Assembly (NCBI GenBank): GCA_009712185.1
Contig: WASQ01000042.1
Location: forward strand, 1-64,000
From: Telmatospirillum sp.
Lineage (GTDB): Bacteria; Pseudomonadota; Alphaproteobacteria; Rhodospirillales; Magnetospirillaceae
Direction of reading: 5' to 3'
Length of the DNA stretch: 64,000 nucleotides
A program made the translations under genes and the position numbers. Positions within the stretch are counted from its first letter, which is position 1. Every line of letters starts with the position of its first letter. Positions 1 to 64,000 of the stretch are shown here, one piece after another. The notes under the pieces are model-generated. The model was not told where the DNA came from, searched no databases, and was given only the letters and a program-made list of their open reading frames with translations.

Positions 1-532
1 CACGATGGTCGCGAAGGCCATGGGGGCGTCACAGATCATCACCACCGTCGGCTCGACCTCCCACCGGGAGGCCAGCCTGGCCCTGGGCGCGAATGTCGCG
101 ATCCTTTATCGGGACGAGGATTTTGCGGCGGCGGTCCAAAAGGCGACCGACGGCAGAGGCGTCGACGTCATCCTCGACATCATTGCCGGGGATTATGTGG
201 CCCGCAATTTCCAGGCGGCCGCCATGGAAGGCCGTATTCTCCAGGTCAGCGCGCTCAAGGGGGCCGCAAAGGATCTCGACCTGTGGCCGATGATCGGCAA
301 ACATCTGACTCTTATCGGCTCAACCCTTCGCCCGCGCAGCAACAAGGAAAAGGCGGCGATCATCGCCGAAATGGAGCAGCGGCTGTGGCCCCATATCGAA
401 GCGGGACGCGTGCGTCCGCAGATTGACAGAACCTTCGCGCTCAGGGCGGCGCGCGACGCCCACGAATTGATCGACTCCGGCACGCATATGGGCAAGATCG
501 TCCTGACAACCGACGCCCTTGTCCGTGTGTGA
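1..532 (+). CDS. NAD(P)H quinone oxidoreductase, zinc-independent MDR family (3' part only)
   Basis: The gene is cut by the left edge: the frame is open from base 2 and its first residues (TMVAKAMGA) match the interior of the nucleotide-binding fold of PIG3/QOR-type medium-chain reductases, not a start. What remains is about 177 codons, covering the second half of the Rossmann domain (GRGVDVILDIIAGD, then GRILQVSALKG) and the C-terminal catalytic-domain strand ending HMGKIVL. Family members reduce quinones or enones with NADPH in the cytoplasm. The substrate cannot be read from the sequence. A GC-rich hairpin follows the stop. Family assignment is firm; the specific enzyme name is not. Confidence 0.88.
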   Translation, partial: TMVAKAMGASQIITTVGSTSHREASLALGANVAILYRDEDFAAAVQKATDGRGVDVILDIIAGDYVARNFQAAAMEGRILQVSALKGAAKDLDLWPMIGKHLTLIGSTLRPRSNKEKAAIIAEMEQRLWPHIEAGRVRPQIDRTFALRAARDAHELIDSGTHMGKIVLTTDALVRV

Positions 533-554
533 CGGTTAGGGTCCCTGCAAGAGG

Positions 555-578
555 GGGCGGCCCCGTTTCCGGCCGCCC
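555..578 (+). terminator. GC-rich stem-loop after the quinone oxidoreductase
   Basis: Perfect 8-bp stem GGGCGGCC (555-562) / GGCCGCCC (571-578) with an 8-nt loop, 23 nt after the stop. Only three T residues follow, at 583-585, so this is a weak intrinsic terminator or a transcript-end stabiliser. Confidence 0.5.
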
Positions 579-701
579 GGCCTTTGGCGCCCCTGGGTTG
601 CGCTTACGGGGACTACCCGCCCATAAGCATCGATGAAAGGCCCCGGATCGCAACATATTCGGGAATGCCAGACCTTCCGCCGGGCCGCCACCCGATTGGG
701 A

Positions 702-727
702 TTGACATTCTGCCATGGTAGTATACC
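702..727 (+). promoter_or_regulatory. Candidate promoter with inverted-repeat operator for the GntR gene
   Basis: TTGACA (702-707) is followed by an inverted repeat GGTA-GTA-TACC (717-727) that contains a TATACC (-10-like, 722-727), although the spacer of 14 bp is short. A GGT-N5-ACC dyad is the type of site used by FadR/FCD-class GntR regulators. Its position just before gntR suggests autoregulation. Inferred from sequence only. Confidence 0.4.
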
Positions 728-775
728 TTCATTCGGAAATGAGGCTTGAATCCAACCAGTAGTTTTAATCCCATC

Positions 776-1522
776 ATGCCGCTGGCCGGCATGACATCCA
801 AGAGTCCGATGGCGATGGCAATCTCCCCTTCTCATAAACATCTCCGGCTGTCGGCACAGGTGTTCGAGACCATCCGGGAAGAAATTGTCAGTGGCGCGCT
901 TGCGCCCAAAACCCAGATTTCCGAAGCGGAATTGTCCGAACGTCTCGGTGTCAGCCGAACCCCGGTGCGCGAGGCGCTGATCAAACTGGCGGAAGACGGA
1001 CTGGTGCAGATCGTCCCCCAGGTCGGCACCTTCGTCGCCCCGATCTCCGTCGAATCGGTCAAAGAGGCACAGTTCATCCGCGAGCAGCTCGAATGCGCGC
1101 TGGTGGTGGAGGCCGCAAGACGGGCCGACCCGGCCACGTTGCGCCGCCTCAAGGACAATCTGGCGGAACAGAATGACGCCGCCCGCGACAACGACTGGGA
1201 CCGCTTTTACGAGCTGGACGAGGCGTTCCACGGGATCCTGGCCGGGGTTGCGGGCCACCCGACGGTCTGGAAAGTGATCCAGCAGTCGAAGGTCCATATG
1301 GACCGCGTGCGCCATGTCAGCTTCCGCATTCCCGATCATATGGCGCAGTTGATCTCGCAGCACACCGCCATCATCGACGCGGTGTCCAGGGGTAACGGCC
1401 CGGATGCTCAGGCGTCGCTGCGCCATCATTTGCGCGAAATCCTGGCCACGCTCGAAAAACTGGGGCTGGCCGAGGTGGCGGACGGCGCCACCGCCCCCCG
1501 TCCAAGAGACCTCCGCGCCTGA
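776..1522 (+). CDS. GntR family transcriptional regulator, FadR/FCD subclass
   Basis: An N-terminal winged helix ([23 protein letters not shown]) is followed by an all-helical FCD ligand domain with conserved acidic and His residues ([10 protein letters not shown]; the HTAIIDAV stretch). That is the architecture of regulators that sense sugar acids or other carboxylates. It lies about 80 nt upstream of uxuA in the same direction, so it probably controls the hexuronate genes. The start is uncertain. In-frame candidates are TTG746, ATG776, ATG791 and ATG809; AAGAG before 809 is the best ribosome-binding match. ATG776 is used here as a compromise. Confidence 0.87.
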
Positions 1523-1604
1523 CGCGGGGCCACCCCGCCCCCTCTTGCCGGAAAAAAAGGACACGGGCCCGCCGGCCCGATCCGAACACGAAGGAGACAT
1601 GACG

Positions 1605-2663
1605 ATGAAGATGACTTTCCGCTGGTACGGCGACAGCGATCCCGTGACCCTGGATTATATCCGCCAGATCCCGGGAATGGACGGGATCGTCTCGGCCGTT
1701 TATGACGTTCCCGTCGGCGACGTCTGGCCGGTTGAGAAGATCAAGGCGCTGAAAGCCAAGATCGAGTCCCACGGCCTCAGATTCGACGTCATCGAGAGCG
1801 TTCCGGTCCACGAGGACATCAAGCTCGGCAAACCCTCCCGCGACCGGCTGATCGCCAATTACGCCCAGACGCTGCGCAATCTTGCCGCCTGTGGCCTCAA
1901 GGTCGTCTGCTACAATTTCATGCCCGTGTTCGACTGGACCCGGACCACACTGGAGATGGAGCTTCCGGATGGCTCCACCACGCTGGGTTTTGACGTCGCG
2001 ACCGTCAACAAGATCGACCCCAATGCCGGCATTTCCCTGCCCGGCTGGGACGCGAGCTACAAGCCCGACGAGTTGAAGTCGCTCCTGTCCGAATATTCCA
2101 AGGTCACCGAGGACGTGCTCTGGAGCAATCTGGAATACTTCCTGAAGGGCGTCATTCCGACGGCGGTCGAGGCCGGCATCAAGATGGCAATCCATCCGGA
2201 CGATCCGCCGCGCCCGATTTTCGGCCTGCCGCGCATCGTCAAGAACCGGGAGGACCTGAAACGGCTTCTGTCCATCGTCGATGTGCCGGAAAACGGCCTG
2301 ACTCTCTGTTCCGGGTCGCTCGGCGCCGATTGCAAGAACGATATCGTCGCCCTTGTGCGTGAGTTCGCCGGCCAGGGACGAATCCATTTCGCCCATCTGC
2401 GCAATGTCAAAGTGACCGAGCAGGGCGATTTCTACGAAACCGGTCATCGCTCCGAAGACGGCTCGCTCGACATGGGCGAGATCGTCCGCGCGTACTACGA
2501 AGCCGGTTTCACGGGCTATGTCCGGCCCGATCATGGCCGGATGATCTGGGGCGAGACCGGCAAGCCGGGATACGGTCTCTATGACCGGGCGCTGGGCGCC
2601 GTTTATCTCAATGGCCTGTGGGAAGGCATCGCCAAGGGAAAAGCATCGGGGAAAGCAGCATGA
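1605..2663 (+). CDS. uxuA: D-mannonate dehydratase
   Basis: Converts D-mannonate to 2-keto-3-deoxygluconate in glucuronate degradation, a metal-dependent TIM-barrel enzyme in the cytoplasm. The N-terminus ([20 protein letters not shown]) and the metal-site segments ([40 protein letters not shown]) are typical of UxuA. Length, about 352 aa, fits the short form of the family. ATG1599, ATG1605 and ATG1611 are all in frame. AAGGAGA at 1591-1597 leaves only 1 nt before ATG1599 but 7 nt before ATG1605, so 1605 is preferred. Its stop overlaps the next start by ATGA, indicating translational coupling. Confidence 0.95.
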
Positions 2664-3514
2664 CCATTCCGTTTCATATCGATCTGTCCGGACGTGTCGC
2701 GGTTGTCACCGGCGGCGGCGGAGTCCTGTGTTCGCAACTGGCCGCCGCGCTGGCCGAGTGCGGCGCCAAGGTCGCCATTCTCGATCTGAACCGCGACGCC
2801 GCGGAAAAGGCGGCGGCGGATCTCAGGGCCAAAGGCTTCCAGGCCCAGGGATTTGCGGCCAATGTTCTGGAGCGGGCGTCCCTGGAAGCGGCCGCCGCCG
2901 AGGTCGCCAAGGCGTTCGGCCCTTGCGATCTGCTGCTGAACGGCGCGGGCGGGAACCACCCGAAAGGCACCACCTCCAAGGAGTGGCTGGAAGAGGCCGA
3001 TCTTTCCGATCCGTCGCTGACCACCTTCTTTGACCTAGATCCCAAGGGCGTCGAGTTCGTGTTCAACCTGAACTTCCTTGGAACCCTGATCCCGTCGCAG
3101 GTGTTCGCCCGTCAGATGATCGGTCGCAAGGGCTGTTCCATCATCAATATCTCGTCGATGAACGCCTTCTGTCCGCTCACCAAGATCCCGGCCTACAGCG
3201 GTGCCAAAGCCGCCGTCAGCAACTTCACGCAGTGGTTGGCCGTGCATTTCGCCAAGGTCGGCATCCGGGTCAACGCCCTGGCGCCGGGCTTTTTCCTGAC
3301 CAACCAGAATCACAAGCTGCTGATCGACGAGGCCTCCGGCGAGTTCACGGCGCGCGCGCGCAAAATCATCGATCACACGCCGATGGGCCGTTTCGGCGAA
3401 GCGGAAGAGCTGGTTGGCACCCTGTTGTGGCTGGTCAGCAACGAGGCGTCCGGTTTCGTCAACGGCGTCGTCGTGCCCATCGATGGCGGTTTTGCCGCCT
3501 ATTCCGGAGTCTGA
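2660..3514 (+). CDS. SDR family oxidoreductase, probable D-mannonate oxidoreductase (UxuB-like)
   Basis: 284-aa short-chain dehydrogenase with the NAD(P) motif TGGGGVL near residue 13, NGAGG in the middle, a catalytic Ser in [10 protein letters not shown] and the YSGAK catalytic Tyr/Lys. The insertion around [10 protein letters not shown] is characteristic of fructuronate/mannonate SDRs annotated beside uxuA. It would interconvert fructuronate and mannonate, feeding the dehydratase. The ATG overlaps the uxuA stop (ATGA), and a strong terminator follows, closing the gntR-uxuA-SDR transcription unit. The substrate is inferred from context and family resemblance. Confidence 0.88.
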
Positions 3515-3574
3515 GACCGTTGGGACGGGTCCCGCAGGGTCCGTCCCATCCGATCGGACACGGATTTTCTCCCA

Positions 3575-3608
3575 CCCTCCCGCCGTTCTGGCGGGAGGGC
3601 TTTTTTTT
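3575..3608 (+). terminator. Rho-independent terminator of the uxu operon
   Basis: Perfect 10-bp stem CCCTCCCGCC / GGCGGGAGGG with loop GTTCT, then C and eight T. A smaller hairpin GGGACGG (3522-3528) / CCGTCCC (3541-3547) precedes it. Confidence 0.95.
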
Positions 3609-3660
3609 AGGGGAATGGCCGGAGGAGACGCCGGCCGGGAGCCCGCTCGCGGCGCCCCGG

Positions 3661-4536
3661 TCAGATCAGTCCGGACAGATCCAGCCGTCCGTCCGCCATC
3701 GGCGGACAATAGTAGTAGCCGCCCGTTTCGGCGGCGGTAAACCGAAGCAGCGCATCGGTCCGACCGTCGATCAGACCGCACATCCGGTGCAACACCCGTT
3801 CCACGATATCGAGGTCGTTGACGAAGGCGACGAATTGAAGACCGTGCGTCCGCAGATCTCCCCACGGCATGGAACGGCGCACCATGAAGGCCGGTTCGTC
3901 ATAGCCTTCCTGATCCGTGCGCCTGACATGCGAGGTCTCCGGAGCCTCCTCCATCTCCTCATTGTCGGCGTAACGCCGTCCGATCACATCGTCGCGTTCC
4001 GCCTCTGACAGCCGCGAGAAACGGCTCCGGTAATGGACGTAGCGTTGAACCAGGGCGAAAGATCCCCCTGCCCGGGCACCATCGGCGATCAGGGCCGTCG
4101 CGGCGGCATCATCGCCTTCTGGATTGGCCGTGCCGTCCTTGTAGCCAGTAAGATCGCGACCGTCGCGGTAACGGAACAAAGGCAGGGATTCGACCAGGGC
4201 GAAGGGGCCGCGCAATTGCCGCTCCAGACTTTCCGCACGGGCGAATGCCTCACCCGGCGTCGCATCCATGACATAGGCCCAGAGGGCGTTCTGGGTCGAC
4301 GGCATGGTGATCGAGCCCGCGATCTCGGGAAACGGCCGCAGCCCGTCAACCCTGCGCTCCAGGGCCGCGACAAGCGGCGCCCCGATCCCGATAATCGCCC
4401 CCGCGGGGTCCAGCGTGGCCAGCGCGGCCAGCGCCTCACGGGGATCCCCGGAAAGCGTCCATTCGAGGCTGTGTCCGGCCACGGCCCCTTCGACAAACAA
4501 GCCCGGCTGGGCCAGCGCGATTGCCTTTTTCTCCAT
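3661..4536 (-). CDS. Dyp-type heme peroxidase
   Basis: 291-aa dye-decolorizing peroxidase, resembling the B-class YfeX type. The hallmark GxxDG motif is GYKDG at residues 131-135, with catalytic Asp134. A likely proximal heme-ligand His lies at residue 203 in SHVRR. The C-terminal ferredoxin-like half ends LRFTAAETGGYYYCPP. It oxidises phenolic or porphyrin substrates with H2O2. No signal peptide is visible and no encapsulin gene is adjacent, so it is probably cytoplasmic. Transcribed alone, convergent with the uxu operon; the uxu terminator ends 53 bp from its stop. Confidence 0.94.
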   Translation of the reverse strand: MEKKAIALAQPGLFVEGAVAGHSLEWTLSGDPREALAALATLDPAGAIIGIGAPLVAALERRVDGLRPFPEIAGSITMPSTQNALWAYVMDATPGEAFARAESLERQLRGPFALVESLPLFRYRDGRDLTGYKDGTANPEGDDAAATALIADGARAGGSFALVQRYVHYRSRFSRLSEAERDDVIGRRYADNEEMEEAPETSHVRRTDQEGYDEPAFMVRRSMPWGDLRTHGLQFVAFVNDLDIVERVLHRMCGLIDGRTDALLRFTAAETGGYYYCPPMADGRLDLSGLI

Positions 4537-5206
4537 GAGTTCCTATTCCCTTGCCGGCACCCGTCCGGATCGGATGATCCCGCGTCGGTACCGCCATCCT
4601 CAACCATCCCGACCGGGACGGCGCCCCGGAATGCCCGGGGACTGTTTGCGCATGCAATCTGAAAGCGTTGACCATATCAAGCGACAATTTGGCCGGAACA
4701 GCCCGACACACCCCGGCGGACGGCCTTTTCCGGCGAGAGCGGCCGCCTCACCGTCGCCGCCGGAGGCTGTCTCTCTCAAACGTCCCGGTTTCCGGGACAA
4801 TCAGGTGGGCCAGATCGTCAGGGTCGGCCTGGGAAACGTGCACCAGTGAACGCTTTTTTCGCGATAGGATTTTCGAACTACAAGGCATGCAGCGACTAAG
4901 GCCGGACGGATGGCTCGCTCTCCGCATGTCAGAGGACGATATGCGAAGGTCCGACTTTGCACCATTTTCCGCTCCGACGCCGGGCAAGCCTCACCCCCAT
5001 CGTCGGATTCCCGGCATGCCGGTTGCCCTCCCCGACGGTCTGGCCGTCCCGGCCGGCATATCCCGCGTCAACCAGCGGCCTGGATGTGGCGTCCGATTTG
5101 CCCTAGAGTCGGGCGCCTTCCGATGTGGACGCGCCCGCGTCCGCAGACTGTCCAGCCGGGCGGCGTTCACGCAATGTCAACCATTTCCGGTTCAGGTTTA
5201 TTTCCC
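4537..5206. other. Gene-poor interval of about 670 bp
   Basis: Lies between the divergent peroxidase and mazG genes. Open frames here have poor ribosome-binding sites and no recognisable motifs. The only structure noted is a short hairpin GTCCCGG-TTT-CCGGGAC at 4782-4798. It may hold promoters for both flanking genes. Confidence 0.5.
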
Positions 5207-6031
5207 ATGTCCACCTTTTCCACGTCCGCCCCGTCATCCGAAGAAAGCGCCATCAACCGCCTGCTTGCCATCATGGCGCGGCTGCGGGACCGCAATGGCG
5301 GCTGTCCCTGGGATCTTGAGCAGACCTTCGCAACCATCGCCCCACACACGATCGAGGAGGCCTATGAGGTTGTCGAGGCGATTGAGGACGGAGACAAGGA
5401 CCATCTGAAAGACGAGCTGGGCGACCTTTTGTTTCAAGTTGTTTTCTACGCCCAGATGGCGCGCGAAGAGGGAAGCTTCGACTTCCGCGACGTCGTCGAG
5501 GCGATCTGCGACAAAATGGAACGGCGTCACCCGCATGTTTTCGGCGACCGTACCGTGAAGGACGCCGCTCAGCAGACCGTCCAGTGGGAAGCGCAGAAGG
5601 CGGAGGAACGCCGGCAGGAGCATGTCCTTGGCGCGCCGAGCGCGCTGGACGGCGTCTCGAAGACCCTCCCCGCCCAGACTCGCGCTCTCAAGCTGCAAGC
5701 CCGGGCCGGGCGGGTCGGCTTCGACTGGCCCGAGGCCGCACAGGTTCTGGACAAGATCGAGGAGGAGCTGGCCGAGGTCCGCGCCGAGATGGTCGCCGGC
5801 AGCGGACACGATCGTCTGGAGGACGAGGTCGGAGATCTGCTGTTCGCCTGCGTCAATCTTGCCCGGAAGCTGAAAGTCGATCCTGAGACGGCCCTCAGGC
5901 GGGGCAATCGCAAGTTTGAGCGGCGCTTTCGCCATATCGAAACGGCATTGGCCGCGGATGGCCGCACCCCCTCCGGCGCGACGCTGGAGGAAATGGAACA
6001 ATTGTGGGTGGCCGCCAAATCGCTGGAATGA
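5207..6031 (+). CDS. mazG: Nucleoside triphosphate pyrophosphohydrolase MazG
   Basis: Two tandem all-alpha MazG domains hydrolyse NTPs to NMP and PPi, a house-cleaning and stringent-response modulating role. The first domain has CPWDLEQTFATI, then the metal-binding EEAYEVVEAI and KDELGDLLFQVVFYAQM. The second has EEELAEVRAEM and EDEVGDLLFACVNLARKL, both with the EExxE/ExxD metal ligands. Length, 274 aa, fits E. coli MazG at about 263. Start chosen at ATG5207, just before the conserved INRLLAIMARLRD; in-frame ATG5174 is an alternative. A lipoprotein gene follows after 20 nt. Confidence 0.95.
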   Translation: MSTFSTSAPSSEESAINRLLAIMARLRDRNGGCPWDLEQTFATIAPHTIEEAYEVVEAIEDGDKDHLKDELGDLLFQVVFYAQMAREEGSFDFRDVVEAICDKMERRHPHVFGDRTVKDAAQQTVQWEAQKAEERRQEHVLGAPSALDGVSKTLPAQTRALKLQARAGRVGFDWPEAAQVLDKIEEELAEVRAEMVAGSGHDRLEDEVGDLLFACVNLARKLKVDPETALRRGNRKFERRFRHIETALAADGRTPSGATLEEMEQLWVAAKSLE

Positions 6032-6051
6032 GGACAATAAGGGAGGTGATC

Positions 6052-6717
6052 ATGAGGCGGATTTTCGCGGACCGGCTGCGGGCACTTCCCCCCGGCCGTC
6101 TGCTGACACTGGCCGGCTGCCTTCTGGGGCTTGCCGCCCTGGCGGCCTGTTACGTGCCGGACAATTTCAAGTCCGAAATCCGGCTGGGCGCCACCGGCGA
6201 TTATGCCGTCTCCTTTTATGGCGATCTGGTGTGGGCACCCCTGTTCCGCGACATCCAGGAAAACAGGCTGTCACCGCAGGATGCCGACAAGAAAGTTTCC
6301 GAGATCGAGCAGGATTTGCGCCGGGACTCCCATTTCAAGGCGATCCAGTCCCTGGGCAAAGGCCGCTTCAAGGTTGCCTATGAACGCGAAGGACATCTGG
6401 CCGCGACCGACATGGTCACCTTCGTGCGGCGCAACGCGATCATCATCCAGATTACCGCCAAACAGGATGGCACCGTCGTTGTCAACGGCAATACCATGAA
6501 GCCGACCGATGCGCAGGAAGCCGCCAATGTCGGCCTCAATGTCCAGGGTGAGTTCCGCATTATCGCCGATGGCCCGGTCAAGGAACACAATGCGTCAGAC
6601 GTCAAACCGTTCGGTCGCTACCGGGTGTATATCTGGACCATCCAGAACGCGTTTTCGCCGTCGCCGCATTTCGTCATGCAGCGCGAGGGCGCGTGGCCGA
6701 AACCCCAGGGGCAATGA
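6052..6717 (+). CDS. Uncharacterised lipoprotein
   Basis: 221 aa. The start is decided by an excellent ribosome-binding site, GGGAGGTGAT, directly before ATG6052. The N-terminus is a type II signal: basic residues, a hydrophobic stretch and the lipobox LAAC with Cys33. The mature part has no motif I recognise. It is a mixed alpha/beta protein with FKAIQSLGKGRFKVAYEREG and a C-terminal YRVYIWTIQNAF segment. Probably attached to a membrane facing the periplasm. It may be cotranscribed with mazG (20-nt gap), but the functions look unrelated. Confidence 0.85.
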   Translation: MRRIFADRLRALPPGRLLTLAGCLLGLAALAACYVPDNFKSEIRLGATGDYAVSFYGDLVWAPLFRDIQENRLSPQDADKKVSEIEQDLRRDSHFKAIQSLGKGRFKVAYEREGHLAATDMVTFVRRNAIIIQITAKQDGTVVVNGNTMKPTDAQEAANVGLNVQGEFRIIADGPVKEHNASDVKPFGRYRVYIWTIQNAFSPSPHFVMQREGAWPKPQGQ

Positions 6718-6752
6718 CCGGGGACCAACTCTTGTCGCCACCCGCGCATTGA

Positions 6753-6911
6753 CTCAAACAAAAGAATCGCGAAGAAGGTCGATACACTTGAGCCAGTGCG
6801 GCGTTTGAGCATTGAAAAAGCGGAGCTTTTCCGCTTGCGCAGAGTGTCCCTATCCTGAACCTTTTGAATGAGTGAGTGCGCGAAAGCGCGGGCGAGGCGT
6901 CGCAGGACGCC
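6753..6911. repeat. Array of inverted repeats/hairpins in an intergenic region
   Basis: Between the lipoprotein stop (6717) and the SDR start (7002) lie, in order: a dyad CTCAAAC (6753-6759) / GTTTGAG (6803-6809); a hairpin AAGCGGA (6818-6824) / TCCGCTT (6830-6836); a GCGC-GAAA-GCGC hairpin (6878-6889) with a GNRA-type loop; and GGCGTC-GCAG-GACGCC (6896-6911). The last three are perfect stems. No reading frame with coding character covers them. It could be a dispersed repeat or a structured RNA; function unknown. Confidence 0.55.
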
Positions 6912-7001
6912 CCCCAGTCGACCGAATAGGAATGGTGAAGGCCCCGGAGCCTCAACAAGCCGGCCCGGGCTGAACAGCTTTCCCTGATCACAGGAGAAAA
7001 A

Positions 7002-7772
7002 ATGACCGACCTGTCCACCGCCACAGTCCTGATCACCGGCGCCACCTCCGGTTTTGGTGCCGCCTCCGCCCGCCGTTTCGCCGCAGACGGGGCCCGGCTG
7101 GTTCTTTTGGGGCGCCGGACCGACCGCCTCGACGCCCTGAAGGCGGAGCTCAAGGTCCCGGTGCACACGCTGGCCCTTGACGTGCGCGACCGCGACGCCG
7201 TGGTCGCGGCGATTGCGGGATTGCCGGCGGATTTCGGCGCCGTCGACGTTCTCGTCAACAATGCCGGCCTCGCCCTCGGCCTCGAAATGGCACCCGGCAC
7301 CAATCTGGACGACTGGGACGCCATGGTCGACACCAACGTCAAGGGAGTGATGTATTGCACGCGCGCGGTGCTTCCCGGCATGGTGGAACGCAAGCGCGGC
7401 CATATCATCAATCTGGGATCGGTGGCGGGCACCTATCCCTATCCGGGCGGCAATGTTTATGGCGCCACCAAGGCCTTCGTCGAGCAGTTTTCGCTCAATC
7501 TGCGTGCCGACCTGTTGGGAACCAAGGTCCGTGTCACCAATCTGCGGCCCGGGATGTGCGAAACCGAATTCTCGGTCGTCCGCTTCAAGGGCGATTCCGC
7601 CAAAGCCGGGACTGTCTATGCCGGCATGAAGCCGCTGTCGGCGGATGACATTGCGGAATGCATCCACTGGGTCGCGGCCCTGCCCGCCCATATGAATATC
7701 AACAGCCTGGAGATCATGCCCGTCGACCAAGCCTTTGCGCCGTTCAGCGTCCACCGCGAGACCGACGCCTGA
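7002..7772 (+). CDS. SDR family NAD(P)-dependent oxidoreductase (YdfG-like)
   Basis: 256 aa with TGATSGFG (cofactor loop, residues about 11-18), NNAG near residue 86, catalytic Ser in INLGSVAGTYPYPGGNVYGATK, and the YxxxK pair in YGATK. The C-terminal LPAHMNINSLEIMPVDQAF resembles the YdfG/serine-3-dehydrogenase group, which oxidises 3-hydroxy acids such as L-allo-threonine or 3-hydroxypropionate with NADP. CAGGAGAAAAA precedes the ATG. Transcribed alone, ending at a bidirectional terminator shared with the next gene. Substrate not determinable. Confidence 0.92.
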   Translation: MTDLSTATVLITGATSGFGAASARRFAADGARLVLLGRRTDRLDALKAELKVPVHTLALDVRDRDAVVAAIAGLPADFGAVDVLVNNAGLALGLEMAPGTNLDDWDAMVDTNVKGVMYCTRAVLPGMVERKRGHIINLGSVAGTYPYPGGNVYGATKAFVEQFSLNLRADLLGTKVRVTNLRPGMCETEFSVVRFKGDSAKAGTVYAGMKPLSADDIAECIHWVAALPAHMNINSLEIMPVDQAFAPFSVHRETDA

Positions 7773-7799
7773 ACCACACAGCCCCGGCCCCGGGAAAAA

Positions 7800-7838
7800 G
7801 GCCGGCCCGCGGCACGGAGGCGCCGCCGCGGGCCGGCC
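7800..7838 (-). terminator. Bidirectional terminator between convergent genes
   Basis: Perfect 14-bp arms GGCCGGCCCGCGGC (7800-7813) and GCCGCGGGCCGGCC (7825-7838), loop 11 nt. On the minus strand the stem is followed by TTTTT, so it terminates the phosphatase gene. On the plus strand it would stop the SDR transcript. Confidence 0.85.
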
Positions 7839-7839
7839 G

Positions 7840-8616
7840 TCAACACAGGATCAGGGGGCGCAACGCGTCCCAGCTCTGGCGGTCCGAGGCCAGAAGCAGC
7901 CCGGTCTGTCCGGGAAGCGGCCGATAGGCCTCGCCGCTCAACAGCGCGCCATGCCCGCCGGCCTCGGCATACATCAGGGTCCCCGCTGCGTGATCCCAGG
8001 GATGCAGGCGGTGGAAATAAGCAAACTGCAGTTCGTTGCCGCATAGCCCGAGATAGTCATGCGCGGCACTGCGCTGCCAGACCAGCGCCCCCACCGCTTC
8101 CGCCAGTCCGTCGCGGAACCGCGGACCGACCGAGCCGGTCATGGCACCAATCCCGCCTTCGGCACAGATCGACAGACGCCGTCCGTCCCGCCAGACTCCG
8201 CCCCCCAGTTCGGCCACGGTGACGACGTCCGGCAGAGGGTCGAGGATCCATCCCTGGACAGTCCGGCCACCGATCACCAGGGCCACGACCATCGCGAATT
8301 TCCGGCTTCCCTTCACGAAGTTCCCGGTTCCGTCGATCGGATCCAAAATCCAGATCGGCCCATCCGCCGACAACGACTCCAGCAGCCGGGGATTCTTCGC
8401 GACCGATTCCTCGCCCACCACCCTGGAACCGGGCAGCAGCGCGAGAAGTTCGCCGGTCAGCGCCTCCTCGGCCTCGGTGTCGGCAATGGTTACCAGATCC
8501 CCCGGGTTCTTTTCCCGGATCTCGCCATCGGCGAGACGGCGAAAGCGCGGCAGAACGATCCCGCGGGCGACGGATCGCATGATTTCGGTGACGGAGGCGA
8601 TCTCAATAGAAATCAT
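7840..8616 (-). CDS. Inositol monophosphatase family protein, probable histidinol-phosphatase
   Basis: 258 aa with all metal-site motifs of the IMPase fold: GEES (near residue 67), DPIDGTGNF (near residue 92) and WDHAAG (near residue 205). In alphaproteobacteria this subfamily commonly supplies histidinol-phosphatase (HisN); inositol or other sugar phosphates are alternatives. Its neighbours do not settle the substrate. The ribosome-binding site is weak, but the start at 8616 keeps the first helix of the fold (IASVTEIMRSVARG). A T-tailed terminator lies directly at its 3' end. Confidence 0.92.
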   Translation of the reverse strand: MISIEIASVTEIMRSVARGIVLPRFRRLADGEIREKNPGDLVTIADTEAEEALTGELLALLPGSRVVGEESVAKNPRLLESLSADGPIWILDPIDGTGNFVKGSRKFAMVVALVIGGRTVQGWILDPLPDVVTVAELGGGVWRDGRRLSICAEGGIGAMTGSVGPRFRDGLAEAVGALVWQRSAAHDYLGLCGNELQFAYFHRLHPWDHAAGTLMYAEAGGHGALLSGEAYRPLPGQTGLLLASDRQSWDALRPLILC

Positions 8617-8735
8617 GGGTTATATAAACCTTCAGTTGATTTTTCCCACAACCCTTGCGGCAGGTAAAGAGCTTTAAAGTTGGTCACCGGCGGACTAATC
8701 TCAGGTTACTCAAATTATAACCTAGGGGAAAATGG

Positions 8736-9110
8736 TTGAAATTTTTCAGCAGCCCTGCCGCCTTCATCACCTCTGTCATGCTTGCCATATTTGTCTTTGG
8801 CATCGGGCTGACCTCGCCGATCTGGTTCCTTCTGGATGGAAAACCTCCGGTCGATGCAATGAAGGCTGGCACCCCGATCACAATCGTTACAGCGATCGGC
8901 ATGGTGATCGTTTTGGTTTTAGGCGCCTACGCCCGGCGGCATCAACGATTCGATGAGGAGGCGCCGACTGACGTACCGTCGCAATCGATGGGATACCGGC
9001 ACAAGGACAAGATCGTCCACATCGTCACAATGGCCATGTTCATCGTTCCCTTTCTGACGATCATTGTCGGCATGCTGTTGAGAAAGGTCATCGACGGCGA
9101 CGGCCTGTGA
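8736..9110 (+). CDS. Small membrane protein, two predicted transmembrane segments
   Basis: 124 aa, unrecognised. Hydrophobic segments at about residues 10-32 (FITSVMLAIFVFGIG onward) and 48-64 (ITIVTAIGMVIVLVLGAY), with a third hydrophobic stretch at 96-113 (MAMFIVPFLTIIVGMLL), so two or three membrane spans. The start is a TTG at 8736, 6 nt after AGGGGA. ATG8732, 4 nt upstream, is in another frame and leads to a short frame without character. Divergent from the phosphatase, with an AGGTTA...TAACCT dyad near 8702-8723 in the shared upstream region. Confidence 0.7.
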   Translation: MKFFSSPAAFITSVMLAIFVFGIGLTSPIWFLLDGKPPVDAMKAGTPITIVTAIGMVIVLVLGAYARRHQRFDEEAPTDVPSQSMGYRHKDKIVHIVTMAMFIVPFLTIIVGMLLRKVIDGDGL

Positions 9111-9228
9111 TGGCGGACGCCGGCAGCAGGCCATCCGCCCCCGCACAATGAAAAGGGATCCGGGACAAGGGATCCGGTGCACCCCGCAAAGCGGGTGAGA
9201 GCGCAATGCCGGCAGAAGGCGTCACGTT

Positions 9229-10953
9229 TTAATCGCAGTCGTCGGGTGCCAAAGGATCCCCCGGAGCCGTTTGCCAGTCGAGCCCCGGAACGATGATGGA
9301 CCGGCTGCCGTCCATCTCCTCCTGCGTCACGATCAGGCCCCGCTGTTCCATGTAGGCCAGCATGCTGCGCGCCCGCCTGGACGACCGGCTGCCCAGCGCC
9401 CGCGCGATTCGCATGTCCGGCGGGCAGACGCACTGGTCATAGGCGGCCCGGGCCAGCAGCAGGAAGACCCCGTGGACGTCTTCCGGCAGGTCCGACGCCA
9501 GAGCCAGGGCCTTGCGCCACTCATCGTCAGGGACCTCTGCCTCGGCCATGCCATCGGTGGCCGCCGCCGCCCTGACGGTCGCCAGCTTACGCCGAAATGT
9601 CGACAGGTCCATGAGGCGGCCGTTCAGCCCCTTGGTGCGACAAAGCACGAGGAAATCCTGATAGAGAACTGATACAGAACGATAAACTGCCTCTGGATCG
9701 GACATCAATTCCGCCAGCGCGACGTCATGGTCGTTTCTTTTGGAAGCCGCCGCCGCGACCGTGCGCCGTGGCGGCACCGGGGCCATGACCGCGGCGGAAT
9801 CCCCGCCGGTTTCGTCCATGCCGTCCTGCACCGGCACGGTCTCTCCCGCCTTCTCCGGGTTCGGCGGGCTGTCCTCCGCCGGGTTCCCGATCCCGCCGGC
9901 GTCGGATCCGGAGATCGCCGGCGCGTCCTGCGGACAGGCTCCGGCATCATCGTCGGCGCCGCCTCCTGCTGCGGTGCCCCCCTCATCCGCATCCCCATCG
10001 CGGGAAGCCGGCGCCATCCGCGACGCCGACAGTTGTTGCAGGATATCGGCGGTCGACAGCGCGGCTCCGCGGCGCGGCGAATAGCGTGGCGTCTCGGACT
10101 GCCCGGGGCGGAACAAAAGGTCGCGCGCATCCTCTCGCGGGGTTTCCGGCAGGGGCAGAAGCTTGGGGCTGCCCGCGCGGGGCTTGGTCTTGACATCGCC
10201 GATGCGGATCGGCAGGGGGCGGCGTGCCATCGCGGGTCCCAGGGCCACGAAATGGCCCCGCAGCAGGTCCCGGAAGGTTTCCGCCTGCCGGCGCTCCATG
10301 CCCAGGAGATCGGCGGCGCGCGCCATGTCGATATCGAGAAAGGTCCGCCCCATCAGAAAATTGGACGCTTCCGCCGCGACATTCTTGGCGAGTTTGGCGA
10401 GACGCTGGGTCGCGATAATTCCGGCCAGTCCGCGTTTGCGGCCACGGCACATCAGATTGGTCATGGCGCCCAGCGATGCCTTCCGGGCCTCGTCGGAGAC
10501 CTCTCCGGCGGCCGCGGGGGCAAAAAGCTGCGCCTCGTCCACCACCACCAGCATGGGATACCAGTAGGTCCGTTCGACGTCGAACAACCCGCCCAAAAAA
10601 GCCGCCGCATGGCGCATCTGAGCCTCGGCGTCGAGATTTTCCAGATTAAGGACGATCGACACCCGGTGCTGGCGGACGCGCCCGCCGATCATCTGCAAGG
10701 CATTTTCGGTGAGGGCGGACGCGTCCACCACCACATGGCCGAACGCTTCGGCGACACTGACGAAATCGCCCTCAGGATCGATGATCGCCTGCTGAACCCA
10801 GGCGGCACTCTGCTCGATCAGACGACGGAGAAGATGCGATTTGCCCGAACCGGAATTGCCCTGAACCAGCAGACGCGTTGCCAGCAACTCCTCGAGATCG
10901 AGCGTCGCCGTGGTTCCGGACGCCGTCAATCCCATATCGATGCGAACCGTCAT
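9229..10953 (-). CDS. HerA-like P-loop ATPase (DUF87 type) with C-terminal winged-helix region
   Basis: 574 aa. The N-terminal HerA/FtsK-fold ATPase has Walker A GNSGSGKS at residues 32-39, Walker B MLVVVDEAQL at about 143-152, and a sensor segment RGLAGIIATQR. A low-complexity Pro/Gly/Asp/Ala-rich linker of roughly 150 residues separates it from a helical C-terminal third resembling a winged-helix DNA-binding domain (IARALGSRSSRRARSMLAYMEQRGLIV). HerA proteins pump DNA, usually with the nuclease NurA, but no nuclease lies beside this gene. ATG10953 is preferred over GTG10977 because it directly precedes the conserved fold and follows AAAGGGAG. Cytoplasmic; role unknown. Confidence 0.85.
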   Translation of the reverse strand: MTVRIDMGLTASGTTATLDLEELLATRLLVQGNSGSGKSHLLRRLIEQSAAWVQQAIIDPEGDFVSVAEAFGHVVVDASALTENALQMIGGRVRQHRVSIVLNLENLDAEAQMRHAAAFLGGLFDVERTYWYPMLVVVDEAQLFAPAAAGEVSDEARKASLGAMTNLMCRGRKRGLAGIIATQRLAKLAKNVAAEASNFLMGRTFLDIDMARAADLLGMERRQAETFRDLLRGHFVALGPAMARRPLPIRIGDVKTKPRAGSPKLLPLPETPREDARDLLFRPGQSETPRYSPRRGAALSTADILQQLSASRMAPASRDGDADEGGTAAGGGADDDAGACPQDAPAISGSDAGGIGNPAEDSPPNPEKAGETVPVQDGMDETGGDSAAVMAPVPPRRTVAAAASKRNDHDVALAELMSDPEAVYRSVSVLYQDFLVLCRTKGLNGRLMDLSTFRRKLATVRAAAATDGMAEAEVPDDEWRKALALASDLPEDVHGVFLLLARAAYDQCVCPPDMRIARALGSRSSRRARSMLAYMEQRGLIVTQEEMDGSRSIIVPGLDWQTAPGDPLAPDDCD

Positions 10954-11127
10954 CGACTCCCTTTCCTGCCACACCAACTGTTTTCACGGGCACTGCTCCC
11001 GGGACGCGTTCCTATACCTTAAACGCGCGCCTCGTTCGAGGGTCATCGTCACAGGTCGGCCGCGCGGAGCATGCAGACGTGGGATCCGCGCCCGATCATG
11101 CTATGATCCTGACGCTGGAGGTGACCC

Positions 11128-11679
11128 ATGAGTGGCGTCAGATTGGCAAGACCCGTCGATGCGCAGGCTATCGCCGCCGTCGAAGTCGAAACCTGGCGGA
11201 CCACCTACGCCGGAATTCTTCCCGACGAGGTCCTGGTCGGCCTGTCTGTCGATGGCAGAACACGGCACTGGCGAACGGAACTGGAACGAGCGCCCAAGGG
11301 CATCTGGGTGTGGCGGGACAATTCCGGCGCCATTTCCGGTTTCGGCCAGTGCGGACGCCAACGTGACCTGTCCCTGCCGTTCCAGGGCGAAATCAGCATG
11401 CTCTATGTCCAGACCGACGCCCAGGACAACGGAATTGGACGCCAGCTTCTGCTGGCATTGCTGGCGACCCTGCTGGCATCGGACTGCCGGACCATCCTGA
11501 CCTGGGTCCTGAGGTCCAACCCGTCGCGGTATTTTTACGACCATATGGGCGCGCGCGCCCTGCTGGAACGTCAGATACCGGTGGCAGGACACCTCATCGA
11601 CGCTGTCGGTTACGGCTGGGACGATCCGTCCCTGGTGTTGGATCGGTGGGTGCGCAGCGGCCATCACTGGGCCCCGTGA
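11128..11679 (+). CDS. GNAT family N-acetyltransferase
   Basis: 183 aa, GCN5-related acetyltransferase. The N-terminal motif VRLARPVDAQAIAAVEVETWRTTYAG is typical, the acetyl-CoA loop is TDAQDNGIGRQLLLALL (Q/RxxGxG/A), and the C-terminal ERQIPVAGHLIDAVGYGWDD strand completes the fold. It transfers acetyl from acetyl-CoA to an unknown amine. CTGGAGGTGACCC gives a strong ribosome-binding site. Monocistronic, between the divergent HerA-like gene and the convergent Nudix gene. Confidence 0.92.
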   Translation: MSGVRLARPVDAQAIAAVEVETWRTTYAGILPDEVLVGLSVDGRTRHWRTELERAPKGIWVWRDNSGAISGFGQCGRQRDLSLPFQGEISMLYVQTDAQDNGIGRQLLLALLATLLASDCRTILTWVLRSNPSRYFYDHMGARALLERQIPVAGHLIDAVGYGWDDPSLVLDRWVRSGHHWAP

Positions 11680-11700
11680 CCGCCCCGGCTGATTCCCCGT

Positions 11701-12174
11701 TCAACGCCACAGCGACAGCGGCCGTCTGGGCCCGGTTTCCCACACGTCGCCGAAATCGGTGAGGTCCAGCATCAACTGAATCAGACCGGCCTCCTCGACC
11801 GCCATCGCGGCCTGGGCGGGCGTCATCCATTCCCGGCGGCGCTGGTGCCGTTCGGGCCAGTCCTCCAGAATCTCACGCACCGCCAGCGGAAACACCAGCA
11901 CGTCGCACAGCCGCCGGCTTTCGGCGTCCATGCGTTTCACATACTGGAATGATCCGACGGGTTCGTTCCCCACATCACCCACCACGCCGGCCTCCTCGAA
12001 GGCCTCGCGGATGGCGACATCGGGACCGGGCAGATCCCCGACCGGCCACCCTTTCGGAATGATCCACCGGCCGGTTTCCCGGGTGGTGACCAGCGCCACC
12101 TGGAATTCCCCGTCCCGGACCGCGTAAGGCAACGCGGCGAACTGCCGGAAAGTTTTCTCTTTGCCTTTGCTCAT
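11701..12174 (-). CDS. Nudix hydrolase
   Basis: 157 aa. The Nudix box is complete: Gly in GDLPGPDVAIREAFEEAGVV with the REAFEEAG core (REUxEExGU), preceded by GRWIIPKGWPVG. Similar small alphaproteobacterial enzymes act on diphosphoinositol-like or dinucleotide polyphosphates, but the substrate is not readable here. Two strong GC hairpins lie upstream of its start. Confidence 0.93.
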   Translation of the reverse strand: MSKGKEKTFRQFAALPYAVRDGEFQVALVTTRETGRWIIPKGWPVGDLPGPDVAIREAFEEAGVVGDVGNEPVGSFQYVKRMDAESRRLCDVLVFPLAVREILEDWPERHQRRREWMTPAQAAMAVEEAGLIQLMLDLTDFGDVWETGPRRPLSLWR

Positions 12175-12574
12175 GCCGGCCTCGGCACACTGCCCGCTGA
12201 TACCAATTCACGGTGGCCGGAACCGGCCACCGGGCCGTCAAACGGCCACCCACAGGCCGCGACAAGGCCAGCTCATCGGGACCCGATACTCTTCAACGAT
12301 GGTCGCTCTTATGTCCGACCAGGGGCCGGAAGGCAACAAGATTGTCAGGGACTCTGTAAGGAATCTACCAAAACCGGATCGTCGGAACCGCAGATTCCGG
12401 ACTATTTTCGGTTCCAGATTGGAAAATATCTTTCACCAATGGGACGGCAGGCGGCACCGTTCCGTTTCCGCAAGGGTCAAAGAACGGCACATGAAACGGG
12501 AGAGGGAGAGGGAGAGGAAGAGGAAGAGGAAGAACGCCGGACCGGTGCCGGGTGGACGACGGTGTTCGATCAGG
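12175..12574. other. Intergenic interval with two hairpins and a purine-only tract
   Basis: Contains CGGTGGCCG-GAAC-CGGCCACCG (within 12211-12232) and GGCCGT-CAA-ACGGCC (12233-12247), then 250 bp without a credible gene. Within it, 12498-12534 is a 37-nt all-purine run. The hairpins sit in the 5' region of the Nudix gene (minus strand), so they may affect its mRNA. Confidence 0.6.
12498..12534. repeat. Simple-sequence purine tract (GAGAGG / AAGAGG hexamers)
   Basis: 37 consecutive purines made of about three GAGAGG-like units followed by about three AAGAGG-like units. Such mirror-type homopurine runs can form triplex DNA and are prone to slippage. It is outside any gene. Confidence 0.85.
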
Positions 12575-12614
12575 GCGATACCAACCGGTCCCGTGACGGA
12601 CCGGTTGGTATCGC
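12575..12614 (-). terminator. Large inverted repeat downstream of the autotransporter gene
   Basis: Perfect 17-bp arms, GCGATACCAACCGGTCC (12575-12591) and its complement (12598-12614), with loop CGTGAC. It lies 5 bp past the autotransporter stop (12620) on the minus strand. There is no T-run, so it would act as a Rho-assisted terminator or a 3' mRNA stabiliser. Confidence 0.7.
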
Positions 12615-12619
12615 AACGC

Positions 12620-14563
12620 TCAGAAGCGGTAGGACAGGCCGATATTGGCGTAGCTGCTCGACGCGCCTCGCTGACCGACGCTGCCGCCGCCGTAGAGCGT
12701 GGCGACAACGCCCCCCGACAGCGGTGCTTCCACCCCGCCGGAGATCGACGTCCAGTTGTGGCCCGGTTCGGTCACCGGCATCGCGAATGACGTCGGCGCA
12801 CCATTGACCGACGCCAGCATATAGCGCTTCTGCATCTGGAAGTCGCTGTTGAAGAGCACCGTCAGGCTGGGGTTGAGCGTGACGGAACCGAGCGAGACCG
12901 AGGTGGCCGCCTTTGCACCGGCGGTTCCGACAAACAACCGGCGCCGCTGCTGGCCGAAGTTCATGGAGGTGCTGTCGCCCTGCCCTTCCGAATAGGCCTC
13001 CACCAGGGCCTGTTCATAGGCCACGGACAGCAACGGTGTGAGAACAACCCCGTCCAGATGGTGATCGTTTCCGATCAGCAGGCGCCCGCCGGCGTAGGTG
13101 CCGTGCGTGCCACCGGAATTGACCCTGGTATCGGCAAGGACCGGCGTGACCCGGCGCACATTGTCGAAGTCCGTCCGCCCGATGGTGGCCGACAGTTGCG
13201 CAAAAGCGGAGTGATAGCTGTAAATTCCGTAAAATGTCTGCGTGAACAGCGTTTGACTGTAACGTCCGCTGCTGCCCGAGAAATCATAGCTGGCATCCGT
13301 GTAGGACGAGATGGTTCCAACCTTGAGACCGTTGGTGCCACCGTACTCCACACCGACATGGCCGCCGTTGGCGGTGCCGCTGACATGAGTGCTGTTGCCT
13401 GGATTGACCGAGGTCGGCGCGATATCGGCATTGCCGAACACGGACCAGCCGGTGTCGAACCGCGTCTCCTCCCCGATCCGGGAATCGAGCGCCCGATTGA
13501 CCGAACGGGCCGCGACGTCGGCAGTTTCAGCCAGCAAAGCGACCTTGCCCGGCGCAGACAGGATCGACGCGATATATTGCGCCTCGGCCTGCTGGATCGC
13601 TGTCGTCGGATGGACATCATCCGCGAAAAAATAAGTCTTATCGGCATTCGGGGCGACCAGTGTCGCGGTCGTGCAGGCGATGGAACTGCTGGTCGCGCAA
13701 GCCGGGGTCGTCGCATTCACCAACCCGTATGAAGCCGGCGAGGCGATAATCTCGCTCGCCAGACGGGCGATGTCCGCATAGATGATGCTGGTGCCGCCGA
13801 TACCCTGCAATCCGGCGTTAAGCGCCTGATTGTAATAGCTTGACATGGTCGACAGGAACGCCGCCCCCGAGGTGCCCGACGCCAGCCCGAGAGGCGTGTT
13901 GCCGACGTCCGGAAGATTGGGGACCAGAATGAATTTCGCGCCGGCATTGACGAGGGCCTGAACATTCGCCGCTTCGGCCGCTCCGGCCTGCTGGATCGTC
14001 AGAGCCGCGAGCAACAGGGTGGCGTTGTTGGGCGGGGTGGCTTGCGAGGTGACATTCTGGGCAAGGCTCAGGACGTCATTGCCGCCCCCATAGACCGCGT
14101 AAAGCGCCCCTGGATCGGCGCGGCCACCGGTCGCGGAAAGATAGGTTCCGATCTGCTGGGAGACGCCCAGAGTATTCAGGGTATTCATCGGGCAGGCGGC
14201 GCTGTAGGCCGAGGCAACGCAAGCGCCGCCCTGCGCATAGTTGTTGCCGCCGAGAACGGAAACCGACAGCGCCTGTGCGGCGCCCGGAACACCGACGATC
14301 GCCTCATAGGGGGACACGGTAATTCCGTAGGAAGCCCCCAGGATCTGATCCCATTCCAGGCCCGGATTGGTGGTGAAGCGCAATCCCGTGGTCGGCGCCA
14401 GAGGCGAACGAAAAGTCCCGGCGTCGCTCAGGCTGTCACCAAAAACATAGAAATTATTAAAGCTCTGGCTGAATGCCGGCTGAGCGAACGCGACCCATGC
14501 CGCGGTCCCGCAGGCCAGAAGGCACGAACGCTTGAACGACCTCTCCAGTCCAACAAATGCCAT
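12620..14563 (-). CDS. Autotransporter with SGNH/GDSL esterase passenger (EstA-like)
   Basis: 647 aa. A Sec signal (KRSCLLACGTAAWVAFAQPAFS) is followed by a GDSL lipase/esterase passenger. The nucleophile lies in FGDSLSDAG (Ser44), the oxyanion block contains GGNDV, and the catalytic Asp/His are in DDVHP near residue 317. The last 270 residues form an autotransporter beta-barrel ending GLSYRF, with the terminal Phe used for outer-membrane insertion. It should display a cell-surface esterase, as P. aeruginosa EstA does. ATG14563 follows AAGGGGGTAACG; an upstream in-frame start at 14599 lacks support. Confidence 0.93.
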   Translation of the reverse strand: MAFVGLERSFKRSCLLACGTAAWVAFAQPAFSQSFNNFYVFGDSLSDAGTFRSPLAPTTGLRFTTNPGLEWDQILGASYGITVSPYEAIVGVPGAAQALSVSVLGGNNYAQGGACVASAYSAACPMNTLNTLGVSQQIGTYLSATGGRADPGALYAVYGGGNDVLSLAQNVTSQATPPNNATLLLAALTIQQAGAAEAANVQALVNAGAKFILVPNLPDVGNTPLGLASGTSGAAFLSTMSSYYNQALNAGLQGIGGTSIIYADIARLASEIIASPASYGLVNATTPACATSSSIACTTATLVAPNADKTYFFADDVHPTTAIQQAEAQYIASILSAPGKVALLAETADVAARSVNRALDSRIGEETRFDTGWSVFGNADIAPTSVNPGNSTHVSGTANGGHVGVEYGGTNGLKVGTISSYTDASYDFSGSSGRYSQTLFTQTFYGIYSYHSAFAQLSATIGRTDFDNVRRVTPVLADTRVNSGGTHGTYAGGRLLIGNDHHLDGVVLTPLLSVAYEQALVEAYSEGQGDSTSMNFGQQRRRLFVGTAGAKAATSVSLGSVTLNPSLTVLFNSDFQMQKRYMLASVNGAPTSFAMPVTEPGHNWTSISGGVEAPLSGGVVATLYGGGSVGQRGASSSYANIGLSYRF

Positions 14564-14724
14564 CGTTACCCCCTTATGTTGCGCATTTTTCCCGCTCATT
14601 CGAAACGGGGCCGCGTTTTCCGGGCCCGGCAGTTCCAGCGCCCGGTCGTCACTGTCAGGCCCACCCTACCGGCATTTGCGGCGGCTGGCGACGGCCCCTC
14701 CCGTAAACCGTTCCCGGCCACGGG

Positions 14725-15378
14725 TCATGGCGCCGCCGCCCGGTCCTTCGAGCACGACCGTTCACACATGCTGGTGTGCAATTGGCGCGTCAAGCGTTTG
14801 TGTAACGGGTGCTCCGGCCCTGGAAAGGAGGCATAAGCCCAAGGTCTTATGAAACGTCCCGGCGAGCCTTGCCCGCCAGGATTCACGGTTAGGTTTCCCC
14901 GTCGCCGCATCCTGGTCACACCGGCGTCCATCGCCGCCATGCCCCGGAAGTCGCGGACCCCCGCGATCCGCCTGACATAATTGTCGCCGGAGGTCATCAC
15001 ATTGACGCTCCGGGCGGCGCTCATCAGTTCGGATTCGCAGCCGCGGGAGACCTGCGACACCACAACGGCATGATCTGCGAGTTCGCCGTCATGATCGATC
15101 CCGAGATAACTTCGCCCCGCAACCGACATTCCTCCCGAGTCGCTGTTGCCCGGATTGGCGAGGATCAACATGCCGCCGCCTCCCGGCGAAGTGCTGTTTT
15201 GGACAGGCTCCGTCGACAATCGCGGATGACAGGACCGGCGTCCGTCCCGTCCCGGCCGTTTAGCTGTCGGCGAATGCCGGCCCGCCACCAGAAGAACAAG
15301 CATTACCAAGCCGCCCCGCAAAAGCCGCCGGTCGTCGATCCGGTTGAACCGCCGACCCCTTTTTACCGCCACCATCAT
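14725..15378 (-). CDS. Uncharacterised probable exported or membrane-anchored protein
   Basis: 217 aa, no family recognised. Evidence that it is a gene: AGGAG 5 nt before tandem ATGs (15378, 15375), a basic N-terminus followed by a hydrophobic stretch (LLRGGLVMLVLLVAG) resembling a signal anchor, and coding-like G/C third positions from about residue 85 to 170 (LGIDHDGELADHAVVV, NVMTSGDNYVRRIAG, VRDFRGMAAMDAG). The last 45 residues have atypical codons, so the true end may be earlier through a frameshift. Lies upstream of the autotransporter on the same strand. Moderate confidence. Confidence 0.45.
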   Translation of the reverse strand: MMVAVKRGRRFNRIDDRRLLRGGLVMLVLLVAGRHSPTAKRPGRDGRRSCHPRLSTEPVQNSTSPGGGGMLILANPGNSDSGGMSVAGRSYLGIDHDGELADHAVVVSQVSRGCESELMSAARSVNVMTSGDNYVRRIAGVRDFRGMAAMDAGVTRMRRRGNLTVNPGGQGSPGRFIRPWAYASFPGPEHPLHKRLTRQLHTSMCERSCSKDRAAAP

Positions 15379-15834
15379 CCCCTCTCCTGTCATCAGCACC
15401 AGCGGAGCCGGCATCGAACAGCGGGCGCCGGATTGACGCCCGGTTTTCAATTCTGCCGCCATATCACCTTACGGTTTCGTTGCTGTCTCCGAGGAACCGA
15501 CATTCAGTAACAATTGGTAACGGGGACAGTGGCGGACCTCGGGCATGGCGGATTGCCTTAACCAGATATTATTGACTTTGGTATTCTCCCTTGAGTTGTT
15601 TTTATGAAAAGAACATCTCCGAAGGAGAAAGCGACCATCTTGAAACAATCGCCGTGCGGCAGCACCTATTCCCGAAGCAGGGAACCTGGGTGGGGGTCCG
15701 GGACCTGCAACAATCAGCGGATCGGCATAATCTCTGTCCGGGAATTCCGGTTGCATTTATGGCAACCCCTCAGGCATGGGGGATTTATCGGAATCCCTGA
15801 CCAAGTAAGAGTGCCGGCATTGGGAGGGCATAAC
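15379..15834. other. 456-bp intergenic interval upstream of the TorD-type gene
   Basis: Relatively AT-rich around 15550-15620. Contains a direct repeat GTAAC-AATTG-GTAAC (15507-15521) with the 10-bp period of OmpR-type regulator sites, and a short hairpin GGGATT...AATCCC near 15778-15800. The torD frame is open back to an ATG at 15604, but that stretch lacks a ribosome-binding site and coding character. Confidence 0.5.
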
Positions 15835-16428
15835 ATGATCGTCGCAGGAGTTATTCTTGAGGACTGTCTGCGTGCCGATCTTTACGGCCTCCTCGGAAGC
15901 CTGCTGTCCGTGCCGCCCGGAGCGCGGCGCCTGGCGCGCCGGCGCCGGCTGGAGGGAGACTCCACCGCCCTGGGGGACGCGCTGGCCGATCTCGCCCAGG
16001 CGGCGAAACGGATGGATGCGAGACGGGTTGAGGAGGAATATGACGCGCTTTTCGTCGGCGATGGAACGTCGGAGGTCGTTCCCCTTGGCTCCCGTTATCG
16101 TGACGGATTGTCTCTGACCATTCCGCTGGGCGCTCTCAGGGGGGATATGGCGCGGCTTGGAGCCCCCCGCGCGCCGGGAATCGCCGAGACAGAGGACCAT
16201 ATCGCGAGCCTGCTCGAGACAATGCGCGGTCTGATCGAAGGAGCCTTCGGCCCGCCGGCCGGCCTGCCGGCACAATTCGCCTTTTTCCGGACCTATATGA
16301 TGCCCTGGGCCGGGCGCTTCTTCGATGATCTGTCGGCGGCGCCGTCAGCCGATTTCTACCGGGCGATCGGGGTCGTCGGCGGACGCTTCATGACACTGGA
16401 GGCAATGCTGTTGAGAATATCCGGATAG
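15835..16428 (+). CDS. TorD/DmsD family molybdoenzyme maturation chaperone
   Basis: 197 aa, nearly all helical. The family signature is EEEYDALFVGDGTSEVVPLG followed by SRYRDG, matching the ExxxLF-G-x-P-xGS pattern of TorD/DmsD/NarJ chaperones. The rest contains a conserved EDHIASLLETM helix and FFRTYMMPWAGRFFDDL. These proteins bind the Tat signal of molybdenum reductases or dehydrogenases in the cytoplasm and guard cofactor insertion. No molybdoenzyme gene is present in the window, so the client is unknown. ATG15835 follows GGGAGGG; longer in-frame starts back to 15604 look non-coding. Confidence 0.85.
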   Translation: MIVAGVILEDCLRADLYGLLGSLLSVPPGARRLARRRRLEGDSTALGDALADLAQAAKRMDARRVEEEYDALFVGDGTSEVVPLGSRYRDGLSLTIPLGALRGDMARLGAPRAPGIAETEDHIASLLETMRGLIEGAFGPPAGLPAQFAFFRTYMMPWAGRFFDDLSAAPSADFYRAIGVVGGRFMTLEAMLLRISG

Positions 16429-16546
16429 TCTGTCCGGCGATGGCACGCCGGCGGGCCCGGCCAGCAATGGGAATGCGCCCCCTGACCGCGGCGGGCCCCG
16501 CTCGCCACGGTCAGGGGATGACAGGCACGTCGGGCCGACCAGGCGA

Positions 16547-17605
16547 TCAGCCCTTGGCAAGCGAGGCCATATCGATAACGAAACGATAATGCACGTCGCT
16601 CGCCAGCATCCGCTCATAGGCTCCGTTGATCGACTGGATGTCGATCAATTCGACATCGCAGGTAATGCCCTTTTCCGCGCAGAAATCCAGCATCTCCTGC
16701 GTTTCCGCGATGCCACCGATGACCGATCCCGCGACGCTGCGCCGCCCCATGATCAGCGGTACGGTGTTCACCGCCGGTTCGGTCTGCCCCAGAAGCCCGA
16801 CCACGACATGAACCCCCTCCCGCGCGAGCGTGGAGATGTAAGGATTGATGTCATGCGGATGCGGCACCGTGTCGAGAATCATGTCAAAACGGTTCCGGGC
16901 CGCGGCCATCTGCTCCGGATCGGTCGACAAAATGACATGGTCGGCCCCCAGGCGACGGGCCTCCGCCTCCTTCGACAGAGTCCGGGTGAACAGCGAGACC
17001 TCCGCCCCCATGGCTTTGGCGAATTTCAGCCCCATATGGCCGAGGCCGCCCAGCCCGACGATTGCCACCTGCCGGTCCGGCCCGACGTTCCAGTGCCGAA
17101 GCGGGGAATAGGTCGTGATGCCGGCGCACAGCAGCGGCGCGGCGGATTTGAGATCAAGCGCGGCGGGAACGCGCAGGACGAATTTTTCGGAAACGACAAT
17201 TTTTTCCGAATAGCCGCCAAAGGTCGGCAACCCGTCATGCCGGTCATGGCCGTTATAGGTCGGGGTCAATCCCTCCTCGCAATACTGTTCCAGCCCTTCG
17301 TGACAGGGGTCGCAATGCTGACAGGAATCGACCATGCAGCCGACAGCCGCGAGGTCGCCGGGTTTGAAGGTCTTGACCAACGGTCCGACTGCGCTCACCC
17401 GGCCGACGATTTCGTGCCCGGGGACCATCGGATAAATCGAATTGTGCCATTCGTTCCGCGCCTGATGCAGGTCCGAATGGCAAACGCCACAATAGAGGAT
17501 GTCGATCACGACGTCATCCGGACGGGGATCACGCCGTTCGAACAGGTGCGGCCCCAAGGCCGTCGTCGCGGATTGCGCGGCATATCCCTTGACCGTCAAA
17601 GGCAT
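16547..17605 (-). CDS. Zinc-dependent NAD(P) alcohol dehydrogenase (YahK/cinnamyl-alcohol type)
   Basis: 352 aa. Catalytic zinc ligands lie in YCGVCHSDLH and PGHEIVG, and the structural zinc cluster is DSCQHCDPCHEGLEQYC. The Rossmann motif is GLGGLGHMG, followed by an FTR cofactor-specificity loop that suggests NADPH. This class reduces broad aldehydes to alcohols. ATG17605 has AAGGAGA 5 nt upstream; a longer frame to 17626 is less likely. Divergently transcribed from an AraC-type gene 173 bp away, an arrangement like the aldehyde-responsive yqhC-yqhD pair of E. coli, so induction by aldehydes is plausible. Confidence 0.95.
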   Translation of the reverse strand: MPLTVKGYAAQSATTALGPHLFERRDPRPDDVVIDILYCGVCHSDLHQARNEWHNSIYPMVPGHEIVGRVSAVGPLVKTFKPGDLAAVGCMVDSCQHCDPCHEGLEQYCEEGLTPTYNGHDRHDGLPTFGGYSEKIVVSEKFVLRVPAALDLKSAAPLLCAGITTYSPLRHWNVGPDRQVAIVGLGGLGHMGLKFAKAMGAEVSLFTRTLSKEAEARRLGADHVILSTDPEQMAAARNRFDMILDTVPHPHDINPYISTLAREGVHVVVGLLGQTEPAVNTVPLIMGRRSVAGSVIGGIAETQEMLDFCAEKGITCDVELIDIQSINGAYERMLASDVHYRFVIDMASLAKG

Positions 17606-17778
17606 GAGTGTCTCCTTCAATTTCAATGAAAAGCCGTGCCCACGGCCATGACGGGAATTCTGTCGGAAACCCCCGTTGACGCGGTAGCAAGATCCTGCGA
17701 ATTTTTTGCCTAATCCTGCAAAACACCGTTTCGCTGGTCTGATCCCCCGATGGTCTCATTCGGGTCCGGAAGGAAGGC

Positions 17779-18717
17779 ATGGACACTCAAACTCTTTCCG
17801 TGATCGACGCCGTCACAGCCCCGACATCCGATCCCCGGCCGCTTGTTCCCCTGGTCGCACGCTTCACCCCCCACCAGGGATCGCACCAGACAGCGATCCC
17901 GGGCCTGCAACTGCACCGTTTTTCCGCTCCCACAGGGCCGATTTTCGGACTTTATCAGCCGCTTTTCTCCATGGTTGTCCAGGGCACGAAGCAGATCTCC
18001 GTTGCGGGGGAGCAGATCCAGTACGATCAGGACAGTTTTCTGGTGACGTCGGTCGATCTCCCTGTCGTCGCCCGGATCACCGATGCCAGCGCACAGACCC
18101 CCTACCTCTGCCTGTCCTTCACCTTGTCACCCCGGAAGATCGCCGAACTGATGCAGGATGCGGGGCTCTCTCCGCCCCAGGGTGACGCCTGCGGCCGTGG
18201 ATTTTCCGTGGGGCGCCTGACTTCGCCCCTCGCGGATGCGGTTTTGAGGCTGGTGCGACTGCTGGAAACCCCCGGCGACATCCCTATTCTTCTGCCGCTG
18301 ATCGAACGGGAGATCTGTTACCGCCTGCTTCACAGCAATCAGGCCTGGAATCTGTGCCATATCACTGTCGCCGACAGCCGGCCGCAACGGATCGCCAAGG
18401 CGATCGAGGTCATGCGGAACCGTTACGCCGAACCGCTCGGGATCGAGGAACTGGCCGCCGCCGTCAATATGAGCGCCTCATCCCTGCACCACCGGTTCAA
18501 GGAGGTCACCGGCATGACCCCGATGCAGTATCAGAAGAATCTGCGCCTCAGAGAAGCGCGGCGACTGATGCTTGCCGAACGGCAGGATACCGCCACGGCG
18601 GCCCATCGCGTGGGCTATGAGAGCCCGTCGCAGTTCAGCCGCGATTATGGGCGGCTTTTCGGCAATCCGCCGGCCCGCGACATCGTGATGCTGCGCCTTC
18701 TTGGCTATACGCTCTGA
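17779..18717 (+). CDS. AraC family regulator (AraC_N/YqhC-like)
   Basis: 312 aa. The N-terminal AraC_N cupin-like domain contains FSMVVQGTKQISVAGEQIQYD and the LPVVARITDAS segment. The C-terminal pair of helix-turn-helices has LGIEELAAAVNMSASSLHHRFKEVTG and ARRLMLAERQDTATAAHRVGYESPSQFSRDYGR. It probably activates the divergent alcohol dehydrogenase; this is inferred from orientation and from the YqhC precedent. The C-terminus is complete (ARDIVMLRLLG). Confidence 0.93.
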   Translation: MDTQTLSVIDAVTAPTSDPRPLVPLVARFTPHQGSHQTAIPGLQLHRFSAPTGPIFGLYQPLFSMVVQGTKQISVAGEQIQYDQDSFLVTSVDLPVVARITDASAQTPYLCLSFTLSPRKIAELMQDAGLSPPQGDACGRGFSVGRLTSPLADAVLRLVRLLETPGDIPILLPLIEREICYRLLHSNQAWNLCHITVADSRPQRIAKAIEVMRNRYAEPLGIEELAAAVNMSASSLHHRFKEVTGMTPMQYQKNLRLREARRLMLAERQDTATAAHRVGYESPSQFSRDYGRLFGNPPARDIVMLRLLGYTL

Positions 18718-18792
18718 CGATCCCCCGACCAGCCGGCCGATCAGACGTCGCGCGAACCTGAACCGGATAGGGCGGGCGTTCCCGCGCAGCGC

Positions 18793-20115
18793 TCACCCTG
18801 CCTCGTTCCTGGCCTCGAAACGGGCGGCGTCGGCGGGATCCAGCCTCACGGTCATATGGGCGGCGGTCTCGTCATCCTCGCGGCTGACGACTTCACCATG
18901 GCGGTACAGCCAGGCGATGGCTGCGCCGTCATCCAGGGGAATGTCGACCGCCACCAGTCGCCGTCCGGCGGCCAGTGTCTTGTCGAGAAGCGCCAGCAGA
19001 TCCCCCTGCCCGGCCCCGGTCACCGCCGACAGGCTGACCGCGCGGGGATTGCGATCGGTGCGGTTCGCCAGGCTCTCCGCCCCCTCGCCGGATAACAGAT
19101 CAATCTTGTTCAGGGCCTCGATCAACCCTTGATCGACCGTCTCGCCGATCCCCAGTTCCCGCAGGACGGTCTCGACGTCGGCCCTTTGCGCCTCGGTATC
19201 GGGATGGGCGATGTCACGGACATGGACAATCACGTCCGCCTCCAGCACCTCCTCCAGCGTGGCCCGGAAAGCGGCGACCAGTTCGTGGGGGAGATCGGAA
19301 ACGAACCCCACCGTATCGGACAGGATCACGGGATGGCCGGACGGCAGAGTCATGCCTCGCATGGTGGGGTCCAGCGTCGCGAACAACTGGTCCTTGGCAA
19401 AGACGTCGGCCCGCGTGAGGGCGTTGAACAATGTCGATTTTCCGGCGTTGGTGTATCCCACCAGCGCCACGATCGGGTAGGGAACGCGACGACGGGCCTG
19501 ACGATGCAGTTCGCGCGTGCGCCTGACCTCGACCAGTTCCTTTTTCAGCTTGGCGATCCGTTCGCCGATCAGGCGCCGGTCAGCCTCGATCTGGGTTTCG
19601 CCGGGCCCGCCCAGAAAACCGAAGCCGCCTCTTTGTCGCTCCAGGTGGGTCCAGGACCGCACCAGACGCGACCGCTGATAGGACAGCGCCGCCAGTTCGA
19701 CCTGAAGACGCCCTTCCCTCGTCCGGGCGCGGGCACCGAAAATCTCGAGAATCAACCCCGTGCGGTCGATGACCTTGGCGTTCCAGGCCCTCTCCAGATT
19801 GCGCTGTTGAACCGGCGACAGATGGCCGTCAACCACCACCAGCCCGATACCGGATTCGGCGACGACGAGGGCCAGACGGTCCACCGTCCCCTGCCCCAGC
19901 AAAGTCGCCGGACGCGGCTTTCCAAGCGGAACGGTCTCGCGGACGACAACCGAAAGATCGATCGCCTCGGCCAACCCGACAGCCTCGTCAAGTCGCGAGG
20001 AAGCCAAACGGGTTTCGAGTCCACGCCCCGCCTCCACCTGCCGCGGGGCCGGGTAAATCACCATGGCGCGGGACGGGGAGGAGTCCCCGTCCCGTTCGGG
20101 TCGATCGTTGCTCAC
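18793..20115 (-). CDS. hflX: GTPase HflX
   Basis: 440 aa. The N-terminal HflX domain has [11 protein letters not shown] and [21 protein letters not shown], followed by [12 protein letters not shown]. The GTPase domain carries G1 [10 protein letters not shown]3 DTVGF and the NKID base-specificity motif. HflX is a ribosome-associated GTPase that splits stalled 70S ribosomes, notably after heat stress. The GTG start overlaps the hfq stop, giving the hfq-hflX order common in proteobacteria and likely translational coupling. Confidence 0.97.
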
Positions 20116-20375
20116 GCCTCGTCCGTCGCCTCGTCGTCTTTCGCCGAGGGTTCGAACAGGCTGATCGGCCCACCGGGCATGACGGTGGAAATGGCGTGTT
20201 TATAGACCAGTTGCGTATGACCGTCGCGCCGGAGCAGAACGGAAAAGTTGTCAAACCAGGTCACGATGCCCTGCAATTTGACACCGTTCACCAGGAAAAC
20301 TGTTACGGGCGTCTTGTTCTTACGGATGTAATTCAGGAACACATCCTGAACGTTTTGGTTTTTTTCAGACGACAT
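20112..20375 (-). CDS. hfq: RNA chaperone Hfq
   Basis: 87 aa. Sm1 is [20 protein letters not shown] and Sm2 contains [10 protein letters not shown], the residues of the hexameric poly-U binding face. The start at 20375 ([15 protein letters not shown]) is the conserved one; an upstream in-frame extension to 20450 is not typical. Hfq pairs sRNAs with mRNAs and in alphaproteobacteria also affects nitrogen-regulatory genes such as nifA. Followed by hflX with overlapping stop/start. Confidence 0.98.
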
Positions 20376-20477
20376 TGGTTTGGCTCTTTTCTTATTGGGA
20401 GGGGCTAAAAGACAGGCCGGTTTTGCCCCCATATCCTCAGTTAGCATCAATCGCGAGATATGGGAACCCCTAGTGTT

Positions 20478-20519
20478 CCGATTCTAACGGATGGCACCCA
20501 CACGATCCGTTAGAATCGG
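20478..20519. terminator. Large inverted repeat between gph and hfq
   Basis: Perfect 15-bp arms CCGATTCTAACGGAT (20478-20492) and ATCCGTTAGAATCGG (20505-20519), loop 12 nt. With the next inverted repeat it forms two strong hairpins back to back in the gph-hfq intergenic space, which should insulate hfq from readthrough. Confidence 0.65.
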
Positions 20520-20537
20520 AAAACAAATTAAGCAGTT

Positions 20538-20584
20538 GGTGATCGATCCTGACGCTTGGGACTCAGGCGTCAGGATCGATCACC
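20538..20584 (-). terminator. 18-bp inverted repeat overlapping the gph 3' end
   Basis: Arms GGTGATCGATCCTGACGC (20538-20555) and GCGTCAGGATCGATCACC (20567-20584), loop 11 nt. The right arm encodes the last gph residues and the loop contains the stop. On the minus strand the stem is followed by a T-rich stretch (TTAATTTGTTTT), consistent with a terminator. Confidence 0.8.
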
Positions 20585-21243
20585 AGTTCGCGGACAAGAG
20601 CCAGAAGCGCATTCCCGTCCTTGAGATGCCAGCGGAATGGGGTGCCGTCGAATTCGGCCGGGCCGGGCGGATCGACCCGCATCAACACCGGGACGCATCC
20701 TGTCCTGGCGGCGCAGTCCATGTCCACGGACGCATCGCCGACGAACCACACCGGCCCCTCGGGCCCGCACCCCATCGAGGCGAAGGCCAGATCCACCGGC
20801 GCCGGATCCGGTTTGTCGCGGACCGCGTCGGTGGCGCCGATCACACGGTCGAACATCTCGCCCCAGCCCAGATGAAAGACCTCCTCGCGGAGAAAGTCGC
20901 CGTTCTTGTTGCTGACCACGGCAAGACGGATGCCGTGGTCCCGCAATGCCTCCAGCATGGCCGGGATATGGGGCAATGGCCGCAGATGGTCCAGGTGAAT
21001 GGCGTTAAACACGTCGTAAAACACCTCCCGCGCCTGTTCCCAGCGATGACCGAACAAGCCCGGGAAGGAATCCCTCAGCGACAAGGCCACCCGGGACTTC
21101 ATCTCCCCGAACGTCCACAGCGGATGCCCCATCCGCTCCAGCGTGCGGTTCATCGCCTCGTGAATGCAGGCCCAACTGTCGACCAGGGTATTATCCCAAT
21201 CGAAGATCACGCCTTTCGGCGCCCGGTCGCGGTCCGGACTCAC
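20563..21243 (-). CDS. HAD family hydrolase, phosphoglycolate phosphatase-like
   Basis: 226 aa. HAD motifs: I is DWDNTLVDS with nucleophile and acid/base Asp, II is VVSNK, III is the Lys in DKPDPAPVD, and IV is FVGDASVDMD. A four-helix cap follows motif I. The best guess is a Gph-like phosphoglycolate phosphatase, but HAD substrate prediction is unreliable. The start is GTG21243. It lies 28 bp downstream of trkA on the same strand and ends in an 18-bp inverted repeat that includes its last codons. Confidence 0.88.
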   Translation of the reverse strand: MSPDRDRAPKGVIFDWDNTLVDSWACIHEAMNRTLERMGHPLWTFGEMKSRVALSLRDSFPGLFGHRWEQAREVFYDVFNAIHLDHLRPLPHIPAMLEALRDHGIRLAVVSNKNGDFLREEVFHLGWGEMFDRVIGATDAVRDKPDPAPVDLAFASMGCGPEGPVWFVGDASVDMDCAARTGCVPVLMRVDPPGPAEFDGTPFRWHLKDGNALLALVRELVIDPDA

Positions 21244-21271
21244 GGTCCTGCTCCAATAGATCGTGTCATCT

Positions 21272-22648
21272 TCAGAAAAATTCCAACCTGACGGAGAACA
21301 TTTTTTCGACCTTCTTCACCGCATCGGTGGCGGCGAACAGGACGACGCGATCACCGCTCTGCACCACCGTGGTCCCGCGCGGGCTGATCACCTTGTCATT
21401 GCGGACCACCGCGCCCAGCAGGACTCCGGTCGGCAGCTTGATTTCCTTCAGCGGCTTGCCGACCAGCGGCGACGTCTCCATCGCGTCCGCCTCGATCAGT
21501 TCGCCGAACCCCTCATGGATCGAATGGACGGAATGGATGCGGCCGCGCCGGACGTGATGCAGGATGTTCGAAACCGTGATCGCGCGGGGACTGATCACCA
21601 CGTCGATCCCGAGCGTGCTCATCAAAGGCGCGTAATCGGTCTTGTTGACCAGCGCCATGACCCGTTTGGCCCCATGGCGTTTCGCCAGAAGCGCCGACAG
21701 AACGTTCGTTTCGTCGTCGTTGGTCACGGCCACAACGGTTTCGGCGGCACCGACGTTGGCCTCCTCCAGCAGGGCGGAGTCCAGAACATCACCATTCAGA
21801 ACCAGACTGTCGGGCAAATTCTTGGCAACCTGTTCCGCGCGAGACCGGTCGGCCTCGATCACCTTGACGCCACAGCCGTTCGGCAAGGTGGCAATCTGCT
21901 GGGCCAGGAACTGGCCGATATTGCCGCCGCCGAAGATCACCACGCTGCGGGCTTCCGGCTCCTCATGGCCGAAAGCGGTCATGGCGCGACGGATATGCTG
22001 GGTATCCACGACGAAGAGAACCTCATCGCCGGCCAGCATCTGGTCCTCGGCCGAAGGAACGATCGCGCGGCCGTCGCGCACGATGCCCACGACGACGATA
22101 TTGAGATCCGGGAAGAGCACCGTCAGTTGCCGGAGCGGCGTATTGACGAGCGGCGTGTCCTCGGTGCAGCGCACGCCGATCAGGCGGACCTTGTCGCCAG
22201 CCAGCGGGATCACCTCGATGGCGCCGGGCACCTGAAGGCGCCGGATGATCGACCGCGCGACTTCGATTTCAGGGGAAATGATGACATCGATGGGCAGATG
22301 ATCCGGACTGAAGAGATTGGCCCAGATCGGCTGCAAATAGCTCTGGCTGCGCACGCGCGCGATCGTGGTCGGCACGTTGAACAGCGAATGCGCAACCTGG
22401 CAGGCAACCATATTGACCTCATCGGCCGCGGTCACCGCGATCACCATGTCGGCATCCGCCGCCCCCGCCTGCTCCAGAATCGGCGGATGGGAGGCGTGAC
22501 CCAGGACACACTGCACTTCGAGCGTATCGCTCATTTTGCGGATCAGGTCCTGGCGCTGATCGATGACGGTGACGTCGTTATCCTCGTTCGAAAGATAACG
22601 CGCGATATTGAAGCCGACCTGGCCCGCGCCGCAGACGATGACTTTCAT
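21272..22648 (-). CDS. trkA: Trk potassium uptake NAD-binding regulatory protein TrkA
   Basis: 458 aa with duplicated architecture: TrkA_N (GAGQVGFNIARYL, residues about 7-19), a TrkA_C half, a second Rossmann unit (FGGGNIGQFLAQQ) and a second TrkA_C. It binds NAD(H) and gates the TrkH/TrkG K+ channel on the inner face of the membrane. trkA downstream of ntrX is the usual order in this group of bacteria. No trkH lies in the window. Confidence 0.97.
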   Translation of the reverse strand: MKVIVCGAGQVGFNIARYLSNEDNDVTVIDQRQDLIRKMSDTLEVQCVLGHASHPPILEQAGAADADMVIAVTAADEVNMVACQVAHSLFNVPTTIARVRSQSYLQPIWANLFSPDHLPIDVIISPEIEVARSIIRRLQVPGAIEVIPLAGDKVRLIGVRCTEDTPLVNTPLRQLTVLFPDLNIVVVGIVRDGRAIVPSAEDQMLAGDEVLFVVDTQHIRRAMTAFGHEEPEARSVVIFGGGNIGQFLAQQIATLPNGCGVKVIEADRSRAEQVAKNLPDSLVLNGDVLDSALLEEANVGAAETVVAVTNDDETNVLSALLAKRHGAKRVMALVNKTDYAPLMSTLGIDVVISPRAITVSNILHHVRRGRIHSVHSIHEGFGELIEADAMETSPLVGKPLKEIKLPTGVLLGAVVRNDKVISPRGTTVVQSGDRVVLFAATDAVKKVEKMFSVRLEFF

Positions 22649-22749
22649 GGCAGCCCCGTGCTCCCGATTTCCATGGGACAGGCGCCATAAGGGCCGGCCG
22701 CCCCTCTCCTGCCGGAGCGCGACCCGCCTGACACCCGCCGTTGACCTTG

Positions 22750-24138
22750 TTACGAACGCGCCTTCTCGTCGGAACTGACGCCAAGAGATTTCAATTTCCG
22801 GTGCAACGCCGACCGCTCCATCCCGACGAATGTGGCCGTCCGGGAAATATTGCCCCCAAACCGGGTCACCTGCGCCAGAAGATATTCGCGTTCGAACACC
22901 TCCCTCGCCTCGCGCAGAGGCAGCGTCATGATCTCGCTCGACTTTTCCCAGCGCAGGACGGCCGGTGTGATGGCGCCGATTTCAGGCGGCAACATGTCCG
23001 CCCGCATCGGTTCCCGGCTGTCGCCGGGCGCCATGATCAGAAGCCAGTCCATCACATTGCGCAGTTGCCGGGCATTACCGGGCCAGTCATAGGCCTGCAG
23101 GGCCGCCATCGCATCCTCGGCGATCAACCGGCTGGGGAGCCCCGCGCTCTGCGCCGAGCGTTGCATGAAATGGTTGGCTAACAGGGGAATGTCCTCGCGC
23201 CGTTCGCGAAGCGCCGGCAGGCGCAAGGGAACGACATTCAGCCGGTAATAGAGATCCTCACGGAACCGGCCGGCGGCGATTTCCGTCGGCAGGTCGCGGT
23301 TGGTGGTCGCCATCACCCGGACGTCAACCTCTACCCGGCGGCCGCCGCCGACCCGCTCGAACGTCTGCTCCTGCAGGACCCGCACGATCTTGCCCTGGGT
23401 TTCGAGCGGCATGTCCGCCACTTCGTCCAGCACCATGGTCCCGCCGTGCGCCTGCTCGAACGTCCCGACCTTGCGCTCCCCCTCCGGCATCGATTCGATG
23501 CCGAACAGTTCCGCTTCCATCCGCTCGGGATGCATCGCGGCGCAATTGACCACCACGAAGGGACCGCTGGCCCGCTTCGACAGCCGGTGCAGCATACGGG
23601 CCACCACTTCCTTGCCCACACCGGCCGGACCGGTGATCAGCACGCGAGATCCGGTCGGCGCCACCCGTTCGATGGCCTGCCGCAGATGGTTGATCGCCGA
23701 GGAATGGCCCAGCAACTCCTCGTCGCCCCCGGCGCGCTGCTTCAATTCCTCGATTTCACGGCGCCGGCGCGCGGACTCGATCGCGCGCGCCACGGCCAGC
23801 AGCAGACGATCGGCCTGGAACGGCTTTTCGATGAACTCGTAGGCGCCCTGCTTGATGGCGGACACCGCCGTCTCGATGGTGCCATGGCCGCTCATCATCA
23901 CGACCGGAACGGTCGGATGGTGGCGTTTGATTTCGGTCAGGATGCCAAGACCGTCGAGCCGGCTTCCCTGGAGCCAGATATCAAGCAGGACGAGGCTTGG
24001 CCGGCGACCCCGGATCGCTTCCAGGGCGGCGTCACTGTCCGCCGCCTCCCGCGTCTGATAGCCTTCGTCGCCCAGCAGGCCGGCGACCAGGGAGCGGATG
24101 TCCGCTTCGTCGTCGACGATGAGAATGTCATGCGCCAT
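22750..24138 (-). CDS. ntrX: Nitrogen/redox response regulator NtrX
   Basis: 462 aa: receiver (acid pocket DDEAD, phosphoacceptor Asp in LVLLDIWLQGS near residue 55), AAA+ domain and C-terminal Fis-type helix (GGNISRTATFVGMERSALHRKLKSLG). The Walker A is ITGPAGVGKEVVAR. The region where sigma54 activators carry GAFTGA reads ESMPEGERKVGTFEQAHGG, so the sigma54-contacting loop is missing, as in other alphaproteobacterial NtrX proteins, which act on sigma70-type promoters. Its start overlaps the ntrY end by 11 bp. Confidence 0.97.
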   Translation of the reverse strand: MAHDILIVDDEADIRSLVAGLLGDEGYQTREAADSDAALEAIRGRRPSLVLLDIWLQGSRLDGLGILTEIKRHHPTVPVVMMSGHGTIETAVSAIKQGAYEFIEKPFQADRLLLAVARAIESARRRREIEELKQRAGGDEELLGHSSAINHLRQAIERVAPTGSRVLITGPAGVGKEVVARMLHRLSKRASGPFVVVNCAAMHPERMEAELFGIESMPEGERKVGTFEQAHGGTMVLDEVADMPLETQGKIVRVLQEQTFERVGGGRRVEVDVRVMATTNRDLPTEIAAGRFREDLYYRLNVVPLRLPALRERREDIPLLANHFMQRSAQSAGLPSRLIAEDAMAALQAYDWPGNARQLRNVMDWLLIMAPGDSREPMRADMLPPEIGAITPAVLRWEKSSEIMTLPLREAREVFEREYLLAQVTRFGGNISRTATFVGMERSALHRKLKSLGVSSDEKARS

Positions 24139-26380
24139 GAAGATTCACCGTGTCCGTCGCCACGATGGCAGGATTGTCGTCCTCGGTCCGGAAGACAAGG
24201 CTGACATGGGCGCCACCGCCCTCGGCATCCTCCATCACCAACTCACCTCTATGGTCTTCCATGATTTTTTTCACGATGGCAAGGCCCAATCCGGTTCCTT
24301 TCACTCGCGTCGTCACATAGGGTTCGGCAAGCCGGTCCCGCAATTCAACGGGAAGGCCGCGACCATTGTCCTTGACCGAAACGACAACACTTCCCATTCG
24401 GTGCCCGATCTCCACGGTGATTTTCCCTCGCGGCAGGTTGTCGCCCTGCCGTCCTTCGATCGCCTCGACGGCGTTTTTCAGCAGATTGGTCATGGCTTGG
24501 CCGATCTGCCGGACGTCACAGGGAATTGTCACAGGCTCATTGGGGAATTGGCAATCAAAACTGACACTGGGATAGCCCGTCCTGGCAAGGAAAACCGCCT
24601 GCCGGATCACGTCGATGAGATCGTCTGTCTTCATGATCGGCGCCGGCATGCGCGCGAACGATGAGAATTCATCGACCATCCGGCCAATATCGCCAACCTG
24701 GCGGATGATCGTATCCGTGCAGTTGAGGAATGTTTCCGGATCCGTTTCAATCTGCTTCAGATATTTTCTCTTCAGACGTTCGGCCGAGAGCTGAATCGGC
24801 GTCAACGGATTCTTGATCTCATGGGCGATGCGGCGCGCGACGTCGGCCCAGGCAGCCTTCCGCTGCGCCGACAAAAGTTCCGTGATGTCGTCGATCGTGA
24901 CAACGAATCCGGTCACGTCGGCATCGTCCTGCTCCGCCACGATCCGCACCAGCAGGGCGCGGGTCCGCCCCTTGCGGAAGACCTTCAGTTCATCCTGGAC
25001 AGGACGGTCGGGCCGACGGCAAACGGCGGAGAACAGCGCCTCGACCTCCGGGAACATGGCGGTCAAAGGATTTCCCGCCATTGTCTCTGCGTCGAGCGAC
25101 AGATATTCGGCGGCGTAACGATTGGGCAACTCGACAATACCGGCACGGTCGAGACCGATGACGCCGGCGGAAACACCGGCCAGAACCGCCTCTGTGAACC
25201 GGTTGCGCTCATCCAGTTCCCGATTGGCGTCCATCAGGTCCTGACGCTGGGTTTCAAGCTGGCGCGTCATGCGGTTGAAGGCCCGGCTCAACGACCCGAG
25301 TTCGTCGGCCGATCCTTCCTCGGCCACGCGCGCGGTCATGTCGCCGCCCCGGATCCGCTCCGCGGCGTCGATCAGCCGCACGATCGGCGTGGCGAGCTGA
25401 TTGGCGAGAGTGAGGCCGACCCACATGGCCGCCAGCAGCAACAGCAGGGCCACCAGCACAAAAATCGCCGAAAAGGTCAGTTCCAGCCCGGAGCGGGTCA
25501 GTTCGAGCTGCTTATATTCGGCGACCGCGCGACTGGTGCGATCCATATGGTCGATCACCTTCGGATCGACCGCCCGGCCAACATAGAGATAGACATCGAT
25601 CAGGCTGGCGCTTTCCAGCTTGACCAGGGCGCGCACACGCTGATCACCCGAATTGGTCAGGACCGCCACCTCGCCCGACCGCGCCCGTTCGATCGCCCAG
25701 TTGGGAATGCTGTCGATCGACAGTTCCATAGAAAAGGCGAGCCCGGCGCGGGCCAGGATCTGGCGCGACGCATCGAAGACGATGGCTTCGGACAGACCGC
25801 GCACCGCGGCCTGCGCGCCCACGATCTGGGTCAGCCGGTAGGGATTGCGAAACAATCCGGGCCCCTCGCGCGCCAGATCGTTCGCCATCGCCAGGGCATC
25901 ACCGCCGATGACCTGCTGATGTTCCTCCAGATAGGCTTTGGCCACCGCGAGGGACTCATCAACCGCCGTGCTGACACGGCGGTTGAACCACTGCTCGACG
26001 CCGAAATTGATCACCAGAGTCGAAAAGACCGCGACCAGGATGGCAGGCGTGATCGCCACCACGGAGAACATCAGGACCAGCCGCACATGCAACTTCGACC
26101 CGGCGGCGCCGGCCCGACGCTCCGCCCACACGCGGACCAGCCGCCGGCCGATCAGCGCGGCCAGCAGCAGCATGAACACCATGTCCACGCCCAGCATGGA
26201 GAACACGGTCCGGGGGTTCGGCCCCTTCAAAGGCCCGCCGCCGGTAACCACGGCATAGGTGGCCATCCCCGAGGCCATCACCGCCAGGGCCAGAACCAGC
26301 ACAAGCTGGCGAGCCGTCCCCGGCCTCTGCCACCAGAGTCTGAGGCGTTCCGTCACTGTCCGCGGGCCGTTCGCTTCCAT
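24128..26380 (-). CDS. ntrY: Sensor histidine kinase NtrY
   Basis: 750 aa membrane kinase. Two or three N-terminal membrane helices (LVLVLALAVMASGMATYAVV, then VDMVFMLLLAALIG) and a periplasmic domain precede a further helix, then HAMP (TPIVRLIDAAERIRGGDMTARV), PAS, HisKA with phospho-His in IAHEIKNPLTPIQLSAERL, and HATPase (NLLKNAVEAIEG, DNGRGLP, GTGLGLAIVKKIMEDH). It phosphorylates NtrX in response to nitrogen and oxygen or redox status. ATG26380 is preferred over TTG26416. Sits between ntrC and ntrX in one long operon. Confidence 0.96.
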   Translation of the reverse strand: MEANGPRTVTERLRLWWQRPGTARQLVLVLALAVMASGMATYAVVTGGGPLKGPNPRTVFSMLGVDMVFMLLLAALIGRRLVRVWAERRAGAAGSKLHVRLVLMFSVVAITPAILVAVFSTLVINFGVEQWFNRRVSTAVDESLAVAKAYLEEHQQVIGGDALAMANDLAREGPGLFRNPYRLTQIVGAQAAVRGLSEAIVFDASRQILARAGLAFSMELSIDSIPNWAIERARSGEVAVLTNSGDQRVRALVKLESASLIDVYLYVGRAVDPKVIDHMDRTSRAVAEYKQLELTRSGLELTFSAIFVLVALLLLLAAMWVGLTLANQLATPIVRLIDAAERIRGGDMTARVAEEGSADELGSLSRAFNRMTRQLETQRQDLMDANRELDERNRFTEAVLAGVSAGVIGLDRAGIVELPNRYAAEYLSLDAETMAGNPLTAMFPEVEALFSAVCRRPDRPVQDELKVFRKGRTRALLVRIVAEQDDADVTGFVVTIDDITELLSAQRKAAWADVARRIAHEIKNPLTPIQLSAERLKRKYLKQIETDPETFLNCTDTIIRQVGDIGRMVDEFSSFARMPAPIMKTDDLIDVIRQAVFLARTGYPSVSFDCQFPNEPVTIPCDVRQIGQAMTNLLKNAVEAIEGRQGDNLPRGKITVEIGHRMGSVVVSVKDNGRGLPVELRDRLAEPYVTTRVKGTGLGLAIVKKIMEDHRGELVMEDAEGGGAHVSLVFRTEDDNPAIVATDTVNLHGA

Positions 26381-26438
26381 CTTCCCTATCCGCGGCCGAA
26401 CGCCCCCGGGCCGCAAAAGCCCGGGGATGCAATGCCGG

Positions 26439-27881
26439 TCATTTCAAACCGCGCACGACCTGGATATCGAGATCCTTGATCTTCTTGCGCAAGGTGTTCC
26501 GGTTCAATCCCAGCACCTGGGCCGCCTTGATCTGGTTGCCGCGCGTGGCCTCCAGCGTCAGCGTGATCAGCGGGCGTTCGATCTCGTGCAGGACGCGGTC
26601 ATACACTCCGGCGGTCGGCAGACCATCGGTATGGGCGGCGAAATATTCCCGCAGATGCCGCTCCACCGTCGCGCTCAGCCCCTCGCTTTCCGGCTGTGCC
26701 GGCGGATCTCCGGCGGCAACGGCGCTGGAAAGCTCGGCTTCGACGACCTCGATCCCGATGACTTCCTGGGAATAGAGCGCGGCCAAGCGGCGCACCAGAT
26801 TTTCGAGTTCGCGCACATTTCCCGGCCAGCGATGGCGCTTCAGGCGTTCCATAGCCAGCGAATCGATCGTCTTGGACGGCAGCCCTTCCGAGGTCGCCAT
26901 GGACAGAAAATGCCGCACCAGTTCGGGAATGTCCTCCGTCCGTTCGCGAAGCGGCGGCAGACGGATCGGCACCACATTGAGGCGGTAGAACAGATCCTCG
27001 CGGAACAGTCCCTGGCGGATCAACTGGGTCAGATCACGATGCGTGGCGGCAACGATGCGGACATTGGCCTTAATCGGCGTCCGGCCGCCGACCGTTGTAT
27101 ATTCGCCTTCCTGCAAAACCCGCAAAAGCCGGGTCTGCGCCTCGGGTGGCATGTCCCCGATCTCGTCCAGGAACAGGGTCCCGCCCTCGGCCTGTTCGAA
27201 ACGGCCCGACGCGCGCTGAGTGGCGCCGGTGAAGGCGCCCTTTTCATGTCCGAAGAGTTCGCTCTCGATCAGTTCGCGCGGAATGGCCGCCATATTGATG
27301 GCGACAAACGGCCCGTTGCGCCGCTTGCCGTAATCGTGCAGCGCGCGGGCCACCAGTTCCTTGCCGGTCCCGGATTCGCCGGTGATCATCACCGACAGAT
27401 CGGTTCCCATCAGGCGGGCCAGGGTCCGGTAGATCTCCTGCATGGCGGGTGAACGCCCGATCAGCGGCAGTTCTTCCTCGCCGTCGGCGGCCGCGTCCTC
27501 GCTGGCCGGCGTCTTGGCCGCCGCCAGCGCCCGCTGGACGACCCCCACCAGTTCGCGGATATCAAAAGGTTTTGGAAGATACTCGAACGCGCCGCGCTGC
27601 GCCGCCTTGACGGCCGTCAGCAGGGTGTTCTGCGCGCTCATGACAATGATCCGGAGATCGGGGCGGATCTTTTTGATGCGCGGCAACAGGTCGAGACCGT
27701 TCTCGTCAGGCATCACCACGTCGGTGATAACCAGATCGCCCTCGCCGTCCGACACCCAGCGCCACAGGGTGGCGGCATTGCCGGTGGTGCGCACCTCATA
27801 ACCGGCGCGTCCAAGGGCCTGCGACAGAACGGTACGGATGCCGCGGTCGTCGTCGGCAACCAGGATGGTCGATGGGATCAT
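26439..27881 (-). CDS. ntrC: Nitrogen regulation response regulator NtrC
   Basis: 480 aa: receiver (DDDRG, phosphoacceptor Asp in [13 protein letters not shown]), AAA+ domain with Walker [10 protein letters not shown], the sigma54-binding loop EKGAFTGA, Walker [14 protein letters not shown], and a Fis-type HTH ([24 protein letters not shown]). Once phosphorylated by NtrB it activates sigma54 promoters for nitrogen assimilation. ATG overlaps the ntrB stop (TGATG). A palindrome resembling its binding site lies upstream of dusB. Confidence 0.98.
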
Positions 27882-28999
27882 CAGGCGTCCTCTCCGTTCT
27901 GGACCATCGGCAGCATCACACGGAAGACGGTGCGCCGGGGCTGGCTGTCGACCTCAATCAGGCCACCGTGGTCGCCGATGATCTTCGCCACCAGCGCCAG
28001 CCCCAGTCCGGTGCCGTTGGCTTTCGTGGTCACGAAGGGATCGAACAGATGGGGCCGAAGATCGCCGGGAATGCCGTTGCCATTGTCCTGGACGGACACT
28101 ACCAGGGGCAGATGCATCCTGCTTTCGCTGCCAGGCACGGCCAGGCGAACGCCATGCTGGAAAGACGTGGTCAAGACGATTTCCCCTCCTTCCTCGGGAG
28201 CGGCCTCGGCCGCGTTTTTCACGAGATTGAGGAAGACCTGGATGAGCTGGTCGCGGTTACCCAGAACCGACGGCAGCGACGGATCGTAGTTTTCGACAAA
28301 GCGCAGATGCCGCCCGAATCCGGCCTGGGCAATGCGCCGGACATGTTCCAGCACACGATGGATATTGACACCGCCCCGTTCGATCGGCTGTTCGTCGGAA
28401 AAGACTTCCATCCGGTTGACCAGGGCGACGATGCGGTCCGCCTCGTCGCAGATCAGCCGGGTCAGGGTTCTGTCCTCAGGCGAACAGCTCTGCTCCAGAA
28501 GCTGGGCCGCGCCACGGATCCCGGACAATGGATTTTTGACCTCATGGGCCAGGATCGCCGCCATCGCCGTCACCGATCGCGCCGAATTGCGGTGGCTGAG
28601 CTGATGGCCGATCTTGAGGGCGATCGATTGCTCATGCATGGCGATCACCATGGAATGGCTCATCTCCACCAGCGGCGAGATCTGGATGTTCATCGTCCTG
28701 GCCCCGGTCCGGGGGCTGTCCAGGGTCATTCCGTATTCGGAGACATTGGTCGCTTCGGCCCGGGCCTGATCGATCAGGGCGAAAAGCGGGCAGTCCGGCG
28801 GTAGAAATTCGGTCAGAGCCCGGCCACACAGATAGCTCGCGCTCGATTCGAACAATTGTTCGGTTGCGGCATTGACCTGCCGGATCACACCCTCGTCGTC
28901 CAGCACCACCACCGCGGCCGTCATGGCGTTCAACACCGTCATGGCGTCGGTCAGGGGGGGGCTGGAGCGGCGACCGAGAACTGCCAATTTGCGACTCAT
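27881..28999 (-). CDS. ntrB: Nitrogen regulation sensor kinase/phosphatase NtrB (GlnL)
   Basis: 372-aa cytoplasmic kinase without membrane segments: N-terminal PAS domain ([22 protein letters not shown]), HisKA with phospho-His in [21 protein letters not shown], and HATPase ([40 protein letters not shown]). It is controlled by PII and phosphorylates NtrC. ATGA overlap with dusB upstream and a TGATG overlap with ntrC downstream show tight coupling of dusB-ntrB-ntrC. Confidence 0.98.
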
Positions 29000-29982
29000 G
29001 CGGCCAACCGTTGCAACAGCGGATCGTAAAATTCACGGATCATGCGCCGGACCTGATCCGCCTCCAGCGACTGGTTGACCGCGGCACGGAATTCCGCCGA
29101 TCCCGCAAGCCCCTTGGTGTACCAGGCGACATGTTTGCGACCCAGCCGGCAGCCCGTATCCTCACCGTAATGCTCGATCATGGCGTCGAAATGTTCGAGC
29201 AGAACGGCCAACTGGGTGGCCAGCGGCGGATCTTCCGGCCGCTGGCCGGTCCTCAGATATTCGGCGACCTGTCCAGGGAACCAGGGACGCCCATAGCTGC
29301 CGCGCCCGATCATCACGCCATCGGCGCCGGATTGCTCCAGAAGTGCCCTGGCATCGTCGAAATCCGTGACGTCGCCATTGCCGATCACCGGAATCGAGAC
29401 CGCGTCCTTGACCTGACGGATGAATCCCCAATCCGCGTGGCCGGTGTAGAGCTGGCTGCGGGTCCGGCCGTGCACGGTCACCATCTGGATCCCGGCGTTT
29501 TCCGCGATCCGGGCCAGCGCCGGGGCGTTCCGGTTGCGCTCATCCCAGCCGGTCCGCATTTTCAGCGTCACCGGGACGGGAACGGCCTTCACCACGGCGT
29601 CGAGAATCCGTCCGGCCAGGGCCTCGTCCTTCATGAGCGCCGATCCGGCATCCCCATTGACGACCTTTTTGACCGGGCAACCCATGTTGATGTCGATGAT
29701 GGCCGCGCCCCGGTCGACATTCATCTTCGCCGCCTCGGCCATCACCTCCGGCTCGCAACCGGCCAGTTGGACCGCCATGGGAAATTCCTCGGCGCAACTT
29801 GTCGACATCTTCATGGTCTGACGATTGGCGCGGATCATCGCCTGGCTGGCGATCATTTCCGAAACCACCAGCCCGGCGCCGCAGCGTTTGACCAGGCGGC
29901 GGAACGGCAGATCACTGACGCCGGACATCGGCGCCAGGACGACGGGATTATCGAGAGTAAGGGGACCGATCCTGAGGGGCAT
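28996..29982 (-). CDS. dusB: tRNA-dihydrouridine synthase DusB (NifR3)
   Basis: 328 aa FMN TIM-barrel enzyme reducing uridines in the tRNA D-loop. It has the N-terminal LAPMSGVSDLPFRRLVKR, the catalytic Cys in NMGCPVKKVVNGDAGSAL, MRTGWDE, VHGRTRSQLYTG and GNGDV. First gene of the dusB-ntrB-ntrC-ntrY-ntrX-trkA run, as in Rhodobacter nifR3-ntrBC. A 19-bp perfect palindrome lies 26 bp before its start. Confidence 0.98.
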   Translation of the reverse strand: MPLRIGPLTLDNPVVLAPMSGVSDLPFRRLVKRCGAGLVVSEMIASQAMIRANRQTMKMSTSCAEEFPMAVQLAGCEPEVMAEAAKMNVDRGAAIIDINMGCPVKKVVNGDAGSALMKDEALAGRILDAVVKAVPVPVTLKMRTGWDERNRNAPALARIAENAGIQMVTVHGRTRSQLYTGHADWGFIRQVKDAVSIPVIGNGDVTDFDDARALLEQSGADGVMIGRGSYGRPWFPGQVAEYLRTGQRPEDPPLATQLAVLLEHFDAMIEHYGEDTGCRLGRKHVAWYTKGLAGSAEFRAAVNQSLEADQVRRMIREFYDPLLQRLAA

Positions 29983-30007
29983 GTTGCAATCTGTTCATAA
30001 GAGGACC

Positions 30008-30026
30008 GTGCATAATAATTATGCAC
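30008..30026 (-). promoter_or_regulatory. Perfect 19-bp palindrome, candidate NtrC operator over the dusB-ntrBC promoter
   Basis: GTGCATAAT-A-ATTATGCAC is a perfect dyad. Its core TGCATAATAATTATGCA is 17 bp with TGCA at both ends, the spacing of the known NtrC box TGCACC-N5-GGTGCA. On the minus strand it overlaps a possible -10 (TAATTA/AATTAT) placed 16-17 bp after TTGCGG. NtrC binding there would repress its own operon. Confidence 0.6.
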
Positions 30027-30089
30027 CTCCCCCACCGCAACGCCAAAAGTAAGGTCCCCCAAAGAGGGAACGGCGGAAAACAGCCCGTT

Positions 30090-30896
30090 TTATGCCCAGG
30101 CCAGCACCACCTGATGAACAAATTTTACGCCGAAAAATCCCAGCACCACAAAACTGTAGGCCACCAGAACGACCCGCGCGGCGATCTGTCCGCGGACGCC
30201 GCACACACGCCGCCCCACGAGCAGCAGGGCGATGGTGACAAAGGCGATCACCGAAAACAGCGATTTGTGGTCGAAAGTGAAGGCGCTGCCGGTTTCCAGG
30301 CGCTTCATGGCGAGGCCGGACGCGACGCCGAAGGCCAGGATGACCTCGGCATAGATCAGAAGACGCTCGAACAGCCGTTCGCTGTCCGTGACGGCCGGCA
30401 GAAAACGTGACAGCCGTGTCGGCCGCTTGATCTTCAGCGCCCGGGCCTGGAGAAACGAGGCCAGCGCGGCGGCCGCGGCCACCGTCAGGAAAGCCAATGT
30501 CACCATCGACACCAGGATATGCAGATCGAGCCACCCGGGCGGCATCGTATCTTTCAGCGGTTCGCCGGGAACGAAGGAGAACATCGCGGCAAACAGGCCC
30601 AGGACAATCATGTAGGGCACCATCAGCGGCGTCAGCCTCCAGGCATGCCGGCTGATCACCGCAACAATGCCGAACACGGCCATGCTTCCGGCGATCCCGG
30701 CCCAGAGGTCGGCGGACAGATTGGTCTGCCACCCGTTGCTCTGTTGCCCCAGAGCCCAGGCAAGCGGTCCGGCCACGGCCAGAAAGAGTCCACCCCAATA
30801 CAGTGCATCACGGCCGGCGGCCCGCCTGAGCGGCAACAGGGCGACCGGAACCAGGGCGAGCAGAGCCGCCACATTCGAGACGATGACGTTCAACAT
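30090..30896 (-). CDS. CcsA/YpjD-type cytochrome c assembly family membrane protein
   Basis: 268 aa with about eight hydrophobic helices. The family-specific part is the C-terminal half, with W and His residues in PGWLDLHILVSMVTLAF and FDHKSLFSVIAFVTIALLLVG, corresponding to the heme-handling region of CcmC/CcsA/YpjD proteins. YpjD-like members are usually called inner-membrane or cytochrome c assembly proteins; direct evidence for heme delivery by this subfamily is thin. ATG30896 begins the first helix. It lies 107 bp upstream of dusB on the same strand. Confidence 0.85.
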   Translation of the reverse strand: MLNVIVSNVAALLALVPVALLPLRRAAGRDALYWGGLFLAVAGPLAWALGQQSNGWQTNLSADLWAGIAGSMAVFGIVAVISRHAWRLTPLMVPYMIVLGLFAAMFSFVPGEPLKDTMPPGWLDLHILVSMVTLAFLTVAAAAALASFLQARALKIKRPTRLSRFLPAVTDSERLFERLLIYAEVILAFGVASGLAMKRLETGSAFTFDHKSLFSVIAFVTIALLLVGRRVCGVRGQIAARVVLVAYSFVVLGFFGVKFVHQVVLAWA

Positions 30897-31140
30897 GGGC
30901 GAGACTATAGCCTCCGCCGCTTCCGACGCAAAGAGGGCCGATGAGATCGACCGGCTCATGACCGTTGATATGGGCCGATCCGGCGGCCCCGCCAAACAGC
31001 ATCGGGCGGAGGATGAAGCGGCTCTTGGCATTCGGCGCGGCTCCGCATAGGGTACCCGGCGGATTGTCGGCCGCAGAGGCAGGAGAGGCCGGAGAGGCGG
31101 GCCGGCATCGGAAAACAGCGGAACAACGGAGCGATGAACG

Positions 31141-32292
31141 ATGGCGCGGTGTGTGGCTTTGGTGGTGGCGGCGGGCCGGGGAAGCCGTTTCGGGGGCGAA
31201 TTGCCCAAGCAATGGTGCGATCTGCATGGCCGCCCGGTGCTGCGCCACAGCCTCGCCGCCTTCGCCGCCCATCCGGGTGTCGATGCGGTCCGGGTGGTTA
31301 TTCACCCCGACGACCGCGCGTTCTATGACCGTGCCGCCGCCGGTCTCAACCTCGGCGAGCCGGTCGCCGGCGGCCCGACCCGGCAGGACTCGGTCCGGCT
31401 GGGCCTTGAGGCGCTGGAAAAGGACGGTTGCGACATCGTGCTGATCCACGATGGCGCCCGCCCCTTTGTCGATGCCGGCGTGATCAGCCGGGTCATTGCC
31501 GCGCTTGCCGCTCAGCCGGGCGCCATTCCGGCTCTGCCGGTCCATGACACCCTGAAGCGGGCCGATGGCGGCCTCATCGGAGAGACCGTCCCGCGGGCCG
31601 GGCTTTACCGCGCGCAGACGCCCCAGGGGTTTCGTTTCGCCCCCCTGCTGGAGGCCCACCGCGCTGTGATCGGCCACGAACTGACCGATGACGCGGCGGT
31701 CGCCGAAAGCGCCGGCCTGACGGTCGCGCTGGTCCCGGGCAGCGAGGACAATGTCAAGATCACGACGCGCGAGGATCTGCGGCGCGGCGAGGCCAAACTG
31801 GCGATTCCCGGGGACATCCGGGTCGCGACGGGATTCGACGTGCATCGTTTCGGCCCTGGCGATCACGTCACTTTGTGCAATGTGCGGATCCCGCATGACG
31901 CCGGGCTGGAAGGACATTCCGACGCGGATGTCGCCCTGCACGCCCTGACCGACGCGCTGCTGGGCTGCATTTCGGCCGGCGATATCGGCCGCCATTTTCC
32001 GCCGACCGATCCGCGCTGGAAAGGAGCGGATTCGGCCATTTTCCTGGCCCATGCGGGTGCATTGATCGACGGCATGGGGGGCGAGATCGTCCATGTCGAC
32101 CTGACGGTGATCTGCGAACGGCCGAAGGTCGGGCCGCACCGGGCGGCCATGGCCGCGCGCGTTGCCGAAATCCTGGGGATCGAGGAACACCGCGTCAGCG
32201 TCAAGGCCACCACGACCGAGGGACTGGGATTCACCGGCCGGCGGGAAGGCATCGCGGCCGAAGCCGTCGCCACGGTCCGCCGGCCCCGCTGA
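31141..32292 (+). CDS. ispDF: Bifunctional IspD/IspF (MEP cytidylyltransferase and MECDP synthase)
   Basis: 383 aa fusion for the non-mevalonate isoprenoid pathway. IspD occupies about residues 1-225: VVAAGRGSRFGGELPKQW nucleotide loop, GPTRQDSVRLGL, IHDGARPFV and TPQGFR. IspF follows: GFDVHRFGPGDHVTLC with Asp/His metal ligands, EGHSDADVALHALTDALLG, and the C-terminal TTTEGLGFTGRREGIAAEAV. Fusion of the two is common in alphaproteobacteria. ATG31141 follows GGAG at about 9 nt; ATG31134 is out of frame. Confidence 0.98.
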   Translation: MARCVALVVAAGRGSRFGGELPKQWCDLHGRPVLRHSLAAFAAHPGVDAVRVVIHPDDRAFYDRAAAGLNLGEPVAGGPTRQDSVRLGLEALEKDGCDIVLIHDGARPFVDAGVISRVIAALAAQPGAIPALPVHDTLKRADGGLIGETVPRAGLYRAQTPQGFRFAPLLEAHRAVIGHELTDDAAVAESAGLTVALVPGSEDNVKITTREDLRRGEAKLAIPGDIRVATGFDVHRFGPGDHVTLCNVRIPHDAGLEGHSDADVALHALTDALLGCISAGDIGRHFPPTDPRWKGADSAIFLAHAGALIDGMGGEIVHVDLTVICERPKVGPHRAAMAARVAEILGIEEHRVSVKATTTEGLGFTGRREGIAAEAVATVRRPR

Positions 32293-32429
32293 AGGCATGT
32301 CGCCCAAAAATCCTCCCAAGCCCTTGTTTTTTAGGACACTTCCGCAAAGGGATTAAGGGCCTGTTGATCAGACTCCAACGGAAGGGTCCCAGACTGAAGG
32401 AGGGCGAAGCGTCCGGGCTCGTGAAAAAT

Positions 32430-32461
32430 CAGTTGCTCCGGCGTCCCTGCCGGAGCAACTG
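32430..32461. terminator. Bidirectional hairpin between ispDF and cutA
   Basis: Perfect 13-bp arms CAGTTGCTCCGGC (32430-32442) and GCCGGAGCAACTG (32449-32461), loop GTCCCT, placed midway in the 307-bp interval between convergent genes. No long T-run. The rest of the interval shows nothing else. Confidence 0.65.
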
Positions 32462-32599
32462 GTGGATTTCTTTCACACCCACGGATGCCCGCCCACTCTT
32501 TGCCGGCGTTGACGGTGTCGGGAAGCAGGGTAATCCGCGGCAAAACCCAGCCGCTCCATGATGAACCGGTCATCGAGCGGCTGACCGACACGCTCTGAT

Positions 32600-32935
32600 T
32601 CAGCCCCCCTCCCGGCCCATGGCCGTTTCATCGGCAATCCAGGACAGAAAATCCGGGTTGCCGCCGGTGACGGGCAGCGCCACCACACAGGGACATTGAT
32701 AGGGATGCAACGCACGGATGCGCTCCGTCACCTCGCCGGCCCGCACGGACTGGGTTTTCACGATCATCACGGCCTCCGGCTCCTCGGCCAGGCGACCTTC
32801 CCACCGGTAAAGCGACAGCACGCCATCCAGGATGTTGGCGCAGGCGACAAGATGTTCCTCCACCAACGTCCGGGCGATCGCCGCGGCCGTCGCCCGGTCC
32901 GGTGCCGTGCAGTAAAGCAATGTCACATCGCTCAT
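32600..32935 (-). CDS. cutA: Divalent-cation tolerance protein CutA
   Basis: 111 aa trimeric ferredoxin-like protein. Typical motifs are LLYCTAPDRATAAAIARTLVEEHLVACANI, LYRWEGRLAEEPEAVMIVKT and HPYQCPCVVALPV. Linked to copper tolerance, with its exact biochemical role still debated. AAGGAGG 5 nt before the ATG gives a strong ribosome-binding site. Confidence 0.96.
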   Translation of the reverse strand: MSDVTLLYCTAPDRATAAAIARTLVEEHLVACANILDGVLSLYRWEGRLAEEPEAVMIVKTQSVRAGEVTERIRALHPYQCPCVVALPVTGGNPDFLSWIADETAMGREGG

Positions 32936-33007
32936 CCGATCCTCCTTGTTCCGGCAGTTCCGGCGGGGCGGTCAATCCCGGCCAGCAACGAACAGGCGTT
33001 TTTTCAA

Positions 33008-34114
33008 CTACTTGTGCAAGCGCGACCCTCCGGACAGCCGCGGAAGGATCTCCCTCACGGCTTCCTCCACCCCGGTTGGAGAAACCAAGGGCTTGACAGA
33101 GCTTGAAAACAACAATTGCAGTTGTTCGTTCAAACGATCTCCGTCATAGAGGTCCTGAAGGCTGATCGCGCGGCAGCGCCCCTCCGCGTCAAGCCATCGG
33201 ATCAGTCCTTCGCTTTCCGGCCAATCGGGGCGGGGAAGATAAAGAACCGGCGTTCCGTTGACCGCCGCCTCGGTAAAAGTGCCGTAACCAGGCTTGGTGA
33301 CGACCACATCGGCGGCTTTCATCAGGTCGGTGAACCCGACATCTCCGGTGGTCAGCGCGATCATATCGCGACGACCGGCCCTGTCGCCGTTGGTCAGCCA
33401 GAACCAGCCGGGCAGCCGCGCCCAGCGACCGGCATCCAGACAGGGATCGACCCCACCGAAGGCGATCAGGCCCAGCCGGTCCCCCTCCCGCAGCCCGATG
33501 CGCCGGCGAACTTCGGCGCGCCCCGCGGTTCCCTGTGGGGCGACCGGGCCGATCGGACGCGCATTGGCAAACCTCGGCATCGGCATCGATGGGGCTGGAC
33601 ACAGGAAAACCGACGCCGACCGGTAGGCGTCCAGCATGGCGGCCTCGATCCCGGCGGCCTCCGGCCGGTCCGAAAAATAATGTCCGTAGAGATCGGCCCA
33701 GTTCAGACAGGACATCGCGACCGCAGGCAATCCGATCCTCGCCGCCGCCGCCAGCGCCACATAAGGAATGTTGGCGAACAGGAGGTCTGCGCGCAAATCG
33801 CGATAAAGGTCGGACAGGTCGGAGACCCTGCGGGCGAAATCGCGATGCCCGTCGCGGTAGAGCTCCGCCGATTCGTCCAGTAGAATTCGCGTCGCCGACG
33901 CCATCCTGAGACCGGCGTCGCCGGGCCCCGGAATATGGCGGAAGGGCCCCTCGAACCGGGTGGCAAGCCATTCGGCAGGGTGGTCGCTTTGCAGAGTGAC
34001 GTTAAGATCGGGCAGGCGCCGGCGCAGGTCATTGACCACCGGCGCGGTCATGGCCGCGTGACCGAAGCCATGGGCCGTCAGGGACACCAGAAGATGGGGC
34101 GTGGCAGGGGGCAT
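33008..34114 (-). CDS. Glycosyltransferase, GT-B fold (family 28/MurG-like)
   Basis: 368 aa. The N-terminal LVSLTAHGFGHAAMTAPVVNDLRRR is the donor/acceptor GxGH-type loop of UDP-sugar GT-B enzymes. The C-terminal domain contains LIAFGG, ALTTGDVGFTDLMKAADVVVTKPGYGTFTEAAVNGTPVLYLPR, the nucleotide-sugar binding block. Acceptor and sugar are unknown; the HGFGHA motif is shared by uncharacterised predicted glycosyltransferases in many bacteria. Start ATG34114 follows GAAGAG. It follows no recognisable operon partner and diverges from the lipoprotein gene. Confidence 0.85.
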   Translation of the reverse strand: MPPATPHLLVSLTAHGFGHAAMTAPVVNDLRRRLPDLNVTLQSDHPAEWLATRFEGPFRHIPGPGDAGLRMASATRILLDESAELYRDGHRDFARRVSDLSDLYRDLRADLLFANIPYVALAAAARIGLPAVAMSCLNWADLYGHYFSDRPEAAGIEAAMLDAYRSASVFLCPAPSMPMPRFANARPIGPVAPQGTAGRAEVRRRIGLREGDRLGLIAFGGVDPCLDAGRWARLPGWFWLTNGDRAGRRDMIALTTGDVGFTDLMKAADVVVTKPGYGTFTEAAVNGTPVLYLPRPDWPESEGLIRWLDAEGRCRAISLQDLYDGDRLNEQLQLLFSSSVKPLVSPTGVEEAVREILPRLSGGSRLHK

Positions 34115-34392
34115 GATCTCTTCAATTGCAAAAAAAACGTGACAACCGGCAAATGGCGTTACAGAACCCTTCATCTCTTTCCCGCAAACTGCTGTCAATC
34201 GACCAACGAACGGATGGCGACCAGCGGATGAATGGCGGGTGGAATTGTGCCGACCACCGGCTCCCGGATGGTTGAACGGCCGGAAAAACGCGGATGCATG
34301 GACTTTTTGCGTGCGCCTCCCGCGTGAGGGCCGATCCGGGACGTTGTGAACGACCGGCGGAAACATTGGGTTTGCGGAACTGAAGCGGCGAA

Positions 34393-34896
34393 ATGCGTAT
34401 CCTTTCGACCAGCCAGCATTGTCTTATGGCGCTTGCGGTGGGCTTCGGCCTTGCCGCCTGTGACCAGTTTTCCAACACACCGGAGGCCGCACGGCCGGTA
34501 ACGGTCGCGCTGCCGCCCGAGCAGCCGCCACCGGACAAGGTCATCCCGCCTCCGCCGCCAAAGCCGCCTGTTCCGTCCCGCCCGGTCAGGACGCCGCCCC
34601 CGTCCCCCGATGAATTGATCGGTCTCGACGAGACGGCCGTGCGTTCGCTTCTCGGATCGGGCGGCACCAGCACCGACGACGGAACGGCGCATATCCTGAC
34701 CTACAAAAAAAAGATCTGCCAGATCGACATTCTCTTTTTCATGGATGTGAAATCGGCCGGACTGCGCGTCCTCAGCTATGAGATCACCCCTCATGCAAAG
34801 ACGAAGCTCTGTTATGCCCGGCTGCGCAAGCCCCATGAGGCGCCGGTTCACGAGCCGCCTCCCCATGACCAGGCGGCCCATGAGGCGTCTCCATGA
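34393..34896 (+). CDS. Proline-rich lipoprotein with BamE/SmpA-like C-terminal region
   Basis: 167 aa. Signal II with lipobox LAAC (Cys23), then a proline-rich spacer (PPEQPPPDKVIPPPPPKPP) that could cross part of the periplasm, then an alpha/beta segment DELIGLDETAVRSLLGSGG followed by KKKICQIDILFFMDV. This resembles the SmpA/OmlA fold, in which a short helix LxG-x5-LG precedes beta strands. Its stop overlaps the response regulator start by ATGA, so it is translationally coupled to the two-component genes and may feed the kinase an envelope signal. Confidence 0.82.
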   Translation: MRILSTSQHCLMALAVGFGLAACDQFSNTPEAARPVTVALPPEQPPPDKVIPPPPPKPPVPSRPVRTPPPSPDELIGLDETAVRSLLGSGGTSTDDGTAHILTYKKKICQIDILFFMDVKSAGLRVLSYEITPHAKTKLCYARLRKPHEAPVHEPPPHDQAAHEASP

Positions 34897-35612
34897 CTGA
34901 TGCCTGCAAGGCCCGGCTGATTCTGGTCGATGACGACGATCTCCTGCGCCCGGTTCTGGCCGGCAACCTTACGCAGGCCGGGTATGACGTCATTCAGTTC
35001 GGTGACCCGGCGGTGGCGCTTTCGACGCTGCGCGAGGCGCCGGTCCCCGCCGACCTGATGATCCTCGACTGGCGCATGCCGGGAATGAGCGGCCTGGAAT
35101 TGCTTCAAGCGCTGCGGGCGGCCGGCGTGACCGCGGCGGCGCTGTTTTTCACCTCGCACAATGACATCCTGTTCGAGGAAGCCGCATTGGCCTTCGGTGC
35201 CGTCGATTTCATCGACAAGACCCGAAGCTTTTCCATTCTGCAAAAGCGGATCGACCTGATTTTGACGCGTCAGCCTCCGGTCGCGGAACCGGAACGGGAG
35301 CTGGCGGCCGGCGATCTGTCCCTCGACGCAGCGACCCACACAGCCCAATGGAAAGGCCGGCGCATTGATCTTACGTTTGGTGAGTTCCGGGTGGTATCCC
35401 TGCTGGCCGGGTCGCCGCGCGACGTCACCTACCGTGAAATTTACGACGCGCTCCGCGGGGAAAACTTCGTCGCCGGCGACGGCGCCGAGGGATATCGGGC
35501 CAATGTCCGCGCGCTGATCAAGCGTCTCAGGGAAAAGTTCATCGCGGTTGACGGCGCCTTTTCGGCGATCGTCAACTATCCCGGCTTCGGCTATCGCTGG
35601 CAGGGGGAGTGA
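34893..35612 (+). CDS. OmpR-type response regulator, ChvI-like
   Basis: 239 aa. Receiver: DDDD acid pocket, phosphoacceptor Asp in LMILDWRMPGMSG (near residue 57), conserved Thr/Ser in LFFTSHND, and Lys in DFIDKTRSF. Winged helix: LTFGEFRVVSLLAGSPRDVTYREIYDAL and YRANVRALIKRLREKF, ending in NYPGFGYRW. The DWRMPGMSG and EEAALAFGAVDFIDK blocks match the ChvI-like group of Rhodospirillales. Coupled to the lipoprotein upstream (ATGA) and to the kinase 4 bp downstream. Confidence 0.93.
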   Translation: MTDACKARLILVDDDDLLRPVLAGNLTQAGYDVIQFGDPAVALSTLREAPVPADLMILDWRMPGMSGLELLQALRAAGVTAAALFFTSHNDILFEEAALAFGAVDFIDKTRSFSILQKRIDLILTRQPPVAEPERELAAGDLSLDAATHTAQWKGRRIDLTFGEFRVVSLLAGSPRDVTYREIYDALRGENFVAGDGAEGYRANVRALIKRLREKFIAVDGAFSAIVNYPGFGYRWQGE

Positions 35613-35616
35613 CGCG

Positions 35617-37104
35617 GTGGCCAAGATCCTGAGACTTCTGTCCAGCTCTCTCGCCGGGAAGATCATCGCCCTGGCTGCGATCTTCCTGGTGGTCCCGGTC
35701 ATTCTCTATAACAAGTTCGCCGCCGCCGATGCCGAGAGGCAGGCCTTCATGCTGCATAACCTTCAAGTGGAGGGGCGGCTGGCGGCAGAAGTGCTGGAGC
35801 CGATCCTGACCCGTGCCGGCGCCCGCGCGCCTCTGGACGCCGCCCGCGCCGTGCAGGATATCGGCAACGATCAGGTGCAGGTGAAACTGCTGTTGCGCCC
35901 CTCCCTCCAGACCGACTCCTTTTTCCTGGTGGCCGCCAATCCGGCCGTCGAAACCGGCGCCCTCGATATCGAACGCCAGCGGCTGGCGGACACCGGCATC
36001 CTGGGAAAGCTGGATCAGAGCTGCAACGGCGACCAGCCGCTCGCCGTTCACTATGCCGGGCAGTCGGGTCGCAATGAGCTGCTGACCTCGATCTCATCGT
36101 TTCATACCCAGGCCGGATGCTGGGTCATTGTCACGTCCTACGCCCTCGACAACCTCGCCGGGTCCTCGCTGGCCCGGCCATTTTCCGAGGCGCCGGAAGT
36201 CCGCCTCGCCATGTTGTTCTACGGGTTGATGGCGATCCTGACGGTCCTCGCGGTGGCCGGAACACTGATCGATCTCCGGGCCTTCGCCCGTCTGGCCCGC
36301 CGGATCCGCCAGGAGGGGCCGCCCGGGCAGAAAAGTTTCGCCAAAGTGGCGGCGATTCCGGAACTGGTCCCGGTCGCGCGCGAGTTCGACCGGATGGTGG
36401 GGACGCTGGACGCGTCGGCTCGATCGCTGCGTGAGGCCGCCGAGGATAACGCCCATGCGCTGAAGGCGCCGATCGGCGTCATCACACAGTCGCTGGAACC
36501 GCTGCGACAGGCGACCACCGCGGATCCGCTCTGTGTCCAGTCGCTCGGGATCATCGAGCGCGCGCTGTCGCGCCTCACCAGCCTGGTCAATGCTGCCCGC
36601 CGCCTGGACGAGGCGGCGGCTGAGCTGATCAACGCCCCGCTCCGGCCGGTGGATCTCGCCGAACTGGCGCGCGGAATGGCCGCCTCCTTCGACCGCATCC
36701 ACGCACCGGACGGCATCCGTGTGGTGGCGGAAACCCAGAAAAGCGCGCGCGTCCTCGGCACCGACGAGAGCCTGGAAACCGTGTTCGAGAACCTTCTGGA
36801 CAATGCCATCAGCTTTTCTCCGCCGTCCGGCGTCGTTCGCATCGAGGTCGGGATGACGGGACGGCGTGTGCGTGTGCGCGTCGATGACCAGGGGCCCGGA
36901 GTCCCGCCGGAGCGCATGGCCATGCTGTTCCGCCGCAACATGTCCTGGCGGCCGCCCAAACACGCCGTCGAGGGCGAGCCGGAGCATTTCGGCATCGGCC
37001 TGTCGGTCGTCCGGCGGACCATCGAGATGCTGGGAGGCGAAGTCTCGGCGGAAAACCGCATCGAGGGCGGGTTCCGAATCACTGTGATATTGCCGGCGGC
37101 CTGA
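35617..37104 (+). CDS. Membrane sensor histidine kinase, ChvG-like
   Basis: 495 aa. Two membrane helices (IIALAAIFLVVPVILYN near residues 15-31; LAMLFYGLMAILTVLAVAG near 200-220) enclose a periplasmic sensor domain. Then come a HAMP-like linker, HisKA with phospho-His in NAHALKAPIGVITQSL, and HATPase (ENLLDNAISFSPP, DDQGPGVP, GIGLSVVRRTIEMLGG). The start is GTG35617, 7 nt after GGGGGAG; the frame extending to 35548 overlaps the regulator and is unlikely. ChvG/ChvI systems answer acid or cell-envelope stress, and a coupled lipoprotein fits that theme. Confidence 0.92.
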   Translation: MAKILRLLSSSLAGKIIALAAIFLVVPVILYNKFAAADAERQAFMLHNLQVEGRLAAEVLEPILTRAGARAPLDAARAVQDIGNDQVQVKLLLRPSLQTDSFFLVAANPAVETGALDIERQRLADTGILGKLDQSCNGDQPLAVHYAGQSGRNELLTSISSFHTQAGCWVIVTSYALDNLAGSSLARPFSEAPEVRLAMLFYGLMAILTVLAVAGTLIDLRAFARLARRIRQEGPPGQKSFAKVAAIPELVPVAREFDRMVGTLDASARSLREAAEDNAHALKAPIGVITQSLEPLRQATTADPLCVQSLGIIERALSRLTSLVNAARRLDEAAAELINAPLRPVDLAELARGMAASFDRIHAPDGIRVVAETQKSARVLGTDESLETVFENLLDNAISFSPPSGVVRIEVGMTGRRVRVRVDDQGPGVPPERMAMLFRRNMSWRPPKHAVEGEPEHFGIGLSVVRRTIEMLGGEVSAENRIEGGFRITVILPAA

Positions 37105-37261
37105 AAGAGGGCGGAAATCCTTGCTTTTCGGCCATTCTCAGGTGGAACGGCCATCGCAATGTCACAGAAATCTAACAGCTTCCTTTCACGCCTTTCGTCT
37201 GGTGATCCTCTACCTTGGTCCAAGGTTTCCACGGCCACCGGCCGCAACCAAGGAGAAAGCC

Positions 37262-37507
37262 GTGAAGAGGCTGTTTGCGATTTTTTTGCCCTGCGCCTGC
37301 TTGCTCACCGTGTCCGCCTGTTCCCATATGCCGCAGGAGGCGCAGCGCGCGTTTTCCGGCGGAGCCATTGGCGCGGCCGGCGGAGCCGCCGTGACCGCCT
37401 TGGCTGGCGGCAGCATCCTGGGTGGGGCCCTCATCGGCGGCGCCGCCGGCGCCGCGATCGGCGCCCTGACCACGCCGGACCACATCAGCCTCGACAAGAA
37501 GCACTGA
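37262..37507 (+). CDS. Glycine-zipper lipoprotein
   Basis: 81 aa. Start GTG37262 with AAGGAGA six bases upstream. Signal II: KRLFAIFLPCACLLTVSAC with lipobox VSAC. The body is a glycine zipper (GGAIGAAGGAAVTALAGG and GGALIGGAAGAAIGAL), as in OsmB/SlyB-type stress lipoproteins that insert in or rigidify membranes. It follows the ChvG-like kinase by 157 bp and has its own upstream region, so it could be a target of that system. Confidence 0.85.
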   Translation: MKRLFAIFLPCACLLTVSACSHMPQEAQRAFSGGAIGAAGGAAVTALAGGSILGGALIGGAAGAAIGALTTPDHISLDKKH

Positions 37508-37594
37508 TCGAACGCGCCCCGATTTGTTCGTTCGATTTTTACGACAATTCAATCTTTTGATGGTTCGATGGGGGACCGGTACCAAGGAGGACCC

Positions 37595-38104
37595 ATGACG
37601 GATCGGAAATTGTTGATCGACGAGGCCCAACGGCAGATCGCCGCGCTCAGGATGACCGACACCCGCATCACGCTTTTGTCGCTGTCCGCGCCCAATCTGC
37701 CGCAAAGCGTTGTCGCCGCCCTGGTCCGCGCCGCCTCGGCCCCGCTCGATCTGGTCGGCGAACTGGGCGACGGCACATACGGGCTGCTGGCGCTTCACGC
37801 CCGCGGTCCCGACGGTGGCGCCGGGGTCGAACACCGCTTCCTTCTGCGGCTCCAGGGTGTGCTGGCGCCGCTGGCCGCGCGTCACAATATCGGCCAGGTC
37901 AAATTCCGTGCCGTTCACCGCTGGGCATGTGAACTGACGGAGTGGGCTGATCTGTTCGACAGCCTGCGGGACGCGCCCGCCATCACCCTCAGCATTCCGC
38001 CGGATTACGCGAACCAGCCCGAAGCGCACCGGGTTTCCGGCATGGCCGCGGCCTTCCGCTTTTTCCGGCACACCCCGGCCGCGACCGATAGCAGCCGGAC
38101 CTGA
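37595..38104 (+). CDS. Uncharacterised protein
   Basis: 169 aa with CAAGGAGGACCC before ATG37595, a very good ribosome-binding site. No signal peptide or motif recognised. The first half (LLIDEAQRQIAALRMTDTRITLLSLSAPNL ... LVGELGDGTYGLLAL) reads like an alpha/beta domain, vaguely similar to a GGDEF-related fold without the catalytic motif. The C-terminus is polar. Likely cytoplasmic. Downstream is a GCCGGCCGA/TCGGCCGGC stem. Confidence 0.72.
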   Translation: MTDRKLLIDEAQRQIAALRMTDTRITLLSLSAPNLPQSVVAALVRAASAPLDLVGELGDGTYGLLALHARGPDGGAGVEHRFLLRLQGVLAPLAARHNIGQVKFRAVHRWACELTEWADLFDSLRDAPAITLSIPPDYANQPEAHRVSGMAAAFRFFRHTPAATDSSRT

Positions 38105-38121
38105 CCCGGCCCCAGCCCGAG

Positions 38122-38162
38122 GCCGGCCGATGGACGGAGGATCCGACCGTCGGCCGGCTTTC
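38122..38162 (+). terminator. Stem-loop terminator
   Basis: 9-bp stem GCCGGCCGA (38122-38130) / TCGGCCGGC (38150-38158) followed by TTTCC. The loop can form its own small stem. Lies between convergent genes. Confidence 0.6.
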
Positions 38163-38201
38163 CTATTCCCGTGATTTCAGACGTTTCCCGGCCCGCTCCG
38201 C

Positions 38202-38888
38202 CTATTCCCGGCGTAGAATGAAATTGATCAGGATCCCGGCCAGCCAGTTCTCCTTGAACTGTGCCTCCAGCGTATCGCGATCGTAACGGCAAGCCACCCA
38301 TTCAACGAAACTGTCGCGGCTGCCGTCGGTTTCGGCCAGGAAACGGTTGAAAAAGAAATCGATCACGCCGGTTTTGGCCTGCCTCATATGTCCGTAGACC
38401 AGGGACAGATGCTTGTCCATCGCCTGTCGCAGGGGAACGCCCTCATGCAGAAACAGATAGAGCGTCGCCATGAATCCGGCGCGGTCGGCCCCGGACTTGC
38501 AGTGAAGGAGGACGGGATATTCCAGACGTCCGAACAGATCCACGGCCGCCCGCAATGTCTCGCGATCCAGGGGACTGCGCGAACGGATGGGAAAATCCAC
38601 CAGGGTGAGCCCCAGCTTCTGGCATTCCTCGCGCTCCAGAAGATAGGTTCCGTCAGTTTCGCGACAACCGCGCAGGTTGAGAATTGTCCTGATCCCGTGG
38701 CGTTTGGCCCACCGCAGATGCCGGGGTGCCGGCTGCGCGCTGCGCCACACCCCGGCCGAGATCTGATGGCGGTTACAGTAAATGTCGCGAATGAAGCCAT
38801 GGTCGACCAGCCACAGATCCACCCACGCACGCAGACGTTGGCGTGTCGTCAGTCCGGGAGCGGGCTTGGCGAGTGTCGGCAGATCCAT
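38202..38888 (-). CDS. Dual-specificity/tyrosine phosphatase family protein
   Basis: 228 aa. The P-loop HCKSGADRAG (Cx5R, around residue 125) is the catalytic site of cysteine phosphatases. Upstream, the WRSAQPAPRHLRWAKRHGIRTILNLRG block matches the bacterial DSP-like family often found with lipid A or cell-envelope genes. It lies divergent to an MsbA-like transporter, so action on a lipid A or phosphoinositide-type substrate is possible but only inferred. ATG38888 chosen because homology begins near there; the open frame runs to 39248 without support. Confidence 0.9.
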   Translation of the reverse strand: MDLPTLAKPAPGLTTRQRLRAWVDLWLVDHGFIRDIYCNRHQISAGVWRSAQPAPRHLRWAKRHGIRTILNLRGCRETDGTYLLEREECQKLGLTLVDFPIRSRSPLDRETLRAAVDLFGRLEYPVLLHCKSGADRAGFMATLYLFLHEGVPLRQAMDKHLSLVYGHMRQAKTGVIDFFFNRFLAETDGSRDSFVEWVACRYDRDTLEAQFKENWLAGILINFILRRE

Positions 38889-39082
38889 GATGAGGGGCGA
38901 ACTCCCGGTGGGCAAGACGGTTGGGGCAGTGAACGGGGCAAGGGGTAGCACAAAGCGGACGGCAAAACAAAGATCCCGGCGCGCGATCTCTGAAACTGAA
39001 TATAGCCGGGCCAAGCGGGGATGGTGTATCAACAGCCCCAACGCTCCTGACCGGAAGCGACTGTGAAGGCCCCGCAAGACCG

Positions 39083-40942
39083 ATGACCACCGATCATAAA
39101 TCCGAAGAAAAAATCCCGCTGACCGATGGCCGGTCGGTCGTCCTGATGAGCCGTCTTTTCCGCGAGTCGGTGCTTCCCTACCGCCTGCACATGCTGGCCG
39201 CGTTGCTGTGCATGGGCATTGTCGCCGCCATGACGGCTGCCACCTCATGGTTGCTGGAACCGGTCGTCAACAAGGTGTTCGTCGAACGCAACGGATCGAT
39301 GCTGTGGTTGATCGGTGGTGCCGTCTTCGCCGTCTTCGCGATCAAAAGCCTCGCGAGCTATTTGCAGGAAGTGTTGCTGGCCACCGTGGGACAGCACATC
39401 ATTTCGGACACGCAGAACCGCCTCTTTCACCATATCGTCCACCAGGATGTGTCGCTGTTCCAGGAGCGCGCCTCCGGGACGCTGGTGTCCCATTTCACCT
39501 ATGACATCAACGCCATGCGGTCGGCTGTGTCACAGGCCTTCGTCGGCATGGGGCGCGATGCCCTGTCCGTGGTCTTTCTGGTCGGCCTGACCTTCTACCA
39601 GGACTGGCTGCTGGCCAGCGTCAGCCTGGTCGCCGCCCCTCTGTCGATTTACCCCCTGCAAAGGCTGGGACGCCGGATGCGGGGCGTTGCGGCGCAGACC
39701 CAGGAAAAGATGGGATTGCTGACCACCACCCTGGCGCAGACCTTCCAGGGAATCCGGGTCATCAAGGCCTATGGCCTGGAGGCTTTCGAGGAATCGCGGG
39801 TCGACCGCATGGTCACCACGCTGTGCCGTCTCGCCATCCATGCCACCCGGGTCGAGGCGGCGGCCCAACCGATCATCGACACCTTCGGCGGCATCGCCAT
39901 CACCGCCGTGATCGTCTATGGCGGCATGCGTGTCATCGAGGGCGCGACGACCCCGGGGGCGTTTTTTTCCTTCATCGCGTCAGTCCTGATGGCCTACCAG
40001 CCCCTGCGATCCCTCTCGAAGGTCAATGTGTCGCTCCAGACCGGTCTGGCCGCGGCCCATCGCGTCTTCACCATTCTGGATCAGGCTCCCCGTCTGACGG
40101 AACGACCGGACGCGGCGGCCCTGCCCCGGGTCTCGGGTGAAGTCCGGTTTGACGGCGTCTCCTTCTCATACGACGGCATCGACAACGCCCTTTGCGACGT
40201 CAGCTTTACCGCGGCGGCCGGCGCGATCACGGCCCTTGTCGGTCCTTCCGGCGCCGGAAAGAGCACCGTATTCAGCCTGATCCCGCGCTTTTACGATCCC
40301 GACAGGGGAGGCGTCAGCATCAACAGACACGATGTCCGCACCGTCACCATAAAAAGCCTGCGCGAGGCGATGGCGGTCGTCAGCCAGGAAGTCGTGCTGT
40401 TCGACGACGACATCATCGCGAACATCCGGTGCGGCCGCCTGGACGCCACGGACGAGGAGGTTTATGCCGCCGCCAGGGCCGCGGCGGCGGCCGATTTCAT
40501 CGAACGCCTGCCGGAGGGATATCACACAAGGGTGGGCGAACATGGCCTGCGCCTCTCGGGCGGTCAGCGCCAGCGGATCGCCATTGCCCGCGCTATTCTG
40601 AAGGACGCCCCCATTCTGTTACTCGACGAGGCCACCAGCGCCCTCGACACGGAATCGGAACGGGCGATCCAGACCGCCCTCGGAACCCTGATGAAGGGCC
40701 GGACCACCATCGTGATCGCACATCGGCTGTCGACCATCAAGGATGCCGATGTGATCCATGTCTTCGATCGCGGGCGCGTCGTTGAATCCGGAAGCCACGA
40801 CCAGCTCCTGGCGAAGGAGGGGCTCTACGCACATCTCCACGCGCTGCAATTCGCCAGCCAGTCGGCCGGCGAAGACGCCATCGGTGACGGCATTGCAGCC
40901 TCTGAGGGCGCCCCGGAGGACGCCCGGGCGACCTCCCTGTGA
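39083..40942 (+). CDS. ABC exporter, MsbA/lipid A type
   Basis: 619 aa, fused membrane-ATPase half transporter. Six predicted membrane helices lie in residues about 30-320 with the coupling motif ETRVAR-like segment replaced by QERASGTLVSHFTYDINAMRSA. The nucleotide-binding domain has Walker A GPSGAGKST, signature LSGGQRQ, Walker B ILLLDEATSALD and switch AHRLSTI. The closest family is MsbA, which flips lipid A-core across the inner membrane, but drug or lipid export by a paralogue cannot be excluded. Confidence 0.93.
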   Translation: MTTDHKSEEKIPLTDGRSVVLMSRLFRESVLPYRLHMLAALLCMGIVAAMTAATSWLLEPVVNKVFVERNGSMLWLIGGAVFAVFAIKSLASYLQEVLLATVGQHIISDTQNRLFHHIVHQDVSLFQERASGTLVSHFTYDINAMRSAVSQAFVGMGRDALSVVFLVGLTFYQDWLLASVSLVAAPLSIYPLQRLGRRMRGVAAQTQEKMGLLTTTLAQTFQGIRVIKAYGLEAFEESRVDRMVTTLCRLAIHATRVEAAAQPIIDTFGGIAITAVIVYGGMRVIEGATTPGAFFSFIASVLMAYQPLRSLSKVNVSLQTGLAAAHRVFTILDQAPRLTERPDAAALPRVSGEVRFDGVSFSYDGIDNALCDVSFTAAAGAITALVGPSGAGKSTVFSLIPRFYDPDRGGVSINRHDVRTVTIKSLREAMAVVSQEVVLFDDDIIANIRCGRLDATDEEVYAAARAAAAADFIERLPEGYHTRVGEHGLRLSGGQRQRIAIARAILKDAPILLLDEATSALDTESERAIQTALGTLMKGRTTIVIAHRLSTIKDADVIHVFDRGRVVESGSHDQLLAKEGLYAHLHALQFASQSAGEDAIGDGIAASEGAPEDARATSL

Positions 40943-41012
40943 CGCCGGTCACAGGCAAGCCGGATTAGAAACCTTACCCTGGCCGCGTCTTTTCCAATGC
41001 TGCGGAGAGCCG

Positions 41013-41249
41013 ATGATGCGCGTCACGGAGATCAATGCCGTCCTGCGGCTGCGCTCCTGGCTGCCCGGGTCGCTGGCCTTCGGACTGGCCGCGGCGGTCG
41101 CCGGGTTTGCCGCGCTGATGACCGATCTCGATCTGGATGGACTGGGTTACGGGCTTCTCGCCCTGTCGGTCGCCACCTTCCTGAGGACGGCCTTCGCCCC
41201 GGCCGACGTTCGTCCGGGACTTCTCCGGACGAGCGAACGTCACATCTGA
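41013..41249 (+). CDS. Small uncharacterised membrane protein
   Basis: 78 aa, GGAGAG five bases before ATG41013. Two hydrophobic segments (SLAFGLAAAVAGFAALMTDL and LGYGLLALSVATFLRTAF), a basic N-terminus and a short polar tail. No family recognised. It lies 70 bp after the ABC exporter and could be cotranscribed. Confidence 0.6.
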   Translation: MMRVTEINAVLRLRSWLPGSLAFGLAAAVAGFAALMTDLDLDGLGYGLLALSVATFLRTAFAPADVRPGLLRTSERHI

Positions 41250-41302
41250 CGCAAGGCCGGTCGGACCGCGAGACCTCGCCGCCGGACGGGAGCCCCGCGC
41301 GG

Positions 41303-41710
41303 TCAGGCGATATTGGCCTCGATGGCAAAAGATTTGTCGGATTCCAGAATATGGTCTGTCCACCAGACCTCCAGATACTGAAGGATCTCCCGGACCAGAC
41401 GCGAGTGGTCCTCGACCGCGAGGCGCCTCAGAAACGACTGGACCTTGGTGGTGAACTCGTCGTGCTGTTCCTGATGTTCCGCCAGCCGGCTGTAGCGGAT
41501 CCTCGTCATGAAGGATTCCTCATCATGGAAATGCTTCACCGCGAATGTCGCCAGTTCCGACAGAGCCGTCTCGATGGAAACGCGGTTGCCATTGTCGGCG
41601 ATCGCATCCAGGACATTGATCAGCCTGATCAAGGTTTGATGCTCCTCATCCAGCATAGCCACCCCGACCGTCATGTCGGGCGACCAGGACATCAACGGCC
41701 TTGTCACCAT
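41303..41710 (-). CDS. Bacteriohemerythrin
   Basis: 135 aa four-helix protein with the full diiron ligand set: H24 in LDEEHQ, HFHDEE, HQEQHDEF and WWTDHILESD. It binds O2 (or NO) reversibly and typically serves oxygen sensing or delivery in microaerobic bacteria. Single-domain form without a fused kinase or chemoreceptor. Ends near the small membrane gene, transcribed toward it. Confidence 0.95.
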   Translation of the reverse strand: MVTRPLMSWSPDMTVGVAMLDEEHQTLIRLINVLDAIADNGNRVSIETALSELATFAVKHFHDEESFMTRIRYSRLAEHQEQHDEFTTKVQSFLRRLAVEDHSRLVREILQYLEVWWTDHILESDKSFAIEANIA

Positions 41711-41911
41711 ACTCCGACCCCCTCAGGACGATTGAAGGCACCGACAACGCCTGCTGGCGGCGACTCCGCTGCGCGGGCGATTTTGGCACGAAGCACCCGC
41801 CCGGCACAGGTGCTTTTCGCGGGATCATAACCCCGGGATCTCCCCGGCACTCGTCATCATGCCGGGTGACTACCAGGCCGCCCCCTCGAAACCGACAACC
41901 TGAAACCCGAA

Positions 41912-41935
41912 GGGGGCGCCGGATATCGCGCCCCC
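41912..41935 (-). terminator. Hairpin after the OPT transporter gene
   Basis: 8-bp stem GGGGGCGC (41912-41919) / GCGCCCCC (41928-41935), loop 8 nt, 21 bp past the OPT stop on the minus strand. No convincing T-run. Confidence 0.5.
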
Positions 41936-41955
41936 CCGACGGTTCCCGGTGACGG

Positions 41956-43944
41956 TCAGGACAGCAGGACGTTGATGATGGCGTTGCCGATGCCGATCAA
42001 TGCCGAACCGGTGATCAGGCCGGCGCAAATCGGTTCGCAACCCTCGACCCAGATTTCGAAGCTCCGGGTTCCGGCGGTGCGATGACGGTTGCCCTGGATC
42101 CAGAAGATCATGGCGCCGATCCACATCATGAAGGTGGCATCCGGCGGCAGCACGACGCCAAGGCCGATCGACACCGCGGTCAGCGGGAAACGCCCGCGGG
42201 TCACGATGCGCGCGACTTCAACCAGCAACGCGCCGATCGCCGCGACGGCCATGGAAATGATCGCGGATTCCGGCAATCCCTTGAGACCACGGGCGATGAT
42301 CTCAGCCACGCCTTTCCATTGCAGGGCGGCCGGCATGGCGAACTGCTCCGTCACGATGGTTGCGGTCGAACGAAGTCCTTCGTGATCCGGCGGCAGGAAA
42401 AGAAGATAGAACAGCGGAACGCAGGTCAGCGCGCCGGAGAAGATGCCGATCACATGGCCGATTGCCTGCTGGCGCGGCTTGGCGCCCAGCATATAGCCGG
42501 GCTTGATGTCCGACAGCAGATTGGCGGCATTGGCCGACACCTCGCCGGTCATGCCGGCGGGAATGAGGTTGCTGGCCGGGTTTGTCCGGTCGATGGCGCC
42601 GATGGTGAATTGCGTGATCTTGGCGAGGGCGCCGGTCGGAGTCCAGGAGGTCAGCGCCATGGAATTGGTGCAAATAATCGTCAGGACGAAAATCAGCGGC
42701 AGAGAGATGAACGATAAAGTCCATGGAACGCCGAAAAAGGCATGCGTCACCCAGGCGCCGAGGACACTGAACAAAGGCACCCCGATATAGGACACCTTGA
42801 GCGGAAGTTCGATGTCCTTCAGCACGTCCGCTCCGTTCCCGGCGTCTTTCGCACGGCCTTTCCGGGACTTGAACATGCTCGTGAAGATTTCCGGGCGCGC
42901 CAGCAGGCCGACCAGGGATCCCACCACCATGGTGGCCACGCCCCACCACAGGGCCCACTGATTGACGCTCTCGGCCCGGGAAATCGGCACCACGGCGCCC
43001 CTCGGCAGGACGCGCTGAACGATGTCGCCATGGTTGATCATGATTGGCGCCAGGACGGCATAGTTGATGAAGGCGCCGATCAGGCAACTCGTCGCCACCC
43101 GGATTCCCATCAGGCCGCCAACCCCGATCAGCGCGGCGTCGACCGTGAAGCGCAGCCCCAGTTGGCGGACGTCCACTCCCATGATCTTGGGGATCCAGAG
43201 ATTGAGTTTCGCCGCGGCGGCATAATAGTAGTCGTCCAGACGCTCACGCAGGACCCAGGGCTCCGCCAGTCCGGCCCATTTGTCCATCTTCAGGATATTG
43301 AACTGCAACAGGCGCATCCAGCTGTCGCTGATGATGAGCTGGAACACACCGGCGGCGACCGCCGTATATCCCAGCAATTTCGCCTTGAACATACCGGCAT
43401 CGGCCGCGCCGTGATAAAGCGCGTCAAGGACGACGCCGCTCGCGCGACCTTCCGGGAACGGAAGCTGTTCCTCATTGATGAAACGGCGCTTCATCGGAAA
43501 GGCGACCAGGACACCCAGAATCGCCACGACCACCATCCAGGACAACATCTGCCACCAGGTCAGAATATGACCGGTGACCAGCATATAGGCGGCAAGACTG
43601 GAAATCAGCGGCGAGGTCATGTAACCGGCCGCCGTGGCGATGGACTGGGTGCAGTTGTTCTCAAGGATGGTGTAGTCGGCCGCCAGTCCGGATCGATGGA
43701 GCAGACGGAACAGGGCGAAGGACAGGATCACCGAGCTGAGGCCGACCCCGACGCCGATCCCTGTCTTGCCACCGATGTAAAGAGATGTCGCGGAAAGAAT
43801 GCTGCCCAGAAGAAAGCCCGTGAGACCCGACCGCAGGGTCAATTGCGGCATGTCGCCGCGATAAATATTCTTGAACCACCACTCGTCTTTTTGCGCCCTT
43901 GTCCAGGTGCGTATCTGCTCGTCATCCAGTTGCTGAAGGCTCAT
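41956..43944 (-). CDS. OPT family oligopeptide/metal-chelate transporter
   Basis: 662 aa with about 14-16 hydrophobic segments. Conserved features are LTLRSGLTGFLLGSILSATSLYIGGKTGIGVGVGLSS near the N-terminus, NNCTQSIATAAGYMTSP, FPEGRASGVVLDALYHG, and NLLSDIKPGYMLGAKPRQQAIGH. Bacterial OPT proteins take up oligopeptides or metal-chelates by proton symport in the inner membrane. No neighbouring peptidase or siderophore gene indicates the cargo. Confidence 0.95.
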   Translation of the reverse strand: MSLQQLDDEQIRTWTRAQKDEWWFKNIYRGDMPQLTLRSGLTGFLLGSILSATSLYIGGKTGIGVGVGLSSVILSFALFRLLHRSGLAADYTILENNCTQSIATAAGYMTSPLISSLAAYMLVTGHILTWWQMLSWMVVVAILGVLVAFPMKRRFINEEQLPFPEGRASGVVLDALYHGAADAGMFKAKLLGYTAVAAGVFQLIISDSWMRLLQFNILKMDKWAGLAEPWVLRERLDDYYYAAAAKLNLWIPKIMGVDVRQLGLRFTVDAALIGVGGLMGIRVATSCLIGAFINYAVLAPIMINHGDIVQRVLPRGAVVPISRAESVNQWALWWGVATMVVGSLVGLLARPEIFTSMFKSRKGRAKDAGNGADVLKDIELPLKVSYIGVPLFSVLGAWVTHAFFGVPWTLSFISLPLIFVLTIICTNSMALTSWTPTGALAKITQFTIGAIDRTNPASNLIPAGMTGEVSANAANLLSDIKPGYMLGAKPRQQAIGHVIGIFSGALTCVPLFYLLFLPPDHEGLRSTATIVTEQFAMPAALQWKGVAEIIARGLKGLPESAIISMAVAAIGALLVEVARIVTRGRFPLTAVSIGLGVVLPPDATFMMWIGAMIFWIQGNRHRTAGTRSFEIWVEGCEPICAGLITGSALIGIGNAIINVLLS

Positions 43945-44315
43945 GCGTCGTCACCCCTGATCATGACCGGGATCCGGGGCGGCCATCCATACGCAATCTT
44001 TCCCGACAGGTCCGGCCGCCACCCCTGATCGTCCGGCGACGGACACGCGGATTTCCCTCCCGGCGGAACCCACCGGATTTAAGGATGAGATCGGTCGGAT
44101 TTCGCCCCAGCCCTCACAGTCTCTTGCAGCGAGCGTTACGGGATCGCGTATTCGTTTTCAATATCTTTATGCGGAATAAACGTCCACGTTCCGTTTCCGG
44201 GCGATAACACCTTGAAAACCGGAGATTTCCTATCCCGTTGCGGAAAAGAAACAAACCGTGTACAGCGCTGTCGCCGGGCTTGGGAGAAGTCCGGCGACAT
44301 CTGTCCGCAGCCCAT
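43945..44315. other. 371-bp interval between OPT and mucR genes
   Basis: No credible gene. It should contain the OPT promoter (minus strand); a TTGAAA lies near 44155-44160 on that strand, without a good -10. Nothing else noted. Confidence 0.4.
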
Positions 44316-44759
44316 TCAGCCCCAGTTCAGCGACAGCTTCTTACGCCGCGGCTTCGACGTCGCGACAGCTTCGGGCACATCCTCGTCCTCGCGTTTGCGA
44401 CCGAGGCCGCTCTTGCGGGCAAGTTCCGAACGGCGGGCGGCATAATCCGGTGCGGTCATCGGATAGCTGGCGTCGAGACCCCATTTCTCGCGGTATTCCG
44501 CAGGCGTCATTCCGTGGTCGGCGGCCAGATGCCGCTTCATCATCGAGAATTCCTTGCCGCATTCCAGACAGACAATGGCCTCCGCCTTGACCGACCGCTT
44601 GATCGGCACCGCCGGCTTGATGGCGGCCTGTTCCGGGGCGACTTCCCCGGCGGTGGCCAGCGCATCGTAAATGCTGTTGATCAGACCGGGCAGATCCGAC
44701 GCACCCACGGGGTTGGCTTTCAAATAGGCGCAAACCAGACGCGCCGTCATCGTTTTCAT
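44316..44759 (-). CDS. MucR/Ros family zinc-finger transcriptional regulator
   Basis: 147 aa. The prokaryotic zinc finger is CLECGKEFSMMKRHLAADHG (Cx2Cx9Hx4H), followed by the conserved MTPAEYREKWGLDASYPM DNA-contact region. The N-terminal helix LIKANP-like/LPGLINSIYDAL matches the MucR oligomerisation part. The basic C-terminus KPRRKK fits DNA binding. MucR proteins are H-NS-like silencers of exopolysaccharide, motility and virulence genes that bind AT-rich DNA, usually including their own promoters; such DNA lies directly upstream here. Confidence 0.96.
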   Translation of the reverse strand: MKTMTARLVCAYLKANPVGASDLPGLINSIYDALATAGEVAPEQAAIKPAVPIKRSVKAEAIVCLECGKEFSMMKRHLAADHGMTPAEYREKWGLDASYPMTAPDYAARRSELARKSGLGRKREDEDVPEAVATSKPRRKKLSLNWG

Positions 44760-44852
44760 GCTTTATTCTCCAGGTTGAATTTCCCTCACAGCGCCCCCGT
44801 TTTTCTTGCCGGCGGGTCACCTTGCGGACATCATTCGCCCACAAAAATGTGG

Positions 44853-44902
44853 CTTCGTTGTGACGAACGAAGTGTACTTTTCATTTTCTCACAAGTGTAC
44901 TT
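44853..44902 (-). promoter_or_regulatory. Repeats in the AT-rich mucR upstream region
   Basis: An inverted repeat CTTCGTT-GTGACG-AACGAAG (44853-44872) overlaps the first of two identical copies of AAGTGTACTT (44870-44879 and 44893-44902) spaced 23 bp apart. They lie 94-143 bp before the mucR start. Probable operator or autoregulatory region; inferred. Confidence 0.55.
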
Positions 44903-45519
44903 GCTTTCGCGGCGATTGCCGAGACTGAATTATCGTCTGATCTGTCGACCTCATCGACCGCATACAACAACCTATGCAAATCCAGATCATCCCGTAAATC
45001 ATCCCGGGCGACTTGCCAAAATTAAAATCGGAACGGCGCGCCTCGGCAACAACGACGACTGTTCCGACAGGAACTTGACGTTGCTCAATTCGGTGGGATG
45101 AGGTGACCGCATATATCTCATAGCATATTTTTCGACATACTTTATGTCTTTTCGGTGGCGAACGATCAAAATTTCGACCTGTTCCGCCCGATGGGGAGAA
45201 TGATCTTGAAATGGTCCGGTATCAGCCTGCGATGCCTGAATAGAGGCCATAGCCTGTTGCCGGCATGAAACAGCAGACGGCTGCCCGTCTTTGTCAGCCC
45301 TCCGGTTTCAGCCGGCGTTGTCCTTCCTTTATTTCAACGCCGCCTCCGGGGCCTGTGGCCCGGGACCGGAGCCCATCCAAAGGCCATGGTCTCCGCCCAA
45401 GGTCCCGGCGGCATCGCTGGTCTGGATCTGGAGCCCTGACCGGTTCCGGTCGGAGCGGGTTGGTATTAGAGTGACGACCGCCTCAAGTCTCTCTGCCAGG
45501 ATGCCGGAGCCGCTTTCCC
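44903..45519. other. AT-rich then GC-rich gene-free interval
   Basis: 44903-45180 is clearly richer in A/T than its surroundings and has no coding-like frame. From 45261 onward GC-rich hairpins appear: AGACGG-CTGC-CCGTCT followed by TTTG (45273-45291 region), GGGGCC-TGT-GGCCC near 45348, and GACCGG-TT-CCGGTC near 45440. The last is followed by GGTTGGTATTAG. Confidence 0.5.
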
Positions 45520-46110
45520 GTGTGGACCTTCATCACCGATTTTGGCGACAGCGCGGTCACCCTGCCCCTGACTGTCCTCGTCGCCGCGTATCTTGCCCTT
45601 GTCAAGCGTCCACAGCTTTTCTGGTCCTGGTCTCTAGCGGTCGGAGGGACCGGAGGGATAATCGCTATCCTGAAACTGCTTTTGGGATCCTGCGGCCAGC
45701 AATGGAACGGATTGGCCTCCGTCATGGTCAGCCCCAGCGGACATACGGCCATGAGCACGGTCGTCTATGGATGTTTTGCCGGCCTTGCCGGACGCCACCT
45801 TTCCCCCGGACCGCGCCTGCTCCTTCGATCGGCAACCGCTCTCTGGATCGGGCTGATCGCCATTTCCAGATTGATCCTGTCGGCCCATACCCTGCCTGAA
45901 GTCATAACCGGGTTCGTGTTCGGGGGACTGGCGGTTGCCGGATTCAGCCGCGCAACCCGGGCGGAAGGCGCCGTCCCTCTCCATCTCTGGCGTCTTGTCG
46001 TGGTCTCCGCGATCCTGGTGGCGGCCGTCCACGGTACAAAATGGCCGATCGAGACGACCATAAAGGAACTGGCATTGTCGCTCCGGGGACAGATTCCCGC
46101 CTGCCATTGA
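45520..46110 (+). CDS. PAP2-like phosphatase family membrane protein
   Basis: 196 aa, about five membrane helices. The PAP2 signature is partly present: SPSGHTAMS (motif 2) and SRLILSAHTLPEV (motif 3, SRx5Hx3E with Glu in place of the usual Asp). Motif 1 (Kx6RP) is not recognisable; the equivalent stretch reads KLLLGSCGQQ. This may be a divergent lipid phosphatase, acting on undecaprenyl or phosphatidic phosphates. GTG45520 is assumed as start; the ribosome-binding site is poor. Confidence 0.8.
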   Translation: MWTFITDFGDSAVTLPLTVLVAAYLALVKRPQLFWSWSLAVGGTGGIIAILKLLLGSCGQQWNGLASVMVSPSGHTAMSTVVYGCFAGLAGRHLSPGPRLLLRSATALWIGLIAISRLILSAHTLPEVITGFVFGGLAVAGFSRATRAEGAVPLHLWRLVVVSAILVAAVHGTKWPIETTIKELALSLRGQIPACH

Positions 46111-46179
46111 TTGTCAGAACACCCGATTTATGATTTTTTCCGTTTGTTTTTCCGATGCCCCAAACCGGAGACTGATGCC

Positions 46180-46836
46180 GTGACTTTTTTTTCGACAGCA
46201 GCACGGACACCGGGTCCGATATCTCTTCGGAACGCCACCGCCATCCTCGTCCTGGGACTGACCGCTCTGCTGGTACTGGGGGGCTGTTCCAAGAAAGCCC
46301 CGAACGAACGGGTGACCGGCAATGGCGGCAGCGTGCTTCTAAGAACCAGTTCGACACAGATCACGGTGGACCTGACCGATGAGGAAAAGGAGACCCTGAA
46401 GCAAATCCAGGATCACCGGTTCGCGGGGGCAAAAGCGGATGCCGTTCTCGCCGCGGGCGCCGCCTCGCTCGAAGCCATGGAGTTCAAACCGGTCGTAACG
46501 GATACCGATATGATGCGTATCGAGGGACAGCAGGACAAGATCCTGGGCGAACGCTGGCGCAAGGTGATCCGCGCGGTACTGAAGTCGCGCGGCCTGCCGC
46601 TGTCGGCGAAACCCGACCACGAAAGCGTCTCCGCCCTCATCCAGATCAAACCGGGTTCCGGCACGGAGCCCCCCCTGGCGCGCGCCCGCTTCAATGTGAC
46701 CACCTGGGACAGCAATGGTGATTCCCGGACCGTCACCATCCTGGACCGGAACTTCTACGACGATTTCTTTAAACGCATGGAAACTGCGGTGGCGCAGGGC
46801 GATGCAACGGCTCCCGCACCGCCGGCACCACGCTGA
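46180..46836 (+). CDS. Uncharacterised lipoprotein
   Basis: 218 aa. The N-terminus has basic residues, the hydrophobic run ATAILVLGLTALLVLGG and lipobox LGGC followed by SKK. The mature part is charged and helical (LTDEEKETLKQIQDHRFAG) with a C-terminal YDDFFKRMETAV. No domain recognised. GTG46180 has GGAG 9 nt upstream; a TTG at 46111 is a weaker alternative. Follows the PAP2-like gene by 69 bp. Confidence 0.78.
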   Translation: MTFFSTAARTPGPISLRNATAILVLGLTALLVLGGCSKKAPNERVTGNGGSVLLRTSSTQITVDLTDEEKETLKQIQDHRFAGAKADAVLAAGAASLEAMEFKPVVTDTDMMRIEGQQDKILGERWRKVIRAVLKSRGLPLSAKPDHESVSALIQIKPGSGTEPPLARARFNVTTWDSNGDSRTVTILDRNFYDDFFKRMETAVAQGDATAPAPPAPR

Positions 46837-46963
46837 CCCGCGGCCGGGACGCGGGCGGCGCTGTCCCTTTCGACCGGTTCGCGTCCAAGGCCGGGGAAAT
46901 AAGGAGCGCAGGCTGCAATGAGGCGGGCTCAGTGCAGCCTGACCAGCCGCCGTGATTTGCAAA

Positions 46964-47003
46964 CGGATACCGCCGCCCCCCGGTCGGGGGGCGGCGGTAT
47001 CCG
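46964..47003. terminator. Very large bidirectional terminator hairpin
   Basis: Perfect 18-bp arms CGGATACCGCCGCCCCCC (46964-46981) and its complement (46986-47003), loop GGTC, between the convergent lipoprotein and ileS genes. Extremely stable. Confidence 0.85.
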
Positions 47004-47030
47004 GCTCAAGGCCCGTATGGGACATGGCGG

Positions 47031-50000
47031 TCAGCCCCCGAGACGCCGGACCTTCAATCTCACCGTCTCACCGTCCAGGCTGGCGCACACCACATCCGCC
47101 GAATCCTGGGTCAGATCATGGTCAAAATCGATCCTCGTCGCCAGCGTCTCCCGCATGATCCGGTCACGATAGCGTATGAACGCGTCCCGTACGGCACCGC
47201 CCGATTGCACGGTCACGGCAATCCGATCGGTCAATTCCAACCGGCAGTCCTTGCGGGCCTGCTGAATGAAGCGGATCAGATCGCGTCCCCATCCCTCCGC
47301 CCGCAAGTCGGCGGTCAGCGTCAGATCGAGAACCACGACGCCCCGGTCCCTGTCGAACGGTTCCGCCGCGAGACCATCGCCGATCCGAAGACGCGTCTCA
47401 AATTGCCCCGGCATCAGAATCTCGCCGGCGATTTCCGCTGAGCCGTCCTCGCGCAGACGCCAGTCGCCGGCCCTCTGGGCCGCGAAGATGTCTTTCATGC
47501 GCGCGCCCAGAATCTTTCCCTGCGCGGGGTCCACCCTGATCTCCCGGGTCCCGAAGTCCGTGGCGGACGCGGACAGGATCACCTCTTTGACATTCACCTC
47601 GTCGGCGATCGTCTGAAGATGGCAGGCCAGCAGGGATGTCGCCGGATGAGCCACCGTCAGGCGCGACAAGGGAATACGGACCCGGATCCGGTTGGCTTCA
47701 CGCACGGTCAGTACGGCACGGCAGACCTCGCGCGCAAGATCGACCGCTTTGACCAGAGCCTGGTCTCCGGGATCTTCCGTCAGGTCAGGCCAGTCGGTCA
47801 GATGAACCGACTCCTCTCCGGTCAGATTGCCATGAATATGATCCGCGATCAGCGGCATCAGCGGCGCGAGAATCCGACAGACCAGCGTCAATACGGAATA
47901 AAGGGTGTTGTAGGCGCTCTCCTTGTCGCCATCGTGGACGTCGCTCCAGAAGGCGCCCCGGCGATGCCGGATGTACCAGTTGTTGAGCGCGTCAACAAAA
48001 GGCTCAATGGCGGCATAAGCGCCGGGAACATCGAACGCATCCAGCCGCTCCCCCACCACCTGGCAAAGCTCGCGCGTCTTGGCAAGAATGTAGCGGTCAA
48101 GCGGGTGACGCCCGGAGCAATCCTGGCGGGCCCGGACTCCGTCAAGATTGGCGTAGGTCGTGAAAAACACATAGGCATTCCACAGACGCAGGATAACGGG
48201 CCGCACCGCCCGCCCGATGTCGGTACCGTCCGGACGCATGGAGAGATTTCCGCCCGCCATCAATGGACTGGACATCAGATACCAACGCAGCGCATCGGCC
48301 CCATGGGTCTCAAACACCACGATCGGGTCGGGATAGTTGCGGAGCCGTTTCGACAATTTCTGATTGCGGTCGTCCAGGACCACGCCGTGGCAGATACAAT
48401 GCCGGAACGGCGCCCTGTCGAACAAGGCGGTGGCCAAGACCATCAGCGTGTAAAACCACCCCCGCGTCTGGGCGACATATTCGACGATGAAATCGCCGGG
48501 AAAATTCCGGTCGAACCGTTCCCTGTTCTCAAACGGATAATGGAGCTGCGCGAACGGCATCGATCCGCTTTCAAACCAGCAGTCCAGCACGTCGGTGACG
48601 CGGCGCATTGTCGACCGGCCGGTCGGATCGTCGGGGTTCGGACGGGTCAGCTCATCGATCATCGGCCGGTGCAGATCGTCAACCCGGACCCCGAAATCCC
48701 GTTCCAGCTCATCGACGCTGCCGTAAACGTCGACCCTGGGCCACGCCGGATCGTCGCTTTTCCAGACCGGAATGGGCGTTCCCCAGAATCTGTTGCGGCT
48801 GATGTTCCAGTCGCGCGCGTTCTCGAGCCATTTTCCGAAGGAACCATCTCGCACATGCCCCGGCGTCCAGGACATCGTCCGGTTCAGTTCAACCATCCGG
48901 TCCCGGATCCGGCTGACCGCCACATACCAGCCATTGATCGCCCGGTAGATCAACGGCTCGTCGGTCCGCCAGCAATGCGGATAGGCATGAACGATCTGGT
49001 CATGGCGTACCACCGTTCCGTCGCGCCGGCTTTTCAAATCCCGGATGATTTGGGGATTTCCTTCATGGATGACGTTCAATCCGCAATAATCGGAAACCTC
49101 GCCGGTAAATCGGCCGGCCTCATCGACCGGAACGACGACAGGAAGATCGTGCGCCCGCCCCAACGCCAGATCATCCTCGCCAAACCCCGGGGCGATATGG
49201 ACCACGCCCGTTCCGTCGTCCGCCGACACGAAGCCTGCGGGCAAAACGCGAAAAGCGCCGGGCGTGTCGGCGAAATATGGAAACAGGGGCCGGTATGTCC
49301 GGCCGGCGATCTCACGCCCCGTCCGCATCGCAACGACCGTCGCCGATCCGAATTCCTGCCGGTAACGTGGAAGTGCGGCCGCGGCAAGGATGAAACGGAC
49401 GCCGTCCCGCTCCAGAACCGCATAGTCCAGCGCGGGATTGACGGCCAGAGCGAGATTGGCCGGCAGGGTCCAGGGTGTCGTCGTCCAGGCAACCAAAACC
49501 GTTTCGCAACCGCAATCAGCCTCTTCGGGATCGAGATGGAACGCGACCGTCAGGGCGGGATCGGTCCTGTCACGATAAGCGTTGTCGAGCCTTGTCTCGA
49601 AATTCGACAGGGGCGACTGTACCGCCCATGAATAGGGGACAACCCGATAATCCTCGTAGATCAGCCCCTTACGCCATAATTCCTTGAACGCCCACAACAC
49701 GCTTTCCATGAAAGACCGGTCCATGGTCCGGTAAGCGCGATCGAAGCTGACCCAACGGGCCTGCCTGTCCACATAGGTCCTCCAGTCCCCGGCATAGCGC
49801 AGAACCGATCGGCGGCAGGCCTGATTGAAAGGGCCCACCCCATACTCCTCGATGGCGGCGCGTCCAAAGACCTGAAGCTCCTTTTCCACTTCCAGTTCCG
49901 CCGGCAAACCATGGCAATCCCAACCGAATCGCCGGTCGACATGGCGCCCCCGCATGGTCTGGTAGCGCGGCACGATGTCTTTCACGAAGCCGGTGGCGAT

Positions 50001-50237
50001 ATGTCCGTAATGGGGCAATCCATTGGCGAAAGGCGGGCCATCGTAAAATACGAACTCGTTCGACGATCCACCGACCTCGGCAGGTCGGCGTCCGAGAGAT
50101 TTTTGGAAGGTCCCGTTTTTCTCCCACCGCTTCAGGACGGCTCGTTCGATCGCCGGAAAATCCGGATCGGTCGCCGCCGTCGGGTAGAATCCGGCCATTT
50201 GCCGGTCCGGTTCAGAGGAATGATCATCCTGGTCCAT
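47031..50237 (-). CDS. ileS: Isoleucyl-tRNA synthetase, type 2 (eukaryotic-like)
   Basis: 1068 aa class I synthetase charging tRNA-Ile. The HIGH motif is HYGH in FANGLPHYGH (residues 76-79) and the second motif is KLSKR near residue 625, in KLSKRLRNYPDP. GLPHYGH and KxSKRLxNYPDP are characteristic of type 2 IleRS, which also includes eukaryotic and mupirocin-resistant enzymes, rather than the PYANGDIHIGH/KMSKS type 1. The CP1 editing domain includes WTTTPWTLPANLAL and YVAQTRGWFYTL follows. The C-terminal region (over 300 aa) matches type 2 length. ATG50237 with TGGAGACACCG. The leader contains an apparent attenuator. Confidence 0.97.
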   Translation of the reverse strand: MDQDDHSSEPDRQMAGFYPTAATDPDFPAIERAVLKRWEKNGTFQKSLGRRPAEVGGSSNEFVFYDGPPFANGLPHYGHIATGFVKDIVPRYQTMRGRHVDRRFGWDCHGLPAELEVEKELQVFGRAAIEEYGVGPFNQACRRSVLRYAGDWRTYVDRQARWVSFDRAYRTMDRSFMESVLWAFKELWRKGLIYEDYRVVPYSWAVQSPLSNFETRLDNAYRDRTDPALTVAFHLDPEEADCGCETVLVAWTTTPWTLPANLALAVNPALDYAVLERDGVRFILAAAALPRYRQEFGSATVVAMRTGREIAGRTYRPLFPYFADTPGAFRVLPAGFVSADDGTGVVHIAPGFGEDDLALGRAHDLPVVVPVDEAGRFTGEVSDYCGLNVIHEGNPQIIRDLKSRRDGTVVRHDQIVHAYPHCWRTDEPLIYRAINGWYVAVSRIRDRMVELNRTMSWTPGHVRDGSFGKWLENARDWNISRNRFWGTPIPVWKSDDPAWPRVDVYGSVDELERDFGVRVDDLHRPMIDELTRPNPDDPTGRSTMRRVTDVLDCWFESGSMPFAQLHYPFENRERFDRNFPGDFIVEYVAQTRGWFYTLMVLATALFDRAPFRHCICHGVVLDDRNQKLSKRLRNYPDPIVVFETHGADALRWYLMSSPLMAGGNLSMRPDGTDIGRAVRPVILRLWNAYVFFTTYANLDGVRARQDCSGRHPLDRYILAKTRELCQVVGERLDAFDVPGAYAAIEPFVDALNNWYIRHRRGAFWSDVHDGDKESAYNTLYSVLTLVCRILAPLMPLIADHIHGNLTGEESVHLTDWPDLTEDPGDQALVKAVDLAREVCRAVLTVREANRIRVRIPLSRLTVAHPATSLLACHLQTIADEVNVKEVILSASATDFGTREIRVDPAQGKILGARMKDIFAAQRAGDWRLREDGSAEIAGEILMPGQFETRLRIGDGLAAEPFDRDRGVVVLDLTLTADLRAEGWGRDLIRFIQQARKDCRLELTDRIAVTVQSGGAVRDAFIRYRDRIMRETLATRIDFDHDLTQDSADVVCASLDGETVRLKVRRLGG

Positions 50238-50295
50238 CGGTGTCTCCAGTCTTTGCCCCGGGGACGGACGACGATGAAAGGCCGGAAACGGAAAA

Positions 50296-50324
50296 GGCCC
50301 CACCGATCCGGCGGGGCCTTTTTT
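50296..50324 (-). terminator. Intrinsic terminator in the ileS leader (attenuator stem 3:4)
   Basis: On the minus strand GGCCCCGCCG (50318-50309) pairs with CGGTGGGGCC (50305-50296) as a full 10-bp stem including one G-U, loop GAT, preceded by AAAAAA and followed by TTTT. On the plus strand the same site has an A-C mismatch, so the structure is better on the ileS transcript. It ends 58 bp before the ileS start. Confidence 0.85.
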
Positions 50325-50349
50325 CCGTTCTCGCTGACGCTGCTGGCGC

Positions 50350-50424
50350 CTATCGCATGCGAATACGGACGACCCCGGACGGGTCGCCAATAATCGAGCT
50401 GAACTGCGGGCACATCTGCGACAT
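50350..50424 (-). CDS. Candidate ileS leader peptide (24 aa)
   Basis: Too short for routine gene calls. ATG50424 to TAG50350 encodes 24 residues beginning MSQMCPQFSSIIGDP and ending VVRIRMR. Codons 11 and 12 are tandem ATT (Ile), with another Ile at 21. A TTGACA...TAATCT promoter ends 6 nt before the ATG, so the transcript would start at or next to it; translation would be leaderless, as known for the trpL leader of Sinorhizobium meliloti. The Ile codons sit immediately before the first arm of an 8-bp stem, and a terminator follows 31 nt after the stop codon. Leader-peptide status is an inference from this geometry. Confidence 0.6.
   Translation of the reverse strand: MSQMCPQFSSIIGDPSGVVRIRMR
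50368..50388 (-). promoter_or_regulatory. Attenuator stem 1:2 in the ileS leader
   Basis: GGCGACCC (50388-50381) pairs with GGGTCGTC (50375-50368), 8 bp with a 5-nt loop. The overlapping segment CGGGGTC (50377-50371) can instead pair over 7 bp with GGCCCCG (50318-50312), the left arm of the terminator. The two pairings are mutually exclusive. Confidence 0.65.
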
Positions 50425-50430
50425 GGCGAC

Positions 50431-50461
50431 AGATTACCCCTGGCGCCCCGGGCATTGTCAA
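50431..50461 (-). promoter_or_regulatory. Sigma70-like promoter for the ileS leader
   Basis: Consensus TTGACA (-35, 50461-50456), 19-bp spacer, TAATCT (-10, 50436-50431). The expected start site coincides with the leader ATG at 50424. Confidence 0.65.
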
Positions 50462-50473
50462 GGCCCGACCATC

Positions 50474-50665
50474 TCACCATCGGGGTAGCGTGCCGGAGTT
50501 CGCGCCAATCGGGGACGCCCCCGCCTCCCCAATTGGGGACTGCGCCAGACCGGGACGTTTACTACCATCCACCACAGCATCATCCGAAATTTTCGCCTCC
50601 AAGTTGATGGCCTTCGGGTCGGCGGAAGTAAAGACGCCCTGATACCCAGTCTTGATGAAGACGAC
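50474..50665 (-). pseudogene. Possible remnant of a decayed coding sequence
   Basis: A 64-codon minus-strand frame with coding-like codon choice (IKTGYQGVFTSADPKAINLE followed by AKISDDAVVDG) runs from a stop codon, has no start codon, and ends in a Gly/Pro-rich stretch created by two copies of CCAATYGGGGAC (50505-50516 and 50529-50540). No family recognised. May be debris of a mobile element; low confidence. Confidence 0.25.
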
Positions 50666-50759
50666 TTATCGACATTTGGCGGCCTCCCCCTCGGTCCCGC
50701 GCCATTGTTGGCGCCAAGCCAGGGATTTCGGAGAAACCCGGCTTACGGCCGATTGAGAC

Positions 50760-50785
50760 CATGGTGATCGGTGCCGGTCACCATG
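50760..50785. promoter_or_regulatory. Inverted repeat upstream of the hybrid kinase
   Basis: CATGGTGA (50760-50767) / TCACCATG (50778-50785), 10-nt spacer, 42 bp before the start of the next gene. Candidate operator or leader hairpin. Confidence 0.4.
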
Positions 50786-50826
50786 ATTTGGTGTAACGCG
50801 CGACCGCATATTCCGACGAGGATTTG

Positions 50827-53580
50827 ATGAAACGGCTTTTACCGGACCGGAGCGCCCTCACCACGGTCATCACCGTCAGTGTCGCGGTCTCCCTCATGCT
50901 GTTTATCCTGGTCCTGCGGCTGGACCGGTCGAATGAGGAGGCCCGCTTCCGTCAATTGGCGGCACAGCGGATCGAAGCTGTGAAAACCAACGTCTCCATC
51001 GCGCTGGATACCATTTCCCTTCTTGCCGAGCATTACGCGGTTACACCGCCCGGACAGACCTCGCGCGCAGACTTTCAAAAATTGACCGAGGGATCTCTCG
51101 CCGCGCACAAATTCATCCAGGCACTGGAATGGATTCCGTATGTGGCCGCCAACGACAGGACCGCTTTTGAACAACAGGCGCGCAACGAATGGCTGACAGA
51201 CTTCCGGATCAGGGAGCGGACGCCGGACGGGACCCTGACCACCGCCCCGGACCGCCCCGGCTATTACCCTGTCTTCTACGTCGAGCCGCTGGCCGGCAAT
51301 GAAAAAGCGGTCGGATACGATCTCGCTTCCGACAAGGACCGTTACTCCGCTTTGGAACAGGCCCGACTCACCGGGAGCCCCGCCAGCACCGGCCGGATCA
51401 CCCTGGTGCAGGAGAAAGGCAACCAATATGGCGTCCTGATCCTTGCGCCGGTCTATTCCCCGCTAAGAAACTCTGCGCGCGCCGATGATCTTTCAGGCAT
51501 ACGGGCGATGGCGGGCGCCGCTTTGGGAGTGTTCCGGGTCGGCGACCTGATCGAGGATGCGACCCGCACCGGGGCGGGCAACCAGGCCGCCGTCGCTCTT
51601 CACATCTTTGACATTTCCGACCCCACCGGACCACGGCAACTGTTTCCAAAAGCGCCCGACGAAAATATCGACACCGTCAGCGCCGGCCTCCACGCCAGCG
51701 TGACCTTGCCGGTCGGCGGCCGCGAATGGCGTGTTGTGGCCACCCCGGCAGCCGGCAGCGGCGCGCCGTTTCTGCCGCTGAACGCTGCCGTCACCCTGGC
51801 CTCGGCTCTTCTGTCGACGGCGGTTGTGGTTCTCGTCCTTCATCGCGGTCGCGACCGCGCGATTAACGAAGCCTTGAGCGCAACCAACCGCGAATTGGAA
51901 AGCCAGCGGACAGAACTGGAACAGCGGGCGACGGAACTGACTGCGGCGAATGCCGCGGCGAATGCCGCAAACACGGCGAAATCCACCTTCCTGGCGTCGA
52001 TGAGCCACGAGATCCGCACGCCAATGAACGGCATCATCGGAATGACCGGCCTGCTTCTCGATACCGGCCTTTCCCCCGATCAGAGGCATTATGCCGAGAC
52101 GATCCGGAAATCGTCGGAATCGTTGCTGGCGATCATCAACGACATTCTCGACGTCTCCAAGCTTGAGGCGGGGAAAGTAGACCTGGAGGACGCCTCCTTC
52201 GAGATCCTGCCGCTGATCGAAGGAATCATCGACATCCTCGCGCCACGCGTGCGACGAAAGGGCATCGAACTCACCTGCCTGGTGCCGCCCGAAACCCGGG
52301 GCGTTTATCGCGGCGATCCCGGGCGGCTTCGTCAAATTCTCCTCAATCTCGCGGGAAACGCGGTGAAATTCACCGAGCGAGGCCGGGTTTCCATCATCGT
52401 CGGGATCGAACAGGGAGGGGAAACCGAACGCATGCTGACCTTCGCCGTCACGGATACCGGAATCGGCATCTCGGAAACAGACAAGCCAGCGCTGTTCGGC
52501 GTGTTTTCCCAAGCAAACCTCGCAATCCAGCGCCGATATGGCGGCAGCGGGCTGGGTCTCGTCGTCTGCAAGCGGCTGGTCACATTGATGAATGGAACCA
52601 TCGGCTTCGAGAGCCATGAAGGGGCCGGCAGCCGCTTCTGGTTCCGGATCCCGATCAGCCTGTCCGAGGAACAGCCGGCGGCCACCGACACGGATTTTCC
52701 GCTGGCAGGTGTCCGGATCCTGGTGATCGACAGCAGGGAAGCCGGCCGCCAGAGTCTGCGTCACCAGCTTGAGAGCTGTGGCGCCTCGGTCGAACTGGCC
52801 ACATCCGGGCCGTCCGGACTGGTCTCCGTCCGGGATGCCGCCGACCAGGGCCGCCCCTTCGACAGCGTCGTCATCGACCAGGACCTCGCGGATATGAGCG
52901 GAACGGACCTCGCTGTCATTCTGCGCTCCGACCCCACCACCTCAGGACTGCCAATCATCTTGAACACGGCGGACGAGATCGCAAACGATGCCAGCCTGCT
53001 GGACGACCTTAAGCTGGATCACATCCTCTACCGGCCGTTCCGGCAAAGTACACTGGTGAAAGCCGTACAGGAGATCACCAGCCGCAGGAAGGAAATGGGG
53101 GCGGATGGGAAGACGTCCGAAGAGGCCGCGCGGGGACAGGCGACGTCCATGCCGCTGCGCATCCTGATCGCCGAGGACAATTTCATCAATCAGCAGGTCG
53201 CGACGGGCCTGATCGCGCGCCTGGGACATCATGCCGAAGTGGCGTCCGACGGTGCCCAGGCGGTCGATCGCGTCCGCGAGGGTGACTACGATCTTGTCCT
53301 CATGGACATGCAAATGCCGTCGGTGGACGGCATCGAGGCAACCCGGAGGATCCGCGCCCTGCCCGGTCCGAAAGGCAGAATCGCGATCATCGCCATGACG
53401 GCCAACGCCATGGTCGGTGATCGCGAAACCTGCCTCGACAACGGCATGGACGATTATATCGCGAAACCGGTCGACCGCAGGAAACTGGCGGAGGTCCTGG
53501 CCCGATGGCAGAGAACATTACGGGACCCGTCTTCCGGAATGTCCCACCTGCAGACGGTTCCGGTCGGCCCGGCGGCCTGA
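50827..53580 (+). CDS. CHASE-domain hybrid sensor histidine kinase with two receiver domains
   Basis: 917 aa. TM1 ([19 protein letters not shown]) and TM2 (near residue 320) flank a CHASE-type periplasmic domain ([23 protein letters not shown]). A coiled linker precedes HisKA with phospho-His in [15 protein letters not shown] (near residue 393) and HATPase ([29 protein letters not shown]). REC1 (about 625-745) looks degenerate: the acid pocket is VIDS and the usual KP is RP. REC2 (about 775-895) is complete ([23 protein letters not shown]). No output domain or Hpt, so phosphate goes to an unlinked partner. ATG50827 is preferred over TTG50824. Confidence 0.95.
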
Positions 53581-53746
53581 TACCGCCGGTTTGCCGGATC
53601 CACCGCCCCCCGGATCGGATGGGGCTCTTATTCCAACCGGCGCTGAGGAAGGTTCATCGCCGGTTGGCTGGCCCACCCCCGGGCCCGCGAGCAGATGCGA
53701 GCGAAGCGAAGGGTGTCGGAGAAGCTTAGCTCAGGCCGACTGAGGG

Positions 53747-53774
53747 CTGCGCTGATCGGTTCCGATCAGCGCAG
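53747..53774. terminator. Bidirectional hairpin between kinase and diguanylate cyclase genes
   Basis: Perfect 13-bp arms CTGCGCTGATCGG (53747-53759) and CCGATCAGCGCAG (53762-53774) around TT, between convergent genes. A 200-bp stretch before it (53581-53746) holds no gene. Confidence 0.75.
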
Positions 53775-53781
53775 GCTGGTA

Positions 53782-55290
53782 TTACAGAACAGGGCTCAGC
53801 CGGACGTCGCTCCAGACCTGGTTGCGCCCACCTCCCTTGGCCGCATAAAGGGCCGTGTCGGCGCGACGCAACAGCGTCTCCGAGGTATCGGGACCATCCC
53901 GGTCCCATTGGGCGACACCAATGCTGACCGTCATGGCGGCCTGTCCGTCTGCCAGGGGCAGCCGGGTCGCCGACACCGCCTGCCGGATACGCTCCGCCAT
54001 GATCGCGGCGGCCGGCAGAGTCGTCTCCGGCAGGAGAATCTCGAACTCCTCGCCGCCCATCCGGCCCAGAAGGTCGGTCGGCCGCAACATATTGCCGACA
54101 ACGGAGGCGAAACAGCACAGCACCTGATCTCCTCCCTGGTGTCCGTGCCGGTCATTGACGGCTTTGAAGAAATCCAGATCCAGCGCCAAGACGCAAAAAT
54201 CCTTGTCATAGCGCAGGGCCCGCTGTCGTTCTCCTTCCAGCACTTCCAGGAAATGACGCCGGTTGGCGCACCCCGTCAGAGCATCGGTCCGCGCATGCAA
54301 CAAAAGCCGTTTGTTGAGGGCGTCGAGGGCCGCGGTTGCCGATGCCTGCCGTTGCCACCCGAGTTGCAGAAGGCAGGACGCCATGGCCGTGGCAAGGATG
54401 ACGACCGCCATCAGGACGGCCATGGTCGCAGCCTCCTTGCGCCACTCCGCCAGCATATCGGCCGTCCCGATACCCAGGAACAGATAACCGGGATAGTGCT
54501 CAAGGCGGCGATAGGACATCATCCGGTCGACCTGATCGAGGACACCCACCGTCCGGAAGGCTCCGGCGCCGGGATGACGCTTTTGGGCCTGGGAGAAGGC
54601 CTCCGACAGGATACGCGTCCCCGAGGTGGCTCCGGCCCAGGGCGGCTCCGGCTGCCGCGCGATCAGATTGAGATCGAGATCGGTAAAGCTCGCGACTCCC
54701 TCGGTACCCAGGTCCAGGGATTGAAACATCTCCGCGAACCGCGCCGTCCGGACCGATGCAAAAACGGCTCCGGCGAACCGGCCCTCCGGCGTGTTGATCC
54801 GGCGGGCGAAAATCAGTACCCGGGAGCCAGTCAGACGCCCGGTCACCGGCTTGGAGAGGACCAGTCCGGCATTCGCATTGTCGCGCAGGGTCGCGAAGTA
54901 ACTGCGGTCGGCGATTGAGACCGGTTTTTCGGAGGCGACACCGGACGTGAAAGCGATCCGTCCTGTCGCGTCGGCCACGACCAGAACGTCAATGGTTGCG
55001 TGGTGCCGGTAATGACGTCGCAGGAGTTGTCGCATCGCCGGTTCGTCGGTCCGGCGGAGCGAGGTTTCCTCCAGTTCCTCCGCGATATCGAGAAGCGTGA
55101 GATCGATCCTCTGAATCATGCCGGAGATGGAGCGCTCCAGCACCTGGGTCAAACCGCCCAGCACCATCACTGTCCGCTCCGTCGCCTGCTCGCGGCTCGC
55201 CCGCAGGGATATGGCGACAATCGTCGCCATCAGCAGATTGATGAGGGCGAATCCGATCATCAGGCGGGTCCGGAACGAAAGTCTGGTCAT
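53782..55290 (-). CDS. Membrane diguanylate cyclase (GGDEF) with periplasmic Cache-type sensor
   Basis: 502 aa. TM1 (LMIGFALINLLMATIVAISL), a periplasmic PDC/dCache-like domain (IDVLVVADATGRIAFTSG; IADRSYFATLRDN), TM2 (MAVLMAVVILATAMASCLLQ), then GGDEF. The active-site motif is GGEEF near residue 412 and the upstream LRPTDLLGRM gives an RxxD inhibitory site (RPTD) five residues before it, so product inhibition by c-di-GMP is expected. It makes c-di-GMP, controlling the motile-sessile switch. ATG55290 starts at the TM1 boundary; the longer frame upstream has no signal. Confidence 0.95.
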   Translation of the reverse strand: MTRLSFRTRLMIGFALINLLMATIVAISLRASREQATERTVMVLGGLTQVLERSISGMIQRIDLTLLDIAEELEETSLRRTDEPAMRQLLRRHYRHHATIDVLVVADATGRIAFTSGVASEKPVSIADRSYFATLRDNANAGLVLSKPVTGRLTGSRVLIFARRINTPEGRFAGAVFASVRTARFAEMFQSLDLGTEGVASFTDLDLNLIARQPEPPWAGATSGTRILSEAFSQAQKRHPGAGAFRTVGVLDQVDRMMSYRRLEHYPGYLFLGIGTADMLAEWRKEAATMAVLMAVVILATAMASCLLQLGWQRQASATAALDALNKRLLLHARTDALTGCANRRHFLEVLEGERQRALRYDKDFCVLALDLDFFKAVNDRHGHQGGDQVLCCFASVVGNMLRPTDLLGRMGGEEFEILLPETTLPAAAIMAERIRQAVSATRLPLADGQAAMTVSIGVAQWDRDGPDTSETLLRRADTALYAAKGGGRNQVWSDVRLSPVL

Positions 55291-55447
55291 TCCCGATTTG
55301 GTCCCCAGGACGGCTCGCCCGTTTCCCGAAATCCTCGGGGACGTGTCTCGACATCCAGAGGATGTGAAATACGGAACAGGCCGCCCAATGCTACCGTACG
55401 TTGAAATTTTATCAACGGAAATAGCGTTTAATTCCCAGACGGAGGAA

Positions 55448-55477
55448 CGGCCGCCCGGCATTACTGCCGGACGGCCG
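55448..55477 (-). terminator. Hairpin downstream of the PEP-CTERM gene
   Basis: CGGCCG-C-CCGGC (55448-55459) pairs with GCCGG-A-CGGCCG (55466-55477), loop ATTACT, one mismatch. It lies 79 bp past the PEP-CTERM stop on the minus strand. The remainder of 55291-55556 shows only an AT-rich patch near 55400-55430 that may contain the cyclase promoter. Confidence 0.55.
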
Positions 55478-55556
55478 CGCGTAACCGTCGGGAATATTAT
55501 CTTTTGGACCGGCCGGCTGCCCGTCCCGGTCCATCAGGAAGGCGGATGGGCGGCGC

Positions 55557-56084
55557 TCAGGACTTCCTGCGGCGCGTCAACGCGCCCGCACCGAAAAGCC
55601 CGACGCCGAGAAGCGCGAGAAGCCCCGGCTCCGGCACCGGTGTCGGCTGACCTGCGGCGGCGACCGTCAAGGCGCCCCGGGTCAGCGGAGGGCTGTCGGG
55701 ATTGGCCGTCAGAGCGCCGTCCGGCCCCAGGTCAAGCACGACGAACTGCGTATTCGGCGTGTAGTAACCGGGCAAAACCTTGGTTTCGAAATGGAGATCC
55801 GTCCATGCGCCATTGGCGATGTCGCCACTGAAAGAGCTTATATCCGAAAGCCCGAAGGTGAAGTGATCCGTCTTCCCCGGAAGCCCCGCGGTCAGCGAGA
55901 AAGTAAACGATGTGAGGTCCGCCAGGGTCACCGCGCCGGTGACATCCGTGGACAGCGAACCAGCCCCAGAAGCCGGACCGAATCCGAAAGTGGACGCGCC
56001 ATTATAGGTCAGAGAGAAGACGCTGGCCTCGGCCGGAGCAGCGACGGCGACAAAAATCAGGGCGGCGGCGGCAATATGACGCAT
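55557..56084 (-). CDS. PEP-CTERM sorting domain protein
   Basis: 175 aa secreted protein: a Sec signal (AAAALIFVAVAAPAEA), a beta-rich body of low charge, and the C-terminal tripartite signal VPEPGLLALLGVGLFGAGAL followed by TRRRKS, which is the PEP motif, hydrophobic helix and Arg cluster recognised by exosortase. Such proteins are processed and exported, often with exopolysaccharide or biofilm systems. No exosortase or polysaccharide genes are in the window. Monocistronic. Confidence 0.9.
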   Translation of the reverse strand: MRHIAAAALIFVAVAAPAEASVFSLTYNGASTFGFGPASGAGSLSTDVTGAVTLADLTSFTFSLTAGLPGKTDHFTFGLSDISSFSGDIANGAWTDLHFETKVLPGYYTPNTQFVVLDLGPDGALTANPDSPPLTRGALTVAAAGQPTPVPEPGLLALLGVGLFGAGALTRRRKS

Positions 56085-56327
56085 GGATATTCCTCTTCAG
56101 CCAGAACGACCTCACCCCGCCCATTCCCTTCCACACGGATAGGATTTCAGGCGGTAAGGCTTAACAGCATCACCAAAGCAATATCCATGCCGTGCTCAGG
56201 ACTCCGCACAACAGTTGGATTTTTGTCCCATTGCCGGACTCCATTTGTAAACGCCGTTTTACATTAAATTAATTACAGACCGTAAGATCAGGCCTCCAGA
56301 GCGATCGATTCCGCGCGATAACCATGG

Positions 56328-56519
56328 TCAGACTTCGTCGTCGCGGCCGCCGAACACGGCCTCCAGCCCGATGATGCCAAGAATGATCCACTTCAGCTTC
56401 CACAGCAGCCAGAGGAAGACCGAGGACACGGCAGCCAGCAGGATGGCGAAGGCCGTCGGCAGGAACAGGAGAAAATGAAACAGGGCAAAAAGGATCACCA
56501 GAACGACCAGCATAGGCAT
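56328..56519 (-). CDS. Small hydrophobic membrane protein
   Basis: 63 aa, nearly all hydrophobic: LVVLVILFALFHFLLFLPTAFAILLAAV and FLWLLWKLKWIILGIIGLEAVFG, then a charged GGRDDEV tail. ATG56519 follows a GGAG 10 nt upstream; GTG56528 and ATG56513 are possible. Family unknown; placement just downstream of the psp cluster and tRNA-Pro on the same strand makes an accessory envelope role conceivable. Confidence 0.65.
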   Translation of the reverse strand: MPMLVVLVILFALFHFLLFLPTAFAILLAAVSSVFLWLLWKLKWIILGIIGLEAVFGGRDDEV

Positions 56520-56597
56520 GGCTCGCACTCCGCTTTCGACTGATATCGGGGCAGAAACATCAAAGCCCTGAAATCTGCCGATTTCAGGGCTTTGAAA

Positions 56598-56674
56598 TGG
56601 TCGGAGCGGCGGGATTCGAACCCACGACCCCCAGTCCCCCAGACTGATGCGCTACCGGGCTGCGCTACGCTCCG
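56598..56674 (-). tRNA. tRNA-Pro (anticodon GGG)
   Basis: 77 nt including an encoded CCA. Acceptor arm CGGAGCG pairs with CGCTCCG, the T-loop contains GGTTCGAATCC, and the anticodon loop reads CTGGGGG with GGG at positions 34-36, decoding CCC and CCU. The D-arm has the AGCGCAGCCCGGTAGCGC form typical of bacterial tRNA-Pro. Confidence 0.97.
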
Positions 56675-56768
56675 ACCGGCTCCCGTGGTCGGGAGGAGGC
56701 GCACTATAACCACGTCAGCCGCTGAACGCAACCGCCGAAAATGAGGAATTTGCGCCTTCTCCGTCATT

Positions 56769-57254
56769 TTACAACTCCCGGAATTTCTGCCGCAGCAGAA
56801 ACTCATCTGATGTGACGCGTGCCTCCATCGAGGCCAGGCGTCCGTCCAGCGTCCGGAAACGGTCGGCAAGACCGTCGATCCGCGACGCGACGTCCTGCCC
56901 GTTGCCGCCCCGCCCCCGGACAGCCGCGGCCAGACCATCACCGGCCCACCAGCGCCGTGTCGGGTCCCGGTCCTGCTCGGTCCGGCCCGCCTCATCCTGA
57001 AAACCATCGTCGCGCCACCCTCCCCGGCGGCGCGCGACATCGTCCGGCAGCGGCGGGAGCAGGATGGTCAGAAGCGCATAGAGGATTCCGAGGGGAATAA
57101 AGAGCCCGAAGACCGACCCAAGAATGAAAGCCACCCGGATGGCCTTCGGCCGGACCTGAAAATAGGCCCCTAGTCCGGCACAGACGCCGGCAACCTTGCC
57201 GCGCTCGGGATCGCGATACAATCCCGGCGGCACAATCCCGAAAAAGTCGCTCAT
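56769..57254 (-). CDS. pspC: PspC domain protein
   Basis: 161 aa. PspC domain: GLYRDPERGKVAGVCAGLGAYF and IRVAFILGSVFGLFIPLGILYALLTILLP, with one membrane helix. A hydrophilic C-terminal half ends with a coiled segment (DRFRTLDGRLASMEARV). PspC senses envelope stress and relieves PspA inhibition of PspF. Start overlaps the pspB stop (ATGA). Confidence 0.93.
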   Translation of the reverse strand: MSDFFGIVPPGLYRDPERGKVAGVCAGLGAYFQVRPKAIRVAFILGSVFGLFIPLGILYALLTILLPPLPDDVARRRGGWRDDGFQDEAGRTEQDRDPTRRWWAGDGLAAAVRGRGGNGQDVASRIDGLADRFRTLDGRLASMEARVTSDEFLLRQKFREL

Positions 57255-57481
57255 GGCTCATGCCTCCGTTCGGCGGAGGCGGCATCCAGAAGCCCCTCCA
57301 AGGTTTCGATTCGGCGTTGCAGACGCGAGGCGAGATCCGTCAGCTCGTCAAGCTTGCGCATCACATCGCTGTCCTGGGACAGGTCGGGCCGCCGCGACCG
57401 GTAATGACACCGCAGCCACATCGGTCCCAGTACGACGATCGCGACGATCAGGACGCCTGTGGCATGACCACTCAACCCCAT
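57251..57481 (-). CDS. pspB: Phage shock protein B
   Basis: 76 aa. One N-terminal membrane helix (VLIVAIVVLGPMWLR) and a coiled-coil tail (LDELTDLASRLQRRIETLEGLL), the PspB layout. ATG57481 follows AAGGAG by 8 nt; an in-frame GTG at 57490 is too close to that site. Works with PspC as inner-membrane sensor. Confidence 0.92.
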   Translation of the reverse strand: MGLSGHATGVLIVAIVVLGPMWLRCHYRSRRPDLSQDSDVMRKLDELTDLASRLQRRIETLEGLLDAASAERRHEP

Positions 57482-57506
57482 TGCGGGCACTCCTTTCCGA
57501 TCGGAC

Positions 57507-58181
57507 TCAGCGTGTCTCGCCCCGCCCTGCCAGCTTTGCCTTCAAGGCCGCCAGTTCGCTTTCGACCTGATGGTCGGCCTCCATATCGGCCAGTTCCTCG
57601 GCAACCCCCCGGGGCCGGACGCGATCGTAGATTTCCACTTTGCCCTCAAGTTCGTCCAGTGCCCTTTCAACCTGCTCGAACCGCGAGAAGGCATCTGTCA
57701 CCCGCTCGTCATACAGCGCCTCCCTGAGCTTGAGCCGGTTGGAGGCGGTCTTATGCCGGGCGATCATCGACTGTTCACGGGACTTGGCGTCCGCCAGCTT
57801 CTGTTGCAACGCGGCGACGTCCTCACTCTGCTTGGCGAGACCCGCGTCGATGTCCCGGCGCCGCTCCTCCAGCAGCGACACCTCCTGTTGCAGGCGCGCC
57901 TTCAGTTGCAGAGCCCCTTTGGCCAGATCCTCGCGCCCCTTCGTCAGCGCGAATTCCGCCTTGCTCTGCCATTCCTCGATGCCGCGACGGGCTTCGTCGA
58001 TCTTCCGGTCAAGCGCCTTCAGTTCAGCGATCGTCCGGACTGCGGATGCGCGGACCTCCACCAGGGTGTCCTCCATTTCCTGGATGATCATCCGGATGAT
58101 TTTTTCGGGATCCTGAGCCCGGTCGAGAATCGCGTTGATGTTGGAATTCACAATATCGCTGATTCGCGAAAAGACACCCAT
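57507..58181 (-). CDS. pspA: Phage shock protein A
   Basis: 224 aa coiled-coil PspA/IM30 protein (GVFSRISDIVNSNINAILD at the N-terminus, a membrane-binding amphipathic helix, and DAQDPEKIIRMIIQEMED). It binds stressed membranes and inhibits PspF. ATG58181 follows AAGGAG by 8-9 nt; the frame running further upstream to 58367 is intergenic. First gene of pspABC, transcribed from a sigma54 promoter. Confidence 0.96.
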   Translation of the reverse strand: MGVFSRISDIVNSNINAILDRAQDPEKIIRMIIQEMEDTLVEVRASAVRTIAELKALDRKIDEARRGIEEWQSKAEFALTKGREDLAKGALQLKARLQQEVSLLEERRRDIDAGLAKQSEDVAALQQKLADAKSREQSMIARHKTASNRLKLREALYDERVTDAFSRFEQVERALDELEGKVEIYDRVRPRGVAEELADMEADHQVESELAALKAKLAGRGETR

Positions 58182-58277
58182 CGGGATACTCCTTGCTATC
58201 GCGCCGCCGTGATCTGTGGCGGCAATGTGCCGTCTGCATGCAAAGCGGGAAGCAACGCATGCGCCGCAGAGGCAATT

Positions 58278-58293
58278 TGCATAAGCCATGCCA
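58278..58293 (-). promoter_or_regulatory. Sigma54 promoter of pspABC
   Basis: Minus strand TGGCATGGCTTATGCA: GG (-24) and GC (-12) separated by exactly 10 nt, compared with TGGCACG-N4-TTGCA; one core mismatch (A for T). It lies 97 bp before the pspA ATG, and the sigma54 activator pspF is divergent. Confidence 0.75.
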
Positions 58294-58378
58294 GACAGGG
58301 ACGCCCCGCCATCGACCGCGCATTCCAGGGCTTTCTCCGGTCGGGATTCGATTCCGATGCATTGCATGAAATGCCAAC

Positions 58379-58406
58379 TTTCGCTATTTTTTTAAATATT
58401 TCGCTA
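58379..58406 (+). repeat. Direct repeat before pspF
   Basis: Two copies of TTTCGCTA, at 58379-58386 and 58399-58406, 20 bp (two helical turns) apart in AT-rich DNA and 14 bp before the pspF ATG. Likely part of the pspF promoter or a regulator site. Confidence 0.5.
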
Positions 58407-58419
58407 CTTCGAGGTCTTC

Positions 58420-59457
58420 ATGGCACCTCCGGGTCCCGACCTTCCCACACCGATCGGAGTCAGCCCCCAGTTCGATGCCATGATGACCGCAGTGTCACGC
58501 GTCGCCCCCCTGTCGCGCCCCGTCCTGCTGGTCGGCGAGCGCGGGACCGGAAAGGAGCTGGTCGCCTCACGCCTTCACTATTTGTCGCCGCGCTGGAACC
58601 GGCCCTTCATCAAGCTGAATTGCGGCGGGCTATCGGACAGCCTGTTGGAGACAGAGCTGTTCGGCCATGAGGCGGGCGCCTTCACCGGAGCCCAACGGCG
58701 CCGAATCGGCCGGTTCGAACTCGCCCATAAGGGGACGTTGTTTCTGGACGAGATTGCCAATGCACCGGCGACGGTTCAGGAGACGATCCTGAGAGTCGTG
58801 GAATACGGAACTTTCGAACGTGTCGGCGGTAACGAGACGGTGGAGGTCGATGTCCGGCTGGTCGCGGCCACCAACGAGGATCTGCCATCCCTGGCCGCGC
58901 AGGGCCGTTTCCGTGCCGATCTGCTCGACCGCCTGGCATTCGACGTCATCACCCTGCCCCCGCTAAGGGAACGGCCGGAGGATATCGAGCCGTTGGCAAG
59001 GCACGTCGCGACGGCCATGGCGCGGGAGCTGGGACGCGACACCGTCCCCGGATTTTCGACCGGCGCCCTGGCGGCTTTGCACGCCCACTCCTGGCCCGGA
59101 AATGTCCGGGAGCTCAAGAACGTTGTCGAAAGGGCGGTCTACCGCGCCCCGCCGGACGGCGATGTCTCCGAGATCATCATCGATCCGTTTGCCTCTCCCT
59201 GGCGCCCCCGCCCGAAAGGATCGGAGGTCACGACGGACAACGGCGGCCCTCCCCGTCTGACCGGCCCCATTGACTTCACCCAGCGGATTGCCGCCGAAGA
59301 AAAGGCACTTCTCACCGAGGCGCTGGCGATCAATCATCACCATCAGAAACAGACGGCCGCTTTTCTGGGGCTCTCCTACCACCAGCTCCGCAATCAACTG
59401 ACCAAGCATGGCCTGATCGGAGCGAACCGGCCATCCGCTCCTCAATCGTCGCCGTGA
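58420..59457 (+). CDS. pspF: Sigma54-dependent transcriptional activator PspF
   Basis: 345 aa, without receiver domain as usual for PspF. AAA+ with Walker A GERGTGKEL, the sigma54 loop HEAGAFTGAQRRR, Walker [13 protein letters not shown], and R-finger segment FRADLLDRLAFDVITLPPLRERPEDI. The C-terminal Fis HTH is HHHQKQTAAFLGLSYHQLRNQLTKHGL. Bound and inhibited by PspA, it activates pspABC. Divergent from pspA across 238 bp that hold both promoters. Confidence 0.96.
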   Translation: MAPPGPDLPTPIGVSPQFDAMMTAVSRVAPLSRPVLLVGERGTGKELVASRLHYLSPRWNRPFIKLNCGGLSDSLLETELFGHEAGAFTGAQRRRIGRFELAHKGTLFLDEIANAPATVQETILRVVEYGTFERVGGNETVEVDVRLVAATNEDLPSLAAQGRFRADLLDRLAFDVITLPPLRERPEDIEPLARHVATAMARELGRDTVPGFSTGALAALHAHSWPGNVRELKNVVERAVYRAPPDGDVSEIIIDPFASPWRPRPKGSEVTTDNGGPPRLTGPIDFTQRIAAEEKALLTEALAINHHHQKQTAAFLGLSYHQLRNQLTKHGLIGANRPSAPQSSP

Positions 59458-59601
59458 GGAATGTCACGCCGGCCGGCGTCGCTCCGTAAGGGGTTAAGCG
59501 CCCCATAAAGCCGTGCGTTTCAAAGGGTGCGTCCGCTTCGCCACAGCGCATTCAAACGCCAGTCGGACCTAATGAATCGGGAACAGGCCCGTAAGCGCCG
59601 G

Positions 59602-60219
59602 TCAGGATCGCAGGGCGGACGTCAGCAGCGATCTCAGATCCTCAAGCTCGACCACAATGCGCTCAAGCTCAGTCCGCACGGTCTCGGCCGGGGGCGCTTC
59701 GGCGTCAGGCGGCGTCAAGTCTGGAAGAACCGAAGCAGGCGTCAGATCATCGTCATCGGCGACGGCCGGATCCGCCCCGAAGTCCGGCGGCCCGGCCTCC
59801 CCGGCCGTGTCCCCGGTCACAGGATCGAAAGGAACGGCCTCCGCCTCATCCGCACTGTCCCCGGCAAACAATGAAGGAGAGGCGGCAGCGGTTCCGCCTC
59901 CATCGACAAGGGGCTTTTCCGCTGCCGCGTGGGACCGGGACTGTTCCCGCAACAGCTTCTGCACACCCCGGATGGTATAACCGTCTTTATAAAGAAGATC
60001 TCGGATCCGCTTTAGCAGCAACAGATCCTCAGGCCGATAATAACGGCGCCCGCCCCCGCGCTTCAGAGGTTTGATCTGGGAGAATTTGCTCTCCCAGAAT
60101 CTGAGGACGTGCTGAGGCACGTTAAGGTCTTCGGAGACCTCGCTGATGGTTCGGAAGGCGGCTTCGGATTTGCCTGGTCTGCGCGATCCTGCGCCGTCAC
60201 TGTCCTCGACGTCGGTCAC
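59602..60219 (-). CDS. MerR family transcriptional regulator downstream of ihfA
   Basis: 205 aa. N-terminal MerR helix-turn-helix and wing ([25 protein letters not shown], then [35 protein letters not shown]), followed by an acidic low-complexity region and a short helical tail ([16 protein letters not shown]). The MerR gene next to ihfA is conserved in alphaproteobacteria, but its target and ligand are unknown. Overlaps the ihfA stop (ATGA). Confidence 0.93.
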
Positions 60220-60545
60220 GTCGAGGTCTTGCGACCGGGCGCCCCGGTGGCGTGGCCATGGTTGATCCGGTTCTTCAGAAGCTGAGACGGGCGGAACACC
60301 ATGACCTTGCGGGGCATGATCGGAACCTCCTCACCGGTCTTGGGATTACGCCCGAGACGCTCCCCCTTAGACCGCACGGAGAAACTTCCAAAGGACGAGA
60401 TCTTGACCGACTCGCCTTTCGCCAGGGCATTGGAAATTTCGCTCAGAACCAGCTCAAGCAAATCGGCCGACTCGTTGCGAGAAAGCCCGACCTCCTGATA
60501 GACGGCCTCGCTCAATTCAGCCCGCGTAATCGTTCGCTCCGCCAT
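60216..60545 (-). CDS. ihfA: Integration host factor subunit alpha
   Basis: 109 aa DNA-bending protein of the HU/IHF fold. [22 protein letters not shown], then [26 protein letters not shown] and the DNA-wrapping arm [13 protein letters not shown]. It pairs with IHF-beta. ATG60545 is the start aligned with the family; the frame is open to 60563. Followed by the MerR-type gene with overlap. Confidence 0.97.
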
Positions 60546-60990
60546 TCCGCGCACCCCAAGCAATTACCGGGAGACGGTACCCTGTCCCAAGAAATCCGTC
60601 AATATCAAAGGGATGGAAGAGTTCGTTGAAAAGGCGGAAAAGGCGCCACCCCGTCATGGGGCCATGTCAGGCAGGCCAGGACGACCGGCATCCGGAACAG
60701 GAGGCGCGTCTGCGGTCATCCCGTCCGGCCGCCCGCTAAAGCCTGTTGATCAAGGAGCAGCCCAACAGGCCAGCGGACCGTTCAAGCGCAAGGGGAGTTT
60801 GAGGCCACCGGATCGGAGCGGAAGGATTCCATGGAATCAAGGACGTGGAACGATGATGTGGCGACAAAACCTTTTGTCGCCTGAAGCCATGCCTTGCTCC
60901 GTCCCTCCGCGCCATCGCCCGCTGTCCGCCCGCCGGATCCCAGAGTGGACCAGCCTATCCGCGAGGAGTCGTCCATATCGGCGGTTGGTG
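60546..60990. other. 445-bp interval between fabH and ihfA with two hairpins
   Basis: GCCTGTTG (60741-60748) / CAACAGGC (60763-60770) and a perfect 10-bp GGCGACAAAA (60860-60869) / TTTTGTCGCC (60872-60881) around CC. The second could end the fabH transcript, and the remaining 300 bp would hold the ihfA promoter. No gene seen. Confidence 0.5.
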
Positions 60991-61968
60991 TTAGAAGCGG
61001 ACCAGTGCCGCCCCCCAGGTAAAGCCACCGCCCATGGCTTCCAGCAGAACCAGTTGTCCGGGCCGGATCCGGCCGTCGCCCACCGCTTCGGCAAGGGCAA
61101 GAGGGACCGAGGCAGCAGAGGTGTTGGCATGGCGGTCGACGCTGATCACGACCTTGTCCAGTCCCAGCCCCAATTTACGAGCGGTTCCCTCGATGATGCG
61201 GCGATTGGCCTGATGCGGAACGATCCAATCAAGATCGGTCGGCTTGAAGCCGTTCGCGTCCAACGCCTCCTGCACCACCGAAGCCAGATTGACGACGGCA
61301 TGCCGGAAGACCTCGCGCCCCTCCATCCGCAGATGTCCCACGGTCTGGGTACTGGACGGGCCACCATCGACATGCAGCAGATTGTAATGCCGTCCGTCTG
61401 AGTGGAGATGGGTCGACAGGATGCCGTAATCGCTGTTGTCACCCCGCCCCTCTTCCGCCCGCAGGACAACGGCGCCGGCACCATCGCCGAACAGCACACA
61501 GGTGCCCCGGTCGTTCCAGTCGAGAATGCGGGAGAAGGTTTCGGCGCCGATCACCAGCGCGGTTCGCACCTGCCCGGCCTTGATGAAATTGTCCGCGACG
61601 GAAATCGCATAAAGAAAACCCGAACAGACGGCCTGCACGTCGAAAGCGGCCCCCCTGGTCATCCCAAGGGCCGCCTGAACACGGGTCGCCGTTGCCGGAA
61701 AGGTATTGTCCGGCGTTGCCGTGGCAAGAACGATCAGGTCGAGATCGCGGCCGCTGAGGCCGGCGGCGGCAAGCGCGCGTTCCGCAGCTCCGATAGCCAG
61801 GTCCGAGGTCCGCTGAGACTCGGAAACGATGTGACGCTGGCGGATGCCGGTGCGTTCGACGATCCAGGCATCGGTCGTATCGACCTGACGGGCCAGTTCA
61901 TCATTGGTGAGAACGCGTTCGGGCAGGAAGGCGCCGACGCCCACAATACGGGACCGGAGGGCGCCCAT
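60991..61968 (-). CDS. fabH: 3-oxoacyl-ACP synthase III FabH
   Basis: 325 aa thiolase-fold initiator of fatty-acid synthesis, condensing acetyl-CoA with malonyl-ACP. Active site Cys in [14 protein letters not shown], His in [10 protein letters not shown], Asn in [18 protein letters not shown]61968 overlaps the plsX stop (TGATG). Order plsX-fabH is the classical arrangement. Confidence 0.98.
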
Positions 61969-63026
61969 CAGATCGCGGCCGCCTGGGCAGGCTGGTCCTC
62001 GACCGCTTTCAATCGTTCCAATTCCTGTTTGATCCGTTCGTTGAAGCCGTGAGTGACCAATTCCACGGCGACACCGATCGCATTGGCGAACCCGATCGAA
62101 TCCGTTCCGCCGTGACTTTTGACGGCGATACCGTTCAGACCAAGGAACATCGCGCCGTTGTACCGGCGGGGATCGGTACGCAGCTTGACCTTGACCAGGG
62201 CCGAACGGGCCAGAAGATAGCCAAGGCGGGCCAGCCACGAGCTGGAAAAAGCGTCGCGCAGGAAACGTGTATAGAGGCGGGCCAGCCCCTCGGCGCTCTT
62301 CAGGGCGATATTGCCTGAGAACCCGTCGCTGACCACGACGTCGACGGCGCCGCCGGCGATGTCGTTGCCCTCCACGAACCCATGGAATGTCAGGGGCAGG
62401 TTGCCCTGCCTCAGGATCGAGGCCGCGGTCCGGACCGAATCGTTGCCTTTCAGCTCTTCCGAGCCGACATTCAGCAGACCGACGGTCGGGCGCTCGATAC
62501 CCAGAACGATGCGCGCGAACACATCGCCCATGACGGCGAATTCCACCAGATTGTTGGCATCGCAGTCGACGTTCGCACCAAGGTCGAGCATCACGCTTTC
62601 GCCCCGTGCCGTCGGGAAGAACCCGGCGATGGCGGGACGGTCGATTCCCGGCAGCATCCGAAGCACATACTTCGAAATCGCCATCAACGCGCCCGTATTG
62701 CCGGCCGATACGACACCCGCCGCCTCACCCCGCGCAACCGCGTCGACAGCCAGCCACATGCTGGTCTTCCGCCCCTGCCTCAGAACAAGGGAGGGCTTGT
62801 CTTCACCGCGCACCAGAAATTCTGTGTGGCGGATCTGACAGCAATCCTTGAGTTCGGGCGCCTGATCCAGCAAAGGCCGGAGTCGCGCCTCGTCCCCATA
62901 GAGCAGAAAATCCACATGCGGCAGACGGGTATGCGCAATCTGCACGCCCTGAACAACCACATCGGGGGCTTGATCCCCCCCCATGGCGTCCAGTGATATC
63001 GTCAGGCGCCCAGTCAATGCCGCCAT
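61968..63026 (-). CDS. plsX: Phosphate acyltransferase PlsX
   Basis: 352 aa. Makes acyl-phosphate from acyl-ACP for phospholipid synthesis, a peripheral membrane enzyme. [20 protein letters not shown] at the N-terminus, then [11 protein letters not shown], the LDLGANVDC block, [11 protein letters not shown] and [14 protein letters not shown]. Lies between rpmF and fabH. Confidence 0.98.
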
Positions 63027-63053
63027 CCTCGGAAACCGAACCAGAAAGCGATG

Positions 63054-63242
63054 TTAGGCGGCGGCTCCGGATTCGGCAACCACTTCACGCCCGTCATAAT
63101 GACCGCAGGAACCGCAGACATGATGGGGGAGCTTCGGCTCGCCGCAATTCGGACACTCGACGTGACCGACGGACTTCAGGGCATGATGGGACCGGCGCAT
63201 GTTGCGGCGGGACTTGGAGGTCTTTTTCTTCGGGACAGCCAT
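63054..63242 (-). CDS. rpmF: 50S ribosomal protein L32
   Basis: 62 aa. [21 protein letters not shown] is the conserved N-terminus; the zinc site CPNCG ... [12 protein letters not shown] keeps all four cysteines, so this is the zinc-containing form. Neighbours yceD and plsX are the usual ones. Confidence 0.98.
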
Positions 63243-63383
63243 TTCAATAACTCACTGCCAAGGGCAAATGCGGAAAGGCGCTTTTCTTAACGAAATTCCG
63301 CCAACGGAGCAAGCCTAAACAGCCATCCATTGTCATCATCTCGTCACAGCGCGTTGAAGAAAACGCCCAAAAGCGTTCGACGT

Positions 63384-63929
63384 CTATGTTTTTTTCAGCC
63401 GCGCCAGGACATCGAAGGGATTTTCCCTGGCCCCGGCCACGGGCTCCGGCGGCTCGGACGGAGTTTCGAACACCGCCCCCGCCGCCCGCGGAAACGGGTC
63501 GAGAGCCAGGGCCAGATGTTCGGCCGTGACCTCTCCGATGTCAATCTGTCCGTCTTCCACCGGCTCGGGAGGATCCTCGGCGTCCATGTCGACGACGATT
63601 TCCGTTTCCTCCCCCGCCCGTGCCGCGGCGCGCGGCAGTTCGGTGCTGTAGGTCAGTTCGAAACTGTCCTCGATATGGGCTGGCACCGGTTCCAACGTGA
63701 CCACACAGGCCTGTTCCACATCCGCGACGAACCGGCCGGCGACACGGATCAGATTGCCGCCCGCCATCCGGCGGAGCCGGACGGTCGCTGACAGCGACGT
63801 TACCGCCAGAATGGAAAAGCGGTCGGCCAAAGCCTGGCATTCCGACTGGGATGCCTCGATATCATAGGATCGTTCGTCATGGCCCAGACGCTCCACCGCG
63901 ACGGGACGCGCGAATTCCGGTGTGATCAT
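63384..63929 (-). CDS. DUF177/YceD family protein
   Basis: 181 aa. The defining block VEQACVVTLEPVPAHIEDSFELTY matches DUF177 (C-V-R/T-C/L-L type), followed by an acidic stretch and ENPFDVLARLKK at the end. YceD is linked to 23S rRNA processing or stability in bacteria and plants and is nearly always next to rpmF. Its ATG overlaps the stop of the gene upstream (ATGA). Confidence 0.93.
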   Translation of the reverse strand: MITPEFARPVAVERLGHDERSYDIEASQSECQALADRFSILAVTSLSATVRLRRMAGGNLIRVAGRFVADVEQACVVTLEPVPAHIEDSFELTYSTELPRAAARAGEETEIVVDMDAEDPPEPVEDGQIDIGEVTAEHLALALDPFPRAAGAVFETPSEPPEPVAGARENPFDVLARLKKT

Positions 63930-64000
63930 GCGTGTTCCCCCACTGGGCTGGAGGAAATCCGATCTGTTCCGCCAGCCAATGCCGGCGGGTCGGCAAACTG
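63926..64000 (-). CDS. 3' end of a gene cut by the window edge, possibly a ubiquinol-cytochrome c chaperone
   Basis: Only the last 24 codons are visible (ending ISSSPVGEHA), with TGA overlapping the yceD ATG (ATGA). That overlap and the open frame show it is a real gene end. In many alphaproteobacteria the gene at this position is a CBP3-type ubiquinol-cytochrome c chaperone. The visible residues are not enough to prove this; identity is inferred from synteny. Confidence 0.45.
   Translation of the reverse strand, partial: QFADPPALAGGTDRISSSPVGEHA

Follow-up and report, generated by a model that had tools for sequence, protein, structure and literature searches.

The dusB-ntrB-ntrC locus and the palindrome that precedes it

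We analysed a 64,000-nucleotide stretch of Telmatospirillum sp. DNA (hereafter, the window), in which a dusB gene is followed directly by an ntrB-like gene and ntrC, and then by ntrY, ntrX and trkA. The features of the locus are listed in Table 1. The closest match to DusB among named genomes, 83% identical, was found in a metagenome-derived Telmatospirillum genome. The top NCBIfam match of the ntrB-like kinase was NR(II) with 210.9 bits, which is under the cut-off of 240 for this model. NtrC has the GAFTGA loop at residue 215. NtrX, encoded in the same cluster, also carries a Fis-type helix-turn-helix (HTH); when its sequence was searched for GAFTG[AS] or G.FTG, neither pattern was found. The dusB-ntrB-ntrC operon probably runs on into ntrYX, and a putative operon reaching trkA is possible; the gap between ntrX and trkA is 101 bp. 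In addition, IspD and IspF (YgbB) domains were seen within a single ORF at 31141-32292.

Table 1. Features around the predicted dusB promoter, with coordinates in the window
Feature	Position	Strand	Basis
trkA, possible later gene of the dusB transcription unit	21272..22648	-	NF007031 TrkA
ntrX, response regulator without GAFTGA	22750..24138	-	NF051870, 723 bits vs cut-off 600
ntrY, sensor kinase	24128..26416	-	PF19312 NtrY_N
ntrC, response regulator with sigma54-activation domain and GAFTGA loop	26439..27881	-	TIGR01818, 731.5 bits vs cut-off 558.6
ntrB-like sensor histidine kinase, between dusB and ntrC	27881..28999	-	PAS-HisKA-HATPase
dusB (nifR3), tRNA dihydrouridine synthase, first gene past the predicted operator	28996..29982	-	PF01207; TIGR00737 nifR3_yhdG above cut-off
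Perfect 19-bp palindrome, predicted NtrC operator	30008..30026	.	Sequence, uniqueness, conservation upstream of dusB
TGC-N11-GCA core of the palindrome	30009-30025	.	Sequence
Predicted -10 hexamer CATAAT, within the palindrome, register uncertain	30018..30023	-	Consensus scan; A/T bias, 41 non-redundant dusB sites
Predicted -35 hexamer TTGGCG, 17 bp from CATAAT	30041..30046	-	Consensus scan; TTGC-type elements nearby in relatives (by eye)
Cytochrome c assembly-type gene, other side of the palindrome from dusB	30090-30896	-	PF01578

The palindrome, GTGCATAATAATTATGCAC, is a perfect 9+1+9 inverted repeat of 19 bp that reads GTGCATAAT-A-ATTATGCAC. It spans -26 to -44 relative to the dusB start, with 25 bp between it and the dusB ATG. 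Its core has the 17-bp TGC-N11-GCA geometry of an NtrC-binding site, and the central bases are A or T in 11 of 11 positions, confirming the original prediction of a perfect palindrome with NtrC-like 17-bp geometry and an AT-only centre. When the window was searched with the 17-bp core at up to three mismatches, the two matches obtained were both strands of the palindrome itself, and no further copy was found elsewhere in the window; shuffled sequences gave a mean of 0.03 matches (n = 100).

The 6.1-Mb genome was searched as well. The nearest other match to TGCATAATNATTATGCA carries two mismatches. TGCA-N9-TGCA was found at 25 places vs 15 for the reversed control, TTGC-N11-GCA at 336 vs 272 on the forward and 302 vs 269 on the reverse strand, and TGC-N3-W5-N3-GCA at 15 places vs 9; among the last 15, three lie at genes identified as dusB or P-II. 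The TGCA-N9-TGCA geometry alone is thus not special, and the motif is weakly enriched genome-wide. Since these counts are near those of the reversed controls, the motif by itself is a weak predictor in this genome, and a genome-wide motif search was rejected as the main proof. The palindrome carries weight because its place, spacing, company and inner sequence are conserved in relatives. Two further places in the genome were recorded. The second-best match, TGCTTAATGATTAAGCA at C143:2717-2733 (L002 1501-1517), lies outside the listed surrounding ORFs of at least 110 aa, and a thymidylate synthase ORF begins some 760 bp beyond it. An AT-cored TGC-N11-GCA site at C136:7405-7421 (L167 1501-1517) sits between the divergent genes for alanine dehydrogenase and an Lrp/AsnC-type regulator.

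A consensus scan upstream of dusB returned a single sigma70-type promoter, TTGGCG-17-CATAAT, where shuffled sequences averaged 0.1. Its predicted -10 hexamer (30023-30018) falls within the palindrome, in agreement with the earlier claim that the palindrome overlaps the dusB-ntrBC promoter. Note that TTGCGG, a few bases downstream of TTGGCG, is an alternative -35 element, and that CATAAT at the -10 place fits the window, while some relatives read CCCAAT there. A terminator-like stem was also seen at 30054-30071 on the minus strand, between the cytochrome c assembly-type gene and the dusB promoter, which agrees with a separate transcription unit beginning at dusB.

Conservation of the site upstream of dusB in relatives

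We next compared dusB upstream regions from 110 loci, 80 taken from one DusB search and 30 from a second, which were collapsed by similarity to 91 non-redundant ones. TGC-N11-GCA occurred in the final 80 bp before dusB in 54 of the 91, while the 16 alternative spacings between 4 and 20 each occurred in 1-17 of them over the same 80 bp. In 500 mononucleotide shuffles of the 91 upstream regions, the 11-bp spacing was found 1.07 times on average and five times at most. By genome, 55 of the 56 dusB places from 61 genomes searched were retained, our own genome included; G007 was left out as its match begins at residue 66. TGC-N11-GCA was present at -90 to -15 of dusB in 51 of these 55 genomes (other spacings, 0-17/55) and at -56 to -20 in 48. 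Among the five genomes labelled as the Telmatospirillum genus, again with our own, four have the site at -43; the dusB upstream region of the fifth (G003/L210; 0.9 Mb, DusB 68% identical) is without it. The sites of our genome and L101 are letter-identical over 19 bp despite differing flanks. Absence of the palindrome from the dusB promoters of close relatives, named in the original prediction as evidence against it, was therefore not what these genomes showed (4/5 in the genus and 51/55 overall).

The site was also more frequent where ntrB follows dusB. Within the final 90 bp, it was found at 68 of 90 loci with ntrB and at 3 of 17 without, three loci being undecidable; this count holds some genomes twice, and the non-redundant one, 51/72 with ntrB vs 3/17 without (Fisher p = 1.4e-4), is safer. 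The exact site was absent from the final 90 bp at 22 of the 90 ntrB loci, several of which show, by eye, a near match in the corresponding position. The contrast may be confounded by kinship, as the loci without ntrB look to be mostly from distant, AT-rich lineages. Taken with the conserved place and spacing, the association with ntrB rules out a chance palindrome.

Additional copies of the motif were observed upstream of dusB. The genus members L102 and L103 have a second TGC-N11-GCA at about -75, 32 bp upstream of the first, and several other loci of the family have a second one near -82. The 11-bp spacing was also raised at -160 to -81 (13/91, vs 0-4 for other spacings). Such doubled sites could possibly act as a cooperative pair.

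Sites at P-II genes and the AT-cored form at dusB

The original prediction had expected TGCAT-N7-ATGCA upstream of glnB, glnK and amtB in the same genome. The exact form was not found among the sites upstream of the P-II genes; the relaxed TGC-N11-GCA form was present at two of the three. Specifically, glnB, which has glutamine synthetase downstream, carries a pair of sites at -189 and -168, spaced by 21 bp, together with a sigma54-like element, TGGCACGATGCGTGCT (TGGCAC-N5-GTGCT), at -70, and the second P-II gene carries sites at -237 and -203. The motif thus occurs at the expected NtrC targets glnB-glnA and the second P-II gene. No exact TGC-N11-GCA was found within 420 bp upstream of the third P-II gene (L146, C2), where the most symmetric site with one mismatch lies at -157. 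One amtB (L251) has a single TGC-N11-GCA of weak symmetry, which precedes the first ATG by about 191 bp, and its upstream region gave no sigma54-like match. The other amtB (L250) begins at a contig end, its upstream region being absent from the contig, and is outside this comparison. The upstream region of a second glutamine synthetase locus (L253) is without TGC-N11-GCA. In relatives, 57 glnB-like places at 77% identity or above were collected and one near a contig start (G058) was left out; at least one TGC-N11-GCA was found at -320 to -60 in 43 of the remaining 56, whereas other spacings were found in 1-12.

We then compared the inner bases of dusB and glnB sites. The 48 loci whose dusB site falls within -56 to -20 were collapsed to 41 non-redundant sites; for loci with several such sites we used the most AT-rich one, a choice that favours an AT-rich result. 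The 52 distinct glnB sites were not collapsed by similarity, and relatedness among rows makes the p-values too low. With the first T of TGC numbered 0, the dusB sites have A at position 5 (41/41), T at 7 (37/41), A at 9 (36/41) and T at 11 (38/41). The glnB sites have A at position 5 in 24 of 52, and TA at positions 11-12 was found in 28/41 dusB vs 4/52 glnB sites (Fisher p about 6e-10, too small given the related rows). A TANNNT test for a -10 element built into the site did not separate the sets (dusB 14/41, glnB 11/52; p = 0.24), while five other comparisons made alongside it did. The dusB sites therefore look like a distinct AT-cored subtype, which is what one would predict were the -10 element made of the same bases, and the inner bases that separate them from glnB sites fit the earlier claim that the AT centre acts as -10 element and operator at once. 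A stronger form of this proposal is that the dusB operator is a distinct NtrC-site subtype, approximately TGC-M-Y-AATWAWTA-N-GCA, that has persisted across the sampled order and unites operator and -10 element in a single sequence; we put this forward tentatively, giving it slightly less than an even chance. If true, the same bases would tie NtrC autorepression to promoter strength and could be read apart from the enhancer-type sites of glnB.

Predicted autorepression by NtrC and comparison with known systems

Three lines point to NtrC as the protein that would use the palindrome, namely the company of ntrB, the geometry at expected targets and the GAFTGA loop. Of the two Fis-type regulators of the cluster, NtrC alone has GAFTGA, so that sites upstream of a sigma54-like promoter suggest NtrC rather than NtrX. 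We consider it likely, from the sequence evidence, that NtrC uses the palindrome as an operator covering the -10 region of the dusB-ntrB-ntrC promoter, and that bound NtrC blocks polymerase at PdusB, resulting in autorepression. NtrC at the palindrome would keep RNA polymerase off PdusB and would thereby limit its own supply, placing the levels of both NtrB and NtrC under negative feedback. NtrC binding, repression, the -10 register, the transcription start and how far the operon extends are all features that we infer here. The original prediction of direct NtrC autorepression of dusB-ntrBC is thus supported, at the level of sequence, by the conserved site, the company of ntrB and the geometry at glnB-glnA.

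NtrC might bind the palindrome with a main effect other than repression, tuning or activating a sigma70 promoter as reported for some NtrC proteins without GAFTGA. The sign of regulation cannot come from sequence, and PdusB of S. meliloti is more active under nitrogen starvation (PMC10746234). However, the sigma70 activation described in PMC10274813 concerns R. capsulatus NtrC without GAFTGA, whereas the present NtrC has this loop, and a protein bound over the predicted -10 element would be expected to block polymerase; we regard this alternative as unlikely. It is rather improbable that another regulator uses the palindrome, for example NtrX or another Fis-type protein. NtrX would be a candidate by its HTH and the place of its gene, but at the paired geometry upstream of the sigma54-like promoter of glnB one would expect an activator with GAFTGA, a loop that NtrX lacks, and the NtrC motif given in PMC10746234 is likewise TGC-N11-GCA. 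A reading of the palindrome as nothing more than a conserved promoter rich in A and T, or as an RNA hairpin, without any function as an operator, is very improbable: its inner bases do resemble -10 material and the strand can form a hairpin there, but a -10 element has no need of TGC/GCA arms at a fixed N11 spacing, the region folds no better than is ordinary (z = -1.32; equally good or better folding in 19 of 200 shuffles), and transcription starting where the predicted -10 implies would be expected to exclude most of the palindrome from the RNA.

Autorepression by NtrC, as preferred here, would anchor the self-control of NtrC at the sequence level in this alphaproteobacterial group. The comparison also suggests a difference, readable in the bases, between the repressor-type and the enhancer-type sites of a single regulator. 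Such a difference would aid the prediction of regulons and work on nitrogen control in laboratory diazotrophs. What separates dusB-type from glnB-type sites throughout the sampled order may be somewhat new.

The locus resembles known systems in several respects. Regulon reconstructions for Proteobacteria have an NtrC core that includes glnA, amtB, glnBK and ntrB/ntrC (PMC5343134). The rhizobial dusB(nifR3/ORF1)-ntrBC operon shares the dusB-ntrB-ntrC order and the TGC-N11-GCA motif, which in S. meliloti has an A/T-rich middle, whereas ntrY and ntrX come after ntrC in the present locus. In S. meliloti, binding of NtrC to PdusB was seen by EMSA and autorepression of dusB-ntrBC is known, and PdusB activity rises in nitrogen-starved media, indicating that the promoter is not under a simple off switch (all from PMC10746234, whose reference list includes studies of R. 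leguminosarum, R. etli and A. brasilense). Compared with the rhizobial operator, perfect symmetry, the AT-only centre and the predicted -10 overlap are features of the present genome and its relatives, although an overlap of operator and -10 element may already have been described in the original rhizobial promoter papers. The nifR3-like-ntrB-ntrC genes of A. brasilense have the same order and negative regulation, by the title of Machado 1995. Two Azospirillum loci in our set differ: L025 has three TGC-N11-GCA sites in the final 80 bp of its dusB upstream region, and L033 has a TTGC..GCAG palindrome at -25.

For Paracoccus, ntrBC is said to have a predicted NtrC site (PMC5424462). Against the Paracoccus/RegPrecise consensus from the same paper, (T/C)GC(C/A)N4TTN2T(G/A)GCA, the outer bases of the present site agree and three inner ones differ on the better strand by eye; this consensus is given for a single other organism and may not apply to the Telmatospirillum site. 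In Caulobacter, NtrC represses the operon that encodes it and contacts DNA directly (PMC10274813); that protein is without GAFTGA, unlike the NtrC of the present locus. NtrC autorepression is established for dusB-ntrBC in rhizobia and for the protein's own operon in Caulobacter, so that the predicted dusB operator would represent a known type of feedback and add a new and well-conserved case to it.

Follow-up and report, generated by a model that had tools for sequence, protein, structure and literature searches.

An accessory ileS and its upstream region

The window, by which we mean the whole 64,000-nucleotide stretch of Telmatospirillum sp. DNA analysed here, carries on its minus strand an ileS gene (47031-50237, stop codon included) whose product bears the HYGH signature, scores 807 bits with TIGR00392 and fits MupA and MupB models far better than those for valS or leuS. 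By sequence membership this is an accessory type 2 (eukaryote-like) isoleucyl-tRNA synthetase (IleRS) of the mupirocin-resistance type, and it may confer resistance. It is about 30% identical to type 1 IleRS, whether the latter comes from relatives or from its own genome, and 65% identical to its nearest type 2 counterpart. The second ileS of this genome, at C104, is the housekeeping type 1 gene, which has no leader upstream because it closely follows another coding frame. Only the Telmatospirillum sp. genome, among 11 genomes checked, has two ileS genes above the curated cut-off. Since type 2 ileS occurs in only 4 of the 317 genomes of the order and is absent from the same-genus genomes, the gene looks acquired. 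As a side observation, one same-genus genome (G003) is only 0.9 Mb long yet is rated 100% complete, while its congeners measure 5.7-7.1 Mb, pointing to either a reduced symbiont or an artefact of the rating.

Upstream of ileS, an earlier sequence-only reading of this DNA had described a minus-strand promoter, an ATG, a 24-codon frame with an Ile-Ile pair, an 8-bp stem and a terminator 58 bp before ileS, and all of these lie where it had placed them. A TTGACA -35 element (50456-50461) is followed by a -10 region, GGTAATCT (50431-50438), that can be read in two ways: as TAATCT (50436-50431), with a 19-bp spacer and the ATG 6 nt downstream, or as GGTAAT (50438-50433), with a better, 17-bp spacer and the ATG 8 nt downstream. 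A generic promoter scan returned no site, and it left the leader promoter unlisted because neither reading of the -10 region meets its rule. The short frame, MSQMCPQFSSIIGDPSGVVRIRMR (50350-50424, minus strand), comprises 24 codons and a stop, running from the ATG at 50424-50422 to a TAG at 50352-50350. Its transcript would begin at or near the ATG, so that the leader is probably translated from a leaderless start. Codons 11 and 12 (50389-50394) form the Ile-Ile pair of putative control codons. On the far side, the upstream neighbour, a CHASE histidine kinase gene (50824-53580, plus strand), is divergent, and the terminator therefore serves no upstream gene on its own strand.

Within the leader, three predicted pairings (1:2, 2:3 and 3:4) are mutually exclusive and include an intrinsic terminator, and each of them beats most or all shuffled sequences; the leader folded as a whole has a z-score of -4.5. 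Segment 1 (50381-50388) begins at codon 13, directly after the Ile codons, and forms with segment 2 an 8-bp hairpin of -16 to -17 kcal/mol (z -3.2; 3 of 500 shuffles equally good). When segment 1 is masked and segment 4 is taken as not yet made, segment 2 with its extension (50354-50377) pairs with segment 3 (50339-50312), which includes the left arm of the terminator, to give an antiterminator of 17 pairs and a small apical part at -30.5 kcal/mol (z -2.0; 17 of 500 shuffles equally good). The 7-bp pairing of segments 2 and 3 previously proposed (50377-50371 with 50318-50312) is thus present but understated in size, as it continues through 50369-50365 with 50328-50324 and then 50363-50359 with 50334-50330. 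The terminator has its core at 50318-50296, followed by TTTTCCGTTTCC, and reaches over 50330-50286 with -33.6 kcal/mol (z -3.9 for 50345-50290); a strict terminator scan found two sites of such strength in the 64 kb, of which this is one. Its stem had been described as perfect only on the minus strand (G-U versus A-C). That strand is indeed the stronger, but the plus strand version is only slightly weaker, at -29.8 kcal/mol with a T6 tract, and the stem alone therefore does not settle the direction in which it acts. Neither the T-box covariance model nor any other Rfam element matched the leader, and a sub-threshold match to mir-278 is simply the terminator hairpin.

Probable attenuation and its alternatives

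How might these elements act together? We think it probable that the leader is a ribosome-mediated transcription attenuator of the accessory ileS. RNA polymerase would start at, or a few bases from, the leader ATG. While Ile-tRNA is plentiful, a translating ribosome would reach the stop codon at 50352 and its footprint, at about 50370-50339, would block the antiterminator, such that the terminator forms and transcription stops before ileS. Under a shortage of Ile-tRNA, the ribosome would instead stall at codons 11-12 and cover segment 1 to about 50381-50378; segment 2, which begins at 50377, could then pair with segment 3, which would keep the terminator from forming and let ileS be made. These footprints come from rule-of-thumb arithmetic, and the register of the leader fits them. 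As a supplementary ileS of type 2, the gene would likely supply a spare synthetase under starvation or inhibition of the housekeeping type 1 enzyme.

Several features argue for attenuation. The tandem codons specify the very amino acid with which the downstream gene deals, the terminator sits downstream of the sole good promoter-like site and ahead of ileS, other attenuator-like leaders occur in the same genome, and independent Ile-codon leaders precede ileS in other families. Other features count against it: the exact leader is unconserved, its transcription start is deduced from the promoter-like site, the plus strand offers almost as good a terminator hairpin, a model of widespread ileS leaders (see below) scores it poorly, and the frame has a further Ile codon, codon 21, on the 3' side of segment 2. 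Moreover, there are only two tandem Ile codons, and the specificity of the signal would therefore be modest.

The conservation in relatives to which the sequence-only reading had looked was not found, although conserved or covarying structure would support an attenuator rather than strictly define one. The exact leader is absent from the 317 genomes of the order, in which only short fragments of the terminator stem match, and nothing like it or its terminator lies before the type 2 ileS genes closest in sequence (57-65% identical). As a singleton, this copy can draw no support from conservation. The proposal of an attenuator therefore holds up in its self-consistent anatomy and in the Ile-codon leaders of independent families, but not in the recurrence of this leader among relatives.

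Perhaps the short frame is fortuitous, and the hairpin next to it is an ordinary terminator that works in both directions to insulate the divergent genes on either side, with ileS transcribed from another promoter. Such a scenario would sit well with the missing conservation and with a plus strand fold that is nearly as stable and has its own T6 tract. However, it would have to find its promoter in the 58 bp between the hairpin and ileS, where no promoter-like site was listed, and it would have to leave the frame and its pairings to chance. When the stretch from the ATG to the terminator was shuffled, 15 of 1000 sequences kept a frame of 8-45 codons with Ile-Ile, and only 2 of 1000 combined an Ile-Ile frame with a 2:3 duplex energy equal to that observed. 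We regard this explanation as unlikely.

Ile-codon leaders upstream of ileS in other alphaproteobacteria

Elsewhere, we found three conserved elements, each a predicted Ile-codon leader, that precede ileS in alphaproteobacteria (referred to as f98, f77 and RIIxP), and none of them has an Rfam 15 match above the curated threshold. Family f98 comprises genomes of 0.5-1.1 Mb, with type 2 ileS in 58 of 60. At 26 of the 30 loci examined, type 2 ileS is preceded by a leader that mostly reads M....IIIIK-stop, then by a hairpin and lastly by a terminator. The terminator, GGGGCGC...GCGCC(C)-TTTTTT, lies a short distance upstream of ileS, and at all 26 leader loci segment 2 can pair over 6-10 bp with its left arm. 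At one locus (L286) both sides of this pairing have changed, to GCAC with GTGC, and the right arm of the terminator, GCACCC, matches as well. The f98 leaders are often leaderless or lie directly 3' of a tRNA gene (L161, L162, L259-L286). In members that have no upstream tRNA gene, the ATG mostly lies 6-10 nt past a -10-like hexamer, and this is consistent with leaderless starts; the distance in the window leader resembles the 6-10 nt or so of other families' leaders that likewise have no upstream tRNA. By its predicted pairings the f98 element is a classical IIII-leader attenuator, with a 2:3 antiterminator and a terminator ending in a T-run.

Family f77, together with a single genome of f80, has a leader that ends in (I)IIP-stop before type 2 ileS in 78 of 90 upstream stretches, with a near-invariant ATTATCCCYTARGGGG at the stop codon (L148-L152, L168-L251; L150 belongs to f80). 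The region of the start codon pairs with sequence after the hairpin, forming an outer stem whose letters vary between genera and match within a sequence, that is, they covary: the helix score is 19.1 for a sequence's own partner versus 15.1 for swapped partners, with the own partner better in 69 of 78 cases.

The third element precedes type 1 ileS and encodes R-I-I-x-P as CGA-ATT-ATY-x-CCCGG (L291-L376), the CGAATTAT-CCCGG motif. Its stop codon normally lies inside a covarying hairpin, and none of 500 shuffles reached the observed percentage paired or the covariation score. A covariance model (R1) built from 13 of these leaders finds 31 of 90 upstream stretches, the 13 training leaders included. 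In other genomes, copies also precede a citramalate-synthase-like gene (L404) and small genes of unknown family (L398, L399, L405, L406). The window leader was considered as a member of this widespread element and rejected, since R1 gives it only 2.2 bits, an E-value of about 1 in 1 kb. Its TCG-ATT-ATT-GGC does resemble the CGA-ATT-ATC-GGC of RIIxP despite the low score; unlike in RIIxP, its stop codon comes after the hairpin. The window leader would work like the other Ile-codon leaders and is not itself a member of the RIIxP element.

In f77 and most RIIxP elements the hairpin is not followed by a clear T-run, and these elements may act through translation or Rho rather than through intrinsic termination; it might be asked whether the window leader does so as well. 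This seems quite improbable for a leader whose strong terminator ends in a T-run and is matched by an antiterminator. Taken across the families, leader-peptide control of IleRS appears, from sequence, to be widespread in the Alphaproteobacteria and to come in several unrelated forms.

Relation to known systems and possible meaning

A close parallel is trpRS1 of Streptomyces coelicolor, an auxiliary, antibiotic-resistant synthetase gene that Vecchione and Sello are said to have placed, in 2010, under transcription attenuation by a leader peptide (ref. 57 of PMC4787780). Like trpRS1, the gene in the window is an auxiliary synthetase of the resistant type with a candidate leader-peptide attenuator; unlike it, the window leader uses Ile rather than Trp codons, belongs to an alphaproteobacterium rather than an actinobacterium and probably has a leaderless start. 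Another, alike in gene and class, is an 'ileS leader CDS' of Caulobacter crescentus, CCNA_03934, mapped by ribosome profiling (PMC4117421), and the earlier remark that no described case was known for an alphaproteobacterial ileS was therefore too strong. Like the window leader, it is a short frame that precedes an alphaproteobacterial ileS, and it is translated; the main text gives neither its sequence nor a mechanism (PMC4117421). Nothing on ileS attenuation in alphaproteobacteria beyond this mention emerged from the literature searched, most subscription-journal full texts excepted.

Classical attenuators precede other synthetase genes, namely pheM-pheST of E. coli and trpS and leuS of Streptomyces (PMC1262725), but these respond to other amino acids and occur in other phyla or classes. 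A T-box precedes ileS in Actinobacteria (PMC1262725), where control likewise follows tRNA charging, but the T-box binds the tRNA directly. Sinorhizobium trpL resembles the window leader in being a leaderless leader-peptide attenuator of an alphaproteobacterium (PMC7298713, PMC10117765); unlike it, trpL controls tryptophan biosynthesis. By analogy with rnTrpL and peTrpL of Sinorhizobium (PMC7298713), a short leaderless transcript with a strong 3' hairpin could act mainly in trans, as a small RNA or peptide with attenuation as a by-product, but relatives conserve neither the RNA nor the peptide and we hold this to be very improbable.

If the leader is an attenuator of ileS, what purpose would it serve? 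An appealing scenario, which we offer tentatively and would not yet call probable, is that of an inducible antibiotic-resistance switch, and more broadly that ileS in alphaproteobacteria has repeatedly been placed under Ile-codon leader peptides of unrelated kinds. A mupirocin-like compound would inhibit the housekeeping type 1 IleRS, and as uncharged tRNA-Ile accumulated, ribosome stalling within the leader would allow the resistant type 2 IleRS to be made. If so, the shortage that the drug causes would itself induce resistance, and the gene under control would be a spare enzyme of the resistance type. None of the forms of ileS leader described here matched Rfam, and only a passing mention of such control emerged from the literature searched; conservation of the f98 and RIIxP elements is sufficient for tests in culturable relatives.

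Two further leaders were observed in the Telmatospirillum sp. genome itself. LLRLLGP, a Leu-Leu version of the RIIxP leader, lies before a leuA-type gene (L400, C106:12823-12865), and a Val/Leu-rich leader peptide with a terminator-like hairpin (L125) precedes an acetolactate synthase gene (C84:165132-166784).
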